Under the pieces are notes generated by a model. It was not told the origin of the DNA and made no database searches. It saw only the letters and a program-made list of their open reading frames with translations. Positions 1 through 64,000 of a stretch of DNA of 64,000 nt are shown piece after piece (position 1 is the stretch's first letter; each line of letters opens with the position of its first letter). The translations under genes were made by a program, and so were the position numbers. The DNA comes from Clostridium ljungdahlii (GTDB lineage: Bacteria > Bacillota > Clostridia > Clostridiales > Clostridiaceae): positions 124,001 through 188,000 of the forward strand of contig NZ_LITT01000058.1 in the NCBI RefSeq assembly GCF_001636845.1, written 5' to 3'.

Positions 1-561
1 AAAGTTCAAGAATTTTTCTATGAGCGTGGAAAAGATATAAAAAAATTGGATTTAAGGATATTCTGCAGCCTTATGAACGAAAATAATTTGAGTATAATAG
101 AAAATGAAGTAGAAAAATTGTGCTGTTATACTTATGGAAGAAATATAGAGAGAGAAGACATGAAAAAGATGTTTTTAAGAAGCGGTGATGAGGATATATT
201 TGATTTGGTAAATGCAATATCTGATAAAAAGATAAAAGATGCACTTTACATGTTAAATGAACTCATGTATAAAGGGTATAAAATAAGCTATATTTTATCT
301 ATGGTAGAGAGACAGTTCAACCTTCTTTTTAAAATAAAAATGTGCCTGGAAGAGAGAATAACCAAAGAAGAAATCATGAAAGAATTAAACATAAAATCAG
401 AATATGGTTACAGCATTATGGTAAAACAGAGTAAAAAGTTTACAATAAATCAACTAAAAAAAGCGGTGGTATTGTGTTTGAATACAGAAAAGAGAATAAA
501 GAGCTTATCTATAGATGAAAAAACTGAAATGGAACTTTTGATAATAAATACAACTGCATAA
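1..561 (+). CDS. holA: DNA polymerase III delta subunit, 3' part
   Basis: The reading frame is open from the first base of the window, so the start lies outside it; 186 codons are visible. The sequence matches the C-terminal half of HolA, the clamp-loader delta subunit that opens the beta sliding clamp. A helical domain-III pattern is visible, with a 'DIFDLVNAISDKK' stretch near the middle and 'LLFKIKMCLEE' further on. Its place directly before convergent rpsT is the usual Firmicute arrangement. The stop codon lies inside a hairpin shared with rpsT. Identification rests on sequence pattern and synteny. Confidence 0.9.
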   Translation, partial: KVQEFFYERGKDIKKLDLRIFCSLMNENNLSIIENEVEKLCCYTYGRNIEREDMKKMFLRSGDEDIFDLVNAISDKKIKDALYMLNELMYKGYKISYILSMVERQFNLLFKIKMCLEERITKEEIMKELNIKSEYGYSIMVKQSKKFTINQLKKAVVLCLNTEKRIKSLSIDEKTEMELLIINTTA

Positions 562-598
562 TAAATAACCGGTTAAAACCGGTTTATTTATTATGCAG
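554..598. terminator. Bidirectional terminator between holA and rpsT
   Basis: A near-perfect inverted repeat of about 21 bp per arm has a very short loop. Each arm contains the stop codon of one of the two convergent genes, and A/T-rich flanks give U-tracts both ways. It should stop transcription from both sides. Confidence 0.8.
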
Positions 599-857
599 TT
601 AATTTATTTAACTTAAAAGCCAATTTAGATTTATTTCTTGATGCTTTATTTTTGTGGATTATACCTTTTGATTCAGCCATATCCAAAGCTTTTACAGCTG
701 CTGTAAAATTAACTTTAGCTTCTTCTACGTTTTTAGTTTCAACAGAAGCTAAGAATTTTTTTATAGTAGTCTTTAATGAAGACTTTATAATTTTATTTCT
801 AAGTGTTTTTGTTTCAATAACTTTTATTCTTTTTTTTGCTGATTTTATATTTGCCAT
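591..857 (-). CDS. rpsT: Small ribosomal subunit protein bS20
   Basis: The 88-residue protein is very basic and begins [21 protein letters not shown], which is typical of S20, a primary 16S rRNA binding protein of the 30S subunit. Length fits the family. On the minus strand an AGGGGGTGA ribosome binding site precedes the ATG by six bases. It is monocistronic and convergent with holA, sharing its terminator. Confidence 0.97.
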
Positions 858-1096
858 GCTTTCACCCCCTTATAGTTTTATAGACCTCAACAGCGTTGGG
901 GAAACTTGCTAATGGGTCATTCTATTTAACAAATGATATTATAGCATTAAATTTCAACTACTTCAAGTAAAAAATCTTCATTGTTTGTGCATTGTAAGCT
1001 GTCAATTGTCAATTTAAGTTATGTGTTGGTATATTGAGTATGAAAACAGCTAATAATAAACTTATCAATTATTTTGAAATCCTATAGAAGAAGAAC

Positions 1097-1217
1097 TTAT
1101 CCAAGGGCGTACTAGCTGTTATACACAGCATAAGAACTCTAAATCGCTGAAGTTCAAGAGTCCTAATATCTTTCACCTAAAGTGGATGGAGTATTACGGA
1201 TAGCAGCCAGCGGATAG
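1097..1217 (+). other. Structured RNA-like element upstream of gpr, copy A
   Basis: This part of the 391-base gap before gpr can fold into an outer stem (TTATCC at 1097 with GGATAG at 1212) and an inner stem (CTAGCTGT at 1112 with ACGGATAG at 1196) around a variable region. The two conserved blocks recur before prmA (12762-12837), where paired bases change together (C-G to T-A). It ends 31 bases before the gpr start, so it could be a leader RNA or a dispersed structured repeat. I do not recognise it as a named riboswitch. Nothing else is apparent between 858 and 1096. Confidence 0.5.
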
Positions 1218-1248
1218 AAAAATAAAAGTTGAATTAGGAGCGGATAAT

Positions 1249-2223
1249 ATGTTTAGTGTGAGAACTGATCTAGCAGTAGAGGCAAGAGAAGTATGTAGAA
1301 AAGAAAGAGGAGAAGAAGTCCCAGGGGTAGAGACAGAGGAAAAAATTGAAGATGACATAAGAATAACATATGTGAAAATAGTAGATGACATAGGAGAAAA
1401 GGCTATGGGAAAGCCAAAGGGATCTTATATAACTATAGATATGCCTAAGTTTACCCACTACGATGGTGAAATCAGAGATAAGGTAAGTAAAGTAGTTGGA
1501 AAAGTGTTATCAGGAGTAATAAAAATAGAGGATAGTGCCATGGTATTAGTTGTAGGATTGGGCAATTGGAATATAACTCCAGATTCACTGGGACCTAAAG
1601 TTATTTCTAAATTAATGGTAACAAGGCATTTAAAGCAGCTTGTGCCTGATAAAATAGATGAAGGTATAAGGCCAGTATGTGTCATATCTCCTGGAGTACT
1701 AGGAATTACGGGAATTGAAACAGGAGAAATTATAAGGGGAGTTTGTGAAAAGGTAAAGCCAGATTTAATAGTATGTATAGATGCACTGGCATCCAGAAAG
1801 ATGGATAGGGTAAATTCAACAATACAAATAGGTAACACAGGAATATCTCCAGGTTCTGGGATAGGAAACAGGAGAATGGAATTGAGCCAGAAGACCTTAG
1901 GAGTGCCTGTAATAGCTATAGGAGTCCCTACGGTGGTAGATGCGGCTACTATGGCTAATGATACCATTGACTTACTTTTAGATGATCTTATAAATAAAAG
2001 TAAAGGCGGAAGTGAATTTTACAAGATGCTGAAATCTGTGGATAAAGATGAAAAACAAGGGGTTATACAAGAAATAATGGAACCTTATGGGGAAAATATT
2101 ATAGTGACTCCTAAAGATGTGGATTTAGTAATGGATTCAATTTCAAAAATAATTGCTGGTGGTATAAACATAGCACTCCAGCCTGCTCTTGATTTAGAGG
2201 ACATAAATACTTATTTAAATTAA
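1249..2223 (+). CDS. gpr: Germination protease GPR
   Basis: The 324-residue product is the endopeptidase that degrades small acid-soluble spore proteins when spores germinate. It is made as a zymogen in the forespore and loses a short N-terminal propeptide. The conserved GNWNITPDSLGP segment (about residues 105-116) and the 'SPGVLGITGIETGEI' segment are typical of peptidase family A25. The ATG follows a TAGGAG-type ribosome binding site. It sits between rpsT and spoIIP as in other spore formers. Forespore sigma-G control is expected for the family but I did not define the promoter. Confidence 0.95.
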   Translation: MFSVRTDLAVEAREVCRKERGEEVPGVETEEKIEDDIRITYVKIVDDIGEKAMGKPKGSYITIDMPKFTHYDGEIRDKVSKVVGKVLSGVIKIEDSAMVLVVGLGNWNITPDSLGPKVISKLMVTRHLKQLVPDKIDEGIRPVCVISPGVLGITGIETGEIIRGVCEKVKPDLIVCIDALASRKMDRVNSTIQIGNTGISPGSGIGNRRMELSQKTLGVPVIAIGVPTVVDAATMANDTIDLLLDDLINKSKGGSEFYKMLKSVDKDEKQGVIQEIMEPYGENIIVTPKDVDLVMDSISKIIAGGINIALQPALDLEDINTYLN

Positions 2224-2326
2224 TTTACACTTGTGATAATTTTAATTTCCTTCTCATATAAATTAACAGTATTAAATTTACATGAGAGGGGGGAATTGCT
2301 TTAAGAAATTTTAAAGCAGTCAAATA

Positions 2327-3400
2327 TTGAATTACAGAAGATTTAATTTTAAAGGTGATTCTAAATTAGAAATGTGTATTTTAATGTTAACGGTAATACT
2401 AGTTATCATTTTGCCATGCATAGCAAAAGCCAATTCGTACAGCAGCAATGTAAAGAGAAATATGTTCTATGTTGAAGTTTTAAATTATGCAATGCCAACA
2501 GTAAAGACTACTTCTTTTTCTGAAGATGATATGGCAGAAAATTGTTTTTCTATAGGAAATACTATTTTGAAAACCGTAGGATTAGATATAAATAATCCAA
2601 AATCTCTTTTAGGAAGAGAGGTGGCTTTTTTAGGACTAGGCTATTCAAAAAATGAAGATATAAGTTTTAATGAGTTTAAGTTAGATGACAAACAGATTAA
2701 AAAAAATGGAAGTACGTCTAAATCAAATACTCAAAATGATTTGAATCTGGAAAATAAAGATGTAACTGTGTATAACCCAAAACTTAAAAAAACTTTAGAT
2801 GCGAGTAAACCTGAGGTGCTAATATATCATACACATACTACGGAAAGCTATAAGCCAGGTGATGCAAATAGTTTTGATACTACCCAAAATGTATGCGCAG
2901 TAGGAGATGTAATAGTAAATGAACTTCAAAACAACTATGGCATATCTGCAATAAATGATAAAACAGTGCATGATGCAGAAGCTTATACCCAAAGTTATTC
3001 TAGATCTGCTGTAACACTTGACAAGTATTTGAAAAAGTACGGTGATTTTAAGCTTATAATAGATTTACACAGAGATTCTGTAGATGATAAAAAATCTGTT
3101 ACAGCCAGGATGAATGGAGAAAATATATCTAAATTTATGTTGGTTATGGCCAGAAAAAATCCTCACTTTGATAAAAACATGGCTATGGCAAATTCTATAA
3201 TAGATACTTCAAATAAGCTATTTCCAGGACTTTGCAAGGGAGTTTGTTACTATAATTATGGAACAAGGTACTTTAATCAGGATAAGAGCAACAATGCAAT
3301 ACTAATGGAGATTGGAGCAGATATAAACACTTCAGATGAATCCAAAGCCACAGGTAAATATGTTGCTAGAATAATAGCAGAGGTACTTAACAATAAGTGA
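2327..3400 (+). CDS. spoIIP: Stage II sporulation protein P, peptidoglycan hydrolase
   Basis: SpoIIP is an amidase and endopeptidase that, with SpoIID and SpoIIM, thins septal wall during engulfment. The 357 residues show a single N-terminal membrane segment (about residues 16-34) followed by an extracytoplasmic domain with VLIYHTHTTESY and IIDLHRDSV motifs of the family. An in-frame TAA at 2312 means the start must be just downstream, and TTG at 2327 is the best candidate. The strong AGGGGGG site lies about 30 bases upstream, separated by a small hairpin (GCTTTAA..TTTAAAGC) that could bring it close to the start. Confidence 0.93.
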   Translation: MNYRRFNFKGDSKLEMCILMLTVILVIILPCIAKANSYSSNVKRNMFYVEVLNYAMPTVKTTSFSEDDMAENCFSIGNTILKTVGLDINNPKSLLGREVAFLGLGYSKNEDISFNEFKLDDKQIKKNGSTSKSNTQNDLNLENKDVTVYNPKLKKTLDASKPEVLIYHTHTTESYKPGDANSFDTTQNVCAVGDVIVNELQNNYGISAINDKTVHDAEAYTQSYSRSAVTLDKYLKKYGDFKLIIDLHRDSVDDKKSVTARMNGENISKFMLVMARKNPHFDKNMAMANSIIDTSNKLFPGLCKGVCYYNYGTRYFNQDKSNNAILMEIGADINTSDESKATGKYVARIIAEVLNNK

Positions 3401-3498
3401 TAAATTTGAAAAATTTTGTATAGAATTAGTAAAAATGTTCATCCTTATAATAGAAACTTTATGCTTTTAAATCTAGTTTCTATGTGGGGTGATTTTTT

Positions 3499-3822
3499 TT
3501 GAGTAAAAAAGGTATTAGGGCTGTGATAATATTTTGCATTATGATAGTACTTTTCGGATTTGTAACTATAACAGCAGGACTTCCTAAATATATAAAAGAT
3601 AAATCTGATTTTAAAATAAATTATACTGTTTCTCCCTTCGACTTTACAGTTGATGTAGGGGAGTATTCATTATGTCTAAATAATAAAATAGTTTATAATT
3701 TTCAAAACGGATCTAAACAAGTTATAAATATAGTAGGAGAAAAAATACATTCAGGTACTTCCTATATTATAAATAAAACTTCAGAGACATTTAAAAATCT
3801 AGAAAGTAAGCTCCCTAAATAA
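3499..3822 (+). CDS. Small membrane-anchored protein of unknown function
   Basis: This 107-residue protein starts at TTG after a GTGGGGTGA ribosome binding site. It has one hydrophobic segment (about residues 8-30) and a short extracytoplasmic tail rich in beta-prone residues. I do not recognise a family. Its place between spoIIP and lepA suggests a sporulation-linked or envelope role, but that is only context. Confidence 0.7.
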   Translation: MSKKGIRAVIIFCIMIVLFGFVTITAGLPKYIKDKSDFKINYTVSPFDFTVDVGEYSLCLNNKIVYNFQNGSKQVINIVGEKIHSGTSYIINKTSETFKNLESKLPK

Positions 3823-3827
3823 TGTAC

Positions 3828-3856
3828 TTTTCACTGCATATTTGTTATGATATAAT
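3828..3856 (+). promoter_or_regulatory. Likely sigma-A promoter for lepA
   Basis: An extended -10 element (TGATATAAT, ending at 3856) has a weak -35 (TTTTCA) 17 bases upstream. It lies about 90 bases before the lepA start and just after the preceding gene. Confidence 0.55.
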
Positions 3857-3943
3857 TTACTGTAGTTATTCGTACAGAAAAGCTAGAGATTGATCAAGTA
3901 ATGAAAATCTTTTAACTTTTCATAGGTATTGGAGGAAAATAGT

Positions 3944-5752
3944 ATGCAGAGCGAAAGACAAAAACATATAAGAAATTTTTCTATAGTTGCTCATATAGAC
4001 CATGGTAAATCTACACTTGCGGATAGATTGATTGAAAAGACAGGAACTCTTACTGAGAGGGAGATGGACTCCCAGGTACTTGATAATATGGAGTTGGAAA
4101 AAGAAAGAGGAATAACTATAAAGTCTCAGGCTGTTAGACTTATATATAAAAGACCTTCAGGAGAAGAATATATACTAAATCTTATAGATACACCGGGACA
4201 TGTAGATTTTAACTATGAGGTTTCAAGAAGTTTGGCAGCCTGTGAAGGTGCTATTTTAGTTGTGGATGCAACTCAGGGCATACAAGCACAAACCCTTGCA
4301 AATTGTTATTTGGCACTGGATCATGATTTAGAGATTGTTCCTGTAATAAATAAAATAGATTTGCCAAGTGCAAGGCCTGAAGAGGTAAAAAATGAGATAG
4401 AAGATGTTATAGGAATAGAAGCATCTGATGCACCAACAGTTTCTGCAAAAACTGGACTAAATATAGAACAGGTTTTAGAGGCAATAGTAAGCAAAGTGCC
4501 AGCTCCTGAGGGAGATGAAAATGCACCTTTAAAAGCTCTTATATTTGATTCAAATTATGATAGCTATAGAGGAGTAGTTTGTCATATAAGAGTAATGGAA
4601 GGCGTAATAAAACCTGGAATGAAGATAAAACTTATGGTTACAGGAAAAGTGTATGAAGTTACGGAAACAGGAATTTTTGTTCCTAATTTTATGCCAAGAG
4701 ATGGACTTAAAGCAGGAGATGTAGGATACTTTACCGCATCCATTAAAAATGTAAGAGATGCACGTGTGGGAGATACTGTAACCGAAGCTTCTAGAGAAGC
4801 CAAAGAGCCACTGAAGGGATACAGGCCTGTTGTTTCAATGGTATATAGTGGTATATATCCCGTAGATGGAGCAAAGTATGGTGAACTTAAAGATGCACTG
4901 GAAAAGCTTCAGGTAAATGATGCAGCTTTGTGCTTTGAACCAGAAACTTCTATAGCATTGGGGTTTGGATTTAGATGTGGATTTTTAGGACTTTTGCATA
5001 TGGACGTTATACAGGAGAGGGTAGAAAGAGAATTTAACCTTGACATAATAACTACAGCTCCTTCTGTTATATATAAGATTGGAAAAACAGATGGTACTGT
5101 AATAGAACTTACAAATCCAACAAATATGCCCGAAGCTTCAGAAATAAAGTATATGGAGGAACCTATAGTAAAGGCATCAATAATAACACCTTCTGAATAC
5201 GTGGGGGCAGTTATGGAACTTTCCCAAAATCGAAGGGGAACTTTTAAAGATATGCAGTATATAGAAACTACCAGAGTTTCCTTAAATTATGAAATTCCAC
5301 TAAATGAAATAATATATGACTTTTTTGATGTATTAAAATCTAGAACAAGGGGTTATGCTTCACTTGACTATGAGTTAAAAGGATATAAAGCTGCTGAATT
5401 AGTAAAGCTTGATATACTTTTAAATGGAGAAGTGGTAGATGCATTGTCCATGATAGTCCCAGAAGAGAGAGCTTATGAAAGAGGAAGAGGTATAGCAGAA
5501 AGATTAAAGGAAATAATCCCAAGGCAGCTTTTTGAAATACCAATACAGGCAGCGGTAGGTGGAAAAATTATAGCAAGGGAAACAGTTAAGGCTATGAGAA
5601 AAGATGTACTTGCAAAATGTTATGGAGGAGATATATCAAGAAAGAAAAAACTTCTTGAAAAACAAAAAGAAGGAAAGAAGAGAATGAGGCAGGTTGGCTC
5701 CGTAGAAATTCCTCAGGAAGCATTTATGGCTATACTTAAAACTGAGGATTAG
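3944..5752 (+). CDS. lepA: Elongation factor 4 (LepA), ribosomal back-translocase GTPase
   Basis: The 602-residue translational GTPase carries the P-loop AHIDHGKS (residues 16-23), DTPGHVDF and NKIDLP guanine-binding motifs, EF-G-like domains, and the LepA-specific C-terminal domain ending in the basic '[17 protein letters not shown]' region. The start at 3944 is chosen because GGAGG sits eight bases upstream; a TTG 15 bases earlier would put the ribosome binding site inside the gene. Length is exactly that of typical LepA. It heads a run with hemW. Confidence 0.97.
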
Positions 5753-5800
5753 CATATAACAGGAAATTTGTTAGGAAAATAGGAGGTTGGAAGTGGTTTT

Positions 5801-6949
5801 ATGCAAGGCAAAAATATACATGGTAAAAAGGCTGTGGCTTTATATATACACATACCCTTCTGTAAAAAAAAGTGCCTCTATTGTGATTTCCCATCTTATA
5901 GTGGAAAAGAAAAACTTATGATAAATTATACAAAAGCACTGGCTAGAGATATAGAATCTATAGGAGATAGAAAAATAAGAACTATATTTATAGGTGGGGG
6001 GACTCCCACCTATTTATCATTAGAATCCTGGAATAACATATATGAAGCATTAAAGAAAATAAATACAGAAGATAATTTAGAATTTACAGTAGAAGGTAAT
6101 CCGGGTACATTTACAGAAGACAAATTCAAAGTTTTAAGTAAGATGGGAGTAAATAGACTCAGTATAGGTCTTCAGGCTTGGCAGAATTCTATACTTAAAT
6201 GTATAGGTAGAATTCATACTTTAGAAGATTTTCTAAAGACGTATGACATGGCAAGAAAATTTGGATTTTCAAATATAAACATAGATCTTATGTTTGGTCT
6301 TCCAGGTCAGACAATAAAAGATTGGAAAGAATCACTGCAAAATGTAGTTAAGTTGAATCCGGAGCATATATCCTGTTATAGTCTTATAGTGGAAAAAGGT
6401 ACTCCTTTTTACAATGCATATCAGTCAAAAAGCTTGAATTTGCCTGGAGAAGAAGAAGAAAGACAAATGTATTATTTCACACTTGATTTTTTGTCTAAAA
6501 TGGGATATGAACAATATGAAATATCCAATTTTTCAAAAAAAGATAGAAAATGCAAGCATAATTTAATTTATTGGAACATGGAGGAATATATAGGTTGTGG
6601 GGCAGGTGCCCATTCTTATATAGACGGGTACAGGTATAGAAATACTAAAAATATAGAAGAATATATTTTACAGGGAAATTTGAACCAGTTTTTAAGATTA
6701 GATAAACATAAAAATTCTATCTGTGACAGTATGGAGGAATTTGTATTTATGGGCCTTAGAAAAATAGATGGAATTTCTACAAAAGATTTCTATAGGAGAT
6801 TTAACAAGGATATTTATTCTGTATATGGGAATGTAATTGAAAAGTACATAAACATGGGTATTTTAATAAAAGAGGGACATATGCTGTACTTAAGCAAAAG
6901 AGGAATAGAAGTATCTAACAGTGTAATGTGTGATTTTATATTGACATAA
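5801..6949 (+). CDS. hemW: HemW, radical SAM heme chaperone (HemN-like)
   Basis: The 382-residue protein has the radical SAM cluster motif CKKKCLYC (Cys21, Cys25, Cys28), a GGGTPTYL S-adenosylmethionine motif, and the HNLIYW segment typical of HemW rather than true coproporphyrinogen oxidase HemN. HemW proteins bind heme and hand it to client proteins. A ribosome binding site AGGAGG precedes the ATG. The order lepA-hemW-hrcA is standard in Firmicutes, which supports the call. Confidence 0.93.
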   Translation: MQGKNIHGKKAVALYIHIPFCKKKCLYCDFPSYSGKEKLMINYTKALARDIESIGDRKIRTIFIGGGTPTYLSLESWNNIYEALKKINTEDNLEFTVEGNPGTFTEDKFKVLSKMGVNRLSIGLQAWQNSILKCIGRIHTLEDFLKTYDMARKFGFSNINIDLMFGLPGQTIKDWKESLQNVVKLNPEHISCYSLIVEKGTPFYNAYQSKSLNLPGEEEERQMYYFTLDFLSKMGYEQYEISNFSKKDRKCKHNLIYWNMEEYIGCGAGAHSYIDGYRYRNTKNIEEYILQGNLNQFLRLDKHKNSICDSMEEFVFMGLRKIDGISTKDFYRRFNKDIYSVYGNVIEKYINMGILIKEGHMLYLSKRGIEVSNSVMCDFILT

Positions 6950-7054
6950 TTTTAAGTGAATTAGATATTTTAAGCAAATGTAAGAAACCTCAATGAATTC
7001 TATTTTAAATTATAAAAAACATACTATTTACCTTCATAATATAGTTATATAGTA

Positions 7055-7083
7055 TTGACAAAAAAAATTATGAGTGATATTTT
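7055..7083 (+). promoter_or_regulatory. Sigma-A promoter of the hrcA heat-shock operon
   Basis: A perfect -35 TTGACA at 7055 and a TATTTT -10 at 7078 are separated by 17 bases. The CIRCE operator begins 13 bases downstream, around the expected start of transcription. Confidence 0.8.
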
Positions 7084-7096
7084 TTAATCATAGCGA

Positions 7097-7123
7097 TTAG
7101 CACTCAACAACAATGAGTGCTAA
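7097..7123 (+). promoter_or_regulatory. CIRCE operator
   Basis: TTAGCACTC, nine bases, then GAGTGCTAA is a perfect match to the CIRCE inverted repeat bound by HrcA. It lies in the hrcA leader, 15 bases before the start codon, so the operon represses itself. Confidence 0.98.
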
Positions 7124-7138
7124 TAAAGAGGTGATATT

Positions 7139-8179
7139 ATGGAAATGGATGAAAGAAAAATAAAAATACTTCAGGCAATAGTAAATGATTATATAAACAC
7201 TGCAGAGCCTGTTGGATCCAGAACCATAGCTAAAAAATACAATTTAGGTGTAAGTTCAGCTACTATAAGAAATGAAATGGCGGATCTGGAGGAAATGGGT
7301 TATTTAGAACAACTTCACAGCTCTTCAGGAAGGATACCTTCTAATAATGGATACAGGTTGTATGTTGACAAATTGATGCAGATACCAAATTTGAGCCAAG
7401 AAGAAATGTATATAATAAAATCACAGATTATAGATGCAGCTTTATTTGAGGTTGATAAAATATTAAAGCAGTCTGTTTGTCTTTTATCGGAGCTCACCAA
7501 ACTTACTTCTATAGTTAGAGCACCTTCAGTTAAAAGGGGCTATATAAAGCATGTACAGTTAATAAACATAGAATCAAGCACCAATATATTATTGGTACTT
7601 ATAATTGATAGTGGTATTATAAAGAACAATTTGATAAAGGTAGGAAAAACTATTTCAGATGATACTCTTATTAAATTAAGTAATATGCTAAACGTCAGAT
7701 TAAAGAATTTAAGTGCTGAACAGATAAATTTAGAAGTTATAAATAATTTAAAAAATGATTTCCAAGGATATGAGGATATATTTAATAATATAATTTCTGC
7801 ATTGTATGATAGTCTAAATAGTGTAGATAATTCAAATATATATACCCAGGGGGCTACAAATATTTTTAATTATCCGGAATATAAGGATATAGAAAAGGCA
7901 AGAGAATTTTTATCTATGATGGATAATAAAGATAAAGTTAGCAGCTTACTGAATAGTAATTCAAATATTTCAGTAAAAATTGGGAAGGAAAATTATACAG
8001 AAGGTGCAGAAGATTGCAGCGTTGTATCTGCTGTTTACAGTTTGAATGAAAGGCCTATAGGTGAAATTGGAGTCATAGGACCTACAAGGATACCTTATTC
8101 TAAAGTCATATCAATACTTGCAAATGTAGTAAAGGAAATGAATTATATTTTAAGTAATGCCTATTCTGATGAAAAATAA
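7139..8179 (+). CDS. hrcA: Heat-inducible transcription repressor HrcA
   Basis: HrcA binds CIRCE and represses class I heat-shock genes; GroEL keeps it active. The 346 residues begin with a winged helix (about residues 5-75, including YNLGVSSATIRNEMADLEE and SSSGRIPS) followed by the HrcA dimerisation/GAF-like domain. The ATG follows AGAGGTGAT; a second in-frame ATG six bases later is possible. It is the first gene of hrcA-grpE-dnaK-dnaJ and directly follows the operator it binds. Confidence 0.97.
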   Translation: MEMDERKIKILQAIVNDYINTAEPVGSRTIAKKYNLGVSSATIRNEMADLEEMGYLEQLHSSSGRIPSNNGYRLYVDKLMQIPNLSQEEMYIIKSQIIDAALFEVDKILKQSVCLLSELTKLTSIVRAPSVKRGYIKHVQLINIESSTNILLVLIIDSGIIKNNLIKVGKTISDDTLIKLSNMLNVRLKNLSAEQINLEVINNLKNDFQGYEDIFNNIISALYDSLNSVDNSNIYTQGATNIFNYPEYKDIEKAREFLSMMDNKDKVSSLLNSNSNISVKIGKENYTEGAEDCSVVSAVYSLNERPIGEIGVIGPTRIPYSKVISILANVVKEMNYILSNAYSDEK

Positions 8180-8229
8180 AATAAATTTTGTAAAATAGGT
8201 ATAAATGTTAGATTGGAGGAAGTATCTAA

Positions 8230-8871
8230 ATGTTAAAGGATAAAGGTGATAATAAAGACCTTAATGAAGAATGTGAAAATGATTCAGAAAATGAAAAAAA
8301 AGATAAAGATAATGAAACTGTAGATGAAAGTGTAGATGAAAGCACAGAAGATAATTCAGAAGAGGAAGTAGAAGAAACAGAAGATAAAGAGATAAGTTTG
8401 CTAGGAGAATTAAAAAAAGAAAATTTGAAATTAAAAGATGAAAATAAAAAGGCAATAAATGAAATGGATTCTATTAAAGATAGACTTGCAAGAGTTATGG
8501 CAGAGTATGATAACTTTAGAAAAAGAACTGTTAAAGAGAAGGACAATATTTATTCCGATGCTTGTAAGGATATATTAAAAGAAGTTTTACCAGTGTTAGA
8601 TAACCTGGAAAGGGCAATAAATGTAGAAGGAAATGCAGAAGATTTGAAAAAGGGCATAGAGATGACAATGAAACAATTTAATAATGCCCTTTCAAAATTA
8701 AATGTAGAGGAAATTCCTTGTGAAGGAGAATTTGACCCAAATCTACATAATGCAGTTATGCATATAGAAGATGATAAATATGATAAAAATTCTATAGTAG
8801 AAGTATTGCAAAAAGGATACAAAAGAGAAGATAAAATAATTAGATACAGCATGGTTAAGGTGGCAAATTAA
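8230..8871 (+). CDS. grpE: GrpE, nucleotide exchange factor of DnaK
   Basis: GrpE releases ADP from DnaK. The 213 residues show a very acidic, low-complexity N-terminus (about residues 1-50), a long coiled coil (about 55-120) containing RLARVMAEYDNFRKRT, and the C-terminal beta domain with 'GEFDPNLHNAVMH'. All are typical. GGAGG lies ten bases before the ATG. It is 50 bases after hrcA in the same operon. Confidence 0.97.
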   Translation: MLKDKGDNKDLNEECENDSENEKKDKDNETVDESVDESTEDNSEEEVEETEDKEISLLGELKKENLKLKDENKKAINEMDSIKDRLARVMAEYDNFRKRTVKEKDNIYSDACKDILKEVLPVLDNLERAINVEGNAEDLKKGIEMTMKQFNNALSKLNVEEIPCEGEFDPNLHNAVMHIEDDKYDKNSIVEVLQKGYKREDKIIRYSMVKVAN

Positions 8872-8948
8872 GTTTAAACATCAAAGTTAAATTTGTTTGA
8901 ATTAAATATATGCAATATAATTTTAACGTAGTTAAATTTAGGAGGTAA

Positions 8949-10832
<1,884 letters not shown>

Positions 10833-10878
10833 TATTTCCTCTTCACGATTATATAATAAGTGTGTATAATGGTAATAG

Positions 10879-10910
10879 TTAAGGGATGAGTTTTTATACT
10901 CTTCCCTTAA
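10879..10910 (+). terminator. Hairpin between dnaK and dnaJ, probable attenuator
   Basis: TTAAGGGA with TCCCTTAA forms a strong stem extended by GAG/CTC, followed by a short T run. It would partly end transcription after dnaK and lower dnaJ relative to dnaK. Confidence 0.6.
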
Positions 10911-10920
10911 TTTAAGTAGC

Positions 10921-11076
10921 GAACCCAAATCTTCGATTTGGTGTGAGTCACTTACTCATTCGACTGAAAGGAGAAGGAGTTACAGAAATTAGAACCCAAA
11001 TCTCTGATTTGGTGTGAATCACTTACTCATTTGACCGAAGGGAAAAGGAGTTACAGAAATTAGAACCCAAATTTTA
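10921..11076 (+). repeat. 71-nt tandem repeat (two copies plus a partial third)
   Basis: Two adjacent 71-base units (10921-10991 and 10992-11062) differ at about seven positions, and a third starts at 11063 and breaks off after about 11 bases. Each unit has a small hairpin (CCAAATC..GATTTGG) and a second one (TGAGT or TGAAT with ACTCA). A degenerate half-copy lies near 12690. The unit is not coding and fills most of the dnaK-dnaJ gap. Confidence 0.8.
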
Positions 11077-11113
11077 GTTCAATGAAAATATTTTAGGTGG
11101 TGAAAAGTAAAAA

Positions 11114-12262
11114 ATGGCACAGAAGGACTATTATGAAGTACTTGGACTTGAAAAAGGTGCAAGTGATGAAGATATAAAAAAAGCATTTAGAAAATTAGCA
11201 TTGAAATACCACCCAGATAGGAATCCCAACGATAAAAAAGCTGAAGAAAAATTTAAGGAAATAAATGAAGCCTATCAAGTACTCTCAGACCCTCAGAAAA
11301 AGGCACAATATGATCAGTTTGGAACAACTGACTTCAATGGCGGCGGTGATGCAGGCTTTGGAGGCTTTGGAGGTTTTGATTTTTCAGACATGGGAGGCTT
11401 TGGAGATATATTCGATTCTTTCTTTGGTGGTGGAGGCGGATTTGGCTCTAGCAACAGAAGAAGAAATGCACCACAAAAAGGAGCAGATCTTGAATATACT
11501 CTAAATTTAACTTTTGAAGAAGCTGTTTTTGGAGTGGAAAAGGAAATAAATATAGCTAGAAATGAAAAATGTGAGGCTTGTGGTGGAACAGGAGCTAAAA
11601 AAGGAACACGGCCCCATACTTGTGATAAATGCGGTGGAACAGGACAGATGAGAACTCAGAGAAATACACCTCTTGGAAGCTTTGTAAGTATGAGCACTTG
11701 TGATAAATGCGGTGGAAGAGGAACTATAATAAAAGATCCTTGTCCAGAATGCAGAGGGAAAGGTGCAGTAAGAAAACATAAAAAGATAAAAGTGAAGGTT
11801 CCAGCAGGAGTAGATAATGGAAATATAATTCCATTAAGGGGACAAGGAGAAAGTGGCAAGAATGGGGGACAGTCAGGAGATCTTTATGTAAATATAAGGG
11901 TTTCACCTCATTCTAAGTTTAAGAGAAAGGGATTTGATATATATACAGATACACATATAAGCTTTGGTAAAGCTTCCCTTGGAACTAGCTTAAAAGTTGC
12001 AACTATAGATGGGGATGTAAAGTATGATGTACCATCAGGAACTCAATCAGGAACTGTGTTTAGACTTAAAGGTAAGGGTGTCCCTAGAGTTAATGGTCAT
12101 GGTAGAGGTGACCAATACGTAAATGTAATTGTTGATGTACCTAAGGATCTAAATGAAAAGCAGAAAGAAGCTATTATAATGCTTATGGAGGCAAGTGGAG
12201 AAATACCTGCAGGAGAAAGTGGAAAGAAATCTATCTTTGAAAAACTTAAACATCACCACTAA
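11114..12262 (+). CDS. dnaJ: Chaperone DnaJ (Hsp40)
   Basis: DnaJ delivers unfolded clients to DnaK and stimulates its ATPase. The 382 residues show the J domain with HPD at 33-35, a Gly/Phe-rich linker (about 70-110), and four CxxCxGxG-type zinc repeats ([32 protein letters not shown]) followed by the C-terminal substrate domains. The last zinc repeat has Arg for the first Gly, a common variant. GGTGGTGA lies upstream of the ATG. The gene is separated from dnaK by a hairpin and tandem repeats but belongs to the same operon. Confidence 0.98.
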
Positions 12263-12308
12263 TATAATTAAAATCACTAAGTACATGGAATTATAGAGTT
12301 TCTAAGCA

Positions 12309-12534
12309 AAAAATAAACTTATACTCCGGATATTTTTTACAACCTTCAGCTCGTTAAATATTTTGATAAGGCTAAGAAAAAAATTTTGAAAAATACTGAG
12401 AACTTTTGAAAACTCGTGCCTCAAACAATTGAAAAGTTCTAGATTTTTCAAAAATTTTTCCCTAAGCCTTATATACAAAATATTTAAAAGAGCTTCATTA
12501 TTGTAAAAATATACCTGCGTATAAGTTGATTTTT
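12309..12534. repeat. Long near-perfect inverted repeat (about 225 bp)
   Basis: The left arm starts AACTTATACTCCGG (12316) and the right arm ends CGTATAAGTT (12527). The arms are about 105 bases each and pair over nearly their whole length with scattered mismatches and a short loop. There is no open frame inside. It resembles a miniature inverted-repeat element or a giant transcript hairpin. It sits in the 597-base gap between dnaJ and prmA. Confidence 0.85.
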
Positions 12535-12669
12535 AAGGTAGAAAACCTATATAGGGTTTTCTATTGAAGTTTAGACTTATTAAAGTTGTTAATGTGATAA
12601 AATTTGTCATTATATAATGTGGTATAAGTTAAAGTTCAAATTAGAAACTCTATAGTATCAATGAATCTT

Positions 12670-12837
12670 ACTTAGTGGGAAAAGCAGATATCCCAAATCT
12701 TTGATTTAAAATGAATCGATTTCTTTTTAGAGTTTTGTTTCTCCCACTAAGTTTAGATGAATTATCTAGGGGCATAGCTACTGTTATATCCCACTTTGAT
12801 AGAAATGGGAGCATTACAGTAGGTAGCCATCAGATAA
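12670..12837 (+). other. Hairpin plus structured RNA-like element upstream of prmA, copy B
   Basis: A 10-bp stem (CTTAGTGGGA at 12671 with TCCCACTAAG at 12742) encloses a relic of the dnaK-dnaJ repeat. It is followed by the second copy of the gpr leader element (12762-12837). In the latter TTATCT pairs with AGATAA and CTACTGT with ACAGTAG, with a CCCA/TGGG hairpin inside. The outer pairs differ from copy A in a compensatory way. The element ends 22 bases before the prmA start. Between 12535 and 12669 nothing is evident. Confidence 0.5.
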
Positions 12838-12859
12838 AATTTTGTATAGGAGGAAACCT

Positions 12860-13801
12860 ATGGACAAAGAATGGATAGAAGTCTCAATTACTACTAGCAG
12901 CGAGGCAGTAGAGGCAGTTTCAGGAATACTTTACAATACTGAAGTTAAAGGTGTATCTATAGAAGATTCTCAGGATGTAGAATTTAAGAAAAAGCATCCA
13001 GAAGATTGGGATTATTTTGATGAAAGCTTACTTAAAATAAAAGATGGAACAGCAGTAGTAAAAGGATATTATAAGCAGGATAAGAACTTAAATGGATATT
13101 TAAAATACATAAAAGATAGTATAAATAACTTAGAAAATTTTGGCATAGACAAGGGAAAAGGTTTAATTACGGTATCTAAAGTAAATGAAGAAGACTGGGA
13201 GAATAAATGGAAAGAGTACTATAAACCTTATAAAGTTGGAAAAAATATAGTAGTAAAACCAATATGGGAGAATTATGAGGCAGAAAAAGATGATATAATA
13301 GTAGAACTTGACCCAGGTATGGCTTTTGGTACTGGTACTCATGAAACTACAAAAATGTGCATAAAGGCGTTAGAAAAATATATTAAACCTGAATATACTG
13401 TATTTGATATAGGAACTGGTTCAGGTATACTAGCAATAACTTCTTCAAAACTTGGAGCAAAAGAAGTTACAGGAGTGGATTTGGATCCTGTAGCTGTAAA
13501 ATCTGCATCAACAAATGTTGGATATAATCATATTAAAAATGTAAATATACTTCACGGAGATCTTATGGATGTAGTTAAAGGCAAGGCCAATATCGTAGTT
13601 GCCAATATAATTGCAGATGTTATAATTTTTTTAGCTGATGGAGTTAAGAATTTTATGCTTCCAGGAGGAGTTTTTATATGCTCCGGTATAATATTAGAGA
13701 GAAAAGAAGAGGTAGTTGATAAATTAAACAAAACAGGATTTAAAATAGAAGAAATAAATGAAGATGGAGAATGGGTGTGCATAGTAGCATCAGTGAAATA
13801 G
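12860..13801 (+). CDS. prmA: Ribosomal protein L11 methyltransferase
   Basis: PrmA trimethylates ribosomal protein L11 using S-adenosylmethionine. The 313-residue protein has an N-terminal L11-recognition domain and a methyltransferase domain with the family signature [14 protein letters not shown] and the cofactor motif [13 protein letters not shown]. The start at 12860 is chosen because TAGGAGG lies six bases upstream; an earlier in-frame TTG would place that site inside the gene. It is 10 bases upstream of rsmE, with which it forms an operon. Confidence 0.95.
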
Positions 13802-13811
13802 GTGGTATGTT

Positions 13812-14567
13812 ATGAATAAATTTTTTGTACCTCAGGAAGATATAAATTTTAATACAGCCTATATTAGGGGCGAAGATGTAAAACATATACGAAAAGTACT
13901 TAGACTTAAATGTGGAGACAAGATAAATATAAATAACTGTAATGGAAAAGAATTTTTAGGTTCTATAGAGAAAATAGATAAAGATGAAGTTGTGGTAAAT
14001 ATTATAGAAGAACTTACGCTATATAATGAAAGCAAGGTTAAAATTTACCTTTTTCAAGGGTTACCTAAGTCCGGTAAAATGGATTTGATAGTACAGAAGG
14101 CTGTTGAACTTGGAGTTTATGAAATTACGCCTGTTGTTACAAGTAGAGTTGTTGTAAAAAATGATTCAGGAGAATTTAAAAAGGTAGATAGATGGAATAA
14201 AATTGCTAAGGAAGCTTGTAAGCAGTGTAAGAGAAGCATAATTCCTAGGGTTAATGTTCCAATTAGTTTCAAAGAACTTTTGAGTGAAGGGGAATGTATG
14301 GATCTTATAGTAGTTCCCTATGAAAATGAAAGTAATGCAGGTGTAAAAAAAATAGTAAATTCTATAGAAGATAAGAGTAATCTAGATAAAATAGCTATTG
14401 TAATAGGACCTGAAGGTGGATTTGAAGAACAAGAGATAGATGAACTTAAAAATATAAACTCTCATATAGTTACATTAGGCCCAAGAATACTTAGAACTGA
14501 AACGGCAGGTTTTGTATGCATATCGCTTATCATGTATGAATTAGGAGATTTAGGAGGTCTTTATTAG
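13812..14567 (+). CDS. rsmE: 16S rRNA m3U1498 methyltransferase RsmE
   Basis: RsmE is a SPOUT-class methyltransferase for U1498 of 16S rRNA. The 251 residues show an N-terminal PUA-like part (YIRGEDVKHIRKVLRLK) and the SPOUT knot motifs IVIGPEGGFEEQEI and LGPRILRTETA. Spacing from prmA is 10 bases, and the next gene starts directly at its stop codon, so prmA-rsmE-mtaB is an operon. Confidence 0.96.
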   Translation: MNKFFVPQEDINFNTAYIRGEDVKHIRKVLRLKCGDKININNCNGKEFLGSIEKIDKDEVVVNIIEELTLYNESKVKIYLFQGLPKSGKMDLIVQKAVELGVYEITPVVTSRVVVKNDSGEFKKVDRWNKIAKEACKQCKRSIIPRVNVPISFKELLSEGECMDLIVVPYENESNAGVKKIVNSIEDKSNLDKIAIVIGPEGGFEEQEIDELKNINSHIVTLGPRILRTETAGFVCISLIMYELGDLGGLY

Positions 14568-15959
14568 GTGAATTCAATTAATGAAAAAAAATTTGATTTA
14601 ACCCTTGATAACAAAGAATTCTTTAATGCTTATGGAAGAAATAAAAAAGTAGGTATGTCTACTTTAGGCTGCAGGGTAAATCAGTATGAAACTGAAGCTA
14701 TGGCTGAAAAATTTATACAAGAGGGATATGATATTGTAAACTTTGAAGATTATGCAGATGTGTATGTAGTAAATACTTGTACTGTAACCAATATGGGAGA
14801 TAAAAAATCTAGACAGATGATACATAGGGCTAGGAAAAAAAATAGTAATGCTGTAATTGCTGTAGTAGGGTGTTATTCTCAAATTGCACCAGACAAGGTA
14901 TCGGAAATAGAAGGAGTAGATGTAGTCCTAGGAACTAGAAATAAAGGAGACGTAGTATACTGGGTAAGTAGGGTCTCTTATGAAGGGAAAAAAATAGTCA
15001 AAGTAAATGAAGTATTGAAAAATAAAACATTTGAAGACTTAAAAATAGACGAATACCAAAAGAGAACGAGAGCTTTTTTAAAAATTCAAGATGGGTGTAA
15101 TAGATTTTGTTCTTATTGTGCAATACCTTTTGCCAGGGGAGCTGTGTGCAGTAAATCTCCAGATAAAATAATTGAGGAAGTAGAAAAATTATCTCGTAAT
15201 AATTTTAAAGAGATTATACTTTCAGGTATACATATTGCATCTTATGGTACAGATATAGATGGAGACTGGAATCTTTTAAGAATATTGCAGGAAATAGATA
15301 AAGTAAAAGGCATCGATAGAGTTAGAATTGGATCTATAGATCCTCAATTTTTTACAGAAGGCGTTATAGAGAAAATGTCAAAATTAGAAAAGTTATGTCC
15401 TCATTTTCATCTTTCACTTCAAAGTGGATGCGATGAAACCTTAAAGAGAATGAACAGGAGATATACCACTTCAGAATATGAAAAAATAGTATATGAGATA
15501 AGAAATGCCATAGAAAATGCATCTATAACTACAGATATTATAGTTGGGTTCCCTGGAGAAACAGAAGAAGAATTTAATAAAACTTACGATTTTTTAGATA
15601 GAATAGCTCTTTCCAAGATGCATGTATTTAAATACAGCAGAAGAAGTGGGACTAAAGCTGCAGATATGCCCGGACAGGTAGATGGTAAAACTAAGGATGA
15701 AAGAAGCAGCAAGGTATTGGAGTTAGATAAAAAATTAGAAAAGGAGTTTATGAATAAATTTTTGGGATATAATATGGATGTACTCTATGAACAAGAAATT
15801 GACAATCATGGAATATATTACGAAGGCTATACGCCAAATTATATAAAGGTAATAACAAAGTGCGAAAAAGCTTTAAATTTGGAAGGAAAAATCTTGTGTA
15901 CACAACTTGAAGGTACAAAAGATGGATATATAGAAGGAAAGTTGAAAAAATTTATTTGA
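14568..15959 (+). CDS. mtaB: tRNA t6A37 methylthiotransferase MtaB
   Basis: MtaB converts t6A37 to ms2t6A37 in tRNA. The 463 residues carry the N-terminal UPF0004 domain (STLGCRVNQYETEAMAEKF), the radical SAM motif CNRFCSYC with three cluster cysteines, and a C-terminal TRAM region. The GTG start directly abuts the rsmE stop, with AGGAGG ending nine to ten bases upstream inside rsmE, so translation is probably coupled. The N-terminus is some 25 residues longer than usual; a later start is possible. Confidence 0.93.
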   Translation: MNSINEKKFDLTLDNKEFFNAYGRNKKVGMSTLGCRVNQYETEAMAEKFIQEGYDIVNFEDYADVYVVNTCTVTNMGDKKSRQMIHRARKKNSNAVIAVVGCYSQIAPDKVSEIEGVDVVLGTRNKGDVVYWVSRVSYEGKKIVKVNEVLKNKTFEDLKIDEYQKRTRAFLKIQDGCNRFCSYCAIPFARGAVCSKSPDKIIEEVEKLSRNNFKEIILSGIHIASYGTDIDGDWNLLRILQEIDKVKGIDRVRIGSIDPQFFTEGVIEKMSKLEKLCPHFHLSLQSGCDETLKRMNRRYTTSEYEKIVYEIRNAIENASITTDIIVGFPGETEEEFNKTYDFLDRIALSKMHVFKYSRRSGTKAADMPGQVDGKTKDERSSKVLELDKKLEKEFMNKFLGYNMDVLYEQEIDNHGIYYEGYTPNYIKVITKCEKALNLEGKILCTQLEGTKDGYIEGKLKKFI

Positions 15960-16018
15960 CTTTAGCAGGATTTTATTATTAATTATTGAATATTATACTG
16001 TTAAGGGAGGTGAAATTT

Positions 16019-16363
16019 ATGGAAGACTGTATTTTTTGCAAAATAATAAAAGGTGAAATTCCATCTGAAAAAATATATGAAGATGATATGGTACTAAGTT
16101 TTAAAGATATAGAACCAGCTGCACCGGTACATGTACTTATAATACCTAAAAAACATATAGGAAGTATAAATGATCTTACCGAAGATGATTCTAAAATAAT
16201 TGCTCATATATATTTAGTTGCAAAACAGATTGCAGCTAAACTTGGTATAGATGAAAAAGGATATAGAATTGTAACTAACTGTGGAGAAGAGGCAGGACAG
16301 ACAGTACATCATGTTCATTTTCATTTACTAGGTGGTAGATCGTTTGCATGGCCTCCGGGCTAA
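16019..16363 (+). CDS. HIT-family nucleotide hydrolase
   Basis: This 114-residue histidine-triad protein has the CIFCKIIKGEIPS zinc-site start and the catalytic HVHFHLLGG motif near the C-terminus. Such proteins hydrolyse purine nucleoside phosphoramidates, HinT-like. The start at 16019 follows AAGGGAGGTGA; an earlier in-frame ATG is excluded by that site. Confidence 0.93.
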   Translation: MEDCIFCKIIKGEIPSEKIYEDDMVLSFKDIEPAAPVHVLIIPKKHIGSINDLTEDDSKIIAHIYLVAKQIAAKLGIDEKGYRIVTNCGEEAGQTVHHVHFHLLGGRSFAWPPG

Positions 16364-16394
16364 AATTATAGAACATTTAAGAGTTATGAAATTG

Positions 16395-16424
16395 TTGACA
16401 GTATTGAAAGGTTTATTGTATAAT
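16395..16424 (+). promoter_or_regulatory. Strong sigma-A promoter for rpsU-yqeY
   Basis: TTGACA and TATAAT, both perfect, are separated by 18 bases. It lies about 80 bases before the rpsU start. Confidence 0.85.
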
Positions 16425-16502
16425 GGCTATGTGCTATTTGACCCATGTTAACTGTATTTGATTTTTTAAATTGAATTGAGCTAGCGGAGGGAGGGAGATA
16501 AT

Positions 16503-16679
16503 ATGTCAGAAATAAAAGTTGGAGAAAATGAAACTATAGAAAGTGCATTGAGAAGATTTAAGAGAAAATGTGCTAGAGCTGGTGTTCTTTCAGAAGTTAG
16601 AAAAAGAGAACACTATGAAAAGCCAAGTGTAAAGAGAAAGAAAAAATCAGAAGCTGCAAGAAAGAGAAAATTTAAATAG
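16503..16679 (+). CDS. rpsU: Small ribosomal subunit protein bS21
   Basis: The 58-residue, highly basic protein begins [20 protein letters not shown] and ends [13 protein letters not shown], matching S21. It follows a GGAGGGAGG ribosome binding site. S21 helps position mRNA at the 30S anti-Shine-Dalgarno region. It is co-transcribed with yqeY, 29 bases downstream, and commonly lies beside it in Firmicutes. Confidence 0.97.
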
Positions 16680-16708
16680 AATTCTTTGAAAGAGGGTATT
16701 AACTGGTA

Positions 16709-17152
16709 ATGTCTCTTAAAGAAAGATTGCAAGAAGACTGGAAGAATGCTTTAAAATCTGGAGACAAATTTAAAGCAAACACTATAAGTATGGCTAAAGC
16801 GGCTGTCTTGCTGGTAGAAAAAACTGATGGAAAGAAACTTGACGATGAGAAAATTATAGATATAATAGCAAAAGAAGTCAAAGAGAGGCGTGAATCTATA
16901 CTTGAATTTGAAAAAGGGAAAAGGCAGGATCTAGTTGAAAAAGCAAAATCTGAAATAGATATCTTGTTGGAATACCTTCCTCAGCAGTTAAGTAAAGAGG
17001 AAATTTCCGAAATTATTCGGAATGCAGTTAATGAAGTGGGTGCAGAAAGTATTAGAGATATGAAAAAGGTTATGGCAATTGTTATGCCTAAAACTAGAGG
17101 CAGAGCAGATGGCAAACTTGTAAGTCAAATAGTAAAAGAACATTTAAATTAA
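16709..17152 (+). CDS. yqeY: GatB/YqeY domain protein
   Basis: The 147-residue protein matches the YqeY family, related to the C-terminal tRNA-binding domain of GatB: SLKERLQEDWKNALKSGDK at the start and 'KTRGRADGKLVSQIVKEHL' at the end. Its exact role is not established; a tRNA or amidotransferase link is inferred from the fold. It is followed by a clear terminator. Confidence 0.93.
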   Translation: MSLKERLQEDWKNALKSGDKFKANTISMAKAAVLLVEKTDGKKLDDEKIIDIIAKEVKERRESILEFEKGKRQDLVEKAKSEIDILLEYLPQQLSKEEISEIIRNAVNEVGAESIRDMKKVMAIVMPKTRGRADGKLVSQIVKEHLN

Positions 17153-17158
17153 ATAAGT

Positions 17159-17190
17159 AAAAGGTTGAGATTGTATCTCAACCTTTTTTT
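17159..17190 (+). terminator. Rho-independent terminator after yqeY
   Basis: AAAGGTTGAGA pairs with TCTCAACCTTT across a five-base loop and is followed by a T run. Confidence 0.9.
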
Positions 17191-17340
17191 ACTTCCGGTA
17201 TGCCCCAAAGATTGTAATTACACATGCCTAATAAATTTAGGAACTTTCTGTAATTTATTATATACATATCTCATAAATTATTAGGAGTAAGCTAATATAT
17301 TTATTTAAGTGAATATATATAAATTCTTAGAGGTGATACT

Positions 17341-17625
17341 ATGGGAGACAAGATGTACAATGCAAAACGGAATATTGCAGATAAACTGGAATTGCCCGGA
17401 GATATAATTTTAAATATGCCCCAAATCAAAATTACAGGAGATAATGAAATAATAATTGAAAATCATAGAGGTATTATAGCATTTGATGAAAGTCAAATAA
17501 AAGTTAATTCAGGTATAGGATTGATATCCATATATGGAAGTAGATTTGAAGTGCTTTTTATGGGAGGAAGCACTATAACTATAGGAGGAAGATTTACATC
17601 TATAGTCTATGAAGGAAACAAGTAA
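17341..17625 (+). CDS. yqfC: Sporulation protein YqfC
   Basis: The 94-residue protein has the YqfC pattern: 'IADKLELPGDIILNMPQIKI' then glycine-rich beta repeats such as GIGLISIYG. YqfC is a small protein made under sigma-E and needed for efficient sporulation in Bacillus. Its last 17 bases overlap yqfD, so the two are translated together. AGAGGTGAT precedes the ATG. Confidence 0.93.
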   Translation: MGDKMYNAKRNIADKLELPGDIILNMPQIKITGDNEIIIENHRGIIAFDESQIKVNSGIGLISIYGSRFEVLFMGGSTITIGGRFTSIVYEGNK

Positions 17626-18763
17626 ATTTAGTTTTAAAAACTATAGAAGCGGAATAATTTTATTGGAAATACAATCCCTTATACCTGAAAAATTTATTAA
17701 CGTTATGTGGAAAAATAACATCTACATAAAAAATATTAAAAAGAAAAGTATTACAACTATGACTATGGAGATAAATTTAAGAGATTATGATAAGATAGAG
17801 GATATAGCAAGAAGAACTGGAACTAGAATAAAGATAATAAATAGAAGGGGCCCTATATTTTTTATAATTAAGCTTAAGAGAAAAATAACTTTAGTATCCG
17901 GAATAATTTTATTTATAGGAACAATATATTATTTATCTACTTTTATATGGAGTGTAAAAATAAATTCTGAAGAAGGATTGCCGCCTTATATAATAAGACA
18001 GCAGCTTAAATCTTATGGCGTAAAGCCAGGTATTAACAAAGATAAAATAAATGTATATAAAATAGAAAAAGATTTAGTAAAGGATAATGACAATATAATG
18101 TGGGCAAAGGTGAGAATACAGGGTTCTGAATTAAATGTAAGTGTAGTTCAGAGAAAATCACCTCCTAATATAGTGGAAGAAAACACTCCTTGTAATTTAA
18201 TAGCCAAAAGGGATGGAAAAGTTGTAAGAGCATATACCACTAAAGGAACTGTTGTTGTAAAAGTAGGGGACGATGTAAAAAAGGGACAGTTACTTGTAAA
18301 AGGTGAACAAGGATTGGAAGGATCAACCTATGGTGTTCATGCTGCAGGATATATTATATGTACGACTACCTATGAGGCATCTGAAACTGTAAAAGTAAAT
18401 AACATAAAAAATGAGAGAACAGGTAAGAAAATAGAAAACTATTATATTAATTTCAGAGGAAAGAAACAGTATCTAAAAAAAGATAATAATAAATTTAATA
18501 AATATGATAAAATAGAGGAAAGTAAATTCATCTTTGGAAAAGAGACTTATTTTGAAGTTAAACAAGTTACAGTAAAAGGAAATCTTCAAAAAATAGTACA
18601 AGACACTGGAGAAAAACTTTACAATAATATATCTTGCAATTTGGATAAATCTATAAAAGTTGTAAATAAGGTAGTTACTTATGAAGGTCAGGATCCTTGT
18701 AAGATTAAAGTACAAGTTACAGCAGAAGAAAACATAGCCATTCCAGATACAATTACAAATTAG
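17609..18763 (+). CDS. yqfD: Sporulation protein YqfD
   Basis: The 384-residue membrane protein has one clear transmembrane segment (about residues 93-113) and a long extracytoplasmic region, with the YqfD signature 'IIRQQLKSYGVKPGINKDKI' and VKVGDDVKKGQLLVKGE, a biotinyl-lipoyl-like turn. It is a sigma-E-dependent protein needed for sporulation; biochemical function is not known. In B. subtilis phoH follows yqfD, but here pgpH does. Confidence 0.93.
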   Translation: MKETSKFSFKNYRSGIILLEIQSLIPEKFINVMWKNNIYIKNIKKKSITTMTMEINLRDYDKIEDIARRTGTRIKIINRRGPIFFIIKLKRKITLVSGIILFIGTIYYLSTFIWSVKINSEEGLPPYIIRQQLKSYGVKPGINKDKINVYKIEKDLVKDNDNIMWAKVRIQGSELNVSVVQRKSPPNIVEENTPCNLIAKRDGKVVRAYTTKGTVVVKVGDDVKKGQLLVKGEQGLEGSTYGVHAAGYIICTTTYEASETVKVNNIKNERTGKKIENYYINFRGKKQYLKKDNNKFNKYDKIEESKFIFGKETYFEVKQVTVKGNLQKIVQDTGEKLYNNISCNLDKSIKVVNKVVTYEGQDPCKIKVQVTAEENIAIPDTITN

Positions 18764-18831
18764 GGGCAAAATATAACTAAAGATTATATAAAGAGATTAC
18801 GTATAAAATGAAGAATAAAGGGTGAGCTTAA

Positions 18832-20913
18832 TTGAAAAAACTATCATTAAAAAAGTTTTTTTTACAAGAAAAAATTAATAAAATAATTGTTTTTATGATA
18901 AGTTTGATATTTATTTATTCGCTACTTGTAACTGGACTAACGACGAAAAAATATAACTTGAAGGAAGGAGATATTGCCAAAGTCGATATAAAAGCACCAA
19001 GGGAAGTTAAGGATGAATTATCCACAGAAACGCGCATTCGACAGGCAGAGGATTCTGTACCAATTCAATACAATAAAAAACCTGAAGTAAAAACTGGAGT
19101 TATCAGTAAGTTAAATAGTTTTTTTTCTAAAATAGATCAGGTAAATAGTTCACAATTAGAAGAAAAGGATAAAATACAAAAATTAAAAAGTGAAGATAAT
19201 ATAGGATTAGCAGATGATGATTATCAGGATATAATAAAGTTGAATAAAGATGAATTAAAGCAACTTCAGGATTTTTTGCAAAAATCTCTCTCAGATATGT
19301 ATGATAACAATAATATAAGCGACAATACACAAAGGGATAATAGAGAAGATATAAAAAAGGCTCAGGAAATTATATTGCTGAAAGTCAGTACTTCTAATAG
19401 CTTGTCAAAAAATTTAAAGGACATAGCTACTAAAATAGGATATTCTCAAATTTCACCAAATTTCTTTTATGATAAAGATAAGACAGAAGAACTTAGAAAA
19501 GAAGCTGTAAAAAAAGTCTCACCAGTTATAATAAAAAAGGATCAAATTATAGTAAAAGAAGGCGAACCTGTAACAAGATATCAAATAGAAGTATTAAGAA
19601 ACTTAGGACTTCTAAATAATAGTTCACATTTTCAATGGCACATTTATATTTCATTAGGCATATTGATTCTTTTAGTATTGGTATTGGAATGGACATATTT
19701 TTCTATATATTGTCCTAAAATATATAATGACTTAAAAATGCTTATAATGGTTAATATATTGAGTTTATTAGCTATATTTATGGCTAGGACCATTGGTATG
19801 ATTTCTACTTTCCTAATACCACTTACATTTGTACCTATGATAGTATCACTTCTTGTTGGAAAAAAAGTTTCACTAGTAATAAGTACTATTAATTGTGTTT
19901 TAATAAGTGTGGCTGTACAATTTAGCCTGGACATAACAGTGCTAGCTGTGGTAAATGCTGTAGTAGGAGCTATTATTCTTAAAAAGATGCAGCAGAGAAT
20001 GGATATATTATTTTCATGTTTATATATGACGGTTATAAATGTTATACTTACTTTTTCAATGGGATTTTTAATCAGTGATAATATGGCAGATGTGGTTGAA
20101 AAGGCAGTATATATTGGAATTTCAACTATAATTTCTGGAATTTTAGTTATAGGTTTTTTGCCTCTTTTTGAAGGAGTATTTAATATAGTTACAACTATAA
20201 AACTTTTGGAACTATCTAACCCTAATAATCCACTTCTGAAGAGACTGCTCATGGAGGCACCGGGCAGTTATCATCATAGTCTACTAGTTGGAAATTTAGC
20301 AGAAGTAGCAGCAGAAGAAGTAGGTGGAAATCCACTTTTGGCCAGGGTAGCTGCTTATTATCATGATATAGGTAAAATAAGAAGACCTTATTTTTTCAAA
20401 GAAAACCAACTGGGAAAAGATAATCCTCATAGTAAGTTAACCCCTAGCTTAAGTGCTTTAATAATAATATCCCATGTTAAAGACGGAATTGAAATGGCTA
20501 GGGAGTATAAGCTTCCTGAAATAATAATAGATGCTATACAGCAGCATCACGGCACATCTCTTGTAAAATATTTTTATGTTACTATGAAAAATTCAAGTGA
20601 AAAACCAGAGGATGTGAAAGAGGATGATTTTAGATACCCAGGGCCAATACCTGAGACAAAGGAATCAGGTATAATAATGTTAGCAGATGGTGTAGAAGCT
20701 GCTGTAAGGTCAATAAATGACCCAACTGAGGATAAAATTGAGGAAATGGTAAATAGCATAATTAAAGACAGATTAGATGAAGGACAGCTTAATAATTGTG
20801 AACTTACTTTAAAAGATATAGGCAAAATAAAAGTTGCGTTTATAAAAGCTTTACAGGGAATATATCACCATAGAATAGAATACCCGGAGGATAAGGCATT
20901 TTCAAAGAAATAA
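18832..20913 (+). CDS. pgpH: Cyclic-di-AMP phosphodiesterase PgpH (YqfF, 7TM-HD)
   Basis: The 693-residue protein has an N-terminal signal anchor, a large extracellular 7TMR-HDED domain (about residues 50-270), a seven-helix membrane region (about 270-470), and a cytoplasmic HD domain with 'HHSLLVGNLAEVAAEEVGG' and AYYHDIGK metal-binding motifs. The family hydrolyses c-di-AMP. The start is TTG after GGGTGAGC. The last few codons and the stop come from a dispersed palindromic repeat that begins at 20896, so the C-terminal 'FSKK' is repeat-derived. Confidence 0.94.
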   Translation: MKKLSLKKFFLQEKINKIIVFMISLIFIYSLLVTGLTTKKYNLKEGDIAKVDIKAPREVKDELSTETRIRQAEDSVPIQYNKKPEVKTGVISKLNSFFSKIDQVNSSQLEEKDKIQKLKSEDNIGLADDDYQDIIKLNKDELKQLQDFLQKSLSDMYDNNNISDNTQRDNREDIKKAQEIILLKVSTSNSLSKNLKDIATKIGYSQISPNFFYDKDKTEELRKEAVKKVSPVIIKKDQIIVKEGEPVTRYQIEVLRNLGLLNNSSHFQWHIYISLGILILLVLVLEWTYFSIYCPKIYNDLKMLIMVNILSLLAIFMARTIGMISTFLIPLTFVPMIVSLLVGKKVSLVISTINCVLISVAVQFSLDITVLAVVNAVVGAIILKKMQQRMDILFSCLYMTVINVILTFSMGFLISDNMADVVEKAVYIGISTIISGILVIGFLPLFEGVFNIVTTIKLLELSNPNNPLLKRLLMEAPGSYHHSLLVGNLAEVAAEEVGGNPLLARVAAYYHDIGKIRRPYFFKENQLGKDNPHSKLTPSLSALIIISHVKDGIEMAREYKLPEIIIDAIQQHHGTSLVKYFYVTMKNSSEKPEDVKEDDFRYPGPIPETKESGIIMLADGVEAAVRSINDPTEDKIEEMVNSIIKDRLDEGQLNNCELTLKDIGKIKVAFIKALQGIYHHRIEYPEDKAFSKK

Positions 20914-21052
20914 CTAGTCAGTATACTAGCCTATTTTCTATCATACTGCGTCGGTAGAACCCTTAGATAGGATTTACTATCTGCGGAATCTGCCTCCTTG
21001 TTTGATAAAAAATATTCGTCGCATCTTTGACTTATTATTTTCTTTCAAATGC
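20896..21052. repeat. Palindromic dispersed repeat, long form
   Basis: The 157-bp unit has inverted ends (GCATTTTCAAAGAAATAA at 20896; TTATTTTCTTTCAAATGC ending 21052). Its core is nested: TATTTTCTATCA with TGATAAAAAATA, GGTAGA with TCTGCC, and AGATAG with CTATCT. The first 45 bases recur inverted in a 55-bp short form at 60835. It overlaps the end of pgpH. Its look is that of a non-coding miniature element; it may act as a terminator. Confidence 0.8.
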
Positions 21053-21136
21053 TTAAATTTTCTCAAAAATCTATCAATCAATTAAAAAGTTCTACTTAAA
21101 GTAGAATTTTTACATACTAAATTGGGAGGAACACAA

Positions 21137-21631
21137 ATGATTTTTATAGATAATAGACAAAATAAAATAGAAGTAACACAGGAGTTAGAAGAAAATATAA
21201 AAGGTGTAATACAATGCGCTCTAAAAGAAGAGAATGTAAATATTCCATGTGAAATAAGTGTTATTTTTATAGATAATGAAGAGATAAAAAATATAAATAG
21301 GGAGAATAGAAACATAGATAAGGTAACTGATGTATTATCTTTTCCAATGTTAGAGTATCCAGAAGGCAGCGTATTTAAACAGGTATATGTAAATCATGAA
21401 TTTGAAGAAAGTGATATGGATGATGGAAATTTAGTATTAGGTGATATAGCACTTTCTCTTGAAAGAGCAGAGGAACAGGCTCAGGAATTTGGCCATTCAT
21501 TTTTAAGGGAAGCTTGTTATTTAACAGTACATTCAGTACTTCACCTTTTAGGATATGATCATATGGAGGAAAGTGATAAAAAAATCATGAGGCAGAGGGA
21601 AGAGGAAATTTTAAGCGGATTTAAACTGTAA
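21137..21631 (+). CDS. ybeY: Endoribonuclease YbeY
   Basis: The 164-residue metal-dependent RNase is involved in 16S rRNA 3' end maturation and ribosome quality control. The zinc motif [14 protein letters not shown] (H-x3-H-x5-H) is intact. The start at 21137 follows GGGAGGA; an upstream in-frame TTG would include that site. YbeY is followed by dgkA and era as is usual. Confidence 0.95.
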
Positions 21632-21672
21632 TAATGTATATAAGTTAAAATTATATAAAATGAGGAATAGAG

Positions 21673-22371
21673 ATGAAGGTTAAAAAGCTATTGGATAGTT
21701 TTAACTATGCTATTGAAGGTATAATATATTCTGTAAGAACTCAGAGAAATATGAAAATACATATGATAGCAGCTCTTTTAGTACTGGTTATATGCTTTAT
21801 TTATGATTTAAGTAAAATGGAAATATTAGCTGTAATAATAACAATAAGTATTGTTATTATTGCGGAACTTTTTAATACTGCTGTAGAATCTGCTATAGAT
21901 GCAACTATAAACTACTATCATCCACTTGCTAAAATTGCTAAAAATGTGGCTGCTGGTGGAGTGTTAGTTGCTGCGGTAAATGCTGTTGTGGTAGGATATA
22001 TAATATTTTGGGATAAACTAAAGTATATTAATTTTATAGTTATGAGAAAGGTAAAAAGTACAAATCCTTATGTAATATTTATAATACTTGCAATTGTATT
22101 TATAACTACAATAATTATAAAGGCAATTTTTGGCGAAGGAACTCCATTAAAAGGAGGTATGCCAAGTGGCCATAGTGCCATAGCTTTTTCTATAGCTACT
22201 ACTATAGCGCTTATATCAGAGCAATTAGCAGTAGTAATATTGAGTTACCTTTTGGCATTTATAGTGGCGCAAAGCAGGGTGGATTCAGATACTCATTCAG
22301 TTATAGAAGTAGTTTGCGGAGGAGCATTTGGTGTCTTAATAACTGTATTTCTTTTTAGAGTATTTGGGTAA
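21673..22371 (+). CDS. dgkA: Fused diacylglycerol/undecaprenol kinase and PAP2 phosphatase
   Basis: The 232 residues combine two membrane enzymes. The N-terminal part (about 1-115) is a DgkA-type kinase with 'IIAELFNTAVESAIDATIN', the Glu/Asn active site of Gram-positive undecaprenol kinases. The C-terminal part (about 130-232) is a PAP2 phosphatase with PSGHSAIAF and SRVDSDTHSVIEV motifs. The fusion could phosphorylate and dephosphorylate the undecaprenyl carrier lipid. Bacillus has the kinase alone at this place. The cdd gene that follows in Bacillus is missing. Confidence 0.92.
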   Translation: MKVKKLLDSFNYAIEGIIYSVRTQRNMKIHMIAALLVLVICFIYDLSKMEILAVIITISIVIIAELFNTAVESAIDATINYYHPLAKIAKNVAAGGVLVAAVNAVVVGYIIFWDKLKYINFIVMRKVKSTNPYVIFIILAIVFITTIIIKAIFGEGTPLKGGMPSGHSAIAFSIATTIALISEQLAVVILSYLLAFIVAQSRVDSDTHSVIEVVCGGAFGVLITVFLFRVFG

Positions 22372-22568
22372 AAAGAGAATTTAAATACTATATTTATATG
22401 TTTTTTAGGGGAATAATATGAATTATATAGACAAGTAATTTTAGAATTTTCATCAGAAATATGGAAAGTATACTATTTAAAATATATGAAAATTTGCATG
22501 ATAAGAATATAGAAAAAATTTTAGTAGAAACTTTTACAAAAAAGATTTAGAAAATAAGGAGAAAATTT

Positions 22569-23450
22569 ATGTTTAAATCAGGATTTATTACAATAATAGG
22601 AAGACCTAATGTGGGAAAATCAACGCTTTTGAATAATATAATGGGGGAAAAATTGTCTATTGTATCTTGTAGGCCGCAGACTACTAGAAACAGTATACAG
22701 ACTATTCTAACAGAGGATGATTTTCAGTTGGTTTTTGTAGACACACCAGGTATACATAAGCCAAAACATAAACTGGGGGACTATATGGTTAAAGCTGCTG
22801 AAGATTCCATCAAAGATGTAGATTTGGTGCTTTTTTTAACTACCCCTGAATTAGAGCCAGGCAAAGGGGATTTGCATATTTTAGAAGAACTTAAAAAATG
22901 TAATGTACCTGTGTTTTTAGTTTTAAATAAAATAGATGAAAATCCAGAACAGAGAGTGGCAGAAACTCTAAAAAATTATTCATCTATATTTGATTTTGTG
23001 GAGGTAATACCTATATCTGCATTAAAGAAAAAGAATGTGGAAGAATTAATAGATCTTATGGTAAAGTATATGCCTGAAGGACCTAAATATTATCCAGATG
23101 ATATGATTACGGATAAACAGGAGAAATTTATAGTATCTGAGATAATTAGGGAAAAAGCACTTAGGCTTCTCTCAAAAGAAGTTCCACATGGAATAGCAGT
23201 AGAGATAGACTCAATGAAAAAAGACTCAAAGGAAATTTACAATATAGAAGCTACATTACTCTGTGAAAAAGATTCCCATAAGGGTATAATTATAGGTAAA
23301 AGTGGTGCTATGTTGAAGAAAATTTCAACTTATGCAAGGAAAGATATTGAAAAATTTTTAGATACTAGGGTCTATTTAAAGGTATGGGTTAAAGTTAAGA
23401 AAGAATGGAGAGATAGTGATAGATTGTTAAAAGAATTAGGATATAAATAG
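22569..23450 (+). CDS. era: GTPase Era
   Basis: The 293-residue ribosome-assembly GTPase has GRPNVGKST (P-loop), VDTPGIH and LNKID motifs, and a C-terminal KH domain with '[20 protein letters not shown]' that binds the 3' end of 16S rRNA. AAGGAGA precedes the ATG. In the 197 bases before it there are a six-codon ORF with a good ribosome binding site (ATG near 22418) and a 29-codon frame (22461-22550). These look like relics rather than genes. Confidence 0.96.
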
Positions 23451-23497
23451 TATGGGAATTTATTTTAAAATAAGGACATAATATAATTAGAACTGTA

Positions 23498-24271
23498 GTG
23501 GGGGATGATTTTCTGAACATATTCAAAACTAGAGCTGTCATAATTAAAACTCAAGATATAAAAGAGTCAGATAAATTGGTATGGCTTTTTACTGAAAAAT
23601 TAGGCAAAATAGCAACTATAGCTAGAGGATCAAAAAGTAGTAAAAACTCTCTATTTTCTACTACACTTCAGTTTTGTTATGGAGATTACGTAGTCTATAA
23701 AGGTAAGAACTTGTATGTAATAAATGAAAGTAGTTTAATAGATTCATTTCAGGATTTATTAAATGATTTAAATGATTTGACTTATGCTTCTTATTTTTGT
23801 GAACTTACGGATATAGCAATGAATGACGGTGAAACTAGCAGTGAATTATTTAGATATCTGGTTACTTGTTTTTATCTTATAAGAAGTCATGGAGTTGATG
23901 TAGAAACTTTAGCCAGAGCATTTGAACTAAAAATTTTACAGATTACAGGATATGGTCTTAATTTTGATCATTGTGCTCTATGTAGAAAAAAAATTACCTC
24001 TTTTGATTATTTAAATCTTCAGTATTTAGGCGGAGTTTGCAGTGAATGTGAAAAAGTAAATGGTATACCTATAAAATATGCTACTTCGAGTGCCCTTAAA
24101 TATCTGTCTAAAATTCCTTTAGAAAATGTATATAAGGTTATATTATCAGAAGATGTAAAAAAAGAACTATATAAAATTTTGACATTAATTATTTCTCAAA
24201 ACTATTTTAAAAAACCTAAAAGTTTAGACGTTTTGAATTGCCTTCAAAGTTTTGAAAAAAATAAAAATTGA
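23498..24271 (+). CDS. recO: DNA repair protein RecO
   Basis: RecO binds single-stranded DNA and, with RecR, loads RecA. The protein has an N-terminal OB fold ([19 protein letters not shown]), a helical domain and a zinc site formed by CALCRKK and CSEC. The start is uncertain: GTG at 23498 gives 257 residues but lacks a good ribosome binding site. A CTG at 23513 lies eight bases after GGGGG and gives the usual N-terminus 'MNIFKTRAV', so the true start may be the rare CTG. It directly follows era. Confidence 0.92.
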
Positions 24272-24287
24272 AAAGGAGAGAAAAATT

Positions 24288-24893
24288 ATGAGTGAAATAA
24301 CATTAGAAAAAATTGATATTATAAGAGAGAGAACTGGGGTAACTTACGCCGAAGCAAAGGAAGCTTTAGAAAATTGTGAAGGAAATGTGGTTGATACACT
24401 TATATATATAGAAGAAACTGAAAAATCAACTAAGGATAGTATGTATACTACAAAAGACGAATTTCTTGATTGGTTAAAGGATTTGGTTAGAAAGGGAAAT
24501 GTAACTAGGATAAAAATAAGAAGAGAGGATAGAATTGTACTTGATATTCCAGTAAATGCAGGTATTGCAGCTACATTAACAGCACTTGTATGGCCTCCAC
24601 TTATAGCTATAGGCATATTGACTGCTGTATTTACAAAACTGAGCATAGAGATAATAAAAGATGATGGAAGTGTAGAAGTAGTAGATAAAATAATAAAAAG
24701 TGGAGTAAAGAACACTGTAGATGATGTAAAAGATAAAGTTTTTAATGCAGCATCTTCTGTAAAAGATAAATTTACTAATAAAAACGAGGATGAAGATAAA
24801 AACACATACAAGTATACTGTAAAATTTGATGACATTGATGAGGATGAAAAAGGATATGGAGAAAATGAGGAAAAAAGTAATGATAAGCAATAA
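24288..24893 (+). CDS. DUF4342 protein with UBA-like N-terminus
   Basis: The 201-residue protein starts with a three-helix UBA/EF-Ts-N-like domain (residues 5-45, 'RTGVTYAEAKEALENCEGNV'). A DUF4342 region follows with one hydrophobic segment (about residues 88-115), and the tail is acidic and lysine-rich. Function is unknown. The start at 24288 follows AAAAGGAGAG. It lies 16 bases after recO and is probably co-transcribed. Confidence 0.85.
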   Translation: MSEITLEKIDIIRERTGVTYAEAKEALENCEGNVVDTLIYIEETEKSTKDSMYTTKDEFLDWLKDLVRKGNVTRIKIRREDRIVLDIPVNAGIAATLTALVWPPLIAIGILTAVFTKLSIEIIKDDGSVEVVDKIIKSGVKNTVDDVKDKVFNAASSVKDKFTNKNEDEDKNTYKYTVKFDDIDEDEKGYGENEEKSNDKQ

Positions 24894-25009
24894 ATTTTAT
24901 TATTAAGTTGTATTTGAAAGATATTTTAGGTGCAGCTCATATACAATTTAAAATATATTGATAATTTTGAATAAAACAAAGAAGAACATATTATTAATTT
25001 GTATATATG

Positions 25010-25018
25010 TGGTATAAT
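25010..25018 (+). promoter_or_regulatory. Extended -10 promoter before the CBS regulator
   Basis: TGGTATAAT is an extended -10 element with only a poor -35 at the expected spacing. It lies 84 bases before the GTG start of the regulator. Confidence 0.5.
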
Positions 25019-25101
25019 AGCTTTAAGAATACAGTTATGAACTGTAAATTCCTCTTAGTAAATATTTTTACAATTAATTTAATTTACTATGAAGAGAGAG
25101 G

Positions 25102-25746
25102 GTGGACATCATAAAATTATCACCAAGGCAAGAAAAAATAATAGAATTAGTAAAAGAACATGCACCAATAACAAGTGAACAGCTTGCGTCTAAATTGAAT
25201 GTTACAAGGGCAGCTTTAAGACCTGATTTAGCCATACTTACAATGACAGGCATATTAGAGGCAAAACCAAAGGTTGGATATATATATTCTCAAAAACCTT
25301 CTTACAGTTTATTATATGATTATATAATGGAAATAAAAGTAAAAGATATAATGTCAAAACCAGTAATGGTAGATGAAAATACTACTGTGTATGATGCGAT
25401 ACTATACTTGTTCCTAAATGATGTAGGGACTTTATTTATAGAAAACAATGGTGTTTTGATAGGAGCTGTTTCTAGAAAAGATTTTATAAAAATAGCTATG
25501 GGCAGTACAGATATGCATAAAATACCTGTAGGTGTAATAATGACAAGAATGCCCAATATAGTATGTGTGCAGAAGGATGATCCTGCATATTTAGCAGCTC
25601 AAAAAATAATGGAGCATGAAGTAGATAGTCTTCCAGTAGTAGAAAAATCTTATGATAAATCCAAAAACGAGACATTTAAAATTATAGGAAAAGTATCAAA
25701 AACCAACATAACAAGACTTTTTGTAAAGATAGGGGAGAGTAAATAA
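25102..25746 (+). CDS. CcpN/YqzB-type regulator, HTH plus two CBS domains
   Basis: The 214 residues begin with a winged helix (about residues 5-60, TSEQLASKLNVTRAALRPD) and continue with two CBS domains (about 75-205) that bind adenine nucleotides. This architecture is that of CcpN (YqzB), a repressor of gluconeogenic genes in Bacillus. It lies 67 bases upstream of ppdK, so ppdK is a likely target. The YqfL-type PPDK regulatory kinase gene often found beside it is not here. The GTG start follows GAGAGAGG closely. Confidence 0.88.
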   Translation: MDIIKLSPRQEKIIELVKEHAPITSEQLASKLNVTRAALRPDLAILTMTGILEAKPKVGYIYSQKPSYSLLYDYIMEIKVKDIMSKPVMVDENTTVYDAILYLFLNDVGTLFIENNGVLIGAVSRKDFIKIAMGSTDMHKIPVGVIMTRMPNIVCVQKDDPAYLAAQKIMEHEVDSLPVVEKSYDKSKNETFKIIGKVSKTNITRLFVKIGESK

Positions 25747-25813
25747 ACCGATTATTCAGGTAAATCCTGTTAATATACAAGAATGTTAAAAACTTTATAA
25801 GGGAGATGTTTGT

Positions 25814-28456
25814 ATGAATGGCAAGAAATACGTTTATCTTTTCAATGAAGGAAATGCTGGCATGAGAAATTTACTTGGAGGCAAGGGAGCTAATCTTGCA
25901 GAAATGACCAATCTTGGCATACCCGTTCCTGGTGGATTTACTATATCCACAGAGGCATGTACCAAATATTATGAAGATGGTAAATCTATATCACAGCAAG
26001 TTATAGATCAAATTTATGATGCACTTAAAAATGTGGAAGAGACAACAGGAAAAAAATTTGGAAGCATAGAAAATCCATTGTTAGTTTCAGTAAGGTCAGG
26101 AGCCAGAGTTTCTATGCCAGGAATGATGGATACTATATTAAATTTAGGATTAAATGATGATACTGTAATAGGACTTAAAAAGTTGACAGGAAATGAAAGA
26201 TTTGCGTATGATTCTTATAGAAGATTTATTCAAATGTTTTCAGATGTAGTTATGGGAATTGAAAAGAGAGAATTTGAAGATGTACTCGATGACGTAAAGA
26301 ATGCTAAAGGAGTAAAATACGATACAGATTTAGATGAATCTGATTTAAAGAATATAATCCAGAAATTTAAAGATATTTACAAAAAAGAAGTAAAAGAAGA
26401 CTTTCCTCAAGATCCTAAGGAACAGTTAATTCAGTCAGTTACTGCAGTGTTCAGATCTTGGGAAAACCCTAGAGCAATAATTTACAGAAGGTTAAATGAT
26501 ATATCAGGTGATTGGGGAACTGCAGTAAACGTTCAATCAATGGTATTTGGAAATATGGGAGAGACTTCAGGAACAGGAGTTGCATTTACTAGAAATCCAT
26601 CTACAGGAGAAAAGTCCATATTTGGTGAATATCTCATAAATGCTCAAGGAGAGGATGTAGTTGCAGGAATAAGAACACCTCAACCTATAACAAAGCTAAA
26701 AGAAGACCTTCCAGAATGTTATTCTCAATTTATGAGTATAGCAAATAAACTTGAAAATCATTATAAAGATATGCAGGATATGGAGTTTACTATAGAGCAG
26801 GGAAAATTATATTTCCTTCAAACAAGAAATGGTAAGAGAACAGCTCAGGCTGCACTTAGAATAGCAGTAAATATGGTAGATGAAGGTCTCATCACTAAAG
26901 AAGAGGCCATACTTAAAGTTGAGCCTAAACAGCTTGACACACTATTGCATCCAAACTTTGACAGTGATGAATTGAAACGGGCAGCTGTGATAGCAAATGG
27001 ACTCCCTGCATCACCAGGAGCAGCTTGTGGTAAGATATATTTTACAGCAGATGATGCTAAGAAACATCATGATCAAGGTGAAAAGGTAATACTTGTAAGG
27101 CTAGAGACTTCTCCAGAAGATATAGAAGGAATGGCAGCCTCTGAAGGAATACTTACAGTTAGAGGAGGTATGACATCTCATGCAGCTGTTGTAGCAAGAG
27201 GTATGGGAACATGCTGTGTAGCTGGATGTGGTGATCTTATAGTAAGTGAAAAGGAAAAGCTTTTCAAAAGATTAGATAAGGTTTATAAAGAAGGAGATTA
27301 CATATCTTTAGATGGAAGTACTGGAAATGTATATGGAGAGCCTATAAAGACTGTAGCACCAGAAATATCAGGAGATTTTGGAATCTTCATGGGATGGGCT
27401 GACAATATAAGAAAATTGGGAGTTAGAACGAATGCAGATACACCAAGAGATGCAAACCAGGCTATTAGTTTTGGTGCCGAAGGAATAGGACTTTGTAGAA
27501 CAGAGCATATGTTTTTTGATGAAGATAGAATACCAGAAATGAGAGAAATGATAGTTTCAAAAACAGAAGAACAGAGGAGAAAGGCTTTAAATAAATTACT
27601 ACCAAGACAAAAGAAAGATTTTATTGGCATGTATGAGGCAATGGAAGGAAAACCTGTTACAATTAGATTTTTGGATCCACCACTCCATGAATTCCTACCT
27701 ACTGAAACTGAGGATATACAGTCTTTAGCTAATGAAATGGGAGTAAGTTTTCAAGAGTTAAAGGATACTATAGATTCTCTACATGAATTTAATCCTATGA
27801 TGGGACATAGAGGATGCAGACTTACTGTTTCTTATCCAGAAATAGCTGAAATGCAAACAAGGGCTATTATAGAAGCAGCTATAGATGTTAAGAAGAGAAA
27901 AGGGTATGATATAGTTCCAGAAATTATGATACCTCTTGTAGGAGAAATAAAAGAATTGAAATATGTTAAAGATGTAGTTGTAAAGGTAGCGGATGAAATA
28001 ATACAAAAAGAAGGAATAAATTTAAAATATAAAGTAGGAACTATGATAGAAATTCCAAGAGCGGCTATTACAGCTGATGAAATAGCTAAAGAAGCTGAGT
28101 TCTTCTCATTTGGAACTAATGATTTAACTCAAATGACTTTTGGATTTTCAAGAGATGATGCAGGTAAATTTTTAAATGATTACTATGATAAAAAAGTATA
28201 TGAGTTTGATCCGTTCCAAAAGTTAGATCAGGTTGGAGTAGGAAAACTTGTAGAGACTGCTGTAAAATTAGGTAAAAAGACTAGACCTGACATTCATCTT
28301 GGAATATGTGGAGAACATGGAGGAGATCCGTCTTCTGTAGAATTTTTTCACAATGTAGGACTTGACTATGTATCTTGTTCACCATTTAGGGTACCTGTAG
28401 CAAGACTTGCTGCAGCACAGGCTCAGATAAAACATCCACGACCAACTCAAAAATAA
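25814..28456 (+). CDS. ppdK: Pyruvate, phosphate dikinase
   Basis: PPDK interconverts pyruvate, ATP and phosphate with phosphoenolpyruvate, AMP and pyrophosphate, in glycolysis or gluconeogenesis of anaerobes. The 880-residue protein has the N-terminal nucleotide-binding domain, the phosphohistidine swivel motif GGMTSHAAVVARGMG (about residues 451-465) and the PEP-binding barrel. The extreme C-terminus (AQAQIKHPRPTQK) differs from the relic at 51 kb (AQAQIKHPRK). This indicates that the last codons were replaced when the island integrated here. Confidence 0.96.
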   Translation: MNGKKYVYLFNEGNAGMRNLLGGKGANLAEMTNLGIPVPGGFTISTEACTKYYEDGKSISQQVIDQIYDALKNVEETTGKKFGSIENPLLVSVRSGARVSMPGMMDTILNLGLNDDTVIGLKKLTGNERFAYDSYRRFIQMFSDVVMGIEKREFEDVLDDVKNAKGVKYDTDLDESDLKNIIQKFKDIYKKEVKEDFPQDPKEQLIQSVTAVFRSWENPRAIIYRRLNDISGDWGTAVNVQSMVFGNMGETSGTGVAFTRNPSTGEKSIFGEYLINAQGEDVVAGIRTPQPITKLKEDLPECYSQFMSIANKLENHYKDMQDMEFTIEQGKLYFLQTRNGKRTAQAALRIAVNMVDEGLITKEEAILKVEPKQLDTLLHPNFDSDELKRAAVIANGLPASPGAACGKIYFTADDAKKHHDQGEKVILVRLETSPEDIEGMAASEGILTVRGGMTSHAAVVARGMGTCCVAGCGDLIVSEKEKLFKRLDKVYKEGDYISLDGSTGNVYGEPIKTVAPEISGDFGIFMGWADNIRKLGVRTNADTPRDANQAISFGAEGIGLCRTEHMFFDEDRIPEMREMIVSKTEEQRRKALNKLLPRQKKDFIGMYEAMEGKPVTIRFLDPPLHEFLPTETEDIQSLANEMGVSFQELKDTIDSLHEFNPMMGHRGCRLTVSYPEIAEMQTRAIIEAAIDVKKRKGYDIVPEIMIPLVGEIKELKYVKDVVVKVADEIIQKEGINLKYKVGTMIEIPRAAITADEIAKEAEFFSFGTNDLTQMTFGFSRDDAGKFLNDYYDKKVYEFDPFQKLDQVGVGKLVETAVKLGKKTRPDIHLGICGEHGGDPSSVEFFHNVGLDYVSCSPFRVPVARLAAAQAQIKHPRPTQK

Positions 28457-28505
28457 AGTAAATAGTTATAAGAATAGTAAAAAAGCCTTATATAATAGAG
28501 GTTTC
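28403..28505 (+). repeat. Left junction of the island: ppdK tail repeat (attL-like)
   Basis: The end of ppdK and its downstream sequence recur, diverged, at 51006-51110. The longest exact match is the 18 bases GCTCAGATAAAACATCCA (28421-28438 and 51027-51044). The similarity includes an AAAAAGCCTTATA block after the stop codons. This is what an integrase leaves when it inserts into a gene end. Confidence 0.75.
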
Positions 28506-28528
28506 AGGCTATTTATGCTATAAAAATA

Positions 28529-28585
28529 ATAGAGTATTGAGAATTTAAATTTTAATTAATTTTAGGCTCAATACTCTATTTTATT
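28529..28585 (+). terminator. Terminator after ppdK (left copy)
   Basis: ATAGAGTATTGAG pairs with CTCAATACTCTAT and is followed by a T-rich run. A different hairpin of the same layout follows the ppdK relic at 51.1 kb. Confidence 0.85.
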
Positions 28586-28751
28586 TATAAATTAGTATTA
28601 CAGAATAAAATCAATACAAAAATAAAGTATTATGGAACATTTTGTGTTTTTAATTATGAAACACTTTGTGGTAAAATAGTGATGAGAGAAATCCAATTAT
28701 TAGTATTATTGGCACAGTCAAGATAAAATGATTTAATATTCAGTTCGTGAG

Positions 28752-29324
28752 GTGATTAAAGTTAGATTAGGGTATGTAAGAGGTAAAAAAAATTCACATA
28801 TATATGAGACGCAGATGAAATTTTTAAATAGCGCTAAGGTAGACAAGGTGTTTGCTGAAATACACGGTGGAAATATTGAATTAAATGAAATGATTAGATA
28901 TGCAAGAGCAGGAGATATTATTTTTGTATATAGTATTGAGGCATTAGGTAAAAATATAAAGGCTATAATTAGGTTTATAGTGCAGACACAAGAAAATAAA
29001 GTAGAATTGTTTATAAAAACTGAGAATTTTGATACATCTAATGAGTTAGGAAAATATGTATTAAATATAATAAAAGCATTAGATAAAATTAATGGCAAAA
29101 ATGATAAGATGGAACGGGTGGATGCTCCTAACAAAAAAGGTAGGATACCGAGGGAATTATCAGATTTAAGAGCTTATGAGAGGCAGGTTGAAGAGAAAAC
29201 TATGAGTGTTAAAGAAGTATGTCAGAGACTTCATATAGGGCGAACTACTTATTATAGAAGGATTAAACAGCTTGAAGGTGTAATGACTGAAAAAGTGGAG
29301 GACAAAGGCAATGAGATTATTTAA
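28752..29324 (+). CDS. Serine-resolvase-like protein lacking the catalytic serine
   Basis: The 190 residues follow the small-resolvase layout. It has an N-terminal catalytic-type fold (KVRLGYVRG, then AGDIIFVYSIEALGKN in place of the usual PGDxLVVxxLDRLGRS), a long helix, and a C-terminal helix-turn-helix (SVKEVCQRLHIGRTTYYRR). The position of the nucleophilic serine after GYxRV is occupied by GK, and both arginines of the DRLGR motif are changed. It should therefore be unable to cut DNA and may act only as a DNA-binding protein. GTG start with a weak ribosome binding site. It overlaps the next gene by 14 bases. Confidence 0.75.
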   Translation: MIKVRLGYVRGKKNSHIYETQMKFLNSAKVDKVFAEIHGGNIELNEMIRYARAGDIIFVYSIEALGKNIKAIIRFIVQTQENKVELFIKTENFDTSNELGKYVLNIIKALDKINGKNDKMERVDAPNKKGRIPRELSDLRAYERQVEEKTMSVKEVCQRLHIGRTTYYRRIKQLEGVMTEKVEDKGNEII

Positions 29325-30366
29325 ATTCTTGGTAGTTAGTAATGAAGTAATGGAAAAGTCAAATATGATAACGCCCATAGTAAGAGTTAGGATTAACCAC
29401 CAAGAAAATAAATTAGATAAAGTAATAATAGCAAAGAACAAATTTTACTTCTATAGAAAAGGTTTAGAGAAAACTGACTATAATATAGTAACTCAATTTA
29501 ATATTAAAAATAGTAAAAGTGGAATAGTTTTAATGAGTATAGATTATCCTAATGAAGGTAAAGAATTTGCTGAAGAAAATAAGGCGTATGTTATTATTGA
29601 TGCTGATAATGTTGATAAAGTAATGGAATTAATAGCTCCTGAAAAGTACAGAGATAAAAAGAACTTTCAAGGATGTTATATAAAGGATTGTGAAAGTTGC
29701 ATAGAATCTCTAAAAATATGTAAAAACAAAAACTTAAGTGTATCGATTAATTCACATGAAAAATATATTAGAGGAACAACCTGGAATTTTGCAAATGATA
29801 CAACAGGAACAAAAAATGATAATTTTTCTGAAACTCTAGATGGAGTAATTTTTAGAAGAACTATTGAACCTAAAACTGGAGGTATAGTATATTCTAGTTT
29901 ACAGTGGGAGGATGGTAAAAGACCAGCAAAATTCCACGGAAAAACTATCTATGTATCATTACATCATTGGGTTAAGTGCAAATCAATACCACATCCACGT
30001 AAGGAAGAGAAAGATGCTGATTATTCTTTCTATCATATAGGGCATACATTTGACTGTAGAAATAAATTTATAGGGTTGAAGACACTAGAATCCCAAAAAG
30101 ACTTGTATAAAAAAAATAATCCCAAATATCTCATTAGAAGAGGTAGAAGAGTATTAGCAGGACAGAGATATTTTTCAAATTCTTTGGAGTGTAAAAAGGA
30201 ATGTTTTAGGAGTCCTAAAGAAAAATTCTGTTATATAAGCAATACTAAGTGTAGAGATTGTGAAGGAGCATTATATATAAATACTAAACAAGGGCTTGTT
30301 GACTTGTATAGTCAACTTATGTCAGATGAGTACAAACAATTACTAGGTGTTGATAAGACAATATAA
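29311..30366 (+). CDS. Unknown cysteine-rich protein of the island
   Basis: I do not recognise this 351-residue protein. It has clustered cysteines (CYIKDCESCIESLKIC in the middle, and CKKEC, FCYISNTKCRDC near the C-terminus) suggestive of metal binding. Aromatic and basic residues between them suggest a nucleic-acid or redox role, but nothing more can be claimed. The ATG lies within the end of the resolvase-like gene, so the two are probably co-translated. No terminator is obvious after it. Confidence 0.65.
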   Translation: MRLFKFLVVSNEVMEKSNMITPIVRVRINHQENKLDKVIIAKNKFYFYRKGLEKTDYNIVTQFNIKNSKSGIVLMSIDYPNEGKEFAEENKAYVIIDADNVDKVMELIAPEKYRDKKNFQGCYIKDCESCIESLKICKNKNLSVSINSHEKYIRGTTWNFANDTTGTKNDNFSETLDGVIFRRTIEPKTGGIVYSSLQWEDGKRPAKFHGKTIYVSLHHWVKCKSIPHPRKEEKDADYSFYHIGHTFDCRNKFIGLKTLESQKDLYKKNNPKYLIRRGRRVLAGQRYFSNSLECKKECFRSPKEKFCYISNTKCRDCEGALYINTKQGLVDLYSQLMSDEYKQLLGVDKTI

Positions 30367-30660
30367 AATTAGTAATAGTGTTTATAGACTTGGTTACAAA
30401 TGTAATTGAGTCTTTTTTAGTGCCCTAAAAAGTTTCAGCTTGGTAGAAAAGTAGCTTTAACTATTTGTGATCGAAAACACATTTTTAAAAGTGAATCTTT
30501 AGGTAGGCTATAGAAGATTTAACATCTCATTAGTATAATTTGGATTTTAAAACCCTACTCTTGGTTAGTGAAAAGGTAAGTAATATTAAATGTAATAAAA
30601 AATAAAAAAGAACAATAAAAAAATTAACTTACAAATAATGAAAAAAAGGAGACGGAAATT

Positions 30661-31671
30661 ATGTTTGAGAATGAAGGAAATTTAGAAATGAGGTTAGAAA
30701 AGAACGGGACTATAAAAAAAATGGGAGATACGAATAGTAATAGCAATATGTTATCTGTTGAAAAAAATCAGATCAACACGAATGGACATTCAAAGGATCA
30801 CATTAGCGTATATCATAATCAAAATTGTAACCTTGAAGATATAGCGACAGAGAAAATTTATAGTAACTTAGCAGAGGCACAAGAAAATTTTATTGCACCT
30901 GTTGATAAAGGATTTTTAGAAGATGATATTTTGGATAGTGATATTTTATCCGAAATTGCTAAAGCGAAAGCTAGTGGTGCTTTTGTTCGAACTAAGCACT
31001 TAACCTTGATCTATGGCAACGAAGAAACTACTAAAATTTTTGCTAAACGAGTGGTTAGAAACGGCAATAGAGGTGAACCGGTCATTGTCTTTGTTTACAA
31101 GGACGGTGAATCTTCTTCAGAACTAGAAATTAGTAAGGCCGAACTTATAAGACTTTCACTTGGCAATTACGGGGAGAAAGCTGAGGGAGTAAATAAGAAA
31201 GATGTTTCATATGCAGAGACTTTACTTAAAAAAATAGGGGACAGAATTTTGCCATATTGGGAGTTTGATATTGAGATAACGCTCATAGATTTGTTAAAAA
31301 TACTTTCTAAAAATATTTCTAAGTTGAAAATAGATAGGGGAGATGAATTAGATATCACGATGGTATATTCCTGTATATACAAATATGTTCAAAAATTAAA
31401 AACTTATCCCAATAAATGTTACTTAATAAGAAAGGGATTCTATGCGTTGACAAGAGAAGATATGCTTGAAGTGGCAAGTAGCCTAGAGTCTAACATACCT
31501 GATCTTATTAAAATTTTAAAGCAAAACAATCTTCTATATCTACAAAACTCTTCCATTGGTAATCAGTGCGAAGTTAAAGGAGTAGGCAGTTGTTATTGCG
31601 TTAAGATGCTTGCCAAATACCAAACAGAAGAAGTTGAAGCAATTGATGAAAACATAATTGATGAATTGTAA
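30661..31671 (+). CDS. Unknown island protein (336 aa)
   Basis: No family is recognised. The first 80 residues are polar and probably disordered. A compact domain follows (about residues 85-175, 'IAKAKASGAFVRTKHLTLIYG'), then a helical C-terminal part with four cysteines near the end (NQCEVKGVGSCYC). The product looks soluble with no signal peptide. A good GGAGA site precedes the ATG. The 294 bases before it hold no gene I can support. Confidence 0.65.
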   Translation: MFENEGNLEMRLEKNGTIKKMGDTNSNSNMLSVEKNQINTNGHSKDHISVYHNQNCNLEDIATEKIYSNLAEAQENFIAPVDKGFLEDDILDSDILSEIAKAKASGAFVRTKHLTLIYGNEETTKIFAKRVVRNGNRGEPVIVFVYKDGESSSELEISKAELIRLSLGNYGEKAEGVNKKDVSYAETLLKKIGDRILPYWEFDIEITLIDLLKILSKNISKLKIDRGDELDITMVYSCIYKYVQKLKTYPNKCYLIRKGFYALTREDMLEVASSLESNIPDLIKILKQNNLLYLQNSSIGNQCEVKGVGSCYCVKMLAKYQTEEVEAIDENIIDEL

Positions 31672-31763
31672 AGTTGGAAAGATAATTCGTGAATATTTAA
31701 GGTGTTATTAGGATCTATTATTGATGGTTGGTAAAACAAATATATAGCTTTTAAGGTATATAG

Positions 31764-31795
31764 GCTGATATTTCTACGGAGATATCAGCTTTTAT
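31764..31795 (+). terminator. Rho-independent terminator
   Basis: GCTGATAT pairs with ATATCAGC and is followed by TTTTATT. It ends the preceding unknown gene's transcript. Confidence 0.8.
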
Positions 31796-31888
31796 TACTG
31801 TTATGGACATATAGTCTGACTTATATATATAAATATTATCCCACAAGGCAGATATAAAGGAAATCAATACTTTTGTATTCATTGTATA

Positions 31889-31929
31889 AATTCATAGGAC
31901 TATAAAATATTTTATATAGTTCTATGAAT
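31889..31929. repeat. AT-rich palindrome
   Basis: ATTCATAGGACTATA pairs with TATAGTTCTATGAAT with two G-T type mismatches and a short AT loop. It lies in the 346-base gap before the convergent Xre gene and may end transcription or bind a regulator. The rest of the gap shows nothing else. Confidence 0.5.
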
Positions 31930-32017
31930 ATTTAAAACTCTCAGATTTTGTGAGACTTATGTTAAAATTTTAGAATAGATAGAAATATTAAATGAGCTTC
32001 CTTCTAAAGAATGGGTG

Positions 32018-32344
32018 CTATTTTTTTAGTGAAGTAATTAACTTTGTAATTTTAAGTACAACATCTTTTTCTTTGGATGACAAACCTTCTAGCAGTTTAG
32101 TAAATTCGTTTGCTTTATAATCAGGCGCTTGTGTTACTGAACCTGATATTAAATATTCTATGGGACATTCTAAAATCAGACTCAATTCTGCTAAACGCTT
32201 CAAACTTACATTAACACGACCATTTTCAATTTTACTCATATATTCGCCAGATATACTTAAACATTCAGCCAATCGTTCTTGTGTTAACTTTTTTTCTAAA
32301 CGTTTTTGACGAATTCTTGAACCAATGATTTCATAATTTATCAT
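32018..32344 (-). CDS. Xre-family transcriptional regulator
   Basis: The 108-residue protein has an N-terminal cro/C1-type helix-turn-helix (about residues 5-60, 'RIRQKRLEKKLTQERLAECL' then SGEYMSKIENGRVN) and a short helical C-terminus. The start at 32344 is chosen because AGAGGTGAG lies five bases upstream. Directly upstream is an inverted repeat (32383-32419) whose half-site recurs at 34964-35003 before the CWB2 genes. It is therefore a good candidate for the island's own repressor. Confidence 0.88.
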   Translation of the reverse strand: MINYEIIGSRIRQKRLEKKLTQERLAECLSISGEYMSKIENGRVNVSLKRLAELSLILECPIEYLISGSVTQAPDYKANEFTKLLEGLSSKEKDVVLKITKLITSLKK

Positions 32345-32382
32345 ATACTCACCTCTTGAATAACTTAATTTCATATTATCAA

Positions 32383-32419
32383 CATTGACCTATAAATATA
32401 ATGAACTTATAGGTTAATG
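32383..32419. promoter_or_regulatory. Candidate operator of the Xre regulator, site 1
   Basis: CATTGACCTATAA and TTATAGGTTAATG form 13-bp arms with one mismatch around an 11-base centre. It lies 38 bases upstream of the Xre start codon. The half-site AACCTATAA is shared with the palindrome at 34964. Confidence 0.6.
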
Positions 32420-32705
32420 CTGACATTTAAATTCAATAATAGCTATAAGTTTTAAATTATTGCGTCATTTATTCAAGAGAATATTTTTTCGTAGCTTACT
32501 ATAGTAAATTTGATCTATATCTATATAGTGAATTTCACAATTACTAATATTTAAAGCACGAAAAATAGCATTTTTATGATTAAGATATGGACGGAAAAAG
32601 TAGTATATAAGTATCCCTTAGCAACAGATAGACTATTTAGATAGTAAGGGGGAGAGTTTATTAGTGAATGGATATTTGTATAGGGTAACCTTTCTCTTAT
32701 TATAC

Positions 32706-32968
32706 TTTCGTGTATTAATAAAGGAGGATCACCTGCAAGTATAGGAGCATATAAATTTTTTACTATGAATTTTAAGATGTTTTTTCTTGGGTCAAAGATT
32801 TATGAAATATTTAAGGTTATAGCTGGTGAGGAACTCAATAAAACTTATGTAGATTTAGTGATTGAGGTATTAAACAAACGATTTATCAATGAGTGAACCA
32901 GAAATAATAGAGGAACAATAAAATATTCTTATACTGAACTTAATGCAATGTTTGGTATGTATTAGGTT
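32706..32968 (+). pseudogene. Broken reading frame of unknown origin
   Basis: One frame reads through 'YKFFTMNFKMFFLGSKIYEI' and 'TYVDLVIEVLNKRFINE', meets a TGA at 32894, and goes on with 'TIKYSYTELNAMFGMY' to a TAG near 32963. This looks like a decayed gene. No family is recognised. The rest of the 1.05-kb gap between 32345 and 33396 is AT-rich and holds no other gene I can support. Confidence 0.35.
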
Positions 32969-33396
32969 GGAAAAGTTGGAAGAATCACTTGATCATTCAG
33001 ATAACTTTAATCATTTAGTATTTGGTAGGTGATTTTCTATTATGTGCATATTGAATCTCAAAGATAAAATAAGGTTGAAATGTTAATTATGCACAAAATT
33101 CTACTTTAGATTAAAAATATCTTAAATTCTCAACTATATAGACCTTTGAAATAGAAGAATTTTAATAAAAAATTATGTGAATGGTAAATTTCAAATTCAA
33201 AATATAATTGAAATGCTGGAAATACTTATTATTGACGTCATTTAATGAAACAGATAAATTTATAAAATAGTTTATAGCTTAAAATTTAAAGACATCTTTG
33301 ATTTTTTATATGCATGAAAAATATCATTTTCAATCTCAAATAACAACATATGTTTGAAATGATAATATAAATAATATTTTTAGGAGGCTGGTTTAA

Positions 33397-33870
33397 TTGA
33401 ATAAAAATGATATTTACGAGGTTAATTACATAAGCATAGTTATAAAAGAAAATGTAAACTCTTATTTTTTTATGACAGACGAACAATTACAAGAAATCTA
33501 TAAGAGAACAAAATTAGATGGATATGAATTAGTAAAAGCATCTTTACAAGTTTTATTAATGATGGCAGATTATTATTCAAGGCAGTCAGTGAAAATGGGT
33601 AAAGCTGAATCGGAACTAAAGGCAGCAAAAGAAGAATTAAATGTACTAAGGAGCAAGAACGCTGTAAGTTTAAATGAACTAAGAAAATGCAAAATGAAAA
33701 AGGGAGGGAAAACTTCATATAATCATGGAGCAAGTAAGCAATTGGTTGATTACTACGCTAAAAAGGGTATGACTAATAAGGAGATTGCAAAGGAACTAGG
33801 TATCAGTGAATCAACAGTATGGAGACGTAAGAAAGAATATGAAAAAGAGTTGTATAAGAATTTTAAATAA
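33397..33870 (+). CDS. Coiled-coil protein with C-terminal helix-turn-helix
   Basis: The 157 residues contain a helical, probably coiled-coil middle (about residues 60-100) and a C-terminal helix-turn-helix (MTNKEIAKELGISESTVWRR) like those of Hin-type recombinases and small regulators. The TTG start follows TAGGAGGCTGG. The likely role is DNA binding within the island; partner and target are unknown. Confidence 0.75.
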   Translation: MNKNDIYEVNYISIVIKENVNSYFFMTDEQLQEIYKRTKLDGYELVKASLQVLLMMADYYSRQSVKMGKAESELKAAKEELNVLRSKNAVSLNELRKCKMKKGGKTSYNHGASKQLVDYYAKKGMTNKEIAKELGISESTVWRRKKEYEKELYKNFK

Positions 33871-33995
33871 AAAAGGCGTGAGAGTTATATCTTGAAAAAA
33901 TTTATTAGAGGGTTGTATTATTTTACAAATTAATATACAATTCCTTAAAAATGATTTAAAGGTTTTAATTGATTTATATAGGAGGGATAATTTAA

Positions 33996-34169
33996 ATGAC
34001 GAATCAAGACATAATGGAAATGATTCAAGAATTGAAAAGGAAAAGGGCAAGTGAAGAAGAATTGACTGCCTGTGAGTTGACAATACTTGATATAAACAAT
34101 ATTGCAAAAAGTCAAAATATGAAGTTAACTGATAGAGATATAAACTTTATAAAGTTTTGGATGGAATGA
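33996..34169 (+). CDS. Small unknown protein (57 aa)
   Basis: A strong GGAGGGA site lies nine bases before the ATG. The 57-residue, charged, helical product (MTNQDIMEMIQELKRKRASE...) ends 18 bases before the phosphoesterase start, so the two are probably one operon. No family is recognised. Confidence 0.6.
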   Translation: MTNQDIMEMIQELKRKRASEEELTACELTILDINNIAKSQNMKLTDRDINFIKFWME

Positions 34170-34186
34170 TACCAGAGGGAGGCATG

Positions 34187-34861
34187 ATGAAAATATTTTG
34201 TACTTCTGATATACATGGTAGATTTGGCTATTTACAAAAGATAATAGATTTTGTAAATAGCCGATATGATATTGATGTAGTAATTTTTGCAGGTGATATT
34301 GTTAAAGACTATAAGTGGTCAAACCTTTTGGAATTAGCACAGCATCAAATGAATGATTATAAACGGTTTAAGTCTATGATCATGAAAATCTCGAATAGAC
34401 GTGTTTATTATATAAGAGGTAATCATGATGTGTTTACTCCTGATGAAGGTGATATGAATTTTCTACCTAATGCATATAAAGCTGGCATTGAAACTTATTT
34501 TATACCTTTTGAAAAAATGAGCATTCAGTTTTACCAAATTGATAGGGAATGTACTGAATTAGAGCTGGGTGTATATTTAAAGGACATTGTTATGGGTGGT
34601 AAATATGTAGTTGCTCATCAGCCTATTTTTGGGATCCTTGATGAAGGATACAGTGGGCATAATTTTGGAAGTTTAGCAATAAGAAAAAAGATAGTAGCAG
34701 ATGAACCTAGGTTGTTTATATGCGGTCATGTTCATGAGAATTTTGGAATAAAAAAATTGAATAAAACTACTGTAATAAATTGTGCTTGTATGAAAGGAGC
34801 TGTAAGAGGAGTAATTTTTGATACAAGCTCTAATTCATATGCAGAAGTAGTTTTGAATTAA
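34187..34861 (+). CDS. Calcineurin-like metallophosphoesterase
   Basis: The 224-residue protein has all five motifs of the family in order: SDIHGRFG, FAGDIVKD, IRGNHDVF, VVAHQPIF and CGHVHENFG. These coordinate two metals for phosphoester cleavage. The substrate cannot be told. No signal peptide is seen, so it acts in the cytoplasm. The start at 34187 has GGGAGG four bases before it; ATG at 34184 is also possible. It is followed by a terminator. Confidence 0.92.
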   Translation: MKIFCTSDIHGRFGYLQKIIDFVNSRYDIDVVIFAGDIVKDYKWSNLLELAQHQMNDYKRFKSMIMKISNRRVYYIRGNHDVFTPDEGDMNFLPNAYKAGIETYFIPFEKMSIQFYQIDRECTELELGVYLKDIVMGGKYVVAHQPIFGILDEGYSGHNFGSLAIRKKIVADEPRLFICGHVHENFGIKKLNKTTVINCACMKGAVRGVIFDTSSNSYAEVVLN

Positions 34862-34876
34862 GCAGGGATATAAAGT

Positions 34877-34910
34877 GCAGTCAATAGTTTAATATTGACT
34901 GCATTTGTTA
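34877..34910 (+). terminator. Terminator after the metallophosphoesterase
   Basis: GCAGTCAATA pairs with TATTGACTGC around a six-base loop, followed by ATTTGTT. Confidence 0.8.
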
Positions 34911-34963
34911 ATTATTATTTAAATGATGCTTTAAATAAAGGCTTGTTTTAGCTATTTGAGAAC

Positions 34964-35003
34964 TTATTAACCTATAAATCAATGTTGATTTATAGGTTAA
35001 TAA
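34964..35003. promoter_or_regulatory. Perfect 40-bp palindrome, candidate operator site 2
   Basis: TTATTAACCTATAAATCAA and its exact complement face each other across TG, giving 19-bp arms. The core AACCTATAA is shared with the site upstream of the Xre gene (32383-32419). The preceding gene has its own terminator, so a regulatory role is more likely than termination. In the rest of the 567-base gap to the CWB2 gene only a TATAAT (35254-35259) stands out. Confidence 0.6.
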
Positions 35004-35428
35004 AAATTATAATGAAATTAGTGGAATATATGGAATATGCATCTTGACTTTTGAAAGTAGATATATTTTAAGGATCAACTATATGGTGCAAACTATAGTT
35101 CTTCATAATTAAGTAAGACTAGTTCTAAATTGTATAATTACATGTGAAAATATAATAAAAATCATATAATTACATAACTGGTAATTAGAATAAATATATA
35201 CTTTAGAAGTAATTTTTACATAAATATTCATATGAATTCGTTGTAAATTTAGGTATAATGCGGTAACATATAATATATTAATAAATTATTAATAAAAAGT
35301 AAAATAATACAATTATTTCTTGTAGGTAAAAAAGCACATCAAGCATATATCAAGAACACATCTTAAAAATTTATAAATATTTACATAATGGCATAAGGGG
35401 ACATCAAATAATAAGGGAGGAAAAATCT

Positions 35429-36631
35429 ATGAAAGGTAAAAAATTAGTAGCCATACTAGCAATGGTAGGTTTATTGGGTACGTTAAGTGTTACTGTTCGT
35501 GCTGATGGTAAGCAATACACTACTAAGAGAGTAGGAGGACAAACACGTATTGAAACAGCTGTCAATATAGCTAATAACTACAGCAGTAATCAGCTTTCAG
35601 CAGTTATAGTAACAACAGCGAATAACTTTCCAGAGGCATTAGTTGGTAGTACGCTAGTATCTAAGCTTAAAGCACCAATATTACTTGTAAATCAAACAGC
35701 ACATGATAGTCAAAGTACATTAGATTATATAAAAACTCACCTAGCATCTAATGGTACAGTATATATACTTGGATCAACATCATCTGTGTCATGGGATATT
35801 GAAAGTGCTATAAAGTACTTGGGATACACTAACATCAAAAGATTAGCAGGAACTAATGAAGATGAAACATTAAAGGCAATAACTGATGAAGTTGGAGTTT
35901 CAGCAGGAACTCCAGTATTCATAGCTTCGGAAGATAACTTTCCAGACGCTTTATCTGTTAGTTCGATATCAGCTATAAAAGGATATCCTGTAATATTATG
36001 TTCTAAAGGAACACTATCAGATTCGGATGTACAGCAGTTGAAGAAAATCAAGCCAAGTGAGGTTTATATAGCAGGTGGTACGGCAGCTGTATCGGATGCT
36101 GTAGTACAACAAGTAGCTAGTACAACAGGCTTAGATTCAAACAAAATCACAAGATTATATGGTCAGGATAGGTATGGTACATCTTTAGCCATAGCTAAAT
36201 TCTTTAATTTGGATACTAAAAATGCCATTATAGCATCTGGAAATAACTTTCCAGATGCCTTAGCAGGAAGTTCTTTGGCGTTGAAAAATAGTGCCCCCAT
36301 AATTCTTGTTGGAAACGATACAGATAGGCAAAGACAATATCTTGATACTACTTCTATATACAGTTTAACAGTTTTAGGAGGAGAAGGAGCGTTAACATCT
36401 AGTGAAGTTAATGCAATTGTTACAGGAGTTCAGTCACAAAGTAGTAGCAGTGGAAGTACAGGAGGAACAAGTAGCAGACAATCAAGTGCAAGTAGTCAAG
36501 GTGGAGGAAGCACAGTAAGTCAGCCAACACAGAGCAGTGGAGGAAGTAGCGAAGGATCAACATGGAGAAGCCATGTTCATGAGACACATGGTGGATTTGA
36601 TACTGATACAACATCTCATATTCACAACTAA
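35429..36631 (+). CDS. CWB2 cell-wall-binding surface protein, first paralogue
   Basis: The 400 residues begin with a Sec signal peptide (cleavage likely after about residue 25, VRA-DG). Three cell-wall-binding-repeat-2 units follow (about residues 32-122, 126-221, 224-320; note ERVGG-type KRVGGQTRIETAV and FPEAL/FPDAL repeats), which in clostridia attach proteins to anionic wall polymers. A Ser/Gly/Gln-rich linker follows, and then the tail GGFDTDTTSHIHN. There is no separate effector domain and no LPXTG signal. GGGAGG precedes the ATG. It is paired with a paralogue 22 bases downstream. Confidence 0.92.
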   Translation: MKGKKLVAILAMVGLLGTLSVTVRADGKQYTTKRVGGQTRIETAVNIANNYSSNQLSAVIVTTANNFPEALVGSTLVSKLKAPILLVNQTAHDSQSTLDYIKTHLASNGTVYILGSTSSVSWDIESAIKYLGYTNIKRLAGTNEDETLKAITDEVGVSAGTPVFIASEDNFPDALSVSSISAIKGYPVILCSKGTLSDSDVQQLKKIKPSEVYIAGGTAAVSDAVVQQVASTTGLDSNKITRLYGQDRYGTSLAIAKFFNLDTKNAIIASGNNFPDALAGSSLALKNSAPIILVGNDTDRQRQYLDTTSIYSLTVLGGEGALTSSEVNAIVTGVQSQSSSSGSTGGTSSRQSSASSQGGGSTVSQPTQSSGGSSEGSTWRSHVHETHGGFDTDTTSHIHN

Positions 36632-36653
36632 CTAGTAAAAGGGGGTCAACAAT

Positions 36654-37853
36654 ATGGTAAGTAAGAAGCTAGTAGTAGCGGCAGTCTTAGCGGCTGTAAT
36701 TCAAGCAGGAAGTATTAGTGCATATGCACAAGGTAATTATACAACTACAAGGTTAGGTGGACAAACACGTATAGAAACATCGGTAAAGATAGCGAATAAT
36801 TATAGTAATAGTAGTAAGGTACAGGCAGTAGTTGTAGCAACGGCAGAGAACTTTCCAGAGGCATTAGTAGGTAGTACACTAGCATCTAAGAATAAGGCGC
36901 CAGTACTATTAGTAAGGAAGACGGTACAAGACAGCCAAAGTACTATAGATTATATTAGGGATAATTTAAGATCAGGAGGGGTAGTTTATCTGTTAGGGGA
37001 TAATAATTCAGTTTCATCGGAAGTAGAGAGTGCCATAAAGAGCAGTGGTTCTTTTAGTATAAAGAGGTTAGCAGGAGTAAATGAAGATGATACTTTAAGG
37101 TTAATAAACAATGAAGTAGGGGTAAGCCAGGGAACGCCAGTATTCGTAGCATCAAACAGTGATTTCCCAGATGCACTATCAGCCAGTGGGATAGCGGCAA
37201 TAAAGGGATATCCAATCATATTAGGAAGTAAGGCAGGGTTATCAGCTAGTGCAATAGATACTTTAAGGAGTATAAAACCAAGTATGGTTTATATATTAGG
37301 AGGGGCATTGGTTATGCCTGATACAGTTGTCAACGATATAATGAACAATACTGGTTTATCGGCAAATAAAGTAATAAGGTTATCAGGTCAGGATAGGTAT
37401 GATACTTCCTTAGCCATAGTAAAGTATTTCAATATAAGTACTAAGAATGCAGTAATAGCTTCAGGAGATAATTTCCCAGATGCGTTAGCAGGTAGTTCAT
37501 TAGCTGCAAAGGAAAATGCACCAATAATTCTATTAGGCAGTGATGCATCAAGGCAGAAGGCATATTTAAAGAGTGCAGGGATAAATAATTTAACCTTCTT
37601 AGGTGGGGATTTAGTAATGACAAGTGCAAAGATGGATTCACTGATAACAGACACACCACCAGCTCAACAAACACCAGTAGTTCAACCAACCCAGCCAACA
37701 AACTCAACACCAGATACAGTAGTTCAACCAACACAGCCAACCAGCACATCACAAAGTCAAGGAAGTAGCTGGTCAGATTCAATGAGAAATCACCAATCCG
37801 GAAAAAATGGTGGAGGATTTGATACTGATACTGATTCTCATATTCACAATTAA
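36654..37853 (+). CDS. CWB2 cell-wall-binding surface protein, second paralogue
   Basis: The 399-residue protein has the same plan as its upstream neighbour: signal peptide (about 25 residues, ending near AYA-QG), three CWB2 repeats, a linker that is Pro/Thr/Gln-rich here (about residues 330-372), and the tail GGFDTDTDSHIHN. The two differ widely in the linker and in codon choice, yet keep this C-terminal tail, which suggests a selected function. AAGGGGG precedes the ATG. The pair is co-transcribed and ends at the terminator at 37884. Confidence 0.92.
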   Translation: MVSKKLVVAAVLAAVIQAGSISAYAQGNYTTTRLGGQTRIETSVKIANNYSNSSKVQAVVVATAENFPEALVGSTLASKNKAPVLLVRKTVQDSQSTIDYIRDNLRSGGVVYLLGDNNSVSSEVESAIKSSGSFSIKRLAGVNEDDTLRLINNEVGVSQGTPVFVASNSDFPDALSASGIAAIKGYPIILGSKAGLSASAIDTLRSIKPSMVYILGGALVMPDTVVNDIMNNTGLSANKVIRLSGQDRYDTSLAIVKYFNISTKNAVIASGDNFPDALAGSSLAAKENAPIILLGSDASRQKAYLKSAGINNLTFLGGDLVMTSAKMDSLITDTPPAQQTPVVQPTQPTNSTPDTVVQPTQPTSTSQSQGSSWSDSMRNHQSGKNGGGFDTDTDSHIHN

Positions 37854-37883
37854 AAGGTAATATAATAAAATATAGAATAAAAG

Positions 37884-37911
37884 GAAACTCCAATAACTGG
37901 GGTTTCTTTTT
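37884..37911 (+). terminator. Terminator after the CWB2 pair
   Basis: GAAACTCCA pairs with TGGGGTTTC (one G-T pair), followed by a T run. Confidence 0.85.
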
Positions 37912-38003
37912 ATGCATTATTTCAATCACTATAGTCAATAAAAATAAAGTAGATTAATTATGGTATAATATTCCTATTACATAGAAAATAGGGGATGTTA
38001 TAC

Positions 38004-38258
38004 ATGCAGTTTAGAAAAATAAATAAGAAGTTTAGAAGAGGATTAGCAATAATAGTAGGGGAAATGGAGGGTAACGATATGAAAACAGATGGTATAGTCA
38101 TGCATACAGCATTCTGTTTATCAGATAATCCACAATTGATATGTAATGCAACTATAACTAATCAGGACAAAATAATTTATATTTGTGGTCATGGAAACGC
38201 AGAGAAAAGAACCATAGGAAAACTATCCATGAACTATATAGCATCTGAATTAATATAA
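38004..38258 (+). CDS. Small protein with an ICGHG motif, possibly truncated
   Basis: The 84-residue frame starts at ATG after AGGGGATG, and an extended -10 (TGGTATAAT, 37961-37969) lies upstream. The second half (KIIYICGHGNAEKRTIGKL) resembles the His-Gly segment before the catalytic cysteine in clan CD cysteine peptidases, but it ends before any cysteine dyad. It may be the front fragment of a longer gene. This resemblance is an inference from a short motif. The following 429 bases to 38687 hold no other gene, only the promoter at 38629. Confidence 0.5.
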   Translation: MQFRKINKKFRRGLAIIVGEMEGNDMKTDGIVMHTAFCLSDNPQLICNATITNQDKIIYICGHGNAEKRTIGKLSMNYIASELI

Positions 38259-38628
38259 TGTTGATGCAAAAAAGGAGACTATTTACAAATTGAATACGGG
38301 TAATTGATATATTAGAAATTACATGGAAAATAAAAATGCTTATGATGAAATAAATTAATTTAATAAAAATCAATAGTATCTATAAAGGGTACATTAAAGT
38401 TAACAAAGTAATTAGTATATACGCAATATAGGATTGATAACTTAATTAAGTACGTACTAACAGTGAAAGTTATATTATATACAATTGGGGTAGAATCAAA
38501 TTCCAAAATGCAAAACAAATAAGCTTAAAAATCATTCAATAACTATAATACATATAATATTAAAGCATATGAAATGCAAATGTAGTGCAAATAGAATACA
38601 TATAAATAACTTTTCTACTTAACATATA

Positions 38629-38657
38629 TTGATTTAAAAAATGAATAGTACTATAAT
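38629..38657 (+). promoter_or_regulatory. Sigma-A promoter for the 131-aa island gene
   Basis: TTGATT and TATAAT are separated by exactly 17 bases, about 30 bases upstream of the start codon. Confidence 0.75.
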
Positions 38658-38687
38658 AAAAACAAAAGCAATAAGCGAGGTGAAATT

Positions 38688-39083
38688 ATGTTTGAAAATT
38701 TTAAGAGAGTAAATCTGACAACAGGGTTACCATATATGTCAATAACACAAAATGGAATTACATTTTCAAAAAATGTAATTATTAAAATGGGCAGACCAGC
38801 TTATGTTGAATTACTAATGAATGATGAAGATAAGCAACTAGCCATTAAAGTTTGTGATGAAGATGAAGAAGATTCAATACAATTTGTGAAAAGTAAAAGA
38901 ACCATAAATGTGAGGTGGAATAATAAAGATTTTTTAAACACATTATCTAGAATAACAGGATGGAATTTGGAAAAAGAGGGATATCGTGTATTAGGTGATT
39001 GGTATGACAGTGAGAAGGCTATGCTATTTGAATTATCTAAAGCAACTCCAATTAAGGAGAAAAAAAATGAATCTGACGATTAA
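38688..39083 (+). CDS. Unknown island protein (131 aa)
   Basis: It is expressed from a good promoter with GAGGTGA before the ATG. The soluble product has a beta-rich N-terminal half ('LPYMSITQNGITFSKNVIIK') and an acidic middle. It resembles in general style small single-domain proteins of mobile elements. No family is recognised and function is unknown. Confidence 0.65.
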   Translation: MFENFKRVNLTTGLPYMSITQNGITFSKNVIIKMGRPAYVELLMNDEDKQLAIKVCDEDEEDSIQFVKSKRTINVRWNNKDFLNTLSRITGWNLEKEGYRVLGDWYDSEKAMLFELSKATPIKEKKNESDD

Positions 39084-39264
39084 ACAGTTTTATTGTTTAA
39101 GATAAAAATGAAGCTAATTAAGGCGGCAACCTTAACTAACATCATTTCTTTAAAAAAATTGTGAACATAAAATTACACATAAAATTATTTTAACACGTTC
39201 ACATTTTTTTTTCAAGATTAGCTGAATAAGTTTAATAAATTTAATTAGGGAAGGTATTAAAATA

Positions 39265-39918
39265 TTGAGTAAAAAAGTTATGAAAAGAGACAGTTTAAAA
39301 GAAAGAAAAGAAAAAATAAATAACAAATTATTACGAAATGAATTTCCATCAGACAATAAATGGGGAATACCAAAGTTGGCAAAAGCTAATATAGAAGTAT
39401 CTGACGTTAAATTAATGGGATTTGATCGCATTGGAAGAACTGTTTTAGGAAATGAAGATAAGGTAATTCATTTTTTCCTTGATGATTCCAAATTTAATTG
39501 TGTTTATGATAAGCCAGAAAATAGTTTAAAAAAACTTGCTAGATTTAAGGCTGTGCTAACTCCTGATTTTAGTTTATATATGGATATGCCACCTGCAATT
39601 CAGATAAATAATGTTTTTAAAAACAGATGGTGTGGAGCATATTGGCAAGATTATGGTTTTACAGTAATACCAACAATAGGATGGAGCAATGAACAAAGTT
39701 TTGAATACTGTTTTTTAGGAATAGAAAGGAGGTCTACAGTTGCAGTCTCAACAGTAGGTAATAGAAGAAGTAAAGATGATTTTATGAAAGGATATGATGC
39801 AATGTTTGAGAGAATCAATCCGTCAATAGTCTTATGTTATGGTAAGCCGTTCCAAGAAATGCGAGGAGATGTAGTATATATTTCCTATTTAGATTCAACG
39901 GGGAGGTGTTGTGCATAA
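39265..39918 (+). CDS. DUF4417 protein
   Basis: The 217-residue protein matches the DUF4417 family of phages and clostridial mobile elements: WGIPKLAKANIEV, FFLDDSKFNCVYDKPE, LTPDFSLYMDMPPAIQINN, NRWCGAYWQDYGFTVIPTI and VAVSTVG. The function is unknown. The TTG start follows GGGAAGG. Its stop codon directly abuts the GTG start of the next gene, so they are translated as a pair. Confidence 0.85.
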   Translation: MSKKVMKRDSLKERKEKINNKLLRNEFPSDNKWGIPKLAKANIEVSDVKLMGFDRIGRTVLGNEDKVIHFFLDDSKFNCVYDKPENSLKKLARFKAVLTPDFSLYMDMPPAIQINNVFKNRWCGAYWQDYGFTVIPTIGWSNEQSFEYCFLGIERRSTVAVSTVGNRRSKDDFMKGYDAMFERINPSIVLCYGKPFQEMRGDVVYISYLDSTGRCCA

Positions 39919-40254
39919 GTGGGAGGTAGAGGAAAATCATTAAGTTTAAATTACAAGCAAATAGATATTAAGAACTATAAGGATAGACTTGAAATTGAAG
40001 ATATTATGCATAATGCAGACATTGTACGACAGGCTTTAAACGCTATTAATAGAGATTCATCTGAGACAAGTTTATTTAGAAAATGTTATTGTTGTGAAGA
40101 GCATATAATACCAATAAATTCATTCCATAAAAAATGTAATATATGTGGATGGATTGATGATGATTATCAGAATATAAATCCTAATAGTCATGATGGACCT
40201 AATGAACTTAGTTTAAATGAGTCGAAAATTATATTTTGGAGAAAAGAAAACTAA
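39919..40254 (+). CDS. CPCC-type cysteine-rich protein
   Basis: The 111 residues have an N-terminal 'GGRGKSLS' start seen in some phage proteins and a C-terminal CPCC-like domain (CYCCEEHIIP, then CNICGWIDDDYQN and GPNELSLNESK) that should bind one zinc. The GTG start touches the stop codon of the DUF4417 gene. Function is unknown; the pairing suggests the two products work together. Confidence 0.8.
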   Translation: MGGRGKSLSLNYKQIDIKNYKDRLEIEDIMHNADIVRQALNAINRDSSETSLFRKCYCCEEHIIPINSFHKKCNICGWIDDDYQNINPNSHDGPNELSLNESKIIFWRKEN

Positions 40255-40256
40255 AA

Positions 40257-40444
40257 ATGATAAGAGAAGAATATCATATAATGCATAATTCTAATGGAGG
40301 TTGGGATAAAAAGGCAATGTGGTTAAAGTAAAAAGTCATATAAATTGATAGATTATCTTTAAAAAAATTTAGATATAAGCCAACAGATACGTATGGTCAT
40401 TTTACTAATGGAATGTATCCATGGAAAAAAATTGAAATCATTTA
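40257..40444 (+). pseudogene. Remnant of a small DUF2188-like gene
   Basis: A 24-codon frame (EYHIMHNSNGGWDKKA, stop at 40329) resembles the start of DUF2188 proteins. After it the sequence gives 'DTYGHFTNGMYPWKKIEII' in another frame. This looks like a decayed gene. The call is tentative. Confidence 0.3.
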
Positions 40445-40502
40445 ATAAATCACTATTACTTATATAGTGAGAGGATAAAATTTAAGAAAGAAGGTTTATT
40501 TT

Positions 40503-43500
40503 ATGACTAATGTAGAATCTTCGCTATCAGATTTGACAAATGAAATAAAAGTTCATGGGGCTATTGTTATTGTGGGTGCAGGAATTTCTTTTGAAGCAGG
40601 ACTTCCTTTGTACAATCAACTTGCTCCATTAATATGGCAAGTTGTAGATGAATTTCCTAGTATTAAAGATATGTATAAACGTGACCGAACTCTACCTGCT
40701 AAATTAATCATTGGTAATTCAATAGAAAATCTAAAAAATGCATTTAATTTTATTGAAAATAATGTGGAAGCAGTACTACGATTTAAAGAGTTATTTAAAA
40801 TATTAAATGATAAACATCACAAGAATCCTTCTATATCACACCAGTATTTGTGTCAGTTGATCCATGCTGGATATATTAAAATTGTTGTATCTTTTAATTG
40901 GGATGATTTATTGGAAATGGCTTGGGAACAACTATATGGCACTCAAATTAATGACAATAAAAATAATTTATTAAAACCTCATGGTGACGTACGCAATGTT
41001 AATTCGAAATGGATATTTCCAAATAGCTCTGGTGAGATAAGTGTATCGGACAAGAAATCAATCAGTTTAGCATCTGAAAATACCCCATGTACGTTTATTA
41101 TATTAGGTTATTCTGAATCTGATCCTAATATTGTTGATCAACTTATTGAACCAAATGAAGTAAAAAATAAAGTGTTTAGAATATCTCCATCAGCAATTGA
41201 TTCTATTCCATTAATGGCATCTGAAGCTCTTAATTCTATCGTAAATAATTTATTACCAAAAGTAACTGATCATTGGATTCATTTGGATTTCTCAAATCAA
41301 GTTGGTTTAGAACATGCCATAATGGGTTACCGTCTTCGGGAATCTGATGTATTAGCTTGTCCTAAACTTCCTCAGTTTAGTGAGGCTAAATACAAATTGG
41401 AACAAGCACATAGTGTCATTATAGAAAGTGATCCTGGTTGTGGAAAATCTATAACAGCGTATCAACTTGCATATGATTTTTTAATTTCAGGGTGGGAAGT
41501 GATTAAATATGATAACACGAAAATAATTTCTTGCTCTGACGTAAAACTGAAAAACAATGGATATAAAACAGTTTATATTATTGATGATGCACAGCAGTTA
41601 GATAAAGGTGTGATTAATAAACTTTTAGGGTATGCAAATAATACTCGAAAAATAATTATTACGCAAACACATACATTTGAATTCCCATCTGAAAGTGTGT
41701 CAATTTCAAAAGAGCAATCAGTTAAAACAATTTATAATCATTATTTAAAGAATAAAAGTACAATTGTTCCTATAGTTGCAAAGATAAATAAAAAAGTCAA
41801 CCGGAAAATAGGTGATCTATATATGGATACGCCTTTTGAATACATTTTGAACTTAGCTTCACATGAGAGTACGCCATGGTTGTTTAATTATTCCCTAAGA
41901 GGTGGATGGGAAAACACAAAGAATCAATATAGTATAGCAAAGGAATATAAATGTTCAGATATTCTCTTGACTTTAATAGCATTTAAACAAATTATTTCAT
42001 TAGATAAACCAGTAGAAAAAAATTGGCTTATTGAATCTGTCCAAATATGGAAATATAACTCTGATTGGTGTAATAAATGCTTAAATTTCATGTTTCGAGA
42101 AAAAATGATTTTGTCTTTAAATGAAATTCGTACTATGCATTTACAAGCAGCCATTCGTATTGTAATATGCTTTGTTGAAAATCATTCTGTTGAAGAATGT
42201 CAACCTTTATTTAAACTTATTAAATCTGAAATGTTAAATAAAAATACTCCGCTTCAGGGAGTTCTTTGGTTTTTCAACTTATTATTTGGTTTTGAAACAA
42301 AATATAAAATACTGTATAATATTCTCAACAAAGAATATTGCTATTCATTATTAGATAGATGCATGGTACAAACTGATTCATCATCAATTTTATATGGAAT
42401 TTATGTAATAGATAATGTAATTCATAGGGACGGACAAATAAAATACAGAGAAATTTGTAAAAAATATAATAATACATTAAAACTCTGGATGGAACAAGTG
42501 AATAATAATACTGCCTATTCTTTATCATTGATTTTAAATGATATGATAAATGAAGATAAGGATTGGAAAGTTAAATGGGTTGAGTGTCTAAACATCTCTT
42601 CAATTTTTCAAAATTTAAGAAATATAAATACTAAATATCTTTATGATTGGGCAAGTTTTATTGATAGACTTTCAGCTTGTCAAAAAAGGAACTGGAAAAA
42701 CAAGTTTTATTTAGAACTACCAAAACGAGAAATAGAATTATCACTTTCGAAAACTATTTACACTGATATAAGTGGTATGATGAAAATGATATATACTTTG
42801 CTTCAATTTGACAAGGCATATGGTCATAAAAAATTTATAGATTGTTTACCAATTATTAGCCAAGCTTTACATCATAACTTTTCTGATGTTTTAGCTGATC
42901 TCGGATTAGATTTTTTAATGTTTATTTGTGGTGAAAATCTTTTTGGTATTGGTCATCCAGATAAATTGCAAAAACAATCAACTAAAGCGTTTATTAATTG
43001 TATTAAGCCTGAGATGATTTCTAGTTGCTTATTGACAAAAACTCCTAGAGATTATGAACGACTATATAGATTTATTTTTGAAATACATTGCTATGATCCA
43101 GAAAAAATGAAAATTGCTGTCCAAACCATTGATTTTAAAATATTAGATGAATATACTGTTGATTTATGGAAAACACAACCTAGAGAGTTTAGCATGCTTA
43201 TTAATATGATTTCGATGTTTAGATTAAAAGAAGTAGATGACTGGATTTTTTCTCATTGTAAAGATATGGACTTTTTACGACCAACTTTGGTAGCAATTTC
43301 ACCTCAAACAGTTGAACAATTTTTGAATGAAAATAAGGAAATCTTCCTTGTTGAGGATAAACAAAATCTATGGAGTTTAAGTGCCTGTGCAGTTAAAAAA
43401 TTAAAAGCATATGATAAAAATGTATGTAAGGAAGTAATACATAAAAATGGTACTCGTATTAAAAAAAGTCTATTGGAATTGACCCCACTTGATTGGGAGG

Positions 43501-43769
43501 ACTATTTTAAATTCTTTAGCCAGCTCATTAAAGCAGATTTGACATTTGTAAATTCTATATTTGAGGAAATAAATCTTGAAAACCTTAAGATAATATGGAT
43601 AGATAAAATGAATTCTACACAATATCCAGATAATAAGCAGAAAAAAGCTCTACAAGGATTTAAAAGATTACTTGTTATAATACAAAATGCTACTGATGAT
43701 ATTGAGCTAAACAAAGTTATTATATGCTTGAAATCAGAGGTTAATGAAAGATTGATAAATGCTCACTAA
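40503..43769 (+). CDS. SIR2-STAND NTPase, probable anti-phage defence protein
   Basis: The 1088 residues show an N-terminal SIR2-like NAD-binding domain (about 1-260): GAGISFEAGLP (25-35), SFNWDD with Asn132, LKPHGDV with His160, and GYSESD (202-207). The Asn/His pair used for NAD cleavage in defence SIR2 domains is kept. A STAND-type NTPase follows with P-loop SDPGCGKS (309-316) and Walker B VYIIDDAQ (357-364), then about 600 helical residues as the sensor. The layout is like Avs5-type proteins, which deplete NAD when phage is sensed. It stands alone with no partner gene. AAGAAGG precedes the ATG. Confidence 0.8.
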   Translation: MTNVESSLSDLTNEIKVHGAIVIVGAGISFEAGLPLYNQLAPLIWQVVDEFPSIKDMYKRDRTLPAKLIIGNSIENLKNAFNFIENNVEAVLRFKELFKILNDKHHKNPSISHQYLCQLIHAGYIKIVVSFNWDDLLEMAWEQLYGTQINDNKNNLLKPHGDVRNVNSKWIFPNSSGEISVSDKKSISLASENTPCTFIILGYSESDPNIVDQLIEPNEVKNKVFRISPSAIDSIPLMASEALNSIVNNLLPKVTDHWIHLDFSNQVGLEHAIMGYRLRESDVLACPKLPQFSEAKYKLEQAHSVIIESDPGCGKSITAYQLAYDFLISGWEVIKYDNTKIISCSDVKLKNNGYKTVYIIDDAQQLDKGVINKLLGYANNTRKIIITQTHTFEFPSESVSISKEQSVKTIYNHYLKNKSTIVPIVAKINKKVNRKIGDLYMDTPFEYILNLASHESTPWLFNYSLRGGWENTKNQYSIAKEYKCSDILLTLIAFKQIISLDKPVEKNWLIESVQIWKYNSDWCNKCLNFMFREKMILSLNEIRTMHLQAAIRIVICFVENHSVEECQPLFKLIKSEMLNKNTPLQGVLWFFNLLFGFETKYKILYNILNKEYCYSLLDRCMVQTDSSSILYGIYVIDNVIHRDGQIKYREICKKYNNTLKLWMEQVNNNTAYSLSLILNDMINEDKDWKVKWVECLNISSIFQNLRNINTKYLYDWASFIDRLSACQKRNWKNKFYLELPKREIELSLSKTIYTDISGMMKMIYTLLQFDKAYGHKKFIDCLPIISQALHHNFSDVLADLGLDFLMFICGENLFGIGHPDKLQKQSTKAFINCIKPEMISSCLLTKTPRDYERLYRFIFEIHCYDPEKMKIAVQTIDFKILDEYTVDLWKTQPREFSMLINMISMFRLKEVDDWIFSHCKDMDFLRPTLVAISPQTVEQFLNENKEIFLVEDKQNLWSLSACAVKKLKAYDKNVCKEVIHKNGTRIKKSLLELTPLDWEDYFKFFSQLIKADLTFVNSIFEEINLENLKIIWIDKMNSTQYPDNKQKKALQGFKRLLVIIQNATDDIELNKVIICLKSEVNERLINAH

Positions 43770-43771
43770 AA

Positions 43772-43903
43772 ATGCTATATAAAGAAGTTTATGCTTCAAT
43801 GATAAAAATCATACAAAAAGATTATAAAGGAAGTATTATACCTACTCTATTTAAAAATCTATCTAAATGTGAAAATATAATTTCTAGCATTAGGATAAAG
43901 TAA
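43772..43903 (+). CDS. Possible small ORF after the SIR2-STAND gene
   Basis: A 43-codon frame begins two bases after the SIR2-STAND stop (MLYKEVYASMIKIIQKDYKG...). It has no ribosome binding site of its own and could be read only by re-initiation. It may equally be a relic. The remaining gap to 44261 holds a terminator and no other gene I can support. Confidence 0.25.
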   Translation: MLYKEVYASMIKIIQKDYKGSIIPTLFKNLSKCENIISSIRIK

Positions 43904-44094
43904 ATAAAAAAGTAGAGGATGAATATTATAGGTTAATTTTATATAAGATAAAAATTATAAGCACTTGCCTTTATATTTTTTAGAAACTTTTGAATTGGTA
44001 CTATCAATAAATATAATACTAGGAATATGAGTTTATTGAAGTAATAAATGTATAAGACGTATAAATAACAATATATATGAAACCTTTAATAAAA

Positions 44095-44127
44095 GAGCAT
44101 TGTCATGCGTAAGGATAATGCTCTTTA
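44095..44127 (+). terminator. Terminator-like hairpin
   Basis: GAGCATTGTC pairs with GATAATGCTC over ten bases and is followed by TTTA. It could end the SIR2-STAND transcript. Confidence 0.6.
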
Positions 44128-44261
44128 TCATTAATCAAAACTTTTGCTTTCAATAAAACTGTAGTTGTTTTGAAGTTGATAAATTTAAGTATTGAATTTT
44201 TATAAATTCTGCTTTACCATACCCTTCAAGTTATAAATTTAAAAGAGAAGGATGTGTAAAA

Positions 44262-44573
44262 ATGTTTCAGAACGATAGGTATATGACTTGCGGTATTAAG
44301 CATGATATCAATGAAAAAAATCCTGTGACTTTCTTATTGTTATGGAACCTCATTGATGAAATGGAAGTTGATGAAAATAAGAAAGACTATTTACAAATAT
44401 TTGTACTGCGTGCTAAGTTTGATAAAAAAAACTTACAGGAGATTGTCCACATGCAAGAAAAACCACCATATAAGAAGGTGCATAGATATTTTACAGAGAT
44501 ACCTATAGATGCTAAGGTTTATGCTATTGATGATGGGGAGCACTCAACAATGTTACTTGCAGAAGAATATTAG
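44262..44573 (+). CDS. DUF960 protein
   Basis: The 103 residues match the DUF960 family (MFQNDRYMTCGIKHDIN, LLWNLIDEM, DYLQIFVL, and STMLLAEEY at the end). The family is found in staphylococci, clostridia and their mobile elements; its function is unknown. AGAGAAGGATG precedes the ATG. Confidence 0.82.
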   Translation: MFQNDRYMTCGIKHDINEKNPVTFLLLWNLIDEMEVDENKKDYLQIFVLRAKFDKKNLQEIVHMQEKPPYKKVHRYFTEIPIDAKVYAIDDGEHSTMLLAEEY

Positions 44574-44681
44574 GTTTATTTGATGAGCTATAAATAAATT
44601 CTATATCAAATTATAAATAGTACAAATATGAAATTTGATAGGCATAATGTTAAATTTATTAAAAGGTAGGTGGTCATTAAA

Positions 44682-45086
44682 ATGAGGTTTGAGTATATTG
44701 AGAAAACCCTGCAGGAAAGGTATCCATATATTAATACAGGTGATTATATATGGAATCAATTGGTAAGCGCGGATAACGAGTATGGGTCTGGTTGGCATGA
44801 TCTTATTATTGAACTAGTAGAAAAAATAGAAAACATTTATAAAAAGAATAATATCAATGTTTGTGAATTTAAAATTGACCGAATTAGAGAGAAATATGGA
44901 GAATTACAATTTGATGCATTATCAAGTATAAAAGAAGTGTATGCTGTAATAGCAGAATATGAAAATAAGGCATATACAATTTGTGATGAATGCGGTGAAG
45001 TAGGTAGTCTATGTGAGAAAAATGGTTGGTTAGAGACATTGTGTGAAAAGTGTGCATTTAAGAATGGTTATAAAAAGTTGGAATAA
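44682..45086 (+). CDS. Unknown protein with C-terminal zinc ribbon
   Basis: The 134-residue protein ends in a four-cysteine zinc ribbon (CDECGEVGSLC and CEKC) preceded by 'RIREKYGELQFDALSS'. This type occurs in phages and islands; no function is assigned. The start at 44682 follows AAAGGTAGGTGG. It is followed by a terminator. Confidence 0.75.
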   Translation: MRFEYIEKTLQERYPYINTGDYIWNQLVSADNEYGSGWHDLIIELVEKIENIYKKNNINVCEFKIDRIREKYGELQFDALSSIKEVYAVIAEYENKAYTICDECGEVGSLCEKNGWLETLCEKCAFKNGYKKLE

Positions 45087-45126
45087 ATAAAAAGGTATAT
45101 TTTGAAATATTTTTAATAGAGATAAG

Positions 45127-45155
45127 GAGCTTGTAAAGTTTACAGGCTCTTTATT
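45127..45155 (+). terminator. Rho-independent terminator
   Basis: GAGCTTGTAA pairs with TTACAGGCTC around AGT, followed by TTTATTTTT. Confidence 0.85.
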
Positions 45156-45629
45156 TTTGCCTTAAATACAAATGATATTTAATAGTATATGTTCACTATA
45201 GGTAAAATGTGTTGAGTAGTCATAAAAATAAATTTGTATATATAAAATAGTACATTAAAGTTGCTGGCTGATAGCAGAGAATAACCTATATAACACTGAT
45301 AATAGGGAAAAAATTCTATGTAATAAATTGTAAGTTTAATAATGTTTGTTATATGGTTTATTGAGTTAAATAAATAGTTGAATAGTGTCCAAAACAAACC
45401 AGATTGTGTCACAATTGTTTTTTATGAATTTAATGGTATGTTATAAGTGTAAAGAAGTAAAATTAACCCCAGTGGGTTATATGTGATTTTGAATAGTTAT
45501 GTAAAAATAAGTAAAATTAATAAGAGATATATAATTATAAGTTTTATCTATACTTAAAATATATTTAGATTGTGCGTGTAAGAGGGCGTTTGATATATAT
45601 ACATATATAATAAAAAAATTGGTAGGGAG

Positions 45630-45712
45630 GAAAGCAAATGGATAACAGTAAAAATTAACTCTGGAGTTGGTAAGGTATGGTTTACTGGATGGATAGATGC
45701 CTATAGGTAATT
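45630..45712 (+). pseudogene. Fragment resembling an SH3-type repeat
   Basis: A GGGAGG site precedes an ATG that stops after six codons. One base over, the frame reads KWITVKINSGVGKVWFTGW before stopping, similar in style to bacterial SH3 repeats of wall hydrolases. It is probably a relic. The rest of 45156-45785 shows no gene. Confidence 0.3.
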
Positions 45713-45785
45713 TTACATTGTCCAAGCTTGACAGTTACTATATGCAACATTAGAACAAAATATGAAACTTAAGGAGGGTTTAATT

Positions 45786-45983
45786 ATGCATGGTAAGTTT
45801 AGCATATCACTTCACTTAGAAAATGAAAACCTTGGGGAGATAATTCGAGACTTTAAAACAGATATTTATATAGATGCATTAGATGGGTGTTCTATTGATT
45901 ACATTAAAGAGTGCATTATATCAGCTTGCAATAGTGCAGTTAATATTACTAATGACATTGATTTAGGAAATATCTTGGAATAA
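45786..45983 (+). CDS. Small unknown protein (65 aa)
   Basis: The ATG follows AAGGAGGG. The acidic 65-residue product (MHGKFSISLHLENENLGEII...) has no signal peptide, and I recognise no family. The ribosome binding site and separation from other genes support it as real. Confidence 0.55.
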   Translation: MHGKFSISLHLENENLGEIIRDFKTDIYIDALDGCSIDYIKECIISACNSAVNITNDIDLGNILE

Positions 45984-46096
45984 TATGGATATAAGGAAGC
46001 TTACTACATGTAAAGGATAGCTTTGGCTGTCCTTTTATTTATATTTAAAAAGTAAATTATTTTGAGTTAAAAAAATTTAATGGAGTGGGTTTCATT

Positions 46097-46177
46097 ATGC
46101 ATATAAGAGACTTGTTAAGAGGAATAAAAGAGCAAATTATTTCAATTTATAGACTAATTAAAGCTTATAGAAGATAA
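46097..46177 (+). CDS. Very small basic amphipathic peptide (26 aa)
   Basis: The frame MHIRDLLRGIKEQIISIYRL followed by IKAYRR has a GGAGTGGG site and is followed after 20 bases by a very strong terminator, so it looks like a short transcription unit. The helix would be amphipathic and cationic. A toxin or membrane peptide is possible but not shown. Confidence 0.4.
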   Translation: MHIRDLLRGIKEQIISIYRLIKAYRR

Positions 46178-46196
46178 AGCATATTATAAAGGTTTA

Positions 46197-46237
46197 GTGC
46201 CTAAAATACAGGTTTATGTATTTTAGGCACTTTTTTA
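46197..46237 (+). terminator. Strong terminator after the 26-aa ORF
   Basis: GTGCCTAAAATACA pairs perfectly with TGTATTTTAGGCAC around a six-base loop, followed by seven T residues. The next 780 bases (46238-47016) contain no gene; one 14-bp inverted repeat (46721-46762) is the only structure seen. Confidence 0.92.
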
Positions 46238-47016
46238 TTTAATACATTTAATCTTCTACTTTAATAAGGCTAGTTTGAAAATTTAGGACATTGCGAGCTA
46301 TGTAATTATTTTGATTGAAGTAATTATAATTGAAATACTCAAATATGACTAGTAGCTAAATTGGAAGTATATTCTATTTTAATAATTCAAATGTATTTTA
46401 GATTCATTCATGTAGCTTGCTAATAAATAAAGCAGACTTTATTTATTTTTGAATTTGAAATTTATGTTAGAATAATGAAACTTTCATGTAGCTAGTGATG
46501 AAAAAGGTATTTCTTTAATTAGAAGCAACATTTCATAAAAAGTATGATTAATCTATCAAATAATATTAATAGACAACAGATAAAGAACTTTTATAGTTAT
46601 GAGCTAAATGATATGAAGTGTTTATCCTATAGAAGTAAATTATTTAATTTACAGGGAATGCGTGTAATTTTCATATTCTAAACTTAATTTAATTGCTATG
46701 AGGAACATTACGTATACATCATAAAATTTCTTAATTGAAGTCATAAATTTAAGAAATTTTATAGCTAAGAAAAAATCACTATAGATATAAATAGTAAATT
46801 AAGAAATTAAATATTAGATTTTTTAAAAATTATTGCAAAATTGATTGAGATTAGGGGGATAGAGAGAAATAACATCAACTGTAATTATGTATGAAAATAA
46901 ATTTAAGAAAAAAGTATTAAGTTATGAATGTAAAGATAAAAAGATGCATAAAAAACTATAAGTTAAACTGTCATAGGATACTCTTAAAACAAATGTGAAT
47001 GATTGGAGGAAAGGCT

Positions 47017-47697
47017 ATGAAGCAAAGAAAATTAATAATGAGAATGACAAAAATAGTTCACCACTGTTTCATGGATAGGGAAGATAACTTGTATAATAAG
47101 CCATTTGGACGTCTTGCAGAGTTAGAACTTGAGAAAGAGAGACAAGACTTCCTAAAGGATTACATTGACTTCATAATGCATAGCGATATAGTTGCAGAAA
47201 CTACTAAGATTTATATAAGAAGTCCTTTTGATTCTGTGGCATCTTCGATTGTAGATTATAATAGAACACTTCCAGAAGGAATAAAAAGTATAAATATTAA
47301 AACAGCTGAGTCAAATTGTAATAATAACACTAATAAGTTACTGGAGTATTTTCCTGATGATATGCTTTATAGTGTAATATACAGTAAAAATTGTAATTTA
47401 GAGCATTATAATAAACTCTTAGATCTAGCTATAGCTAAAAGGTGCAAGAAGAATAAAATATTTAATAACCTTATACTAAAATTACCTACTGATGTAGAAC
47501 TTCAAGATAGTTTAGATGAAGATGAGTTTTCGGACTTTGTTAAAATTATTGCTCCATATCTTAGAACTCATATCAAGTATTTAGAGGAAAATATTTCATG
47601 TAAAGCAGTTGGATACCTGTTCTATTTAATTTCAACACGCCAGTTGTATGGAATTGATAAAGATAGATATAACCTGTTAAAAGAAATGTTAGAGTAA
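47017..47697 (+). CDS. Unknown island protein (226 aa)
   Basis: The start at 47017 is chosen because GGAGGAAAG lies five bases upstream. The product is soluble, mostly helical, with a basic N-terminus (MKQRKLIMRMTKIVHHC). No motif or family is recognised. It has its own terminator-like hairpin at 47733. Confidence 0.6.
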   Translation: MKQRKLIMRMTKIVHHCFMDREDNLYNKPFGRLAELELEKERQDFLKDYIDFIMHSDIVAETTKIYIRSPFDSVASSIVDYNRTLPEGIKSINIKTAESNCNNNTNKLLEYFPDDMLYSVIYSKNCNLEHYNKLLDLAIAKRCKKNKIFNNLILKLPTDVELQDSLDEDEFSDFVKIIAPYLRTHIKYLEENISCKAVGYLFYLISTRQLYGIDKDRYNLLKEMLE

Positions 47698-47732
47698 TAT
47701 TAAGGCAATTCAATAACTAGTTAATAAAGATA

Positions 47733-47765
47733 AAGCGATCACCTTTTATAAGTGATTGTTTTATT
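47733..47765 (+). terminator. Terminator-like hairpin
   Basis: AAGCGATCAC pairs with GTGATTGTTT (with G-T pairs) and is followed by T-rich sequence. Confidence 0.6.
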
Positions 47766-47981
47766 TTAGGTAAAAATAATTAATGTTTTAGATTTATAGT
47801 TAATGTTGTAGGCTATTTAATAGCTAGTAATATTTTAGTGTTCATAAATCAATTGATTTTATAAACATAAGATCAAGAAAGAAAAGTAATGAAAAGTGTA
47901 GACCAATTGTTTCAATTTTATGACAAAATTGTATATGATATTTGAATATATTTTCATAGACAATTATAGTACCATAAAGAG

Positions 47982-48626
47982 GTGATTTTTTTGATTTATG
48001 GATATATGAGAATAAGCACTAAGAAGGAGAAACAGACAACGGATAGACAAAAAATAACATTAGAAACTTATGCAAAAGGCAATAAGTTTAAATTTGATAA
48101 GATTGTAGAAGAAAGGGTAAGTGGAGCTGTTATAGCTGAAAAGAGAGAAGTTTATAGTGATCTAAAAGCTAAAACACTAAGAAAAAATGATATTCTTATA
48201 ATAACTGATTTAGACAGATTAGGCAGAGATGCAGATGACATAATTTCAGAACTAAAAGAACTTAAAAGTAGAGGAATAAGAGTTATAGCTTTGGATATAC
48301 CTTACATGAACAAATGGCAAAAGTTAATGGATAGTAGTTTGTACAATATGATTATTGATATAGTCATTACTTTAAAGGCACATATGGCACAGCAAGAAAG
48401 AGAGAAGATGGTTGAACGAATCAATTAAGGCCTAAATGCAGCAAGAGCTAGGGGAACTAAATTAGGCAGACCACAAGTCGAGTTACGAAAAGATTTTATT
48501 AAAGAATATGAGAAATTTAAAAATGGAACATATGGTAAGATGACTGCTTTAGGGTTTGCAAAGATGCTTGGAATAGGTAGAGCGACCCTATATAAATATA
48601 TAAACATTTATAAGAATAAAAACTAA
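47982..48626 (+). pseudogene. Small serine resolvase interrupted by a nonsense codon
   Basis: The first 148 codons encode a complete resolvase catalytic domain (IYGYMRISTKKEKQTTDRQK, ITDLDRLGRD, and the long E helix to EREKMVERIN). A TAA at 48426 then interrupts the frame. Reading on in the same frame gives GLNAARARGTKLGRPQVEL and a C-terminal helix-turn-helix (GFAKMLGIGRATLYKYIN) to a stop at 48624. Intact relatives have Gln where the stop lies, so a single CAA-to-TAA change is likely. The truncated protein would lack the DNA-binding domain. A sequencing error cannot be excluded. Confidence 0.8.
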
Positions 48627-48780
48627 AAAAGATAATAATATTTATGATAAAGGCAACCCAACAGAAGTGGTTGCCTTTATCAATAAAAAATACTTATAAA
48701 AGATATTTAAACCCCCTGCGTGGTTGGCAATCTTTTTTTTTATATCTTGTATCAATTAAATGATAGGAGAGAAGAAAAAG

Positions 48781-48915
48781 ATGAAAAATGGCCTAAATTT
48801 TGTAAAACCACTTATTCAAATTGTGTATGACAGAGGTGAGATAAATGAGCTTACGTATAAAAAAATCATGCATAAGTTAAAAAAGGAGGAAGCTAAAAAT
48901 GAGAGAAGTAACTAA
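48781..48915 (+). CDS. Small SHOCT-like protein overlapping the recombinase
   Basis: The 44-residue frame starts after AGGAGAGAAG and contains 'PLIQIVYDRGEINELTYKKI', a SHOCT-like short helical pattern. Its last 17 bases overlap the large serine recombinase gene in another frame, and the recombinase ribosome binding site lies within it, so the two are translationally coupled. It may be an accessory or directionality factor; this is only inferred from position. Confidence 0.55.
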   Translation: MKNGLNFVKPLIQIVYDRGEINELTYKKIMHKLKKEEAKNERSN

Positions 48916-50686
48916 TAAAAATCGTAAGGTAGCAATCTATGGTCGTGTTAGTTCTGAGCATGAGTCACAACTATCAGCCTTTGCAAATCAGATAAAGTGG
49001 TATGATGCACAGGCAGAAAGACATCCTGAGTGGGAAATAGTAGAAAAATACTTTGATAAGGGTATTACAGGTACTCAGGCAAGAAAGAGACCAAGCTTTC
49101 TAAAAATGATAAATGATGCAGATCAAGGAAAATTTGACTTAATAGTAACACGTGAAGTAAGTAGATTTGCACGTAATACACTTGATGCACTTAAATATAC
49201 AAGGCAACTCAAGGAACATGGGATAGAGGTTCGTTTTCTAATTGATGATATTAGCACTTTTGACTGTGATGGAGAAACAAGACTTACTAATATGGCTGCA
49301 TATGCACAAGATGAGAGTAGAAAAATTAGTGAGCGTGTTAAGGCTGGTCAATATATAGCAAGGCATGAAAAAGGTGTTCTTTATGGAAGTGGAAATATAC
49401 TTGGATACAACAGATTAGGAAAAACTTTTATTATAGATGATGAACAAGCTGAAACGGTAAGGATGATATTTAGGATGTATTTAGATGGTTATGGACTAAG
49501 GCTAATAAAAACAGAATTATTAAAAAAGGGAAGAAAAAATTCAAAAGATCAGGTGAAATGGTTTGAGTCAACAATAAGCAGAATGCTAGAAAATCCTATG
49601 TATATAGGTAAGCAATACCAGAATAAGACATATGTAAAAGACTTCCTGGATCATAAAATTGTAAGGAATGATAAAATTAATTATTTGTTAATAGATGGAA
49701 AGTTTGAACCTATTATATCAGTTGAAGATTTTGAAAAAGTAGCAGCAATTAAAAAAAGGAGGGTCAAGAAGAATCCTGGTCAAAATCCTTATGGTATTAA
49801 AACATCTAATGATAAATGGATAAATTTATTGGAATGTAATTGTGGTTCAAGATTTCAGCAGTATAAGTGGAGAAAAGACAAAAAAACAGGTAAAATAAAA
49901 AAAGGATATGCATGTAGAAATAGAATAAACAATGGTAGGACGGAGTATAGAAAAAATAATAATTTACCTTTAGATGGGGTGTGTGATAGAAAAACAATTT
50001 GTGATTGGCACTTAGAACTTATGATAAAAGACATACTTGAAGAAATATGGGGCTTTCGCAAAGAATCAGTGATCAAAGCTTTTGAACTTATTAAAGATAA
50101 CTTTGTAGATGATAATATTAACAATGTTAGTACAATAAATAAACTTAATTCTAAGATATTAAGGTACAAGAAAAAAATAAGTGTGCTTACTGATTTATAT
50201 ACTGATGGTGATATCATAAAGAGAGATTTTATTGATAACCGAGATCAGTATAATGGATTCATTAAGACAGCAGAAAGTGAAATAAAACGAATTGATGGAG
50301 GCGTAGGCTTAGAGAAAAAAAATTTAGAAAATAAGCTACAGCATATAAAAAAAGTATTAGAACAATTAATTGATTTTAATGTTGAACAATTAGATGATAG
50401 TTTAATTAGGCAACTTGTGGATAAAGTTATAGTAAGAAGTGATAATAAATTTGAGTGGCTTTTAAATATCTCTGGTGGTGAAATGGGAGATGTATTCAGT
50501 TTTATGCTTAATGAGAAACTTGATATTAAGAGACAAAAGAGTATAGAAACAAGAGATACAAAATATACTTTAGCATTTAGCTCAATAATAAGCTTTGATA
50601 GAGCTAGGGCGTACAGAAAGCAATATAACAAATATCTTAGGAAAAATCAATGGACAGATATTAATTATGAGGTTTATGTGAGATAA
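48899..50686 (+). CDS. Large serine recombinase (integrase of the island)
   Basis: The 595 residues show the catalytic resolvase domain (GRVSSEHES with nucleophile Ser18; REVSRFARN), the recombinase domain, a zinc ribbon (CNCGSRFQQ, then YACRNR and VCDRK), and a C-terminal coiled coil (about residues 410-490). This is the layout of phage and integrative-element integrases that act without strong sequence homology. It ends about 340 bases from the right end of the island, the usual place for an integrase, and is intact. AAGGAGG precedes the ATG. Confidence 0.93.
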   Translation: MREVTNKNRKVAIYGRVSSEHESQLSAFANQIKWYDAQAERHPEWEIVEKYFDKGITGTQARKRPSFLKMINDADQGKFDLIVTREVSRFARNTLDALKYTRQLKEHGIEVRFLIDDISTFDCDGETRLTNMAAYAQDESRKISERVKAGQYIARHEKGVLYGSGNILGYNRLGKTFIIDDEQAETVRMIFRMYLDGYGLRLIKTELLKKGRKNSKDQVKWFESTISRMLENPMYIGKQYQNKTYVKDFLDHKIVRNDKINYLLIDGKFEPIISVEDFEKVAAIKKRRVKKNPGQNPYGIKTSNDKWINLLECNCGSRFQQYKWRKDKKTGKIKKGYACRNRINNGRTEYRKNNNLPLDGVCDRKTICDWHLELMIKDILEEIWGFRKESVIKAFELIKDNFVDDNINNVSTINKLNSKILRYKKKISVLTDLYTDGDIIKRDFIDNRDQYNGFIKTAESEIKRIDGGVGLEKKNLENKLQHIKKVLEQLIDFNVEQLDDSLIRQLVDKVIVRSDNKFEWLLNISGGEMGDVFSFMLNEKLDIKRQKSIETRDTKYTLAFSSIISFDRARAYRKQYNKYLRKNQWTDINYEVYVR

Positions 50687-50698
50687 TAAGCAAAGATG

Positions 50699-50731
50699 AG
50701 GCCTATCCAGATGGATTGGTCTTCTCTTTTT
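50699..50731 (+). terminator. Terminator after the large serine recombinase
   Basis: AGGCC-ATCC pairs with GGAT-GGTCT around AGAT, followed by TCTCTTTTT. No gene is seen between here and the ppdK relic. Confidence 0.7.
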
Positions 50732-51005
50732 AGAGTCGATTAAAAAAGGGCATTTAGATAATAAATTTAAATTTAGTGCATGAAGAAAAAAGTCGTTATG
50801 TAAAAAGTGGAACACATAATAAGTGACAGTAAGCTTCTATTAAAAGATTTTTATAAATAAAAAGTACATATATAATAGGAAGGAAAATTTTTACTAGACT
50901 GATAAAAAATAAGCAAAGACTATTTTTAAACATTTACATAGAGCAATTTTTAGTATATTATTAATATAAAGATGCTCCGTAATAGTAAAAAATGGAGTTT
51001 GGGCT

Positions 51006-51110
51006 ATTAAGATAGCAACAGCTCAAGCTCAGATAAAACATCCAAGAAAGTAATTAAAAGTATAGTAATAGCTTAAAAAGCCTTATAAAATGGCAATTTG
51101 AAGCTATCTG
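51006..51110 (+). pseudogene. Relic of the ppdK 3' end (attR-like)
   Basis: The frame reads AIKIATAQAQIKHPRK and stops at 51051-51053, matching the ppdK C-terminus VARLAAAQAQIKHP with conservative changes (R/K, L/I). Upstream of it the match to ppdK ends abruptly. Similarity to the DNA after ppdK continues to about 51110. It is the host or donor ppdK tail left at the right border of the island. Confidence 0.8.
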
Positions 51111-51114
51111 TACT

Positions 51115-51166
51115 ATGGCATTGTAACTTAATTTCACCATTGATTTTAAGTACAATGCCATGTTTT
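51115..51166 (+). terminator. Terminator after the ppdK relic
   Basis: ATGGCATTGTA-ACTTAA pairs with TTAAGT-ACAATGCCAT, followed by TTTTTA. It stands in the same place relative to the relic as the terminator after intact ppdK. Confidence 0.85.
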
Positions 51167-51190
51167 TATATAACAAGTTGATTAAAATTA

Positions 51191-51433
51191 TTAGTGCTGC
51201 AAACATTTTAATAAATCATAGTGTACAGAAATATCATTCCTATATTCATCAATAAAAATACGATATAGTATTCTGTCATTAATCAGAGTTTGTACAAATA
51301 TACCATTTGAATAAATGTCATACTGTTCGTCTTCAAATTCAAACATCTCCTTATTAGTTTTTGTAGCTTCAATCATAGTTCTGTCAAAAATTTTAATTTT
51401 TTGAAAAAACATTTCTTCACAACTAATTACCAT
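51191..51433 (-). CDS. Small unknown protein (80 aa)
   Basis: AAAGGAGAG precedes the ATG on the minus strand. The acidic, aromatic-rich product (MVISCEEMFFQKIKIFDRTM...) has no recognised motif. It lies just outside the island and downstream of the Ppx-PPK1 gene in the same direction. Confidence 0.6.
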   Translation of the reverse strand: MVISCEEMFFQKIKIFDRTMIEATKTNKEMFEFEDEQYDIYSNGIFVQTLINDRILYRIFIDEYRNDISVHYDLLKCLQH

Positions 51434-51492
51434 AATATACTCTCCTTTGTATTATTGAACATTTAATATGTTCATATTTTTGTATTTTACTG

Positions 51493-53688
51493 TTATATAG
51501 AATTAGCTAGCTTGGGTTTGAACCCATTTTCAATCCAATAATTTTTGCTATATTGTAAAAAAACTTGCCTGTCATAATTGTTTTCTGTTTCAACATTGTA
51601 GAAAATTTTTTGACTGTTTATACTCTCTTTGCCTCTTCTGTCAATTCGGGTATAAGATCCATCTATATTTAAGATTCTGGTTTTTACGGTATCTGCAAGT
51701 CCAATACTTAAAATCTCCTTTACCTTAGCTATTGCACTTTTGTCTTCAACTGGAAATAATAACTCTATCCTTCTATCTAAGTTTCTATTCATCCAATCAG
51801 CACTGGAAAGATAAATTGTTTCATCTCCATCGTTATAAAAATAGTAAATACGGCTGTGTTCCAAGAATTTTCCTACTATGCTCTTTACAGATATATTTTC
51901 ACTTATTCCTGGGATACCAGGCCTTAGACAACAAATTCCACGTACAATTAAATAAATATTAACTCCTGCACTTGAGGCTTTGTATAGAGCCATGATAATT
52001 TCAACATCCACCAAAGAATTCATCTTTGCAATAATTTTAGCGGGCTTGCCAATACTTGCATTTTTCGTTTCTTGAGATATCATATATAGGAAACGATCTC
52101 TTAAATTTAAAGGTGCTAAGCTTAACTTATATAAGTCAGTTGGATGAGAATGTCCCGATAGCATATTAAATACAGCAGATGCATCTGAACCTATATAAGG
52201 ATTTGTAGTAAACAACCCCAAATCTGTATATAACTGTGCTGTGACATCATTGTAATTGCCTGTACCTAAATGGACATAACGTTTAATTCCATCACTTTCT
52301 TTACGAACAACAAGCAATATCTTGCAGTGGGTTTTAAGGCCAACCAAACCGTAAATTACATGACATCCTGCCTTTTCTAAACGCTTTGCCCAGAGAATGT
52401 TATTTCCCTCATCAAATCTTGCTATGTTGGCAGTCAACTGTAAATCTTCATCAGAAAATCCAGTAATATTTTGACTGGAAATTATATTATAAGATTGAAT
52501 ACAATGGTTACAGGCATCCACAAAAATTCCTACATCATGAAGAATAGAAGCCGTCTGTAAATAAAGTCTCTCATTTTCTCCAAGCTTATGAAGTTTTTTT
52601 GTTTGATCAAATATTGATAAAGCAATTTTTTCAACAAAAGCGGCATGCCTTTTATTAATTCTGTATTTTTCAGCTATATACCACACGGAACTAATAATGT
52701 AATTTTGAGAGTCTTCTTTTCTATCAATGCCAAGAAAATCTTCTGCTAAATCATATAAAATGCCTTTTCGTAAGGAGGCCATTGGAATTTGTATATTTTT
52801 GTTTTTAGTTATTTTAAGAAAATAATGAAAAATTAAAATTGAAGGTAAAAGTAACTCAGCAGATTTATAAGAAACATTATATGTAAATCTTATTTGATCG
52901 TTTGTCATATTTCGAATATGCTCATATAATTCTATAAAGTCTTCTCTTTTTATAAAGTTGCCATTTTCAAAAAAAATTTTTTGCTTATTCAAATCACTTC
53001 TTTTCCATATGATTTTTGAAATTGTCTTGAGTTCTCCTCCCAGGCCTATTATGTATTCAAAACTAAGGTTTTCTATAAAACATTTTATGGAATAAAGTTT
53101 ATTTTCAATAAACTGTTCCATTATTGAAGGAAAATCTAATGTTTTTGCTTCCAATTCACCTAAGGTTTCTCTAAGACGTAAAGATCCTATTTTTGACTGC
53201 TCAATAAATTTTAGCTGTCCTTCTTCATAAATTGATACCTCAACAGCTCCTGAGGTAATATTTATAACTAATACTCGTCTTAAAGTGGTTAAATTAAAAT
53301 TGTAATTAATTTCCTTTAGCATAAGAAGACGTTCTTGAGTAGCATTAATGCATTCAACAAATAAATCTGTTCGAAGCTTTATTTGTTCTAGAATATATTG
53401 TTTATTTTCAGCTTCTCTGATTCCACTAGTAGAAATAGCTTTATAAAAATTTACATTATAATCTTTTATTAGCTGTGTAAAATTTTTTAAATGGTAGCAC
53501 GTTTGATGCATAGTTTGTATAGAAATTTTCTTTGAAGTAAAGGTATCCTTACCTATATTTGTAGGTTTAATTACGTCTTCTAGAATTTTTATAACTTTAT
53601 CTTTATGAATTTCTGCTATACTCATTTTTAAATAATTAGAGCCTATGTCAATAGCAGCAATAGTATCTCCTTCTTTGATTTTTTTCAT
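51493..53688 (-). CDS. Ppx/GppA-HD protein fused to the C-terminal part of polyphosphate kinase
   Basis: Residues 1 to about 424 are a Ppx/GppA-type domain (AAIDIGSNYLKMSI, IIGLGGELKTI) plus an HD domain (SILHDVGIF). At residue 424 the sequence changes without a stop into PPK1: ARFDEGNNILWAKRLEKAG, GLKTHCKI (His454, matching E. coli His435), YVHLGTGNYND, and FLEHSRIY (His611, matching His592). The PPK1 N and H domains and the first part of C1, including the E. coli Arg375 region, are absent. The Ppx half has lost the usual DIGGGS phosphate motif (NITSGAVE). ATG follows AAGGAAAG. It is probably an in-frame deletion fusion, and whether it is active is unknown. Confidence 0.88.
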   Translation of the reverse strand: MKKIKEGDTIAAIDIGSNYLKMSIAEIHKDKVIKILEDVIKPTNIGKDTFTSKKISIQTMHQTCYHLKNFTQLIKDYNVNFYKAISTSGIREAENKQYILEQIKLRTDLFVECINATQERLLMLKEINYNFNLTTLRRVLVINITSGAVEVSIYEEGQLKFIEQSKIGSLRLRETLGELEAKTLDFPSIMEQFIENKLYSIKCFIENLSFEYIIGLGGELKTISKIIWKRSDLNKQKIFFENGNFIKREDFIELYEHIRNMTNDQIRFTYNVSYKSAELLLPSILIFHYFLKITKNKNIQIPMASLRKGILYDLAEDFLGIDRKEDSQNYIISSVWYIAEKYRINKRHAAFVEKIALSIFDQTKKLHKLGENERLYLQTASILHDVGIFVDACNHCIQSYNIISSQNITGFSDEDLQLTANIARFDEGNNILWAKRLEKAGCHVIYGLVGLKTHCKILLVVRKESDGIKRYVHLGTGNYNDVTAQLYTDLGLFTTNPYIGSDASAVFNMLSGHSHPTDLYKLSLAPLNLRDRFLYMISQETKNASIGKPAKIIAKMNSLVDVEIIMALYKASSAGVNIYLIVRGICCLRPGIPGISENISVKSIVGKFLEHSRIYYFYNDGDETIYLSSADWMNRNLDRRIELLFPVEDKSAIAKVKEILSIGLADTVKTRILNIDGSYTRIDRRGKESINSQKIFYNVETENNYDRQVFLQYSKNYWIENGFKPKLANSI

Positions 53689-53786
53689 AAGGCTTTCCTT
53701 CCTTAATATAAAAATATAATTATTATGATAATTTCTACACTTTCCATATCTAATTATAGTATAATTCTAAAGCTTATTGTCGAAAG

Positions 53787-53823
53787 TTTACATTTCTTAA
53801 ACGTACTTAACATATACTTAACA
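53787..53823. promoter_or_regulatory. Four PhoP-box-like repeats
   Basis: TTTACA (53787), TTAAAC (53797), TTAACA (53807) and TTAACA (53818) are spaced by 4, 4 and 5 bases. This fits the Gram-positive PhoP box, TT(A/T/C)ACA repeated about every 11 bases. It lies between two divergent polyphosphate genes. A minus-strand promoter (TCGACA, 19 bases, TATAAT ending at 53753) lies next to it. Confidence 0.6.
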
Positions 53824-53980
53824 TAGCCAAAAAAGTTGCAATAAGGGGTGTTATATGATAGTCGATTAAGTTGTTGCAAATGTTTTAGTTATTGAATAAA
53901 ATTAGAGATAAGTTTATTAATGGCATGTGTTTTATACTGTCAATAATTAGAAAGTTTTGAATTGAAAAAAGGAGAGAAAA

Positions 53981-55489
53981 ATGAAGCAAATAGGGATTAT
54001 TGATATAGGATCAAATTCAATAAGATTGGTACTTGCTAAGATTAGTGAAAACAAATGTTTTAACATAATAGACGAAGTAAAGGAAACTGTACGGCTTGGC
54101 AAGGATATGACTATTCATGGAGAGTTAAATTCTTTAAAGATAGAGAAAGCTATAAAGGCAATATCATTTTTTAAATGTTTATGTGAAGCACAAGGCATTA
54201 CAGAAATTATAGCAGTAGCTACAGAGGCAGTGCGTAAAGCATCAAATCAGTCAAAGTTTATAAATAGGGTTAAATCAGAATTAAGCATTGAAATAAGGGT
54301 ATTATCAGGTACAGCAGAGGCTTATTATGATTATTTTGGAAATATAAATAGCATGGACATTTCTAACGCACTTTTAATGGATATTGGAGGAAGTAGTGCA
54401 GAACTTATTTGGGTTGAAAACAGAAAACTTAAGTATTCCATTAGTTTGCCTTTTGGTGCAATAAATTTGACAGAAAGATTTTATTTAAATGAAGCTATAG
54501 ATGAAAAAACAGAAAAGGATTTGAAAAAATTTATACTTTCTTTTTATAAAGATATACCATGGTTAAAAGAGATAAAAAATTTACCTTTAATTGGTATAGG
54601 AGGAACATTCCGAAATATAGCTAAGATAAGCCGAAAAAAGAACGAATATCCTATAGACAATATTCATAATTACACAATAACTATGGATGAGGTAGAGGAA
54701 ATATACAACATGATAAAAATAAAAAATCAGGCAGAACGAAAAAAAATAAAAGGGTTGTCTAAAAACAGGGCAGATATATTTTTGGGTGCTGTCGGTGCTA
54801 TAGTTACTTTATCTCAATTTCTGAACTTAAAAAAACTTTATGTAAGTGGATGTGGAATTAGAGAAGGAATTATTTATGAATATATTTTGAAAAATAATAA
54901 ACCTTTGAAAGATGTTTTAGACTTTTCAATAAACAATTATATGGTTAATCATGAAATGAATTTAAATCATGCTAAACAGGTATGGAAACTTGCTGAAAGT
55001 TTATATAATGACCTTAAGCCAATACTAAATATTAATTGTGATTACTATAATATTTTAAAAACAGCTGCTCTTCTTCATGATTGTGGAATACACATAAGTT
55101 ATTATAATCATCATGCCCATTCTTTTTATATAATCTTGAATTCTAAAATAAATGGTTTATCACATAAGGAGCAACTTATGGCTGCGTATATAGCTGCTCT
55201 TCATAGAAAAAATGATTTTAAGATAAATTTACAGAAATATGGCAAGGTAATAAGCGAGAATGATATAGAAATTATTGAAAAACTAGCTGTACTAGTACGA
55301 ATTTGTGAAAATTTAGATGGTGGTATACATGGGAATATAAGCAGCGTATCCTGTACTATAAGGTCAGATAATGTAACTATAAATGTCAAATCCAAGACGG
55401 ATTCATTTTTAGAAATAAGTCAGGCGTTAGAGTGTACTGCAGCTTTTGAAAAAATTTTTAGTAAGAAGTTAATTATTAAAGCTAGTTGA
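53981..55489 (+). CDS. ppx: Exopolyphosphatase / guanosine pentaphosphate phosphohydrolase
   Basis: The 502 residues carry the ASKHA-fold motifs IIDIGSNSIRLVLAKI, LLMDIGGSSAELIW and LIGIGGTFRNIAKI, then an HD domain with ALLHDCGIHI and NHHAHSFYII. The enzyme removes terminal phosphate from polyphosphate or converts pppGpp to ppGpp. Unlike the Ppx half of the divergent fusion, all phosphate-binding motifs are intact. AAAAGGAGAG precedes the ATG. The upstream PhoP-like repeats suggest phosphate control. Confidence 0.93.
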   Translation: MKQIGIIDIGSNSIRLVLAKISENKCFNIIDEVKETVRLGKDMTIHGELNSLKIEKAIKAISFFKCLCEAQGITEIIAVATEAVRKASNQSKFINRVKSELSIEIRVLSGTAEAYYDYFGNINSMDISNALLMDIGGSSAELIWVENRKLKYSISLPFGAINLTERFYLNEAIDEKTEKDLKKFILSFYKDIPWLKEIKNLPLIGIGGTFRNIAKISRKKNEYPIDNIHNYTITMDEVEEIYNMIKIKNQAERKKIKGLSKNRADIFLGAVGAIVTLSQFLNLKKLYVSGCGIREGIIYEYILKNNKPLKDVLDFSINNYMVNHEMNLNHAKQVWKLAESLYNDLKPILNINCDYYNILKTAALLHDCGIHISYYNHHAHSFYIILNSKINGLSHKEQLMAAYIAALHRKNDFKINLQKYGKVISENDIEIIEKLAVLVRICENLDGGIHGNISSVSCTIRSDNVTINVKSKTDSFLEISQALECTAAFEKIFSKKLIIKAS

Positions 55490-55521
55490 TTTTATAAATG
55501 TTCCTAATTAAACTGAATATA

Positions 55522-55562
55522 AAGTTTCATACTATTAAACAATAATAGTATGAAACTTTTTT
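55522..55562. terminator. Bidirectional terminator between ppx and the CotS-like gene
   Basis: AAGTTTCATACTATT pairs with AATAGTATGAAACTT and is followed by a T run. The right arm encodes the last codons of the convergent minus-strand gene. Confidence 0.9.
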
Positions 55563-56572
55563 TCTACGTATTTTCCTAGACTTATAATAAATTTAAGTTG
55601 ATTAATATTATTAGAACATTTTTTTAGTATATAGTAAAAAGAATTATGGTTACATTTTGATATGTTTTTATAATAATCTCTAGATATTTTCCAAAATTTT
55701 TGAGGAAAAGCTAAATAAGATATTATATATTTATAATCATCTAATGTTAATGGAAAAGTTTTTTCGTATAAATTTAAACATTCTAATGTTATATCTAGCT
55801 GCCAATTAGTAGAATTTCGCTTTAGAAATCTTCTTAAGAAATAGGAGATATCATGTGCACAATAGTCTATGCTGCATTTATCAAAATCTATTATCCAAAT
55901 TTTATTGTTATTATCAAATATTATATTTTTATTTACATAATCTAGGTGGCATAGGCAGGTATTTAGATTATCATAGTTTATAGAAGAAGATATTCTAGAG
56001 GACATTTGTGCCAGTATAAGGTTAATTTCAAAATATTGTAGAAACAATTGCGAGAATTTATCTTTATATTTAACTGCCAAATTTGAGCAATTTAACAGCT
56101 GCTTAGAATGTTTTTCAAAAGATATATATGTTTTTTCAAAATTAATCCTTTCAATACTACCTTTAATGGGAGTGAAACTTTTGCTTACTTTATGCATTTT
56201 TGCTAAATTAGATATGGATACTAAGAGATGATCTTTAATGTTATAATTACATTTAGTACCCGTTATCCAGGGAGTAAGCATAAAAAGCATTTCATTATAT
56301 TTTACATATCGACCTCCATAAATTGTAGGTAATATTCTAGGAACTCTAATGTTATTTCTAAAAAGCCATTCTATGGCAGAATATACAAAAAGTAAATTTG
56401 CTTCATCAAAATATACTTTCTTTAAACAGTAATTTTTATTTAGATGACTTACTTTATATACTGCCCTCTGCTTATCTGTATTTTTAAATTTGATTCTATC
56501 TATAGATGCATTATTCATATTGTAATAGGGAAGTACGTATTTTTTTACAGTTTTTTCAGATAACAAATCCAT
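55535..56572 (-). CDS. CotS-like spore coat kinase-fold protein
   Basis: The 345-residue protein belongs to the aminoglycoside-phosphotransferase/CotS superfamily. The catalytic loop CHLDYVNKNIIFD and the metal motif WIIDFDKCSIDY are kept, so it may phosphorylate a small molecule or coat component. Members of this type (CotS, CotI, YutH) are spore-coat associated. The start at 56572 is chosen because GAGGAG lies seven bases upstream. The 402-base gap to dnaG is very AT-rich and shows no gene. Confidence 0.85.
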   Translation of the reverse strand: MDLLSEKTVKKYVLPYYNMNNASIDRIKFKNTDKQRAVYKVSHLNKNYCLKKVYFDEANLLFVYSAIEWLFRNNIRVPRILPTIYGGRYVKYNEMLFMLTPWITGTKCNYNIKDHLLVSISNLAKMHKVSKSFTPIKGSIERINFEKTYISFEKHSKQLLNCSNLAVKYKDKFSQLFLQYFEINLILAQMSSRISSSINYDNLNTCLCHLDYVNKNIIFDNNNKIWIIDFDKCSIDYCAHDISYFLRRFLKRNSTNWQLDITLECLNLYEKTFPLTLDDYKYIISYLAFPQKFWKISRDYYKNISKCNHNSFYYILKKCSNNINQLKFIISLGKYVEKKFHTIIV

Positions 56573-56974
56573 ACAAAAACTCCTCAAAAGTTGTTCCTCT
56601 ATAATAATATTAAAGTACCTTTTATAATATACATTATTCTTAAAAAAAGAAGTTTTAGAAAATAAAATGTAACAAATTTCTTATATAGAGAGGAATAATT
56701 TTTAATAGTATGTGGGCAAAATAGGAACAAATACATAGCATTTACAGTAAAGTTACAGAATTAAATTATATATTATATATTTATAAGTAAAATTATGCAG
56801 TTTTGAAATTAAAAATTTTTTTTATTGAAGGATATTTAATTTTTGTAAAGAATATATATAGTATATTCCTTATTTGAGAAAAAAAATATTTATTTTTGAA
56901 GAAGGAATATAGTAATTTATGTCGAATATATTTATTCTTGAACATAATAATTTAAGATAGGTGGGGATTCGTTA

Positions 56975-58747
56975 GTGATATCGGAAGATGTCATTCAAAA
57001 AATAAAAGATGCAAGTGATATAGTAGATATCATATCTGAAAGTGTAAAGTTAAAAAGGTCAGGTAGAAATTATTTAGGACTATGTCCTTTTCATCATGAA
57101 AAAACCCCATCTTTTAGTGTATCTGTGGATAAGCAAATATATAAATGTTTCGGTTGTGGTGAGGCAGGAAATGTAATAACGTTTGTTATGAAACTGAAAA
57201 AATTAACTTTTCCCGAAGCATTGAAGATTTTAGCTGATCGAGCAAATATAGATCTGGATGAAACTGGTAATGGAAACAGCAATAGAAAGAATACTTATGA
57301 AAAACTTTATAAACTAAATATAGAAGCTGCCAGATATTTTTATAATTGTTTAAATAAAAATAAAATAGCTAAATCCTACATGTTAAATAGAGGAATAACA
57401 GAAAAAACCATGAACAAATTTGGTATTGGATATTCTGTTGACAGTTGGAATGATATGCTGATTTTCTTAAAGAAAAAAGGATTTACTGAACTGGATATGC
57501 TATCAGATGGACTTATAATTAAAAGTAAAAAGGGAAATTACTATGACAGATTTAGAAACAGAATAATTTTTCCAGTATTTGATTTTAGAGGAAAAGTAAT
57601 AGGATTTGGAGGAAGAGTATTAGATGATTCTAAACCAAAGTATTTAAATTCTCCAGAAACTCATCTATTTAAAAAAGGTATTAATCTCTATGGATTAAAT
57701 TTTGCCATAAAAAATAATACTTCTAGAATGTTTATAATTGTGGAAGGATACATGGACTGTATATCTCTTCATCAATATGGTATAACCAATGCAGTGGCTT
57801 CTCTAGGTACAGCTCTTACTATAAATCAGGCAAAACTTATGGCTAGATATGTTGATAAAGTTATAATATCTTATGATGCAGATGCAGCAGGTCAAATAGC
57901 TACAGTTAGAGGTCTGGATATACTAAAAAGTGTAGGATTGGAAGTAAGGGTTTTAGTAGTACCACAAGGAAAAGATCCTGATGAATTTATTAGGAATAAT
58001 GGAAAAGATGCTTTTTTAGAACTTGTAGATAAAGCTCTACCACTTATAGAGTATAGAATTCAAAATATAAAAAGTAACATGAATTTCAATGATTCTGAAG
58101 ATACTATAAAATATGTAGAAAAAGCACTAAAAATATTGTCTCAATTAGATCCTATAGAAAGAGAAATATATGTAAAAAGTATATCTGAAGAAACTGGAAT
58201 AAGGGATCAAGTACTATATGATATGTTGAATGATAATATTCAAAAAAATGTAAAAAAAAATGAAAAAGTGAATATAGATGCTGGTTTTGGACAAAAATTA
58301 TATTTAGAGCCAGCATATTTAAAGGCTGAGAGGGCTCTTTTAAAACTTATTTCAGAAAATGAAGAAGCGTTTAAGTATGCTCTAGATAAAATAGAAGTTG
58401 ATAATATTATATTAGAAAGTCATAAAAAAATATATAGGTATATAGTGGAAAATATGAAATATGATATAGAAAAAAGAAAAAAATTTGTAGAGTTAAATTG
58501 TCATGACGTAGATACCTCTAAAGAATGGGTTAATATTATGGAAACTAAAATTAAATATGATAGCAGCAATTATAAAGATATGATAGATAATTTTATAGAT
58601 AAAATAGAAAGACATAGATTGGAAAAATCCAAGAAACACATTATAAATAGAATAAAAGAATGTGAAGCTCAGGGAAATTTGAATGAATCTCTAAAACTGG
58701 CACAAGAATTAATTAAAATACAAAAAAGGATTGGTGAAATGCAGTAA
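56975..58747 (+). CDS. dnaG: DNA primase
   Basis: The 590-residue primase has the CHC2 zinc finger ([11 protein letters not shown] and [10 protein letters not shown]), the TOPRIM core ([13 protein letters not shown] and [13 protein letters not shown]), and a C-terminal helicase-interaction domain. It makes RNA primers for replication. GTG start follows AGGTGGGG. Its stop overlaps an ATG of the rpoD region, so the two form the conserved macromolecular synthesis operon. Confidence 0.97.
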
Positions 58748-58767
58748 TGGCAAAAGGAGGCAATAAA

Positions 58768-59832
58768 ATGAAAAGTAAGAGTGCAAAGCTACAGTTAGTT
58801 AAAAAAATCATAGAAAAAGGTAAAAAAAATGGCACCTTAACTTATAAAGAAATAATGGACGAATTAGAAGAGGTGGACTTAAGTCCTGAGCAAATAGAAA
58901 AAATATATGAAGCCCTTGAATCCATGGGAATAGAAGTAACTGGTGATGAACATGGAACAGAATCAAATGAGAAAACCTTAGATTTATCGGTTCCTGATGG
59001 AATTGCAATAGATGATCCTGTAAGAATGTATTTAAAAGAAATAGGAAAAGTGCCGCTGCTTTTACCAGAAGAAGAAATATCTCTTGCAAAAAGAATAGAA
59101 GATGGAGATCAAGTTGCCAAGAAAAAGTTAGCAGAAGCTAATTTGAGATTAGTAGTCAGCATAGCTAAAAGATATGTAGGGAGAGGAATGCTTTTCTTAG
59201 ATTTAATTCAAGAAGGGAATCTTGGACTTATAAAGGCAGTGGAAAAGTTTGATTACAGAAAGGGATATAAATTTAGTACCTATGCTACATGGTGGATAAG
59301 GCAGGCAATTACAAGGGCAATAGCAGATCAGGCAAGGACAATAAGAATACCTGTTCATATGGTAGAAACCATAAATAAACTTGTAAGAGTTTCAAGGCAG
59401 TTACTTCAAGAACTTGGAAGAGAACCTCATCCAGAAGAAGTAGCGCAAATAATGGAGATGCCTGTAGATAAAGTAAGAGAGATTATGAAAATAGCACAGG
59501 AGCCCGTATCTCTTGAAACCCCTATTGGAGAAGAGGAAGACAGTCACCTTGGAGACTTTATACCAGATGATGAGGCGCCAGCACCTGCAGAGGCAGCAGC
59601 TTTTACAATGCTTAAGGAACAGCTTATAAATGTATTGGATACCTTAACTCCAAGGGAAGAAAAAGTTTTAAGACTTAGGTTTGGGCTAGATGATGGAAGA
59701 GCTAGAACTCTGGAAGAGGTTGGAAAAGAGTTCAATGTAACTAGAGAGAGAATAAGGCAGATAGAGGCCAAGGCTCTTAGAAAGCTAAGACATCCAAGTA
59801 GAAGTAAAAAATTAAAAGATTATTTAGATTAA
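58768..59832 (+). CDS. rpoD: RNA polymerase primary sigma factor (sigma-A)
   Basis: The 354 residues contain region 1.1 (about 1-70), region 1.2-2.4 ([50 protein letters not shown]), region 3, and region 4 ([20 protein letters not shown]). The start at 58768 follows AAAGGAGG at seven bases; an ATG at 58747 that overlaps the dnaG stop is less likely. It directs housekeeping transcription. Confidence 0.97.
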
Positions 59833-59855
59833 GGCACCCTTTTCAAGGTGCTTTT
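59831..59855 (+). terminator. Terminator after rpoD
   Basis: GCACC pairs with GGTGC, flanked by A and T runs, directly after the rpoD stop. Confidence 0.8.
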
Positions 59856-59943
59856 ACTTGTCTGGAAAACTAATTTGCAGACTTTCAAATAGGAGCAGAA
59901 TATAACTTTATGATATAATGTTTAATAAAGAAGGTGAGCAAAT

Positions 59944-60834
59944 ATGAAAACTACTTATAAATCTGCAAAAGGAGTAGGAGTATGGGTTATAGCAGGTATA
60001 ACAGTTGTATACAATGTATTTATGATAGTTCTTATGAATTTTATAAATTCCTACGAAATATTTAATCTTTTTAAACTAGCATTTATAGCTGTAAATGTTT
60101 ATCAAATTTATTATATTATAATTTGTGGAACTTTAAAATACTCTATGGACGAAGAAAATTTATATATAACCAGTATGTTTAAGTTTAAGAATGAAAAAAT
60201 TCCTTTTAAAGATATAAGAATGTATCAAAAATCTAATGAATACATTAAAGGGGTAAAGCTATCAGGATATGGGAAAAGTAAATTTGCCATAGGAAGATCG
60301 TTTATTCATAAAGTAGGTAGAACGTATATGTTTGTTACTTCAACTAAAAATGTTATATACTTAAAGACAGATGATATAACTTATGGAATATCACCGGAAA
60401 ACTTTCAAGAATTTGAATTAAAAATACAAGAAAGACATATAGAAAATTTACAGTGGGAAAATAAATTAAATAAGGGTGTTGAACTAAGAAAAGAACCCCA
60501 ATTTTTTGTACCATTTATAATTGCAGCAGTTACAGTTCTAATGCTTACATTAAACCCTATAATCATGTATCTTTATGGAAATTTGCCAGATAGAATGCCT
60601 TTAAGCTTTAATCCTAATTTTATAGCTGTAGAATTTGGAACAGGAAAGCAGTTTGCATTTAAACAAATGACATATGGACTTTTGAATATGGGACTGCTGT
60701 TTTGTATGTACTATGCTGCATATATTTTTTCTAAATATGATAAAAAGGTTTTTTATAAGTTTATATATACTGCATTAGTAGTGGCAGCATTTTTTTTAAT
60801 TATGCAGATAAGAATACTTTATACATTTAAATAA
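59944..60834 (+). CDS. Membrane protein with PH-like domain
   Basis: The 296-residue protein has two N-terminal membrane segments (about residues 12-33 and 42-64), a bacterial PH-like domain (about 70-165), and three more membrane segments. After the fourth segment, LPDRMPLSFN resembles DUF1648. Function unknown, probably envelope. An extended -10 (TGATATAAT, 59911-59919) lies just upstream, and AAGGTGAG precedes the ATG. Confidence 0.8.
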   Translation: MKTTYKSAKGVGVWVIAGITVVYNVFMIVLMNFINSYEIFNLFKLAFIAVNVYQIYYIIICGTLKYSMDEENLYITSMFKFKNEKIPFKDIRMYQKSNEYIKGVKLSGYGKSKFAIGRSFIHKVGRTYMFVTSTKNVIYLKTDDITYGISPENFQEFELKIQERHIENLQWENKLNKGVELRKEPQFFVPFIIAAVTVLMLTLNPIIMYLYGNLPDRMPLSFNPNFIAVEFGTGKQFAFKQMTYGLLNMGLLFCMYYAAYIFSKYDKKVFYKFIYTALVVAAFFLIMQIRILYTFK

Positions 60835-60889
60835 GACATTTGAAAGAAAATAGGCTAGCATACTGACTAGTTGTTTATTTTGAAATGCC
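60835..60889. repeat. Palindromic dispersed repeat, short form
   Basis: ACATTTGAAAGAAAATAG at the left and GTTTATTTTGAAATGCC at the right are imperfect inverted ends around CTAGCATACTGACTAG. The whole unit matches, in reverse, the first 45 bases of the 157-bp repeat at 20896. Confidence 0.75.
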
Positions 60890-60916
60890 TAATATTATTT
60901 TGGAATGGAGAATTAT

Positions 60917-61606
60917 ATGGAAGTTAGTTTAAGGCTTAAAACTGTATCAAGTATGGTAGACAATTGTGAATGTGCAGCGGATATAGGTACAGATCATGGA
61001 TATGTGCCTATTTATCTAGTAGAAAGTAAGGTGTGTAAAAGGGCTATAGCTTCAGACATAAATAAAGGTCCTGTGGAAAAAGCTAGGTTTAATATAAAAC
61101 TTCATGGATTAGAAAATAAAATAGATGTAAGACTCGGTAGTGGACTTGCCCCTATAAAGCCTGGAGAAGCTCAGCATGTGATAATTGCAGGTATGGGAGG
61201 TAATCTTATAAGGGATATAATTATTGATGGTATGGAAGTATTTAAAAAGTCAGATGCTCTAATACTTCAACCTATGAGAAATTCTGAAGTTCTTAGAGAA
61301 TATATATACAAAAGTGGTTTTAAAATAATAGATGAAGAATTATGTATTGACGAAAACAGATTTTATGAGATAATAAAAATAAGATATGATAATGAAAAAC
61401 AAGAAATAGATAGTATATTCTATGAAGTGGGAAAGGCTTTGATAGACAAAAAGCATAAGCTTCTTTTAAAATTTGTAAGAAGTAAGATCGAATCTTATAA
61501 TAAAATAGTTTTAAATATAAAAGACAATACGGAGCTAGCGAGAAGGAGAAAAGAAGATTTATGTAATAAAATAAAGAAGCTGCAGGAGTTGATAGAATGT
61601 ATTTAA
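60917..61606 (+). CDS. trmK: tRNA m1A22 methyltransferase TrmK
   Basis: The 229-residue protein has a Rossmann methyltransferase core: CAADIGTDHGYVPIYL for S-adenosylmethionine and VIIAGMGGNLI. It methylates adenine 22 of tRNA in Gram-positive bacteria. The start at 60917 follows TGGAGA; an ATG 12 bases earlier would contain that site. It overlaps nif3 by ten bases, the conserved rpoD-trmK-nif3 order. Confidence 0.93.
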   Translation: MEVSLRLKTVSSMVDNCECAADIGTDHGYVPIYLVESKVCKRAIASDINKGPVEKARFNIKLHGLENKIDVRLGSGLAPIKPGEAQHVIIAGMGGNLIRDIIIDGMEVFKKSDALILQPMRNSEVLREYIYKSGFKIIDEELCIDENRFYEIIKIRYDNEKQEIDSIFYEVGKALIDKKHKLLLKFVRSKIESYNKIVLNIKDNTELARRRKEDLCNKIKKLQELIECI

Positions 61607-62412
61607 GAGTACAGGATGTACATGATATATTGGAAAAAAGAGCACCTTCCATACTTAAAGAAAGCTATGATAATGTAGGACTTATGGTAGGAGATATGAA
61701 ATGTGAAGTAGGATCTATACTTGTGGCTTTAGATTGTACACTAGAGGTAATAGAAGAAGCTGTAAGGAATAATTGTAATCTTATATTTACCCATCACCCA
61801 CTACTTTTTAAAAGGCCATATACCATAACTACTGATACTCTAATAGGAAAGAAAATAATAGAGTTAATAAGAAATAATATAAATGTATATTCCAGTCACA
61901 CTAATCTTGATTCTGTAAAAGGCGGAATAAATGATATTATTATGGAAAAGCTTGGACTTACCAATCATAAGGTTATTGAACCTTCTAGAATTAAGAATTA
62001 TGGTGAAAATGATTGTGGTATAGGAAGAATTGCAAGCCTTACCGAACCTATGACTTTAGCTAGGTTTTGTAATGAGGTAAAGAAATGTTTGAATATATCT
62101 TCAGTTAGATATTCAGGAAATGAACTTAAAATTATAAATAAAGTGGCTCTTATAAACGGAAGTGGCCAGGATTATTTTGATGCAGCTAAAGTATTAGGTG
62201 CAGATTGTGTTATTACAGGTGATACTACTTATCATTATGTAAGTGATTTTCAAGAACAAGGTATAGCTGTAATTGATGCAGGACATTTCGGAACAGAATG
62301 GCCTGCTATGGAAATTATAGCTAATTTTCTAAGACATGAAATAAAAGTAAGAGGATTTGAGAATACTGTAATTTTGTCAAAAGTAAATAAAAGTCCGTAT
62401 AAATATAAGTAG
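61597..62412 (+). CDS. Nif3-like dinuclear metal center protein (YqfO)
   Basis: The 271 residues match the Nif3/YqfO family (GTP cyclohydrolase 1 type 2-like): ESYDNVGLMVGD, LIFTHHPLLFK, VYSSHTNLDS and 'DAGHFGTEWPAMEIIANFL' bind a metal pair. True biochemical function is uncertain. Its start lies within the end of trmK, indicating translational coupling, and its stop lies within a terminator. Confidence 0.92.
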   Translation: MYLRVQDVHDILEKRAPSILKESYDNVGLMVGDMKCEVGSILVALDCTLEVIEEAVRNNCNLIFTHHPLLFKRPYTITTDTLIGKKIIELIRNNINVYSSHTNLDSVKGGINDIIMEKLGLTNHKVIEPSRIKNYGENDCGIGRIASLTEPMTLARFCNEVKKCLNISSVRYSGNELKIINKVALINGSGQDYFDAAKVLGADCVITGDTTYHYVSDFQEQGIAVIDAGHFGTEWPAMEIIANFLRHEIKVRGFENTVILSKVNKSPYKYK

Positions 62413-62444
62413 AAATGAAGGTTGAATTCATTTCTACTTTTTTT
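62407..62444 (+). terminator. Terminator after nif3
   Basis: AAGTAGAAATGAA pairs with TTCATTTCTACTT and is followed by a T run. Confidence 0.92.
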
Positions 62445-62533
62445 AAAATAAATATGGAAAGTATTTCACAGTGTGGTGCTATTTACTCTAGAATTATATT
62501 TAAAAAATTTATTTAAATTAATGGGAGGAAGAT

Positions 62534-63247
62534 ATGATAAATTTACTTATTGAAATTCAGAAAAATATGGGGATTATAAAGAAAAATAAGAAAGATATAA
62601 AAGAAGGTTTAAATGTTAGCTTATTGAAAGAGATGAAAAAAGAATTTGAGGCAGAAAAGCTAGATTACAAAAATATAGATAATAAATTTAAAAAGATAGA
62701 AGAAGATATGAAAGGTCTTGAAGAAAAAATAAGCAAACTAAAAGTGGATATAAAAGTAGACGAGAATAAGTTATATGGAGACATGAAGTATGACTTGAAG
62801 TTTATGGAAACGCTGGAGAAGTCCATTAAATTGAAAGAAAATGATATAAAGAAACTGGAAGAGGATAGTTTAAATCTTATGTATGAAGAAGAGAGTATAT
62901 CAAAAGAAAGATCTAAAAGTAGAAAAAAGTTAATGGATTTAAAAGAAAAGTTTTATAATTGTAAGGAAAGTAGCAGTGAAAACAGAGTTAGAGCTAAAGA
63001 AAATATAGTTAAGGCAGAAGGTAATATTAAGAAATTTGAACAACGTATTCCTAAAAAACTTTTGGATGAGTTTAATGAACTATGTTCTGTTAAGGGAACA
63101 GGAGCTGCCTTAATTTCAAAAGGAGTCTGTTCTGGGTGTAAAATGAAGGTATCTGCTGTTACTGTAGATGATATTAAAAAGAATAAGCATATAGTTTATT
63201 GTGATAATTGCGGTAGAATAGTACATTATAACCATTCAATTGAATAA
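62534..63247 (+). CDS. Coiled-coil protein with C4 zinc ribbon
   Basis: The 237-residue protein has a long, lysine/glutamate-rich coiled coil (about residues 8-175) and a C-terminal zinc ribbon (GVCSGCKMKV and VYCDNCGRIV). This is the zf-RING_7/CT398 type common next to nif3 and rnpB in Firmicutes. Function unclear, possibly a scaffold or RNA-linked. GGGAGGAAG precedes the ATG. Confidence 0.87.
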   Translation: MINLLIEIQKNMGIIKKNKKDIKEGLNVSLLKEMKKEFEAEKLDYKNIDNKFKKIEEDMKGLEEKISKLKVDIKVDENKLYGDMKYDLKFMETLEKSIKLKENDIKKLEEDSLNLMYEEESISKERSKSRKKLMDLKEKFYNCKESSSENRVRAKENIVKAEGNIKKFEQRIPKKLLDEFNELCSVKGTGAALISKGVCSGCKMKVSAVTVDDIKKNKHIVYCDNCGRIVHYNHSIE

Positions 63248-63309
63248 CTTACATTAAAAAATTAAAATTTTTGTTGTAATATTTTATTAGTTATGATATT
63301 ATGTAACTC

Positions 63310-63652
63310 GTAAGTAAGTCAGACAATCGCTGCTGTAGAAATACAGGAGAGGAAAGTCCGGGCTTCATAGGGCAGGGTGCTGGGTAACACCCAGTCAGGG
63401 TGACCTGAAGGAAAGTGCAACAGAAATATACCGCCGAAATTTATTTCGGTAAGGTTGGAAAGGCGAGGTAAGAGCTCACCAGCGCATTGGTGACTTTGCG
63501 GCTATGTAAACCCCATCTGAAGCAAGATCGAATAGGAAAGCATATAAAAGCGGCCCGCTTTGCTTTCGGGTAGTATCGCTTGAGCCCACTGGTAACAATG
63601 GGCCTAGATAGATGATTGTCTAATACAGAACTCGGCTTATAGATTTGCTTAC
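63310..63652 (+). ncRNA. rnpB: RNase P RNA
   Basis: The catalytic RNA of RNase P, which matures tRNA 5' ends. The ends pair as helix P1 (GTAAGTAAGTC with GATTTGCTTAC). The 5' conserved block GAGGAAAGTCCGGGCT, the GGTAA loop that binds the tRNA CCA end (near 63590), and the 3' block ACAGA followed by TCGGCTTA are present. The length of about 343 nt fits. Structural class was not resolved. Confidence 0.95.
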
Positions 63653-63663
63653 CCACTAGAAAA

Positions 63664-63691
63664 CACTAGGTTTGTACCTGGTGCTTTTTTA
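63664..63691 (+). terminator. Terminator after rnpB
   Basis: CACTAGGT pairs with ACCTGGTG (one G-T pair) and is followed by six T residues. Confidence 0.88.
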
Positions 63692-63704
63692 TTTTGCCAT
63701 ACTA

Positions 63705-63833
63705 TTAGCCGTCAACCAATTTTGAAATGCTATCTGTAGCCTGCTTTTGCATTTTTTTATTTACATGGGAATATATATTTGCGGTAGTAGAAATGTCTTT
63801 ATGTCCAAGATGTTTGTTAGTGGTAAGATAAAA
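63705..63833 (-). pseudogene. C-terminal remnant of a tyrosine integrase
   Basis: On the minus strand a frame reads HLGHKDISTTANIYSHV and then NKKMQKQATDSISKLVDG before a stop at 63705. This is the last catalytic box of phage-type tyrosine recombinases, including the nucleophilic tyrosine. An in-frame stop at 63834 cuts off the rest, so only about 42 codons survive. Its end lies next to the rnpB terminator, where an element probably once integrated. Confidence 0.75.
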
Positions 63834-63936
63834 TTACTATCCAAATGTAAGGATTGATATTAATGTAAGAGATCAAATTGTTCAAGAACTATTAAAAATA
63901 TCTGAAGAAGTGTTAGTAAAATTAGGGTATGTTTAG
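63832..63936 (+). pseudogene. C-terminal gene fragment of unknown origin
   Basis: A 34-codon open frame (YYPNVRIDINVRDQIVQELL...) has no start codon and ends at a strong terminator. It is probably the tail of a gene of the lost element. Family not recognised. Confidence 0.4.
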
Positions 63937-63960
63937 AGAATAAACATACCCTAATTTTTA
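63921..63960 (+). terminator. Strong terminator near the window end
   Basis: ATTAGGGTATGTTTA pairs perfectly with TAAACATACCCTAAT around GAGAA, followed by TTTTTATTT. It also contains the stop codon of the fragment before it. Confidence 0.92.
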
Positions 63961-64000
63961 TTTGCATAAAATTATAAGAAGTCTGAAAAAAATTTTTTTC

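Follow-up and report, generated by a model that had tools for sequence, protein, structure and literature searches.

Organisation of the fused locus

The window analysed here is the whole 64,000-nucleotide stretch of Clostridium ljungdahlii DNA (contig NZ_LITT01000058.1, positions 124,001 to 188,000). It contains one open reading frame in which most of a Ppx/GppA-type gene (ppx1) is joined to the back half of a polyphosphate kinase 1 gene (ppk1). The features of the locus, in window coordinates, are:

51191..51433, minus strand: 80-residue ORF in the downstream flank, common to sister genome G003
51493..53688, minus strand: fused ppx1::ppk1 frame, 731 codons with an ATG start and without internal stop
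51493..52415, minus strand: ppk1-derived part, comprising the second half of C1, the whole of C2 and the C-terminal tail (PF17941 from profile position 74, PF13090 complete)
51866..51970, minus strand: ppk1 stretch still matched in G003 (107 aligned columns, 86% identity)
52416..52422, minus strand: GCAAGAT, the single remaining copy of a 7-bp direct repeat at the proposed deletion junction, from DNA alignments to relatives
52416..53688, minus strand: ppx1-derived part, residues 1–424, with an actin-like Ppx fold and a truncated HD-type domain
53693..53888, no strand assigned: sequence lying upstream of the fusion, kept at 87% identity in G003, where the fused gene itself is absent
53981..55489, plus strand: second, divergent ppx of 502 residues with a DIGGSS motif, open here and in scraps in G003
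55535..56587, minus strand: APH-type phosphotransferase in the other flank, common to G003 and G005

The reading frame and the Pfam domain boundaries together confirm the initial annotation, which described a 731-codon frame switching from a Ppx-HD protein to PPK1 at residue 424. Ppx-GppA (PF02541) covers residues 25–316, above its gathering score, and is followed by an incomplete domain III (Ppx-GppA_III, PF21447) at residues 334–428, which matches profile positions 5–101 of 177, compared to 5–158 in the C. thailandense ppx1 parent. PP_kinase_C_1 (PF17941) covers residues 423–515 and is also incomplete (profile positions 74–166 of 167), while PP_kinase_C (PF13090) is complete at residues 522–693 (positions 1–172 of 172, 235.9 bits). 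The PPK1 N domain (PF13089) and middle domain (PF02503) are both present in C. thailandense PPK1, but Pfam detects neither of them in the fused protein. As had been proposed, the fusion lacks N and H domains, and the first half of C1 is gone as well. Against the NCBIfam PPK1 model TIGR03705 the fused protein scores 430.1, below the curated cut-off of 465.85.

Alignment to the E. coli structure 1xdo places the equivalents of His435, His592, Arg405, Tyr468 and Arg564 (E. coli PPK1 active-site residues) at H454, H611, R424, Y487 and R583. The earlier statements that both kinase histidines are kept and that Arg424 corresponds to E. coli Arg405 are therefore sound.

Compared with a predicted structure of intact PPK1, that of the fusion shows less order in the remaining half of C1, with 10-residue blocks having pLDDT values of 29–42 instead of 46–77; C2 is alike in the two. 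Order is low in the HD-type region of the fusion model too, and residues 322–528 are nearly all below a pLDDT of 50. The two models were built on shallow alignments of 15 and 5 sequences and have mean pLDDT values of 59.7 and 45.6. Because the alignments are shallow and low order is not confined to C1, the low values for C1 are weak evidence. A fold search gave matches for the Ppx part and hardly probed the PPK1 part.

Separate ppx1 and ppk1 genes in related genomes

Elsewhere in the Clostridiaceae, ppx1 and ppk1 occur as two adjoining genes arranged in the same order, and a second, divergent ppx lies upstream of them. The initial annotation had suggested looking for the same fusion in clostridial genomes and for separate genes in relatives. 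Among the matches listed at E 1e-20 or better, the fused single frame occurs in one of 206 family genomes, namely the present one (G000). By hand count, at least 30 other family genomes among the matches listed have a ppx1 match of at least 40% identity over approximately residues 1–426, and in all 30 of these the adjoining ppk1 match has a frame of its own. The same fusion was not seen in 59 relatives, nor elsewhere among 13 genus genomes including the present one, sets which overlap with the 206. A search of genome contigs, from which the present or very near records were possibly left out, returned three loci, the best segment of each being residues 1–425. No description of a Ppx-PPK1 fusion was found in the titles and abstract beginnings of the papers listed by literature searches.

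The nearest separate copies are those of C. thailandense, C. magnum and C. drakei, to which the fusion is 74–76% identical in the Ppx part and 78–84% identical at the amino acid level in the PPK1 part. In C. drakei SL1 (L022:2510-4659), a frame break, which may be real or a sequencing error, splits ppk1 into frames of 360 and 364 residues. In C. thailandense a stand-alone protein consisting of Ppx-GppA domain III and HD adjoins the cluster (L028:250-927); ORFs in other relatives resemble it, on the basis of size and place alone.

The Ppx part of the fusion reads NITSG at the position of the DIGGGS motif, which presumably binds phosphate. The initial annotation correctly described the motif as absent. 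The absence fails as a sign of novelty, since DIGGGS is also replaced in all seven separate ppx1 genes that were aligned (L028, L029, L022, L023, L024, L025 and L046, out of the at least 30 counted). Loss of the motif is therefore ancestral and not specific to the fusion, and we rejected it as an indication of a new function. At the presumed catalytic position, however, an invariant Glu (E119 of C. thailandense) is retained in these neighbours of ppk1. On the basis of their sequences, these ppx1 products may be non-catalytic partners of PPK1, and the observation points to a clostridial Ppx paralogue that lies beside ppk1 and lacks the usual motif in the aligned members.

The fusion junction

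The junction lies at nucleotides 1267–1273 of the fused gene, corresponding to window positions 52422–52416. In comparisons with the three nearest relatives, DNA similarity to ppx1 extends as far as nucleotide 1273 and that to ppk1 is present from nucleotide 1266 or 1267 onwards, such that the two overlap on the sequence GCAAGAT. This sequence is present at both breakpoints in C. thailandense and C. drakei, while in C. magnum only GCAAG (5 bp) is common to the two. The repeat copies are 1511 bp apart in C. thailandense, 1510 in C. drakei and 1511 in C. magnum. Pairs of breakpoints drawn at random share 7 bp or more in 0.12%, 0.14% and 0.10% of cases for C. thailandense, C. drakei and C. magnum respectively (200,000 draws). 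There are hundreds of repeats of at least 7 bp between ppx1 and ppk1, some of them 10–12 bp long, so that GCAAGAT is not special by its length. It occurs exactly at both breakpoints in C. thailandense and C. drakei, which makes a short-repeat deletion the best explanation. The similarity end points and the repeat in relatives support the original proposal that adjacent ppx and ppk1 genes were joined by an in-frame deletion at GCAAGAT.

On this explanation, slippage or end-joining at the 7-bp repeat would have produced a deletion of approximately 1.5 kb between the co-directional neighbours ppx1 and ppk1. In C. thailandense numbering, 92 codons at the end of ppx1, the intergenic bases and 402 codons at the start of ppk1 would have been lost, with the frame preserved by chance.

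Polyphosphate kinases elsewhere in the genome

The initial annotation had named a ppk1 front half in the same strain as evidence against its reading. A front-half query found no match in the present genome, nor in G003, G005 or G009; it did match G004, G015, G148 and G152, that is four of the eight genomes searched, and those expected to have it. The PPK1 middle domain (PF02503) likewise had no match in the present genome, and no PPK2 was found there. We therefore rejected a second ppk1 or a PPK2 in this genome, the front-half query being validated by the positive genomes.

The locus in sister genomes

The present genome is close to G003 and G005, with 95–96% identity in the flanking APH protein and dS values of 0.08–0.23 in nine gene comparisons. 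At the same site in G003, five short blocks remain, separated by four gaps. The two outer blocks are the flanks; between them, counting from the downstream flank, lie 107 columns of ppk1, sequence from upstream of the fusion and part of the second ppx. In G003 coordinates each block overlaps the next, in this order by 23, 6, 12 and 4 bp, and the 23-bp overlap of the first two is probably in part a chance extension. In G005 there is no match for the fused protein, and none for the genes of the locus in a DNA comparison. In G009, from the same genus, ppx1 is cut to a frame of 264 residues and ppx2 to one of 163 residues, which is apparently a further loss within the genus. Judging from these comparisons, the locus is under loss in this species group.

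Just downstream of the locus are two genes of serine-recombinase type (47982-48428 and 48899-50686), the longer of which has a full Recombinase domain. Given these genes, a mobile element may border the locus; a search for repeats beside them gave only pairs of 70–85% identity. A scan of positions 51000-54100 for promoters and terminators gave 19 promoter-like sites, compared to a mean of 19.1 in shuffled sequence.

The genes of the locus and their neighbours differ in their relationships. Identity to the present genome in dnaG is 76% for G008, 73% for G004, 71% for both C. thailandense and C. magnum, and 70% for G007; in APH it is 75% for G008, 72% for G004, 67% for G007, 66% for C. thailandense and 61% for C. 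magnum. The ranking is the opposite for ppx1 and ppk1, with C. thailandense and C. magnum closer than the genus mates. In G004, APH adjoins dnaG and both are far from ppx1-ppk1, so the site of the locus differs from that in the present genome. The reversed order and the different site suggest horizontal acquisition, and the species group probably acquired the polyphosphate locus from a C. magnum/drakei-like lineage.

Constraint and age of the fusion

The fusion differs at 4 of 257 columns that are invariant in the other seven taxa (2 of 112 in ppx1 and 2 of 145 in ppk1). The changes are R to K and G to D in the ppx1 part, and R to K and V to I in the ppk1 part, three of the four being conservative. 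Neutral change over 0.06 substitutions per site, which is approximately half of the flank dS, would be expected to produce 34 changes at these columns and 5.3 stops, and the probability of 731 codons remaining free of stops is 0.005. The 95% upper bound on the neutral distance is 0.016 per site. The count of changed invariant columns is too low for a long period of neutral decay dating from the divergence of the sister species, a reading that we rejected. The absence of stops, together with only four changed columns, implies that the fusion is either young or still constrained; if the gene is dead, it would have died late.

Among the four nearest taxa, the present lineage has changed at 32 of 293 ppx1 columns and 16 of 227 ppk1 columns that are invariant in the other three. 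The corresponding values for those three range from 13 of 274 to 26 of 287 in ppx1, and from 8 of 219 to 24 of 235 in ppk1.

Branch tests used 8 taxa each for ppx1 and ppk1, 7 each for ppx2 and dnaG, and 6 for APH. C. drakei was omitted for ppx2, where it has only a 238-residue frame beside a contig start, and G037 for APH, where it has no match. Codons gapped in any taxon were dropped, which kept 411 for ppx1 and 295 for ppk1. Omega on the present lineage, compared to background, is 0.143 against 0.065 in the ppx1 part (2ΔlnL 9.4) and 0.283 against 0.053 in the second ppx (2ΔlnL 11.6); the test is rough and both results carry little weight. The ppk1 part is not raised (0.065 against 0.055, 2ΔlnL 0.33), and nor are the neighbours dnaG (0.061 against 0.084) and APH (0.061 against 0.056). 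For ppx1 and ppk1, two topologies gave nearly equal values. In dnaG, five of seven lineages have 2ΔlnL above 10 (10.5 to 76.4), and the values of 9.4 and 11.6 are therefore not to be taken at face value. For ppk1 in other lineages, omega is 0.170 against 0.049 in C. drakei, where the gene is split (2ΔlnL 7.7), and 0.119 against 0.052 in C. magnum, where it is open (2ΔlnL 4.1).

Interpretation

We consider it likely that the frame is a recent, catalytically dead fusion, formed by a short-repeat deletion as one step in the loss of the polyphosphate locus. The protein would consist of an actin-like Ppx domain still able to fold, a truncated HD-type domain, one half of C1 and a complete C2, and with this make-up it is predicted not to make polyphosphate. 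The initial annotation left the choice between a dead fusion and a new polyphosphate-binding or regulatory protein. We favour the first, given that only scraps of the locus are present in G003 and that it is unmatched in G005; the second is less likely but keeps some credit, because the frame shows few damaging changes.

A fusion kept by selection would be a sensor or regulator in which the non-canonical Ppx1 part binds polyphosphate or nucleotide and C2 adds a phosphate-binding surface, possibly in partnership with the second Ppx. The open frame fits such a role, as do the four changes at 257 invariant columns, three of them conservative, the lack of relaxation in the ppk1 part, the retained back-half active-site residues and the presence of the region upstream of the gene. 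However, few changes are equally expected from a recent deletion. Moreover, the fusion is found in 1 of 206 family genomes among the matches listed, no polyphosphate kinase was detected in the genome to make the ligand, half of C1 is missing and the remainder is predicted to be poorly ordered, and the locus is lost in sister genomes. We therefore regard selection for such a role as unlikely. We think it distinctly unlikely that the frame is a recent, still expressed chimera kept as a polyphosphate- or nucleotide-binding regulator made from the non-canonical Ppx half and the intact C2; if true, this would be a gene birth by deletion in a species no longer making polyphosphate via PPK1.

An assembly artefact, in which a false join at GCAAGAT hides a strain with separate genes, might be suspected from a junction that coincides with a short repeat and is known from the assembled sequence alone. 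It is nevertheless very improbable: the 402 front-half codons of ppk1 are unmatched in a genome rated 99.99% complete, with positive controls, the site lies inside a 285-kb contig, G003 has several gaps at the same locus, and 7 bp is far below the usual overlap length of assemblers.

That the fused protein is a minimal PPK1 still making or using polyphosphate is suggested by the two histidines and three further back-half active-site residues, and by M. tuberculosis PPK1, where mutation of Arg-431, which we equate with E. coli Arg375 from the offset of the histidines, is reported to have disrupted NTP synthesis only (PMC3215733); but the N and H domains are absent, as are the first 73 of 167 C1 positions, and the TIGR03705 score is 430.1 against 465.85, so that we give it hardly any credence.

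The preferred reading, a recent dead fusion, provides a snapshot of cluster loss: relatives have the intact pair, the present genome has an in-frame fusion, G003 retains scraps and G005 has no match. It has a practical consequence, in that the fused frame is open to automatic misannotation as a polyphosphate kinase, though no complete PPK1 and no PPK2 was detected in the genome.

Comparison with known systems

Compared to PPK1, approximately residues 423–693 of the fusion correspond to C2 in full and to C1 in its second half, both histidines included. The fusion differs from PPK1 in lacking the N domain, the H domain and the first 73 C1 positions, and in falling below the family cut-off. Compared to the Ppx/GppA family, it has NITSG in place of DIGGGS, its domain III ends at profile position 101 of 177, and it lacks the last 92 residues of C. 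thailandense ppx1. The closest parallel in process is gene fusion by short-repeat deletion during gene loss, with which it shares a 7-bp junction repeat, co-directional neighbours and an eroded sister locus; it differs in having a full-length open frame, so that it passes as a single gene.
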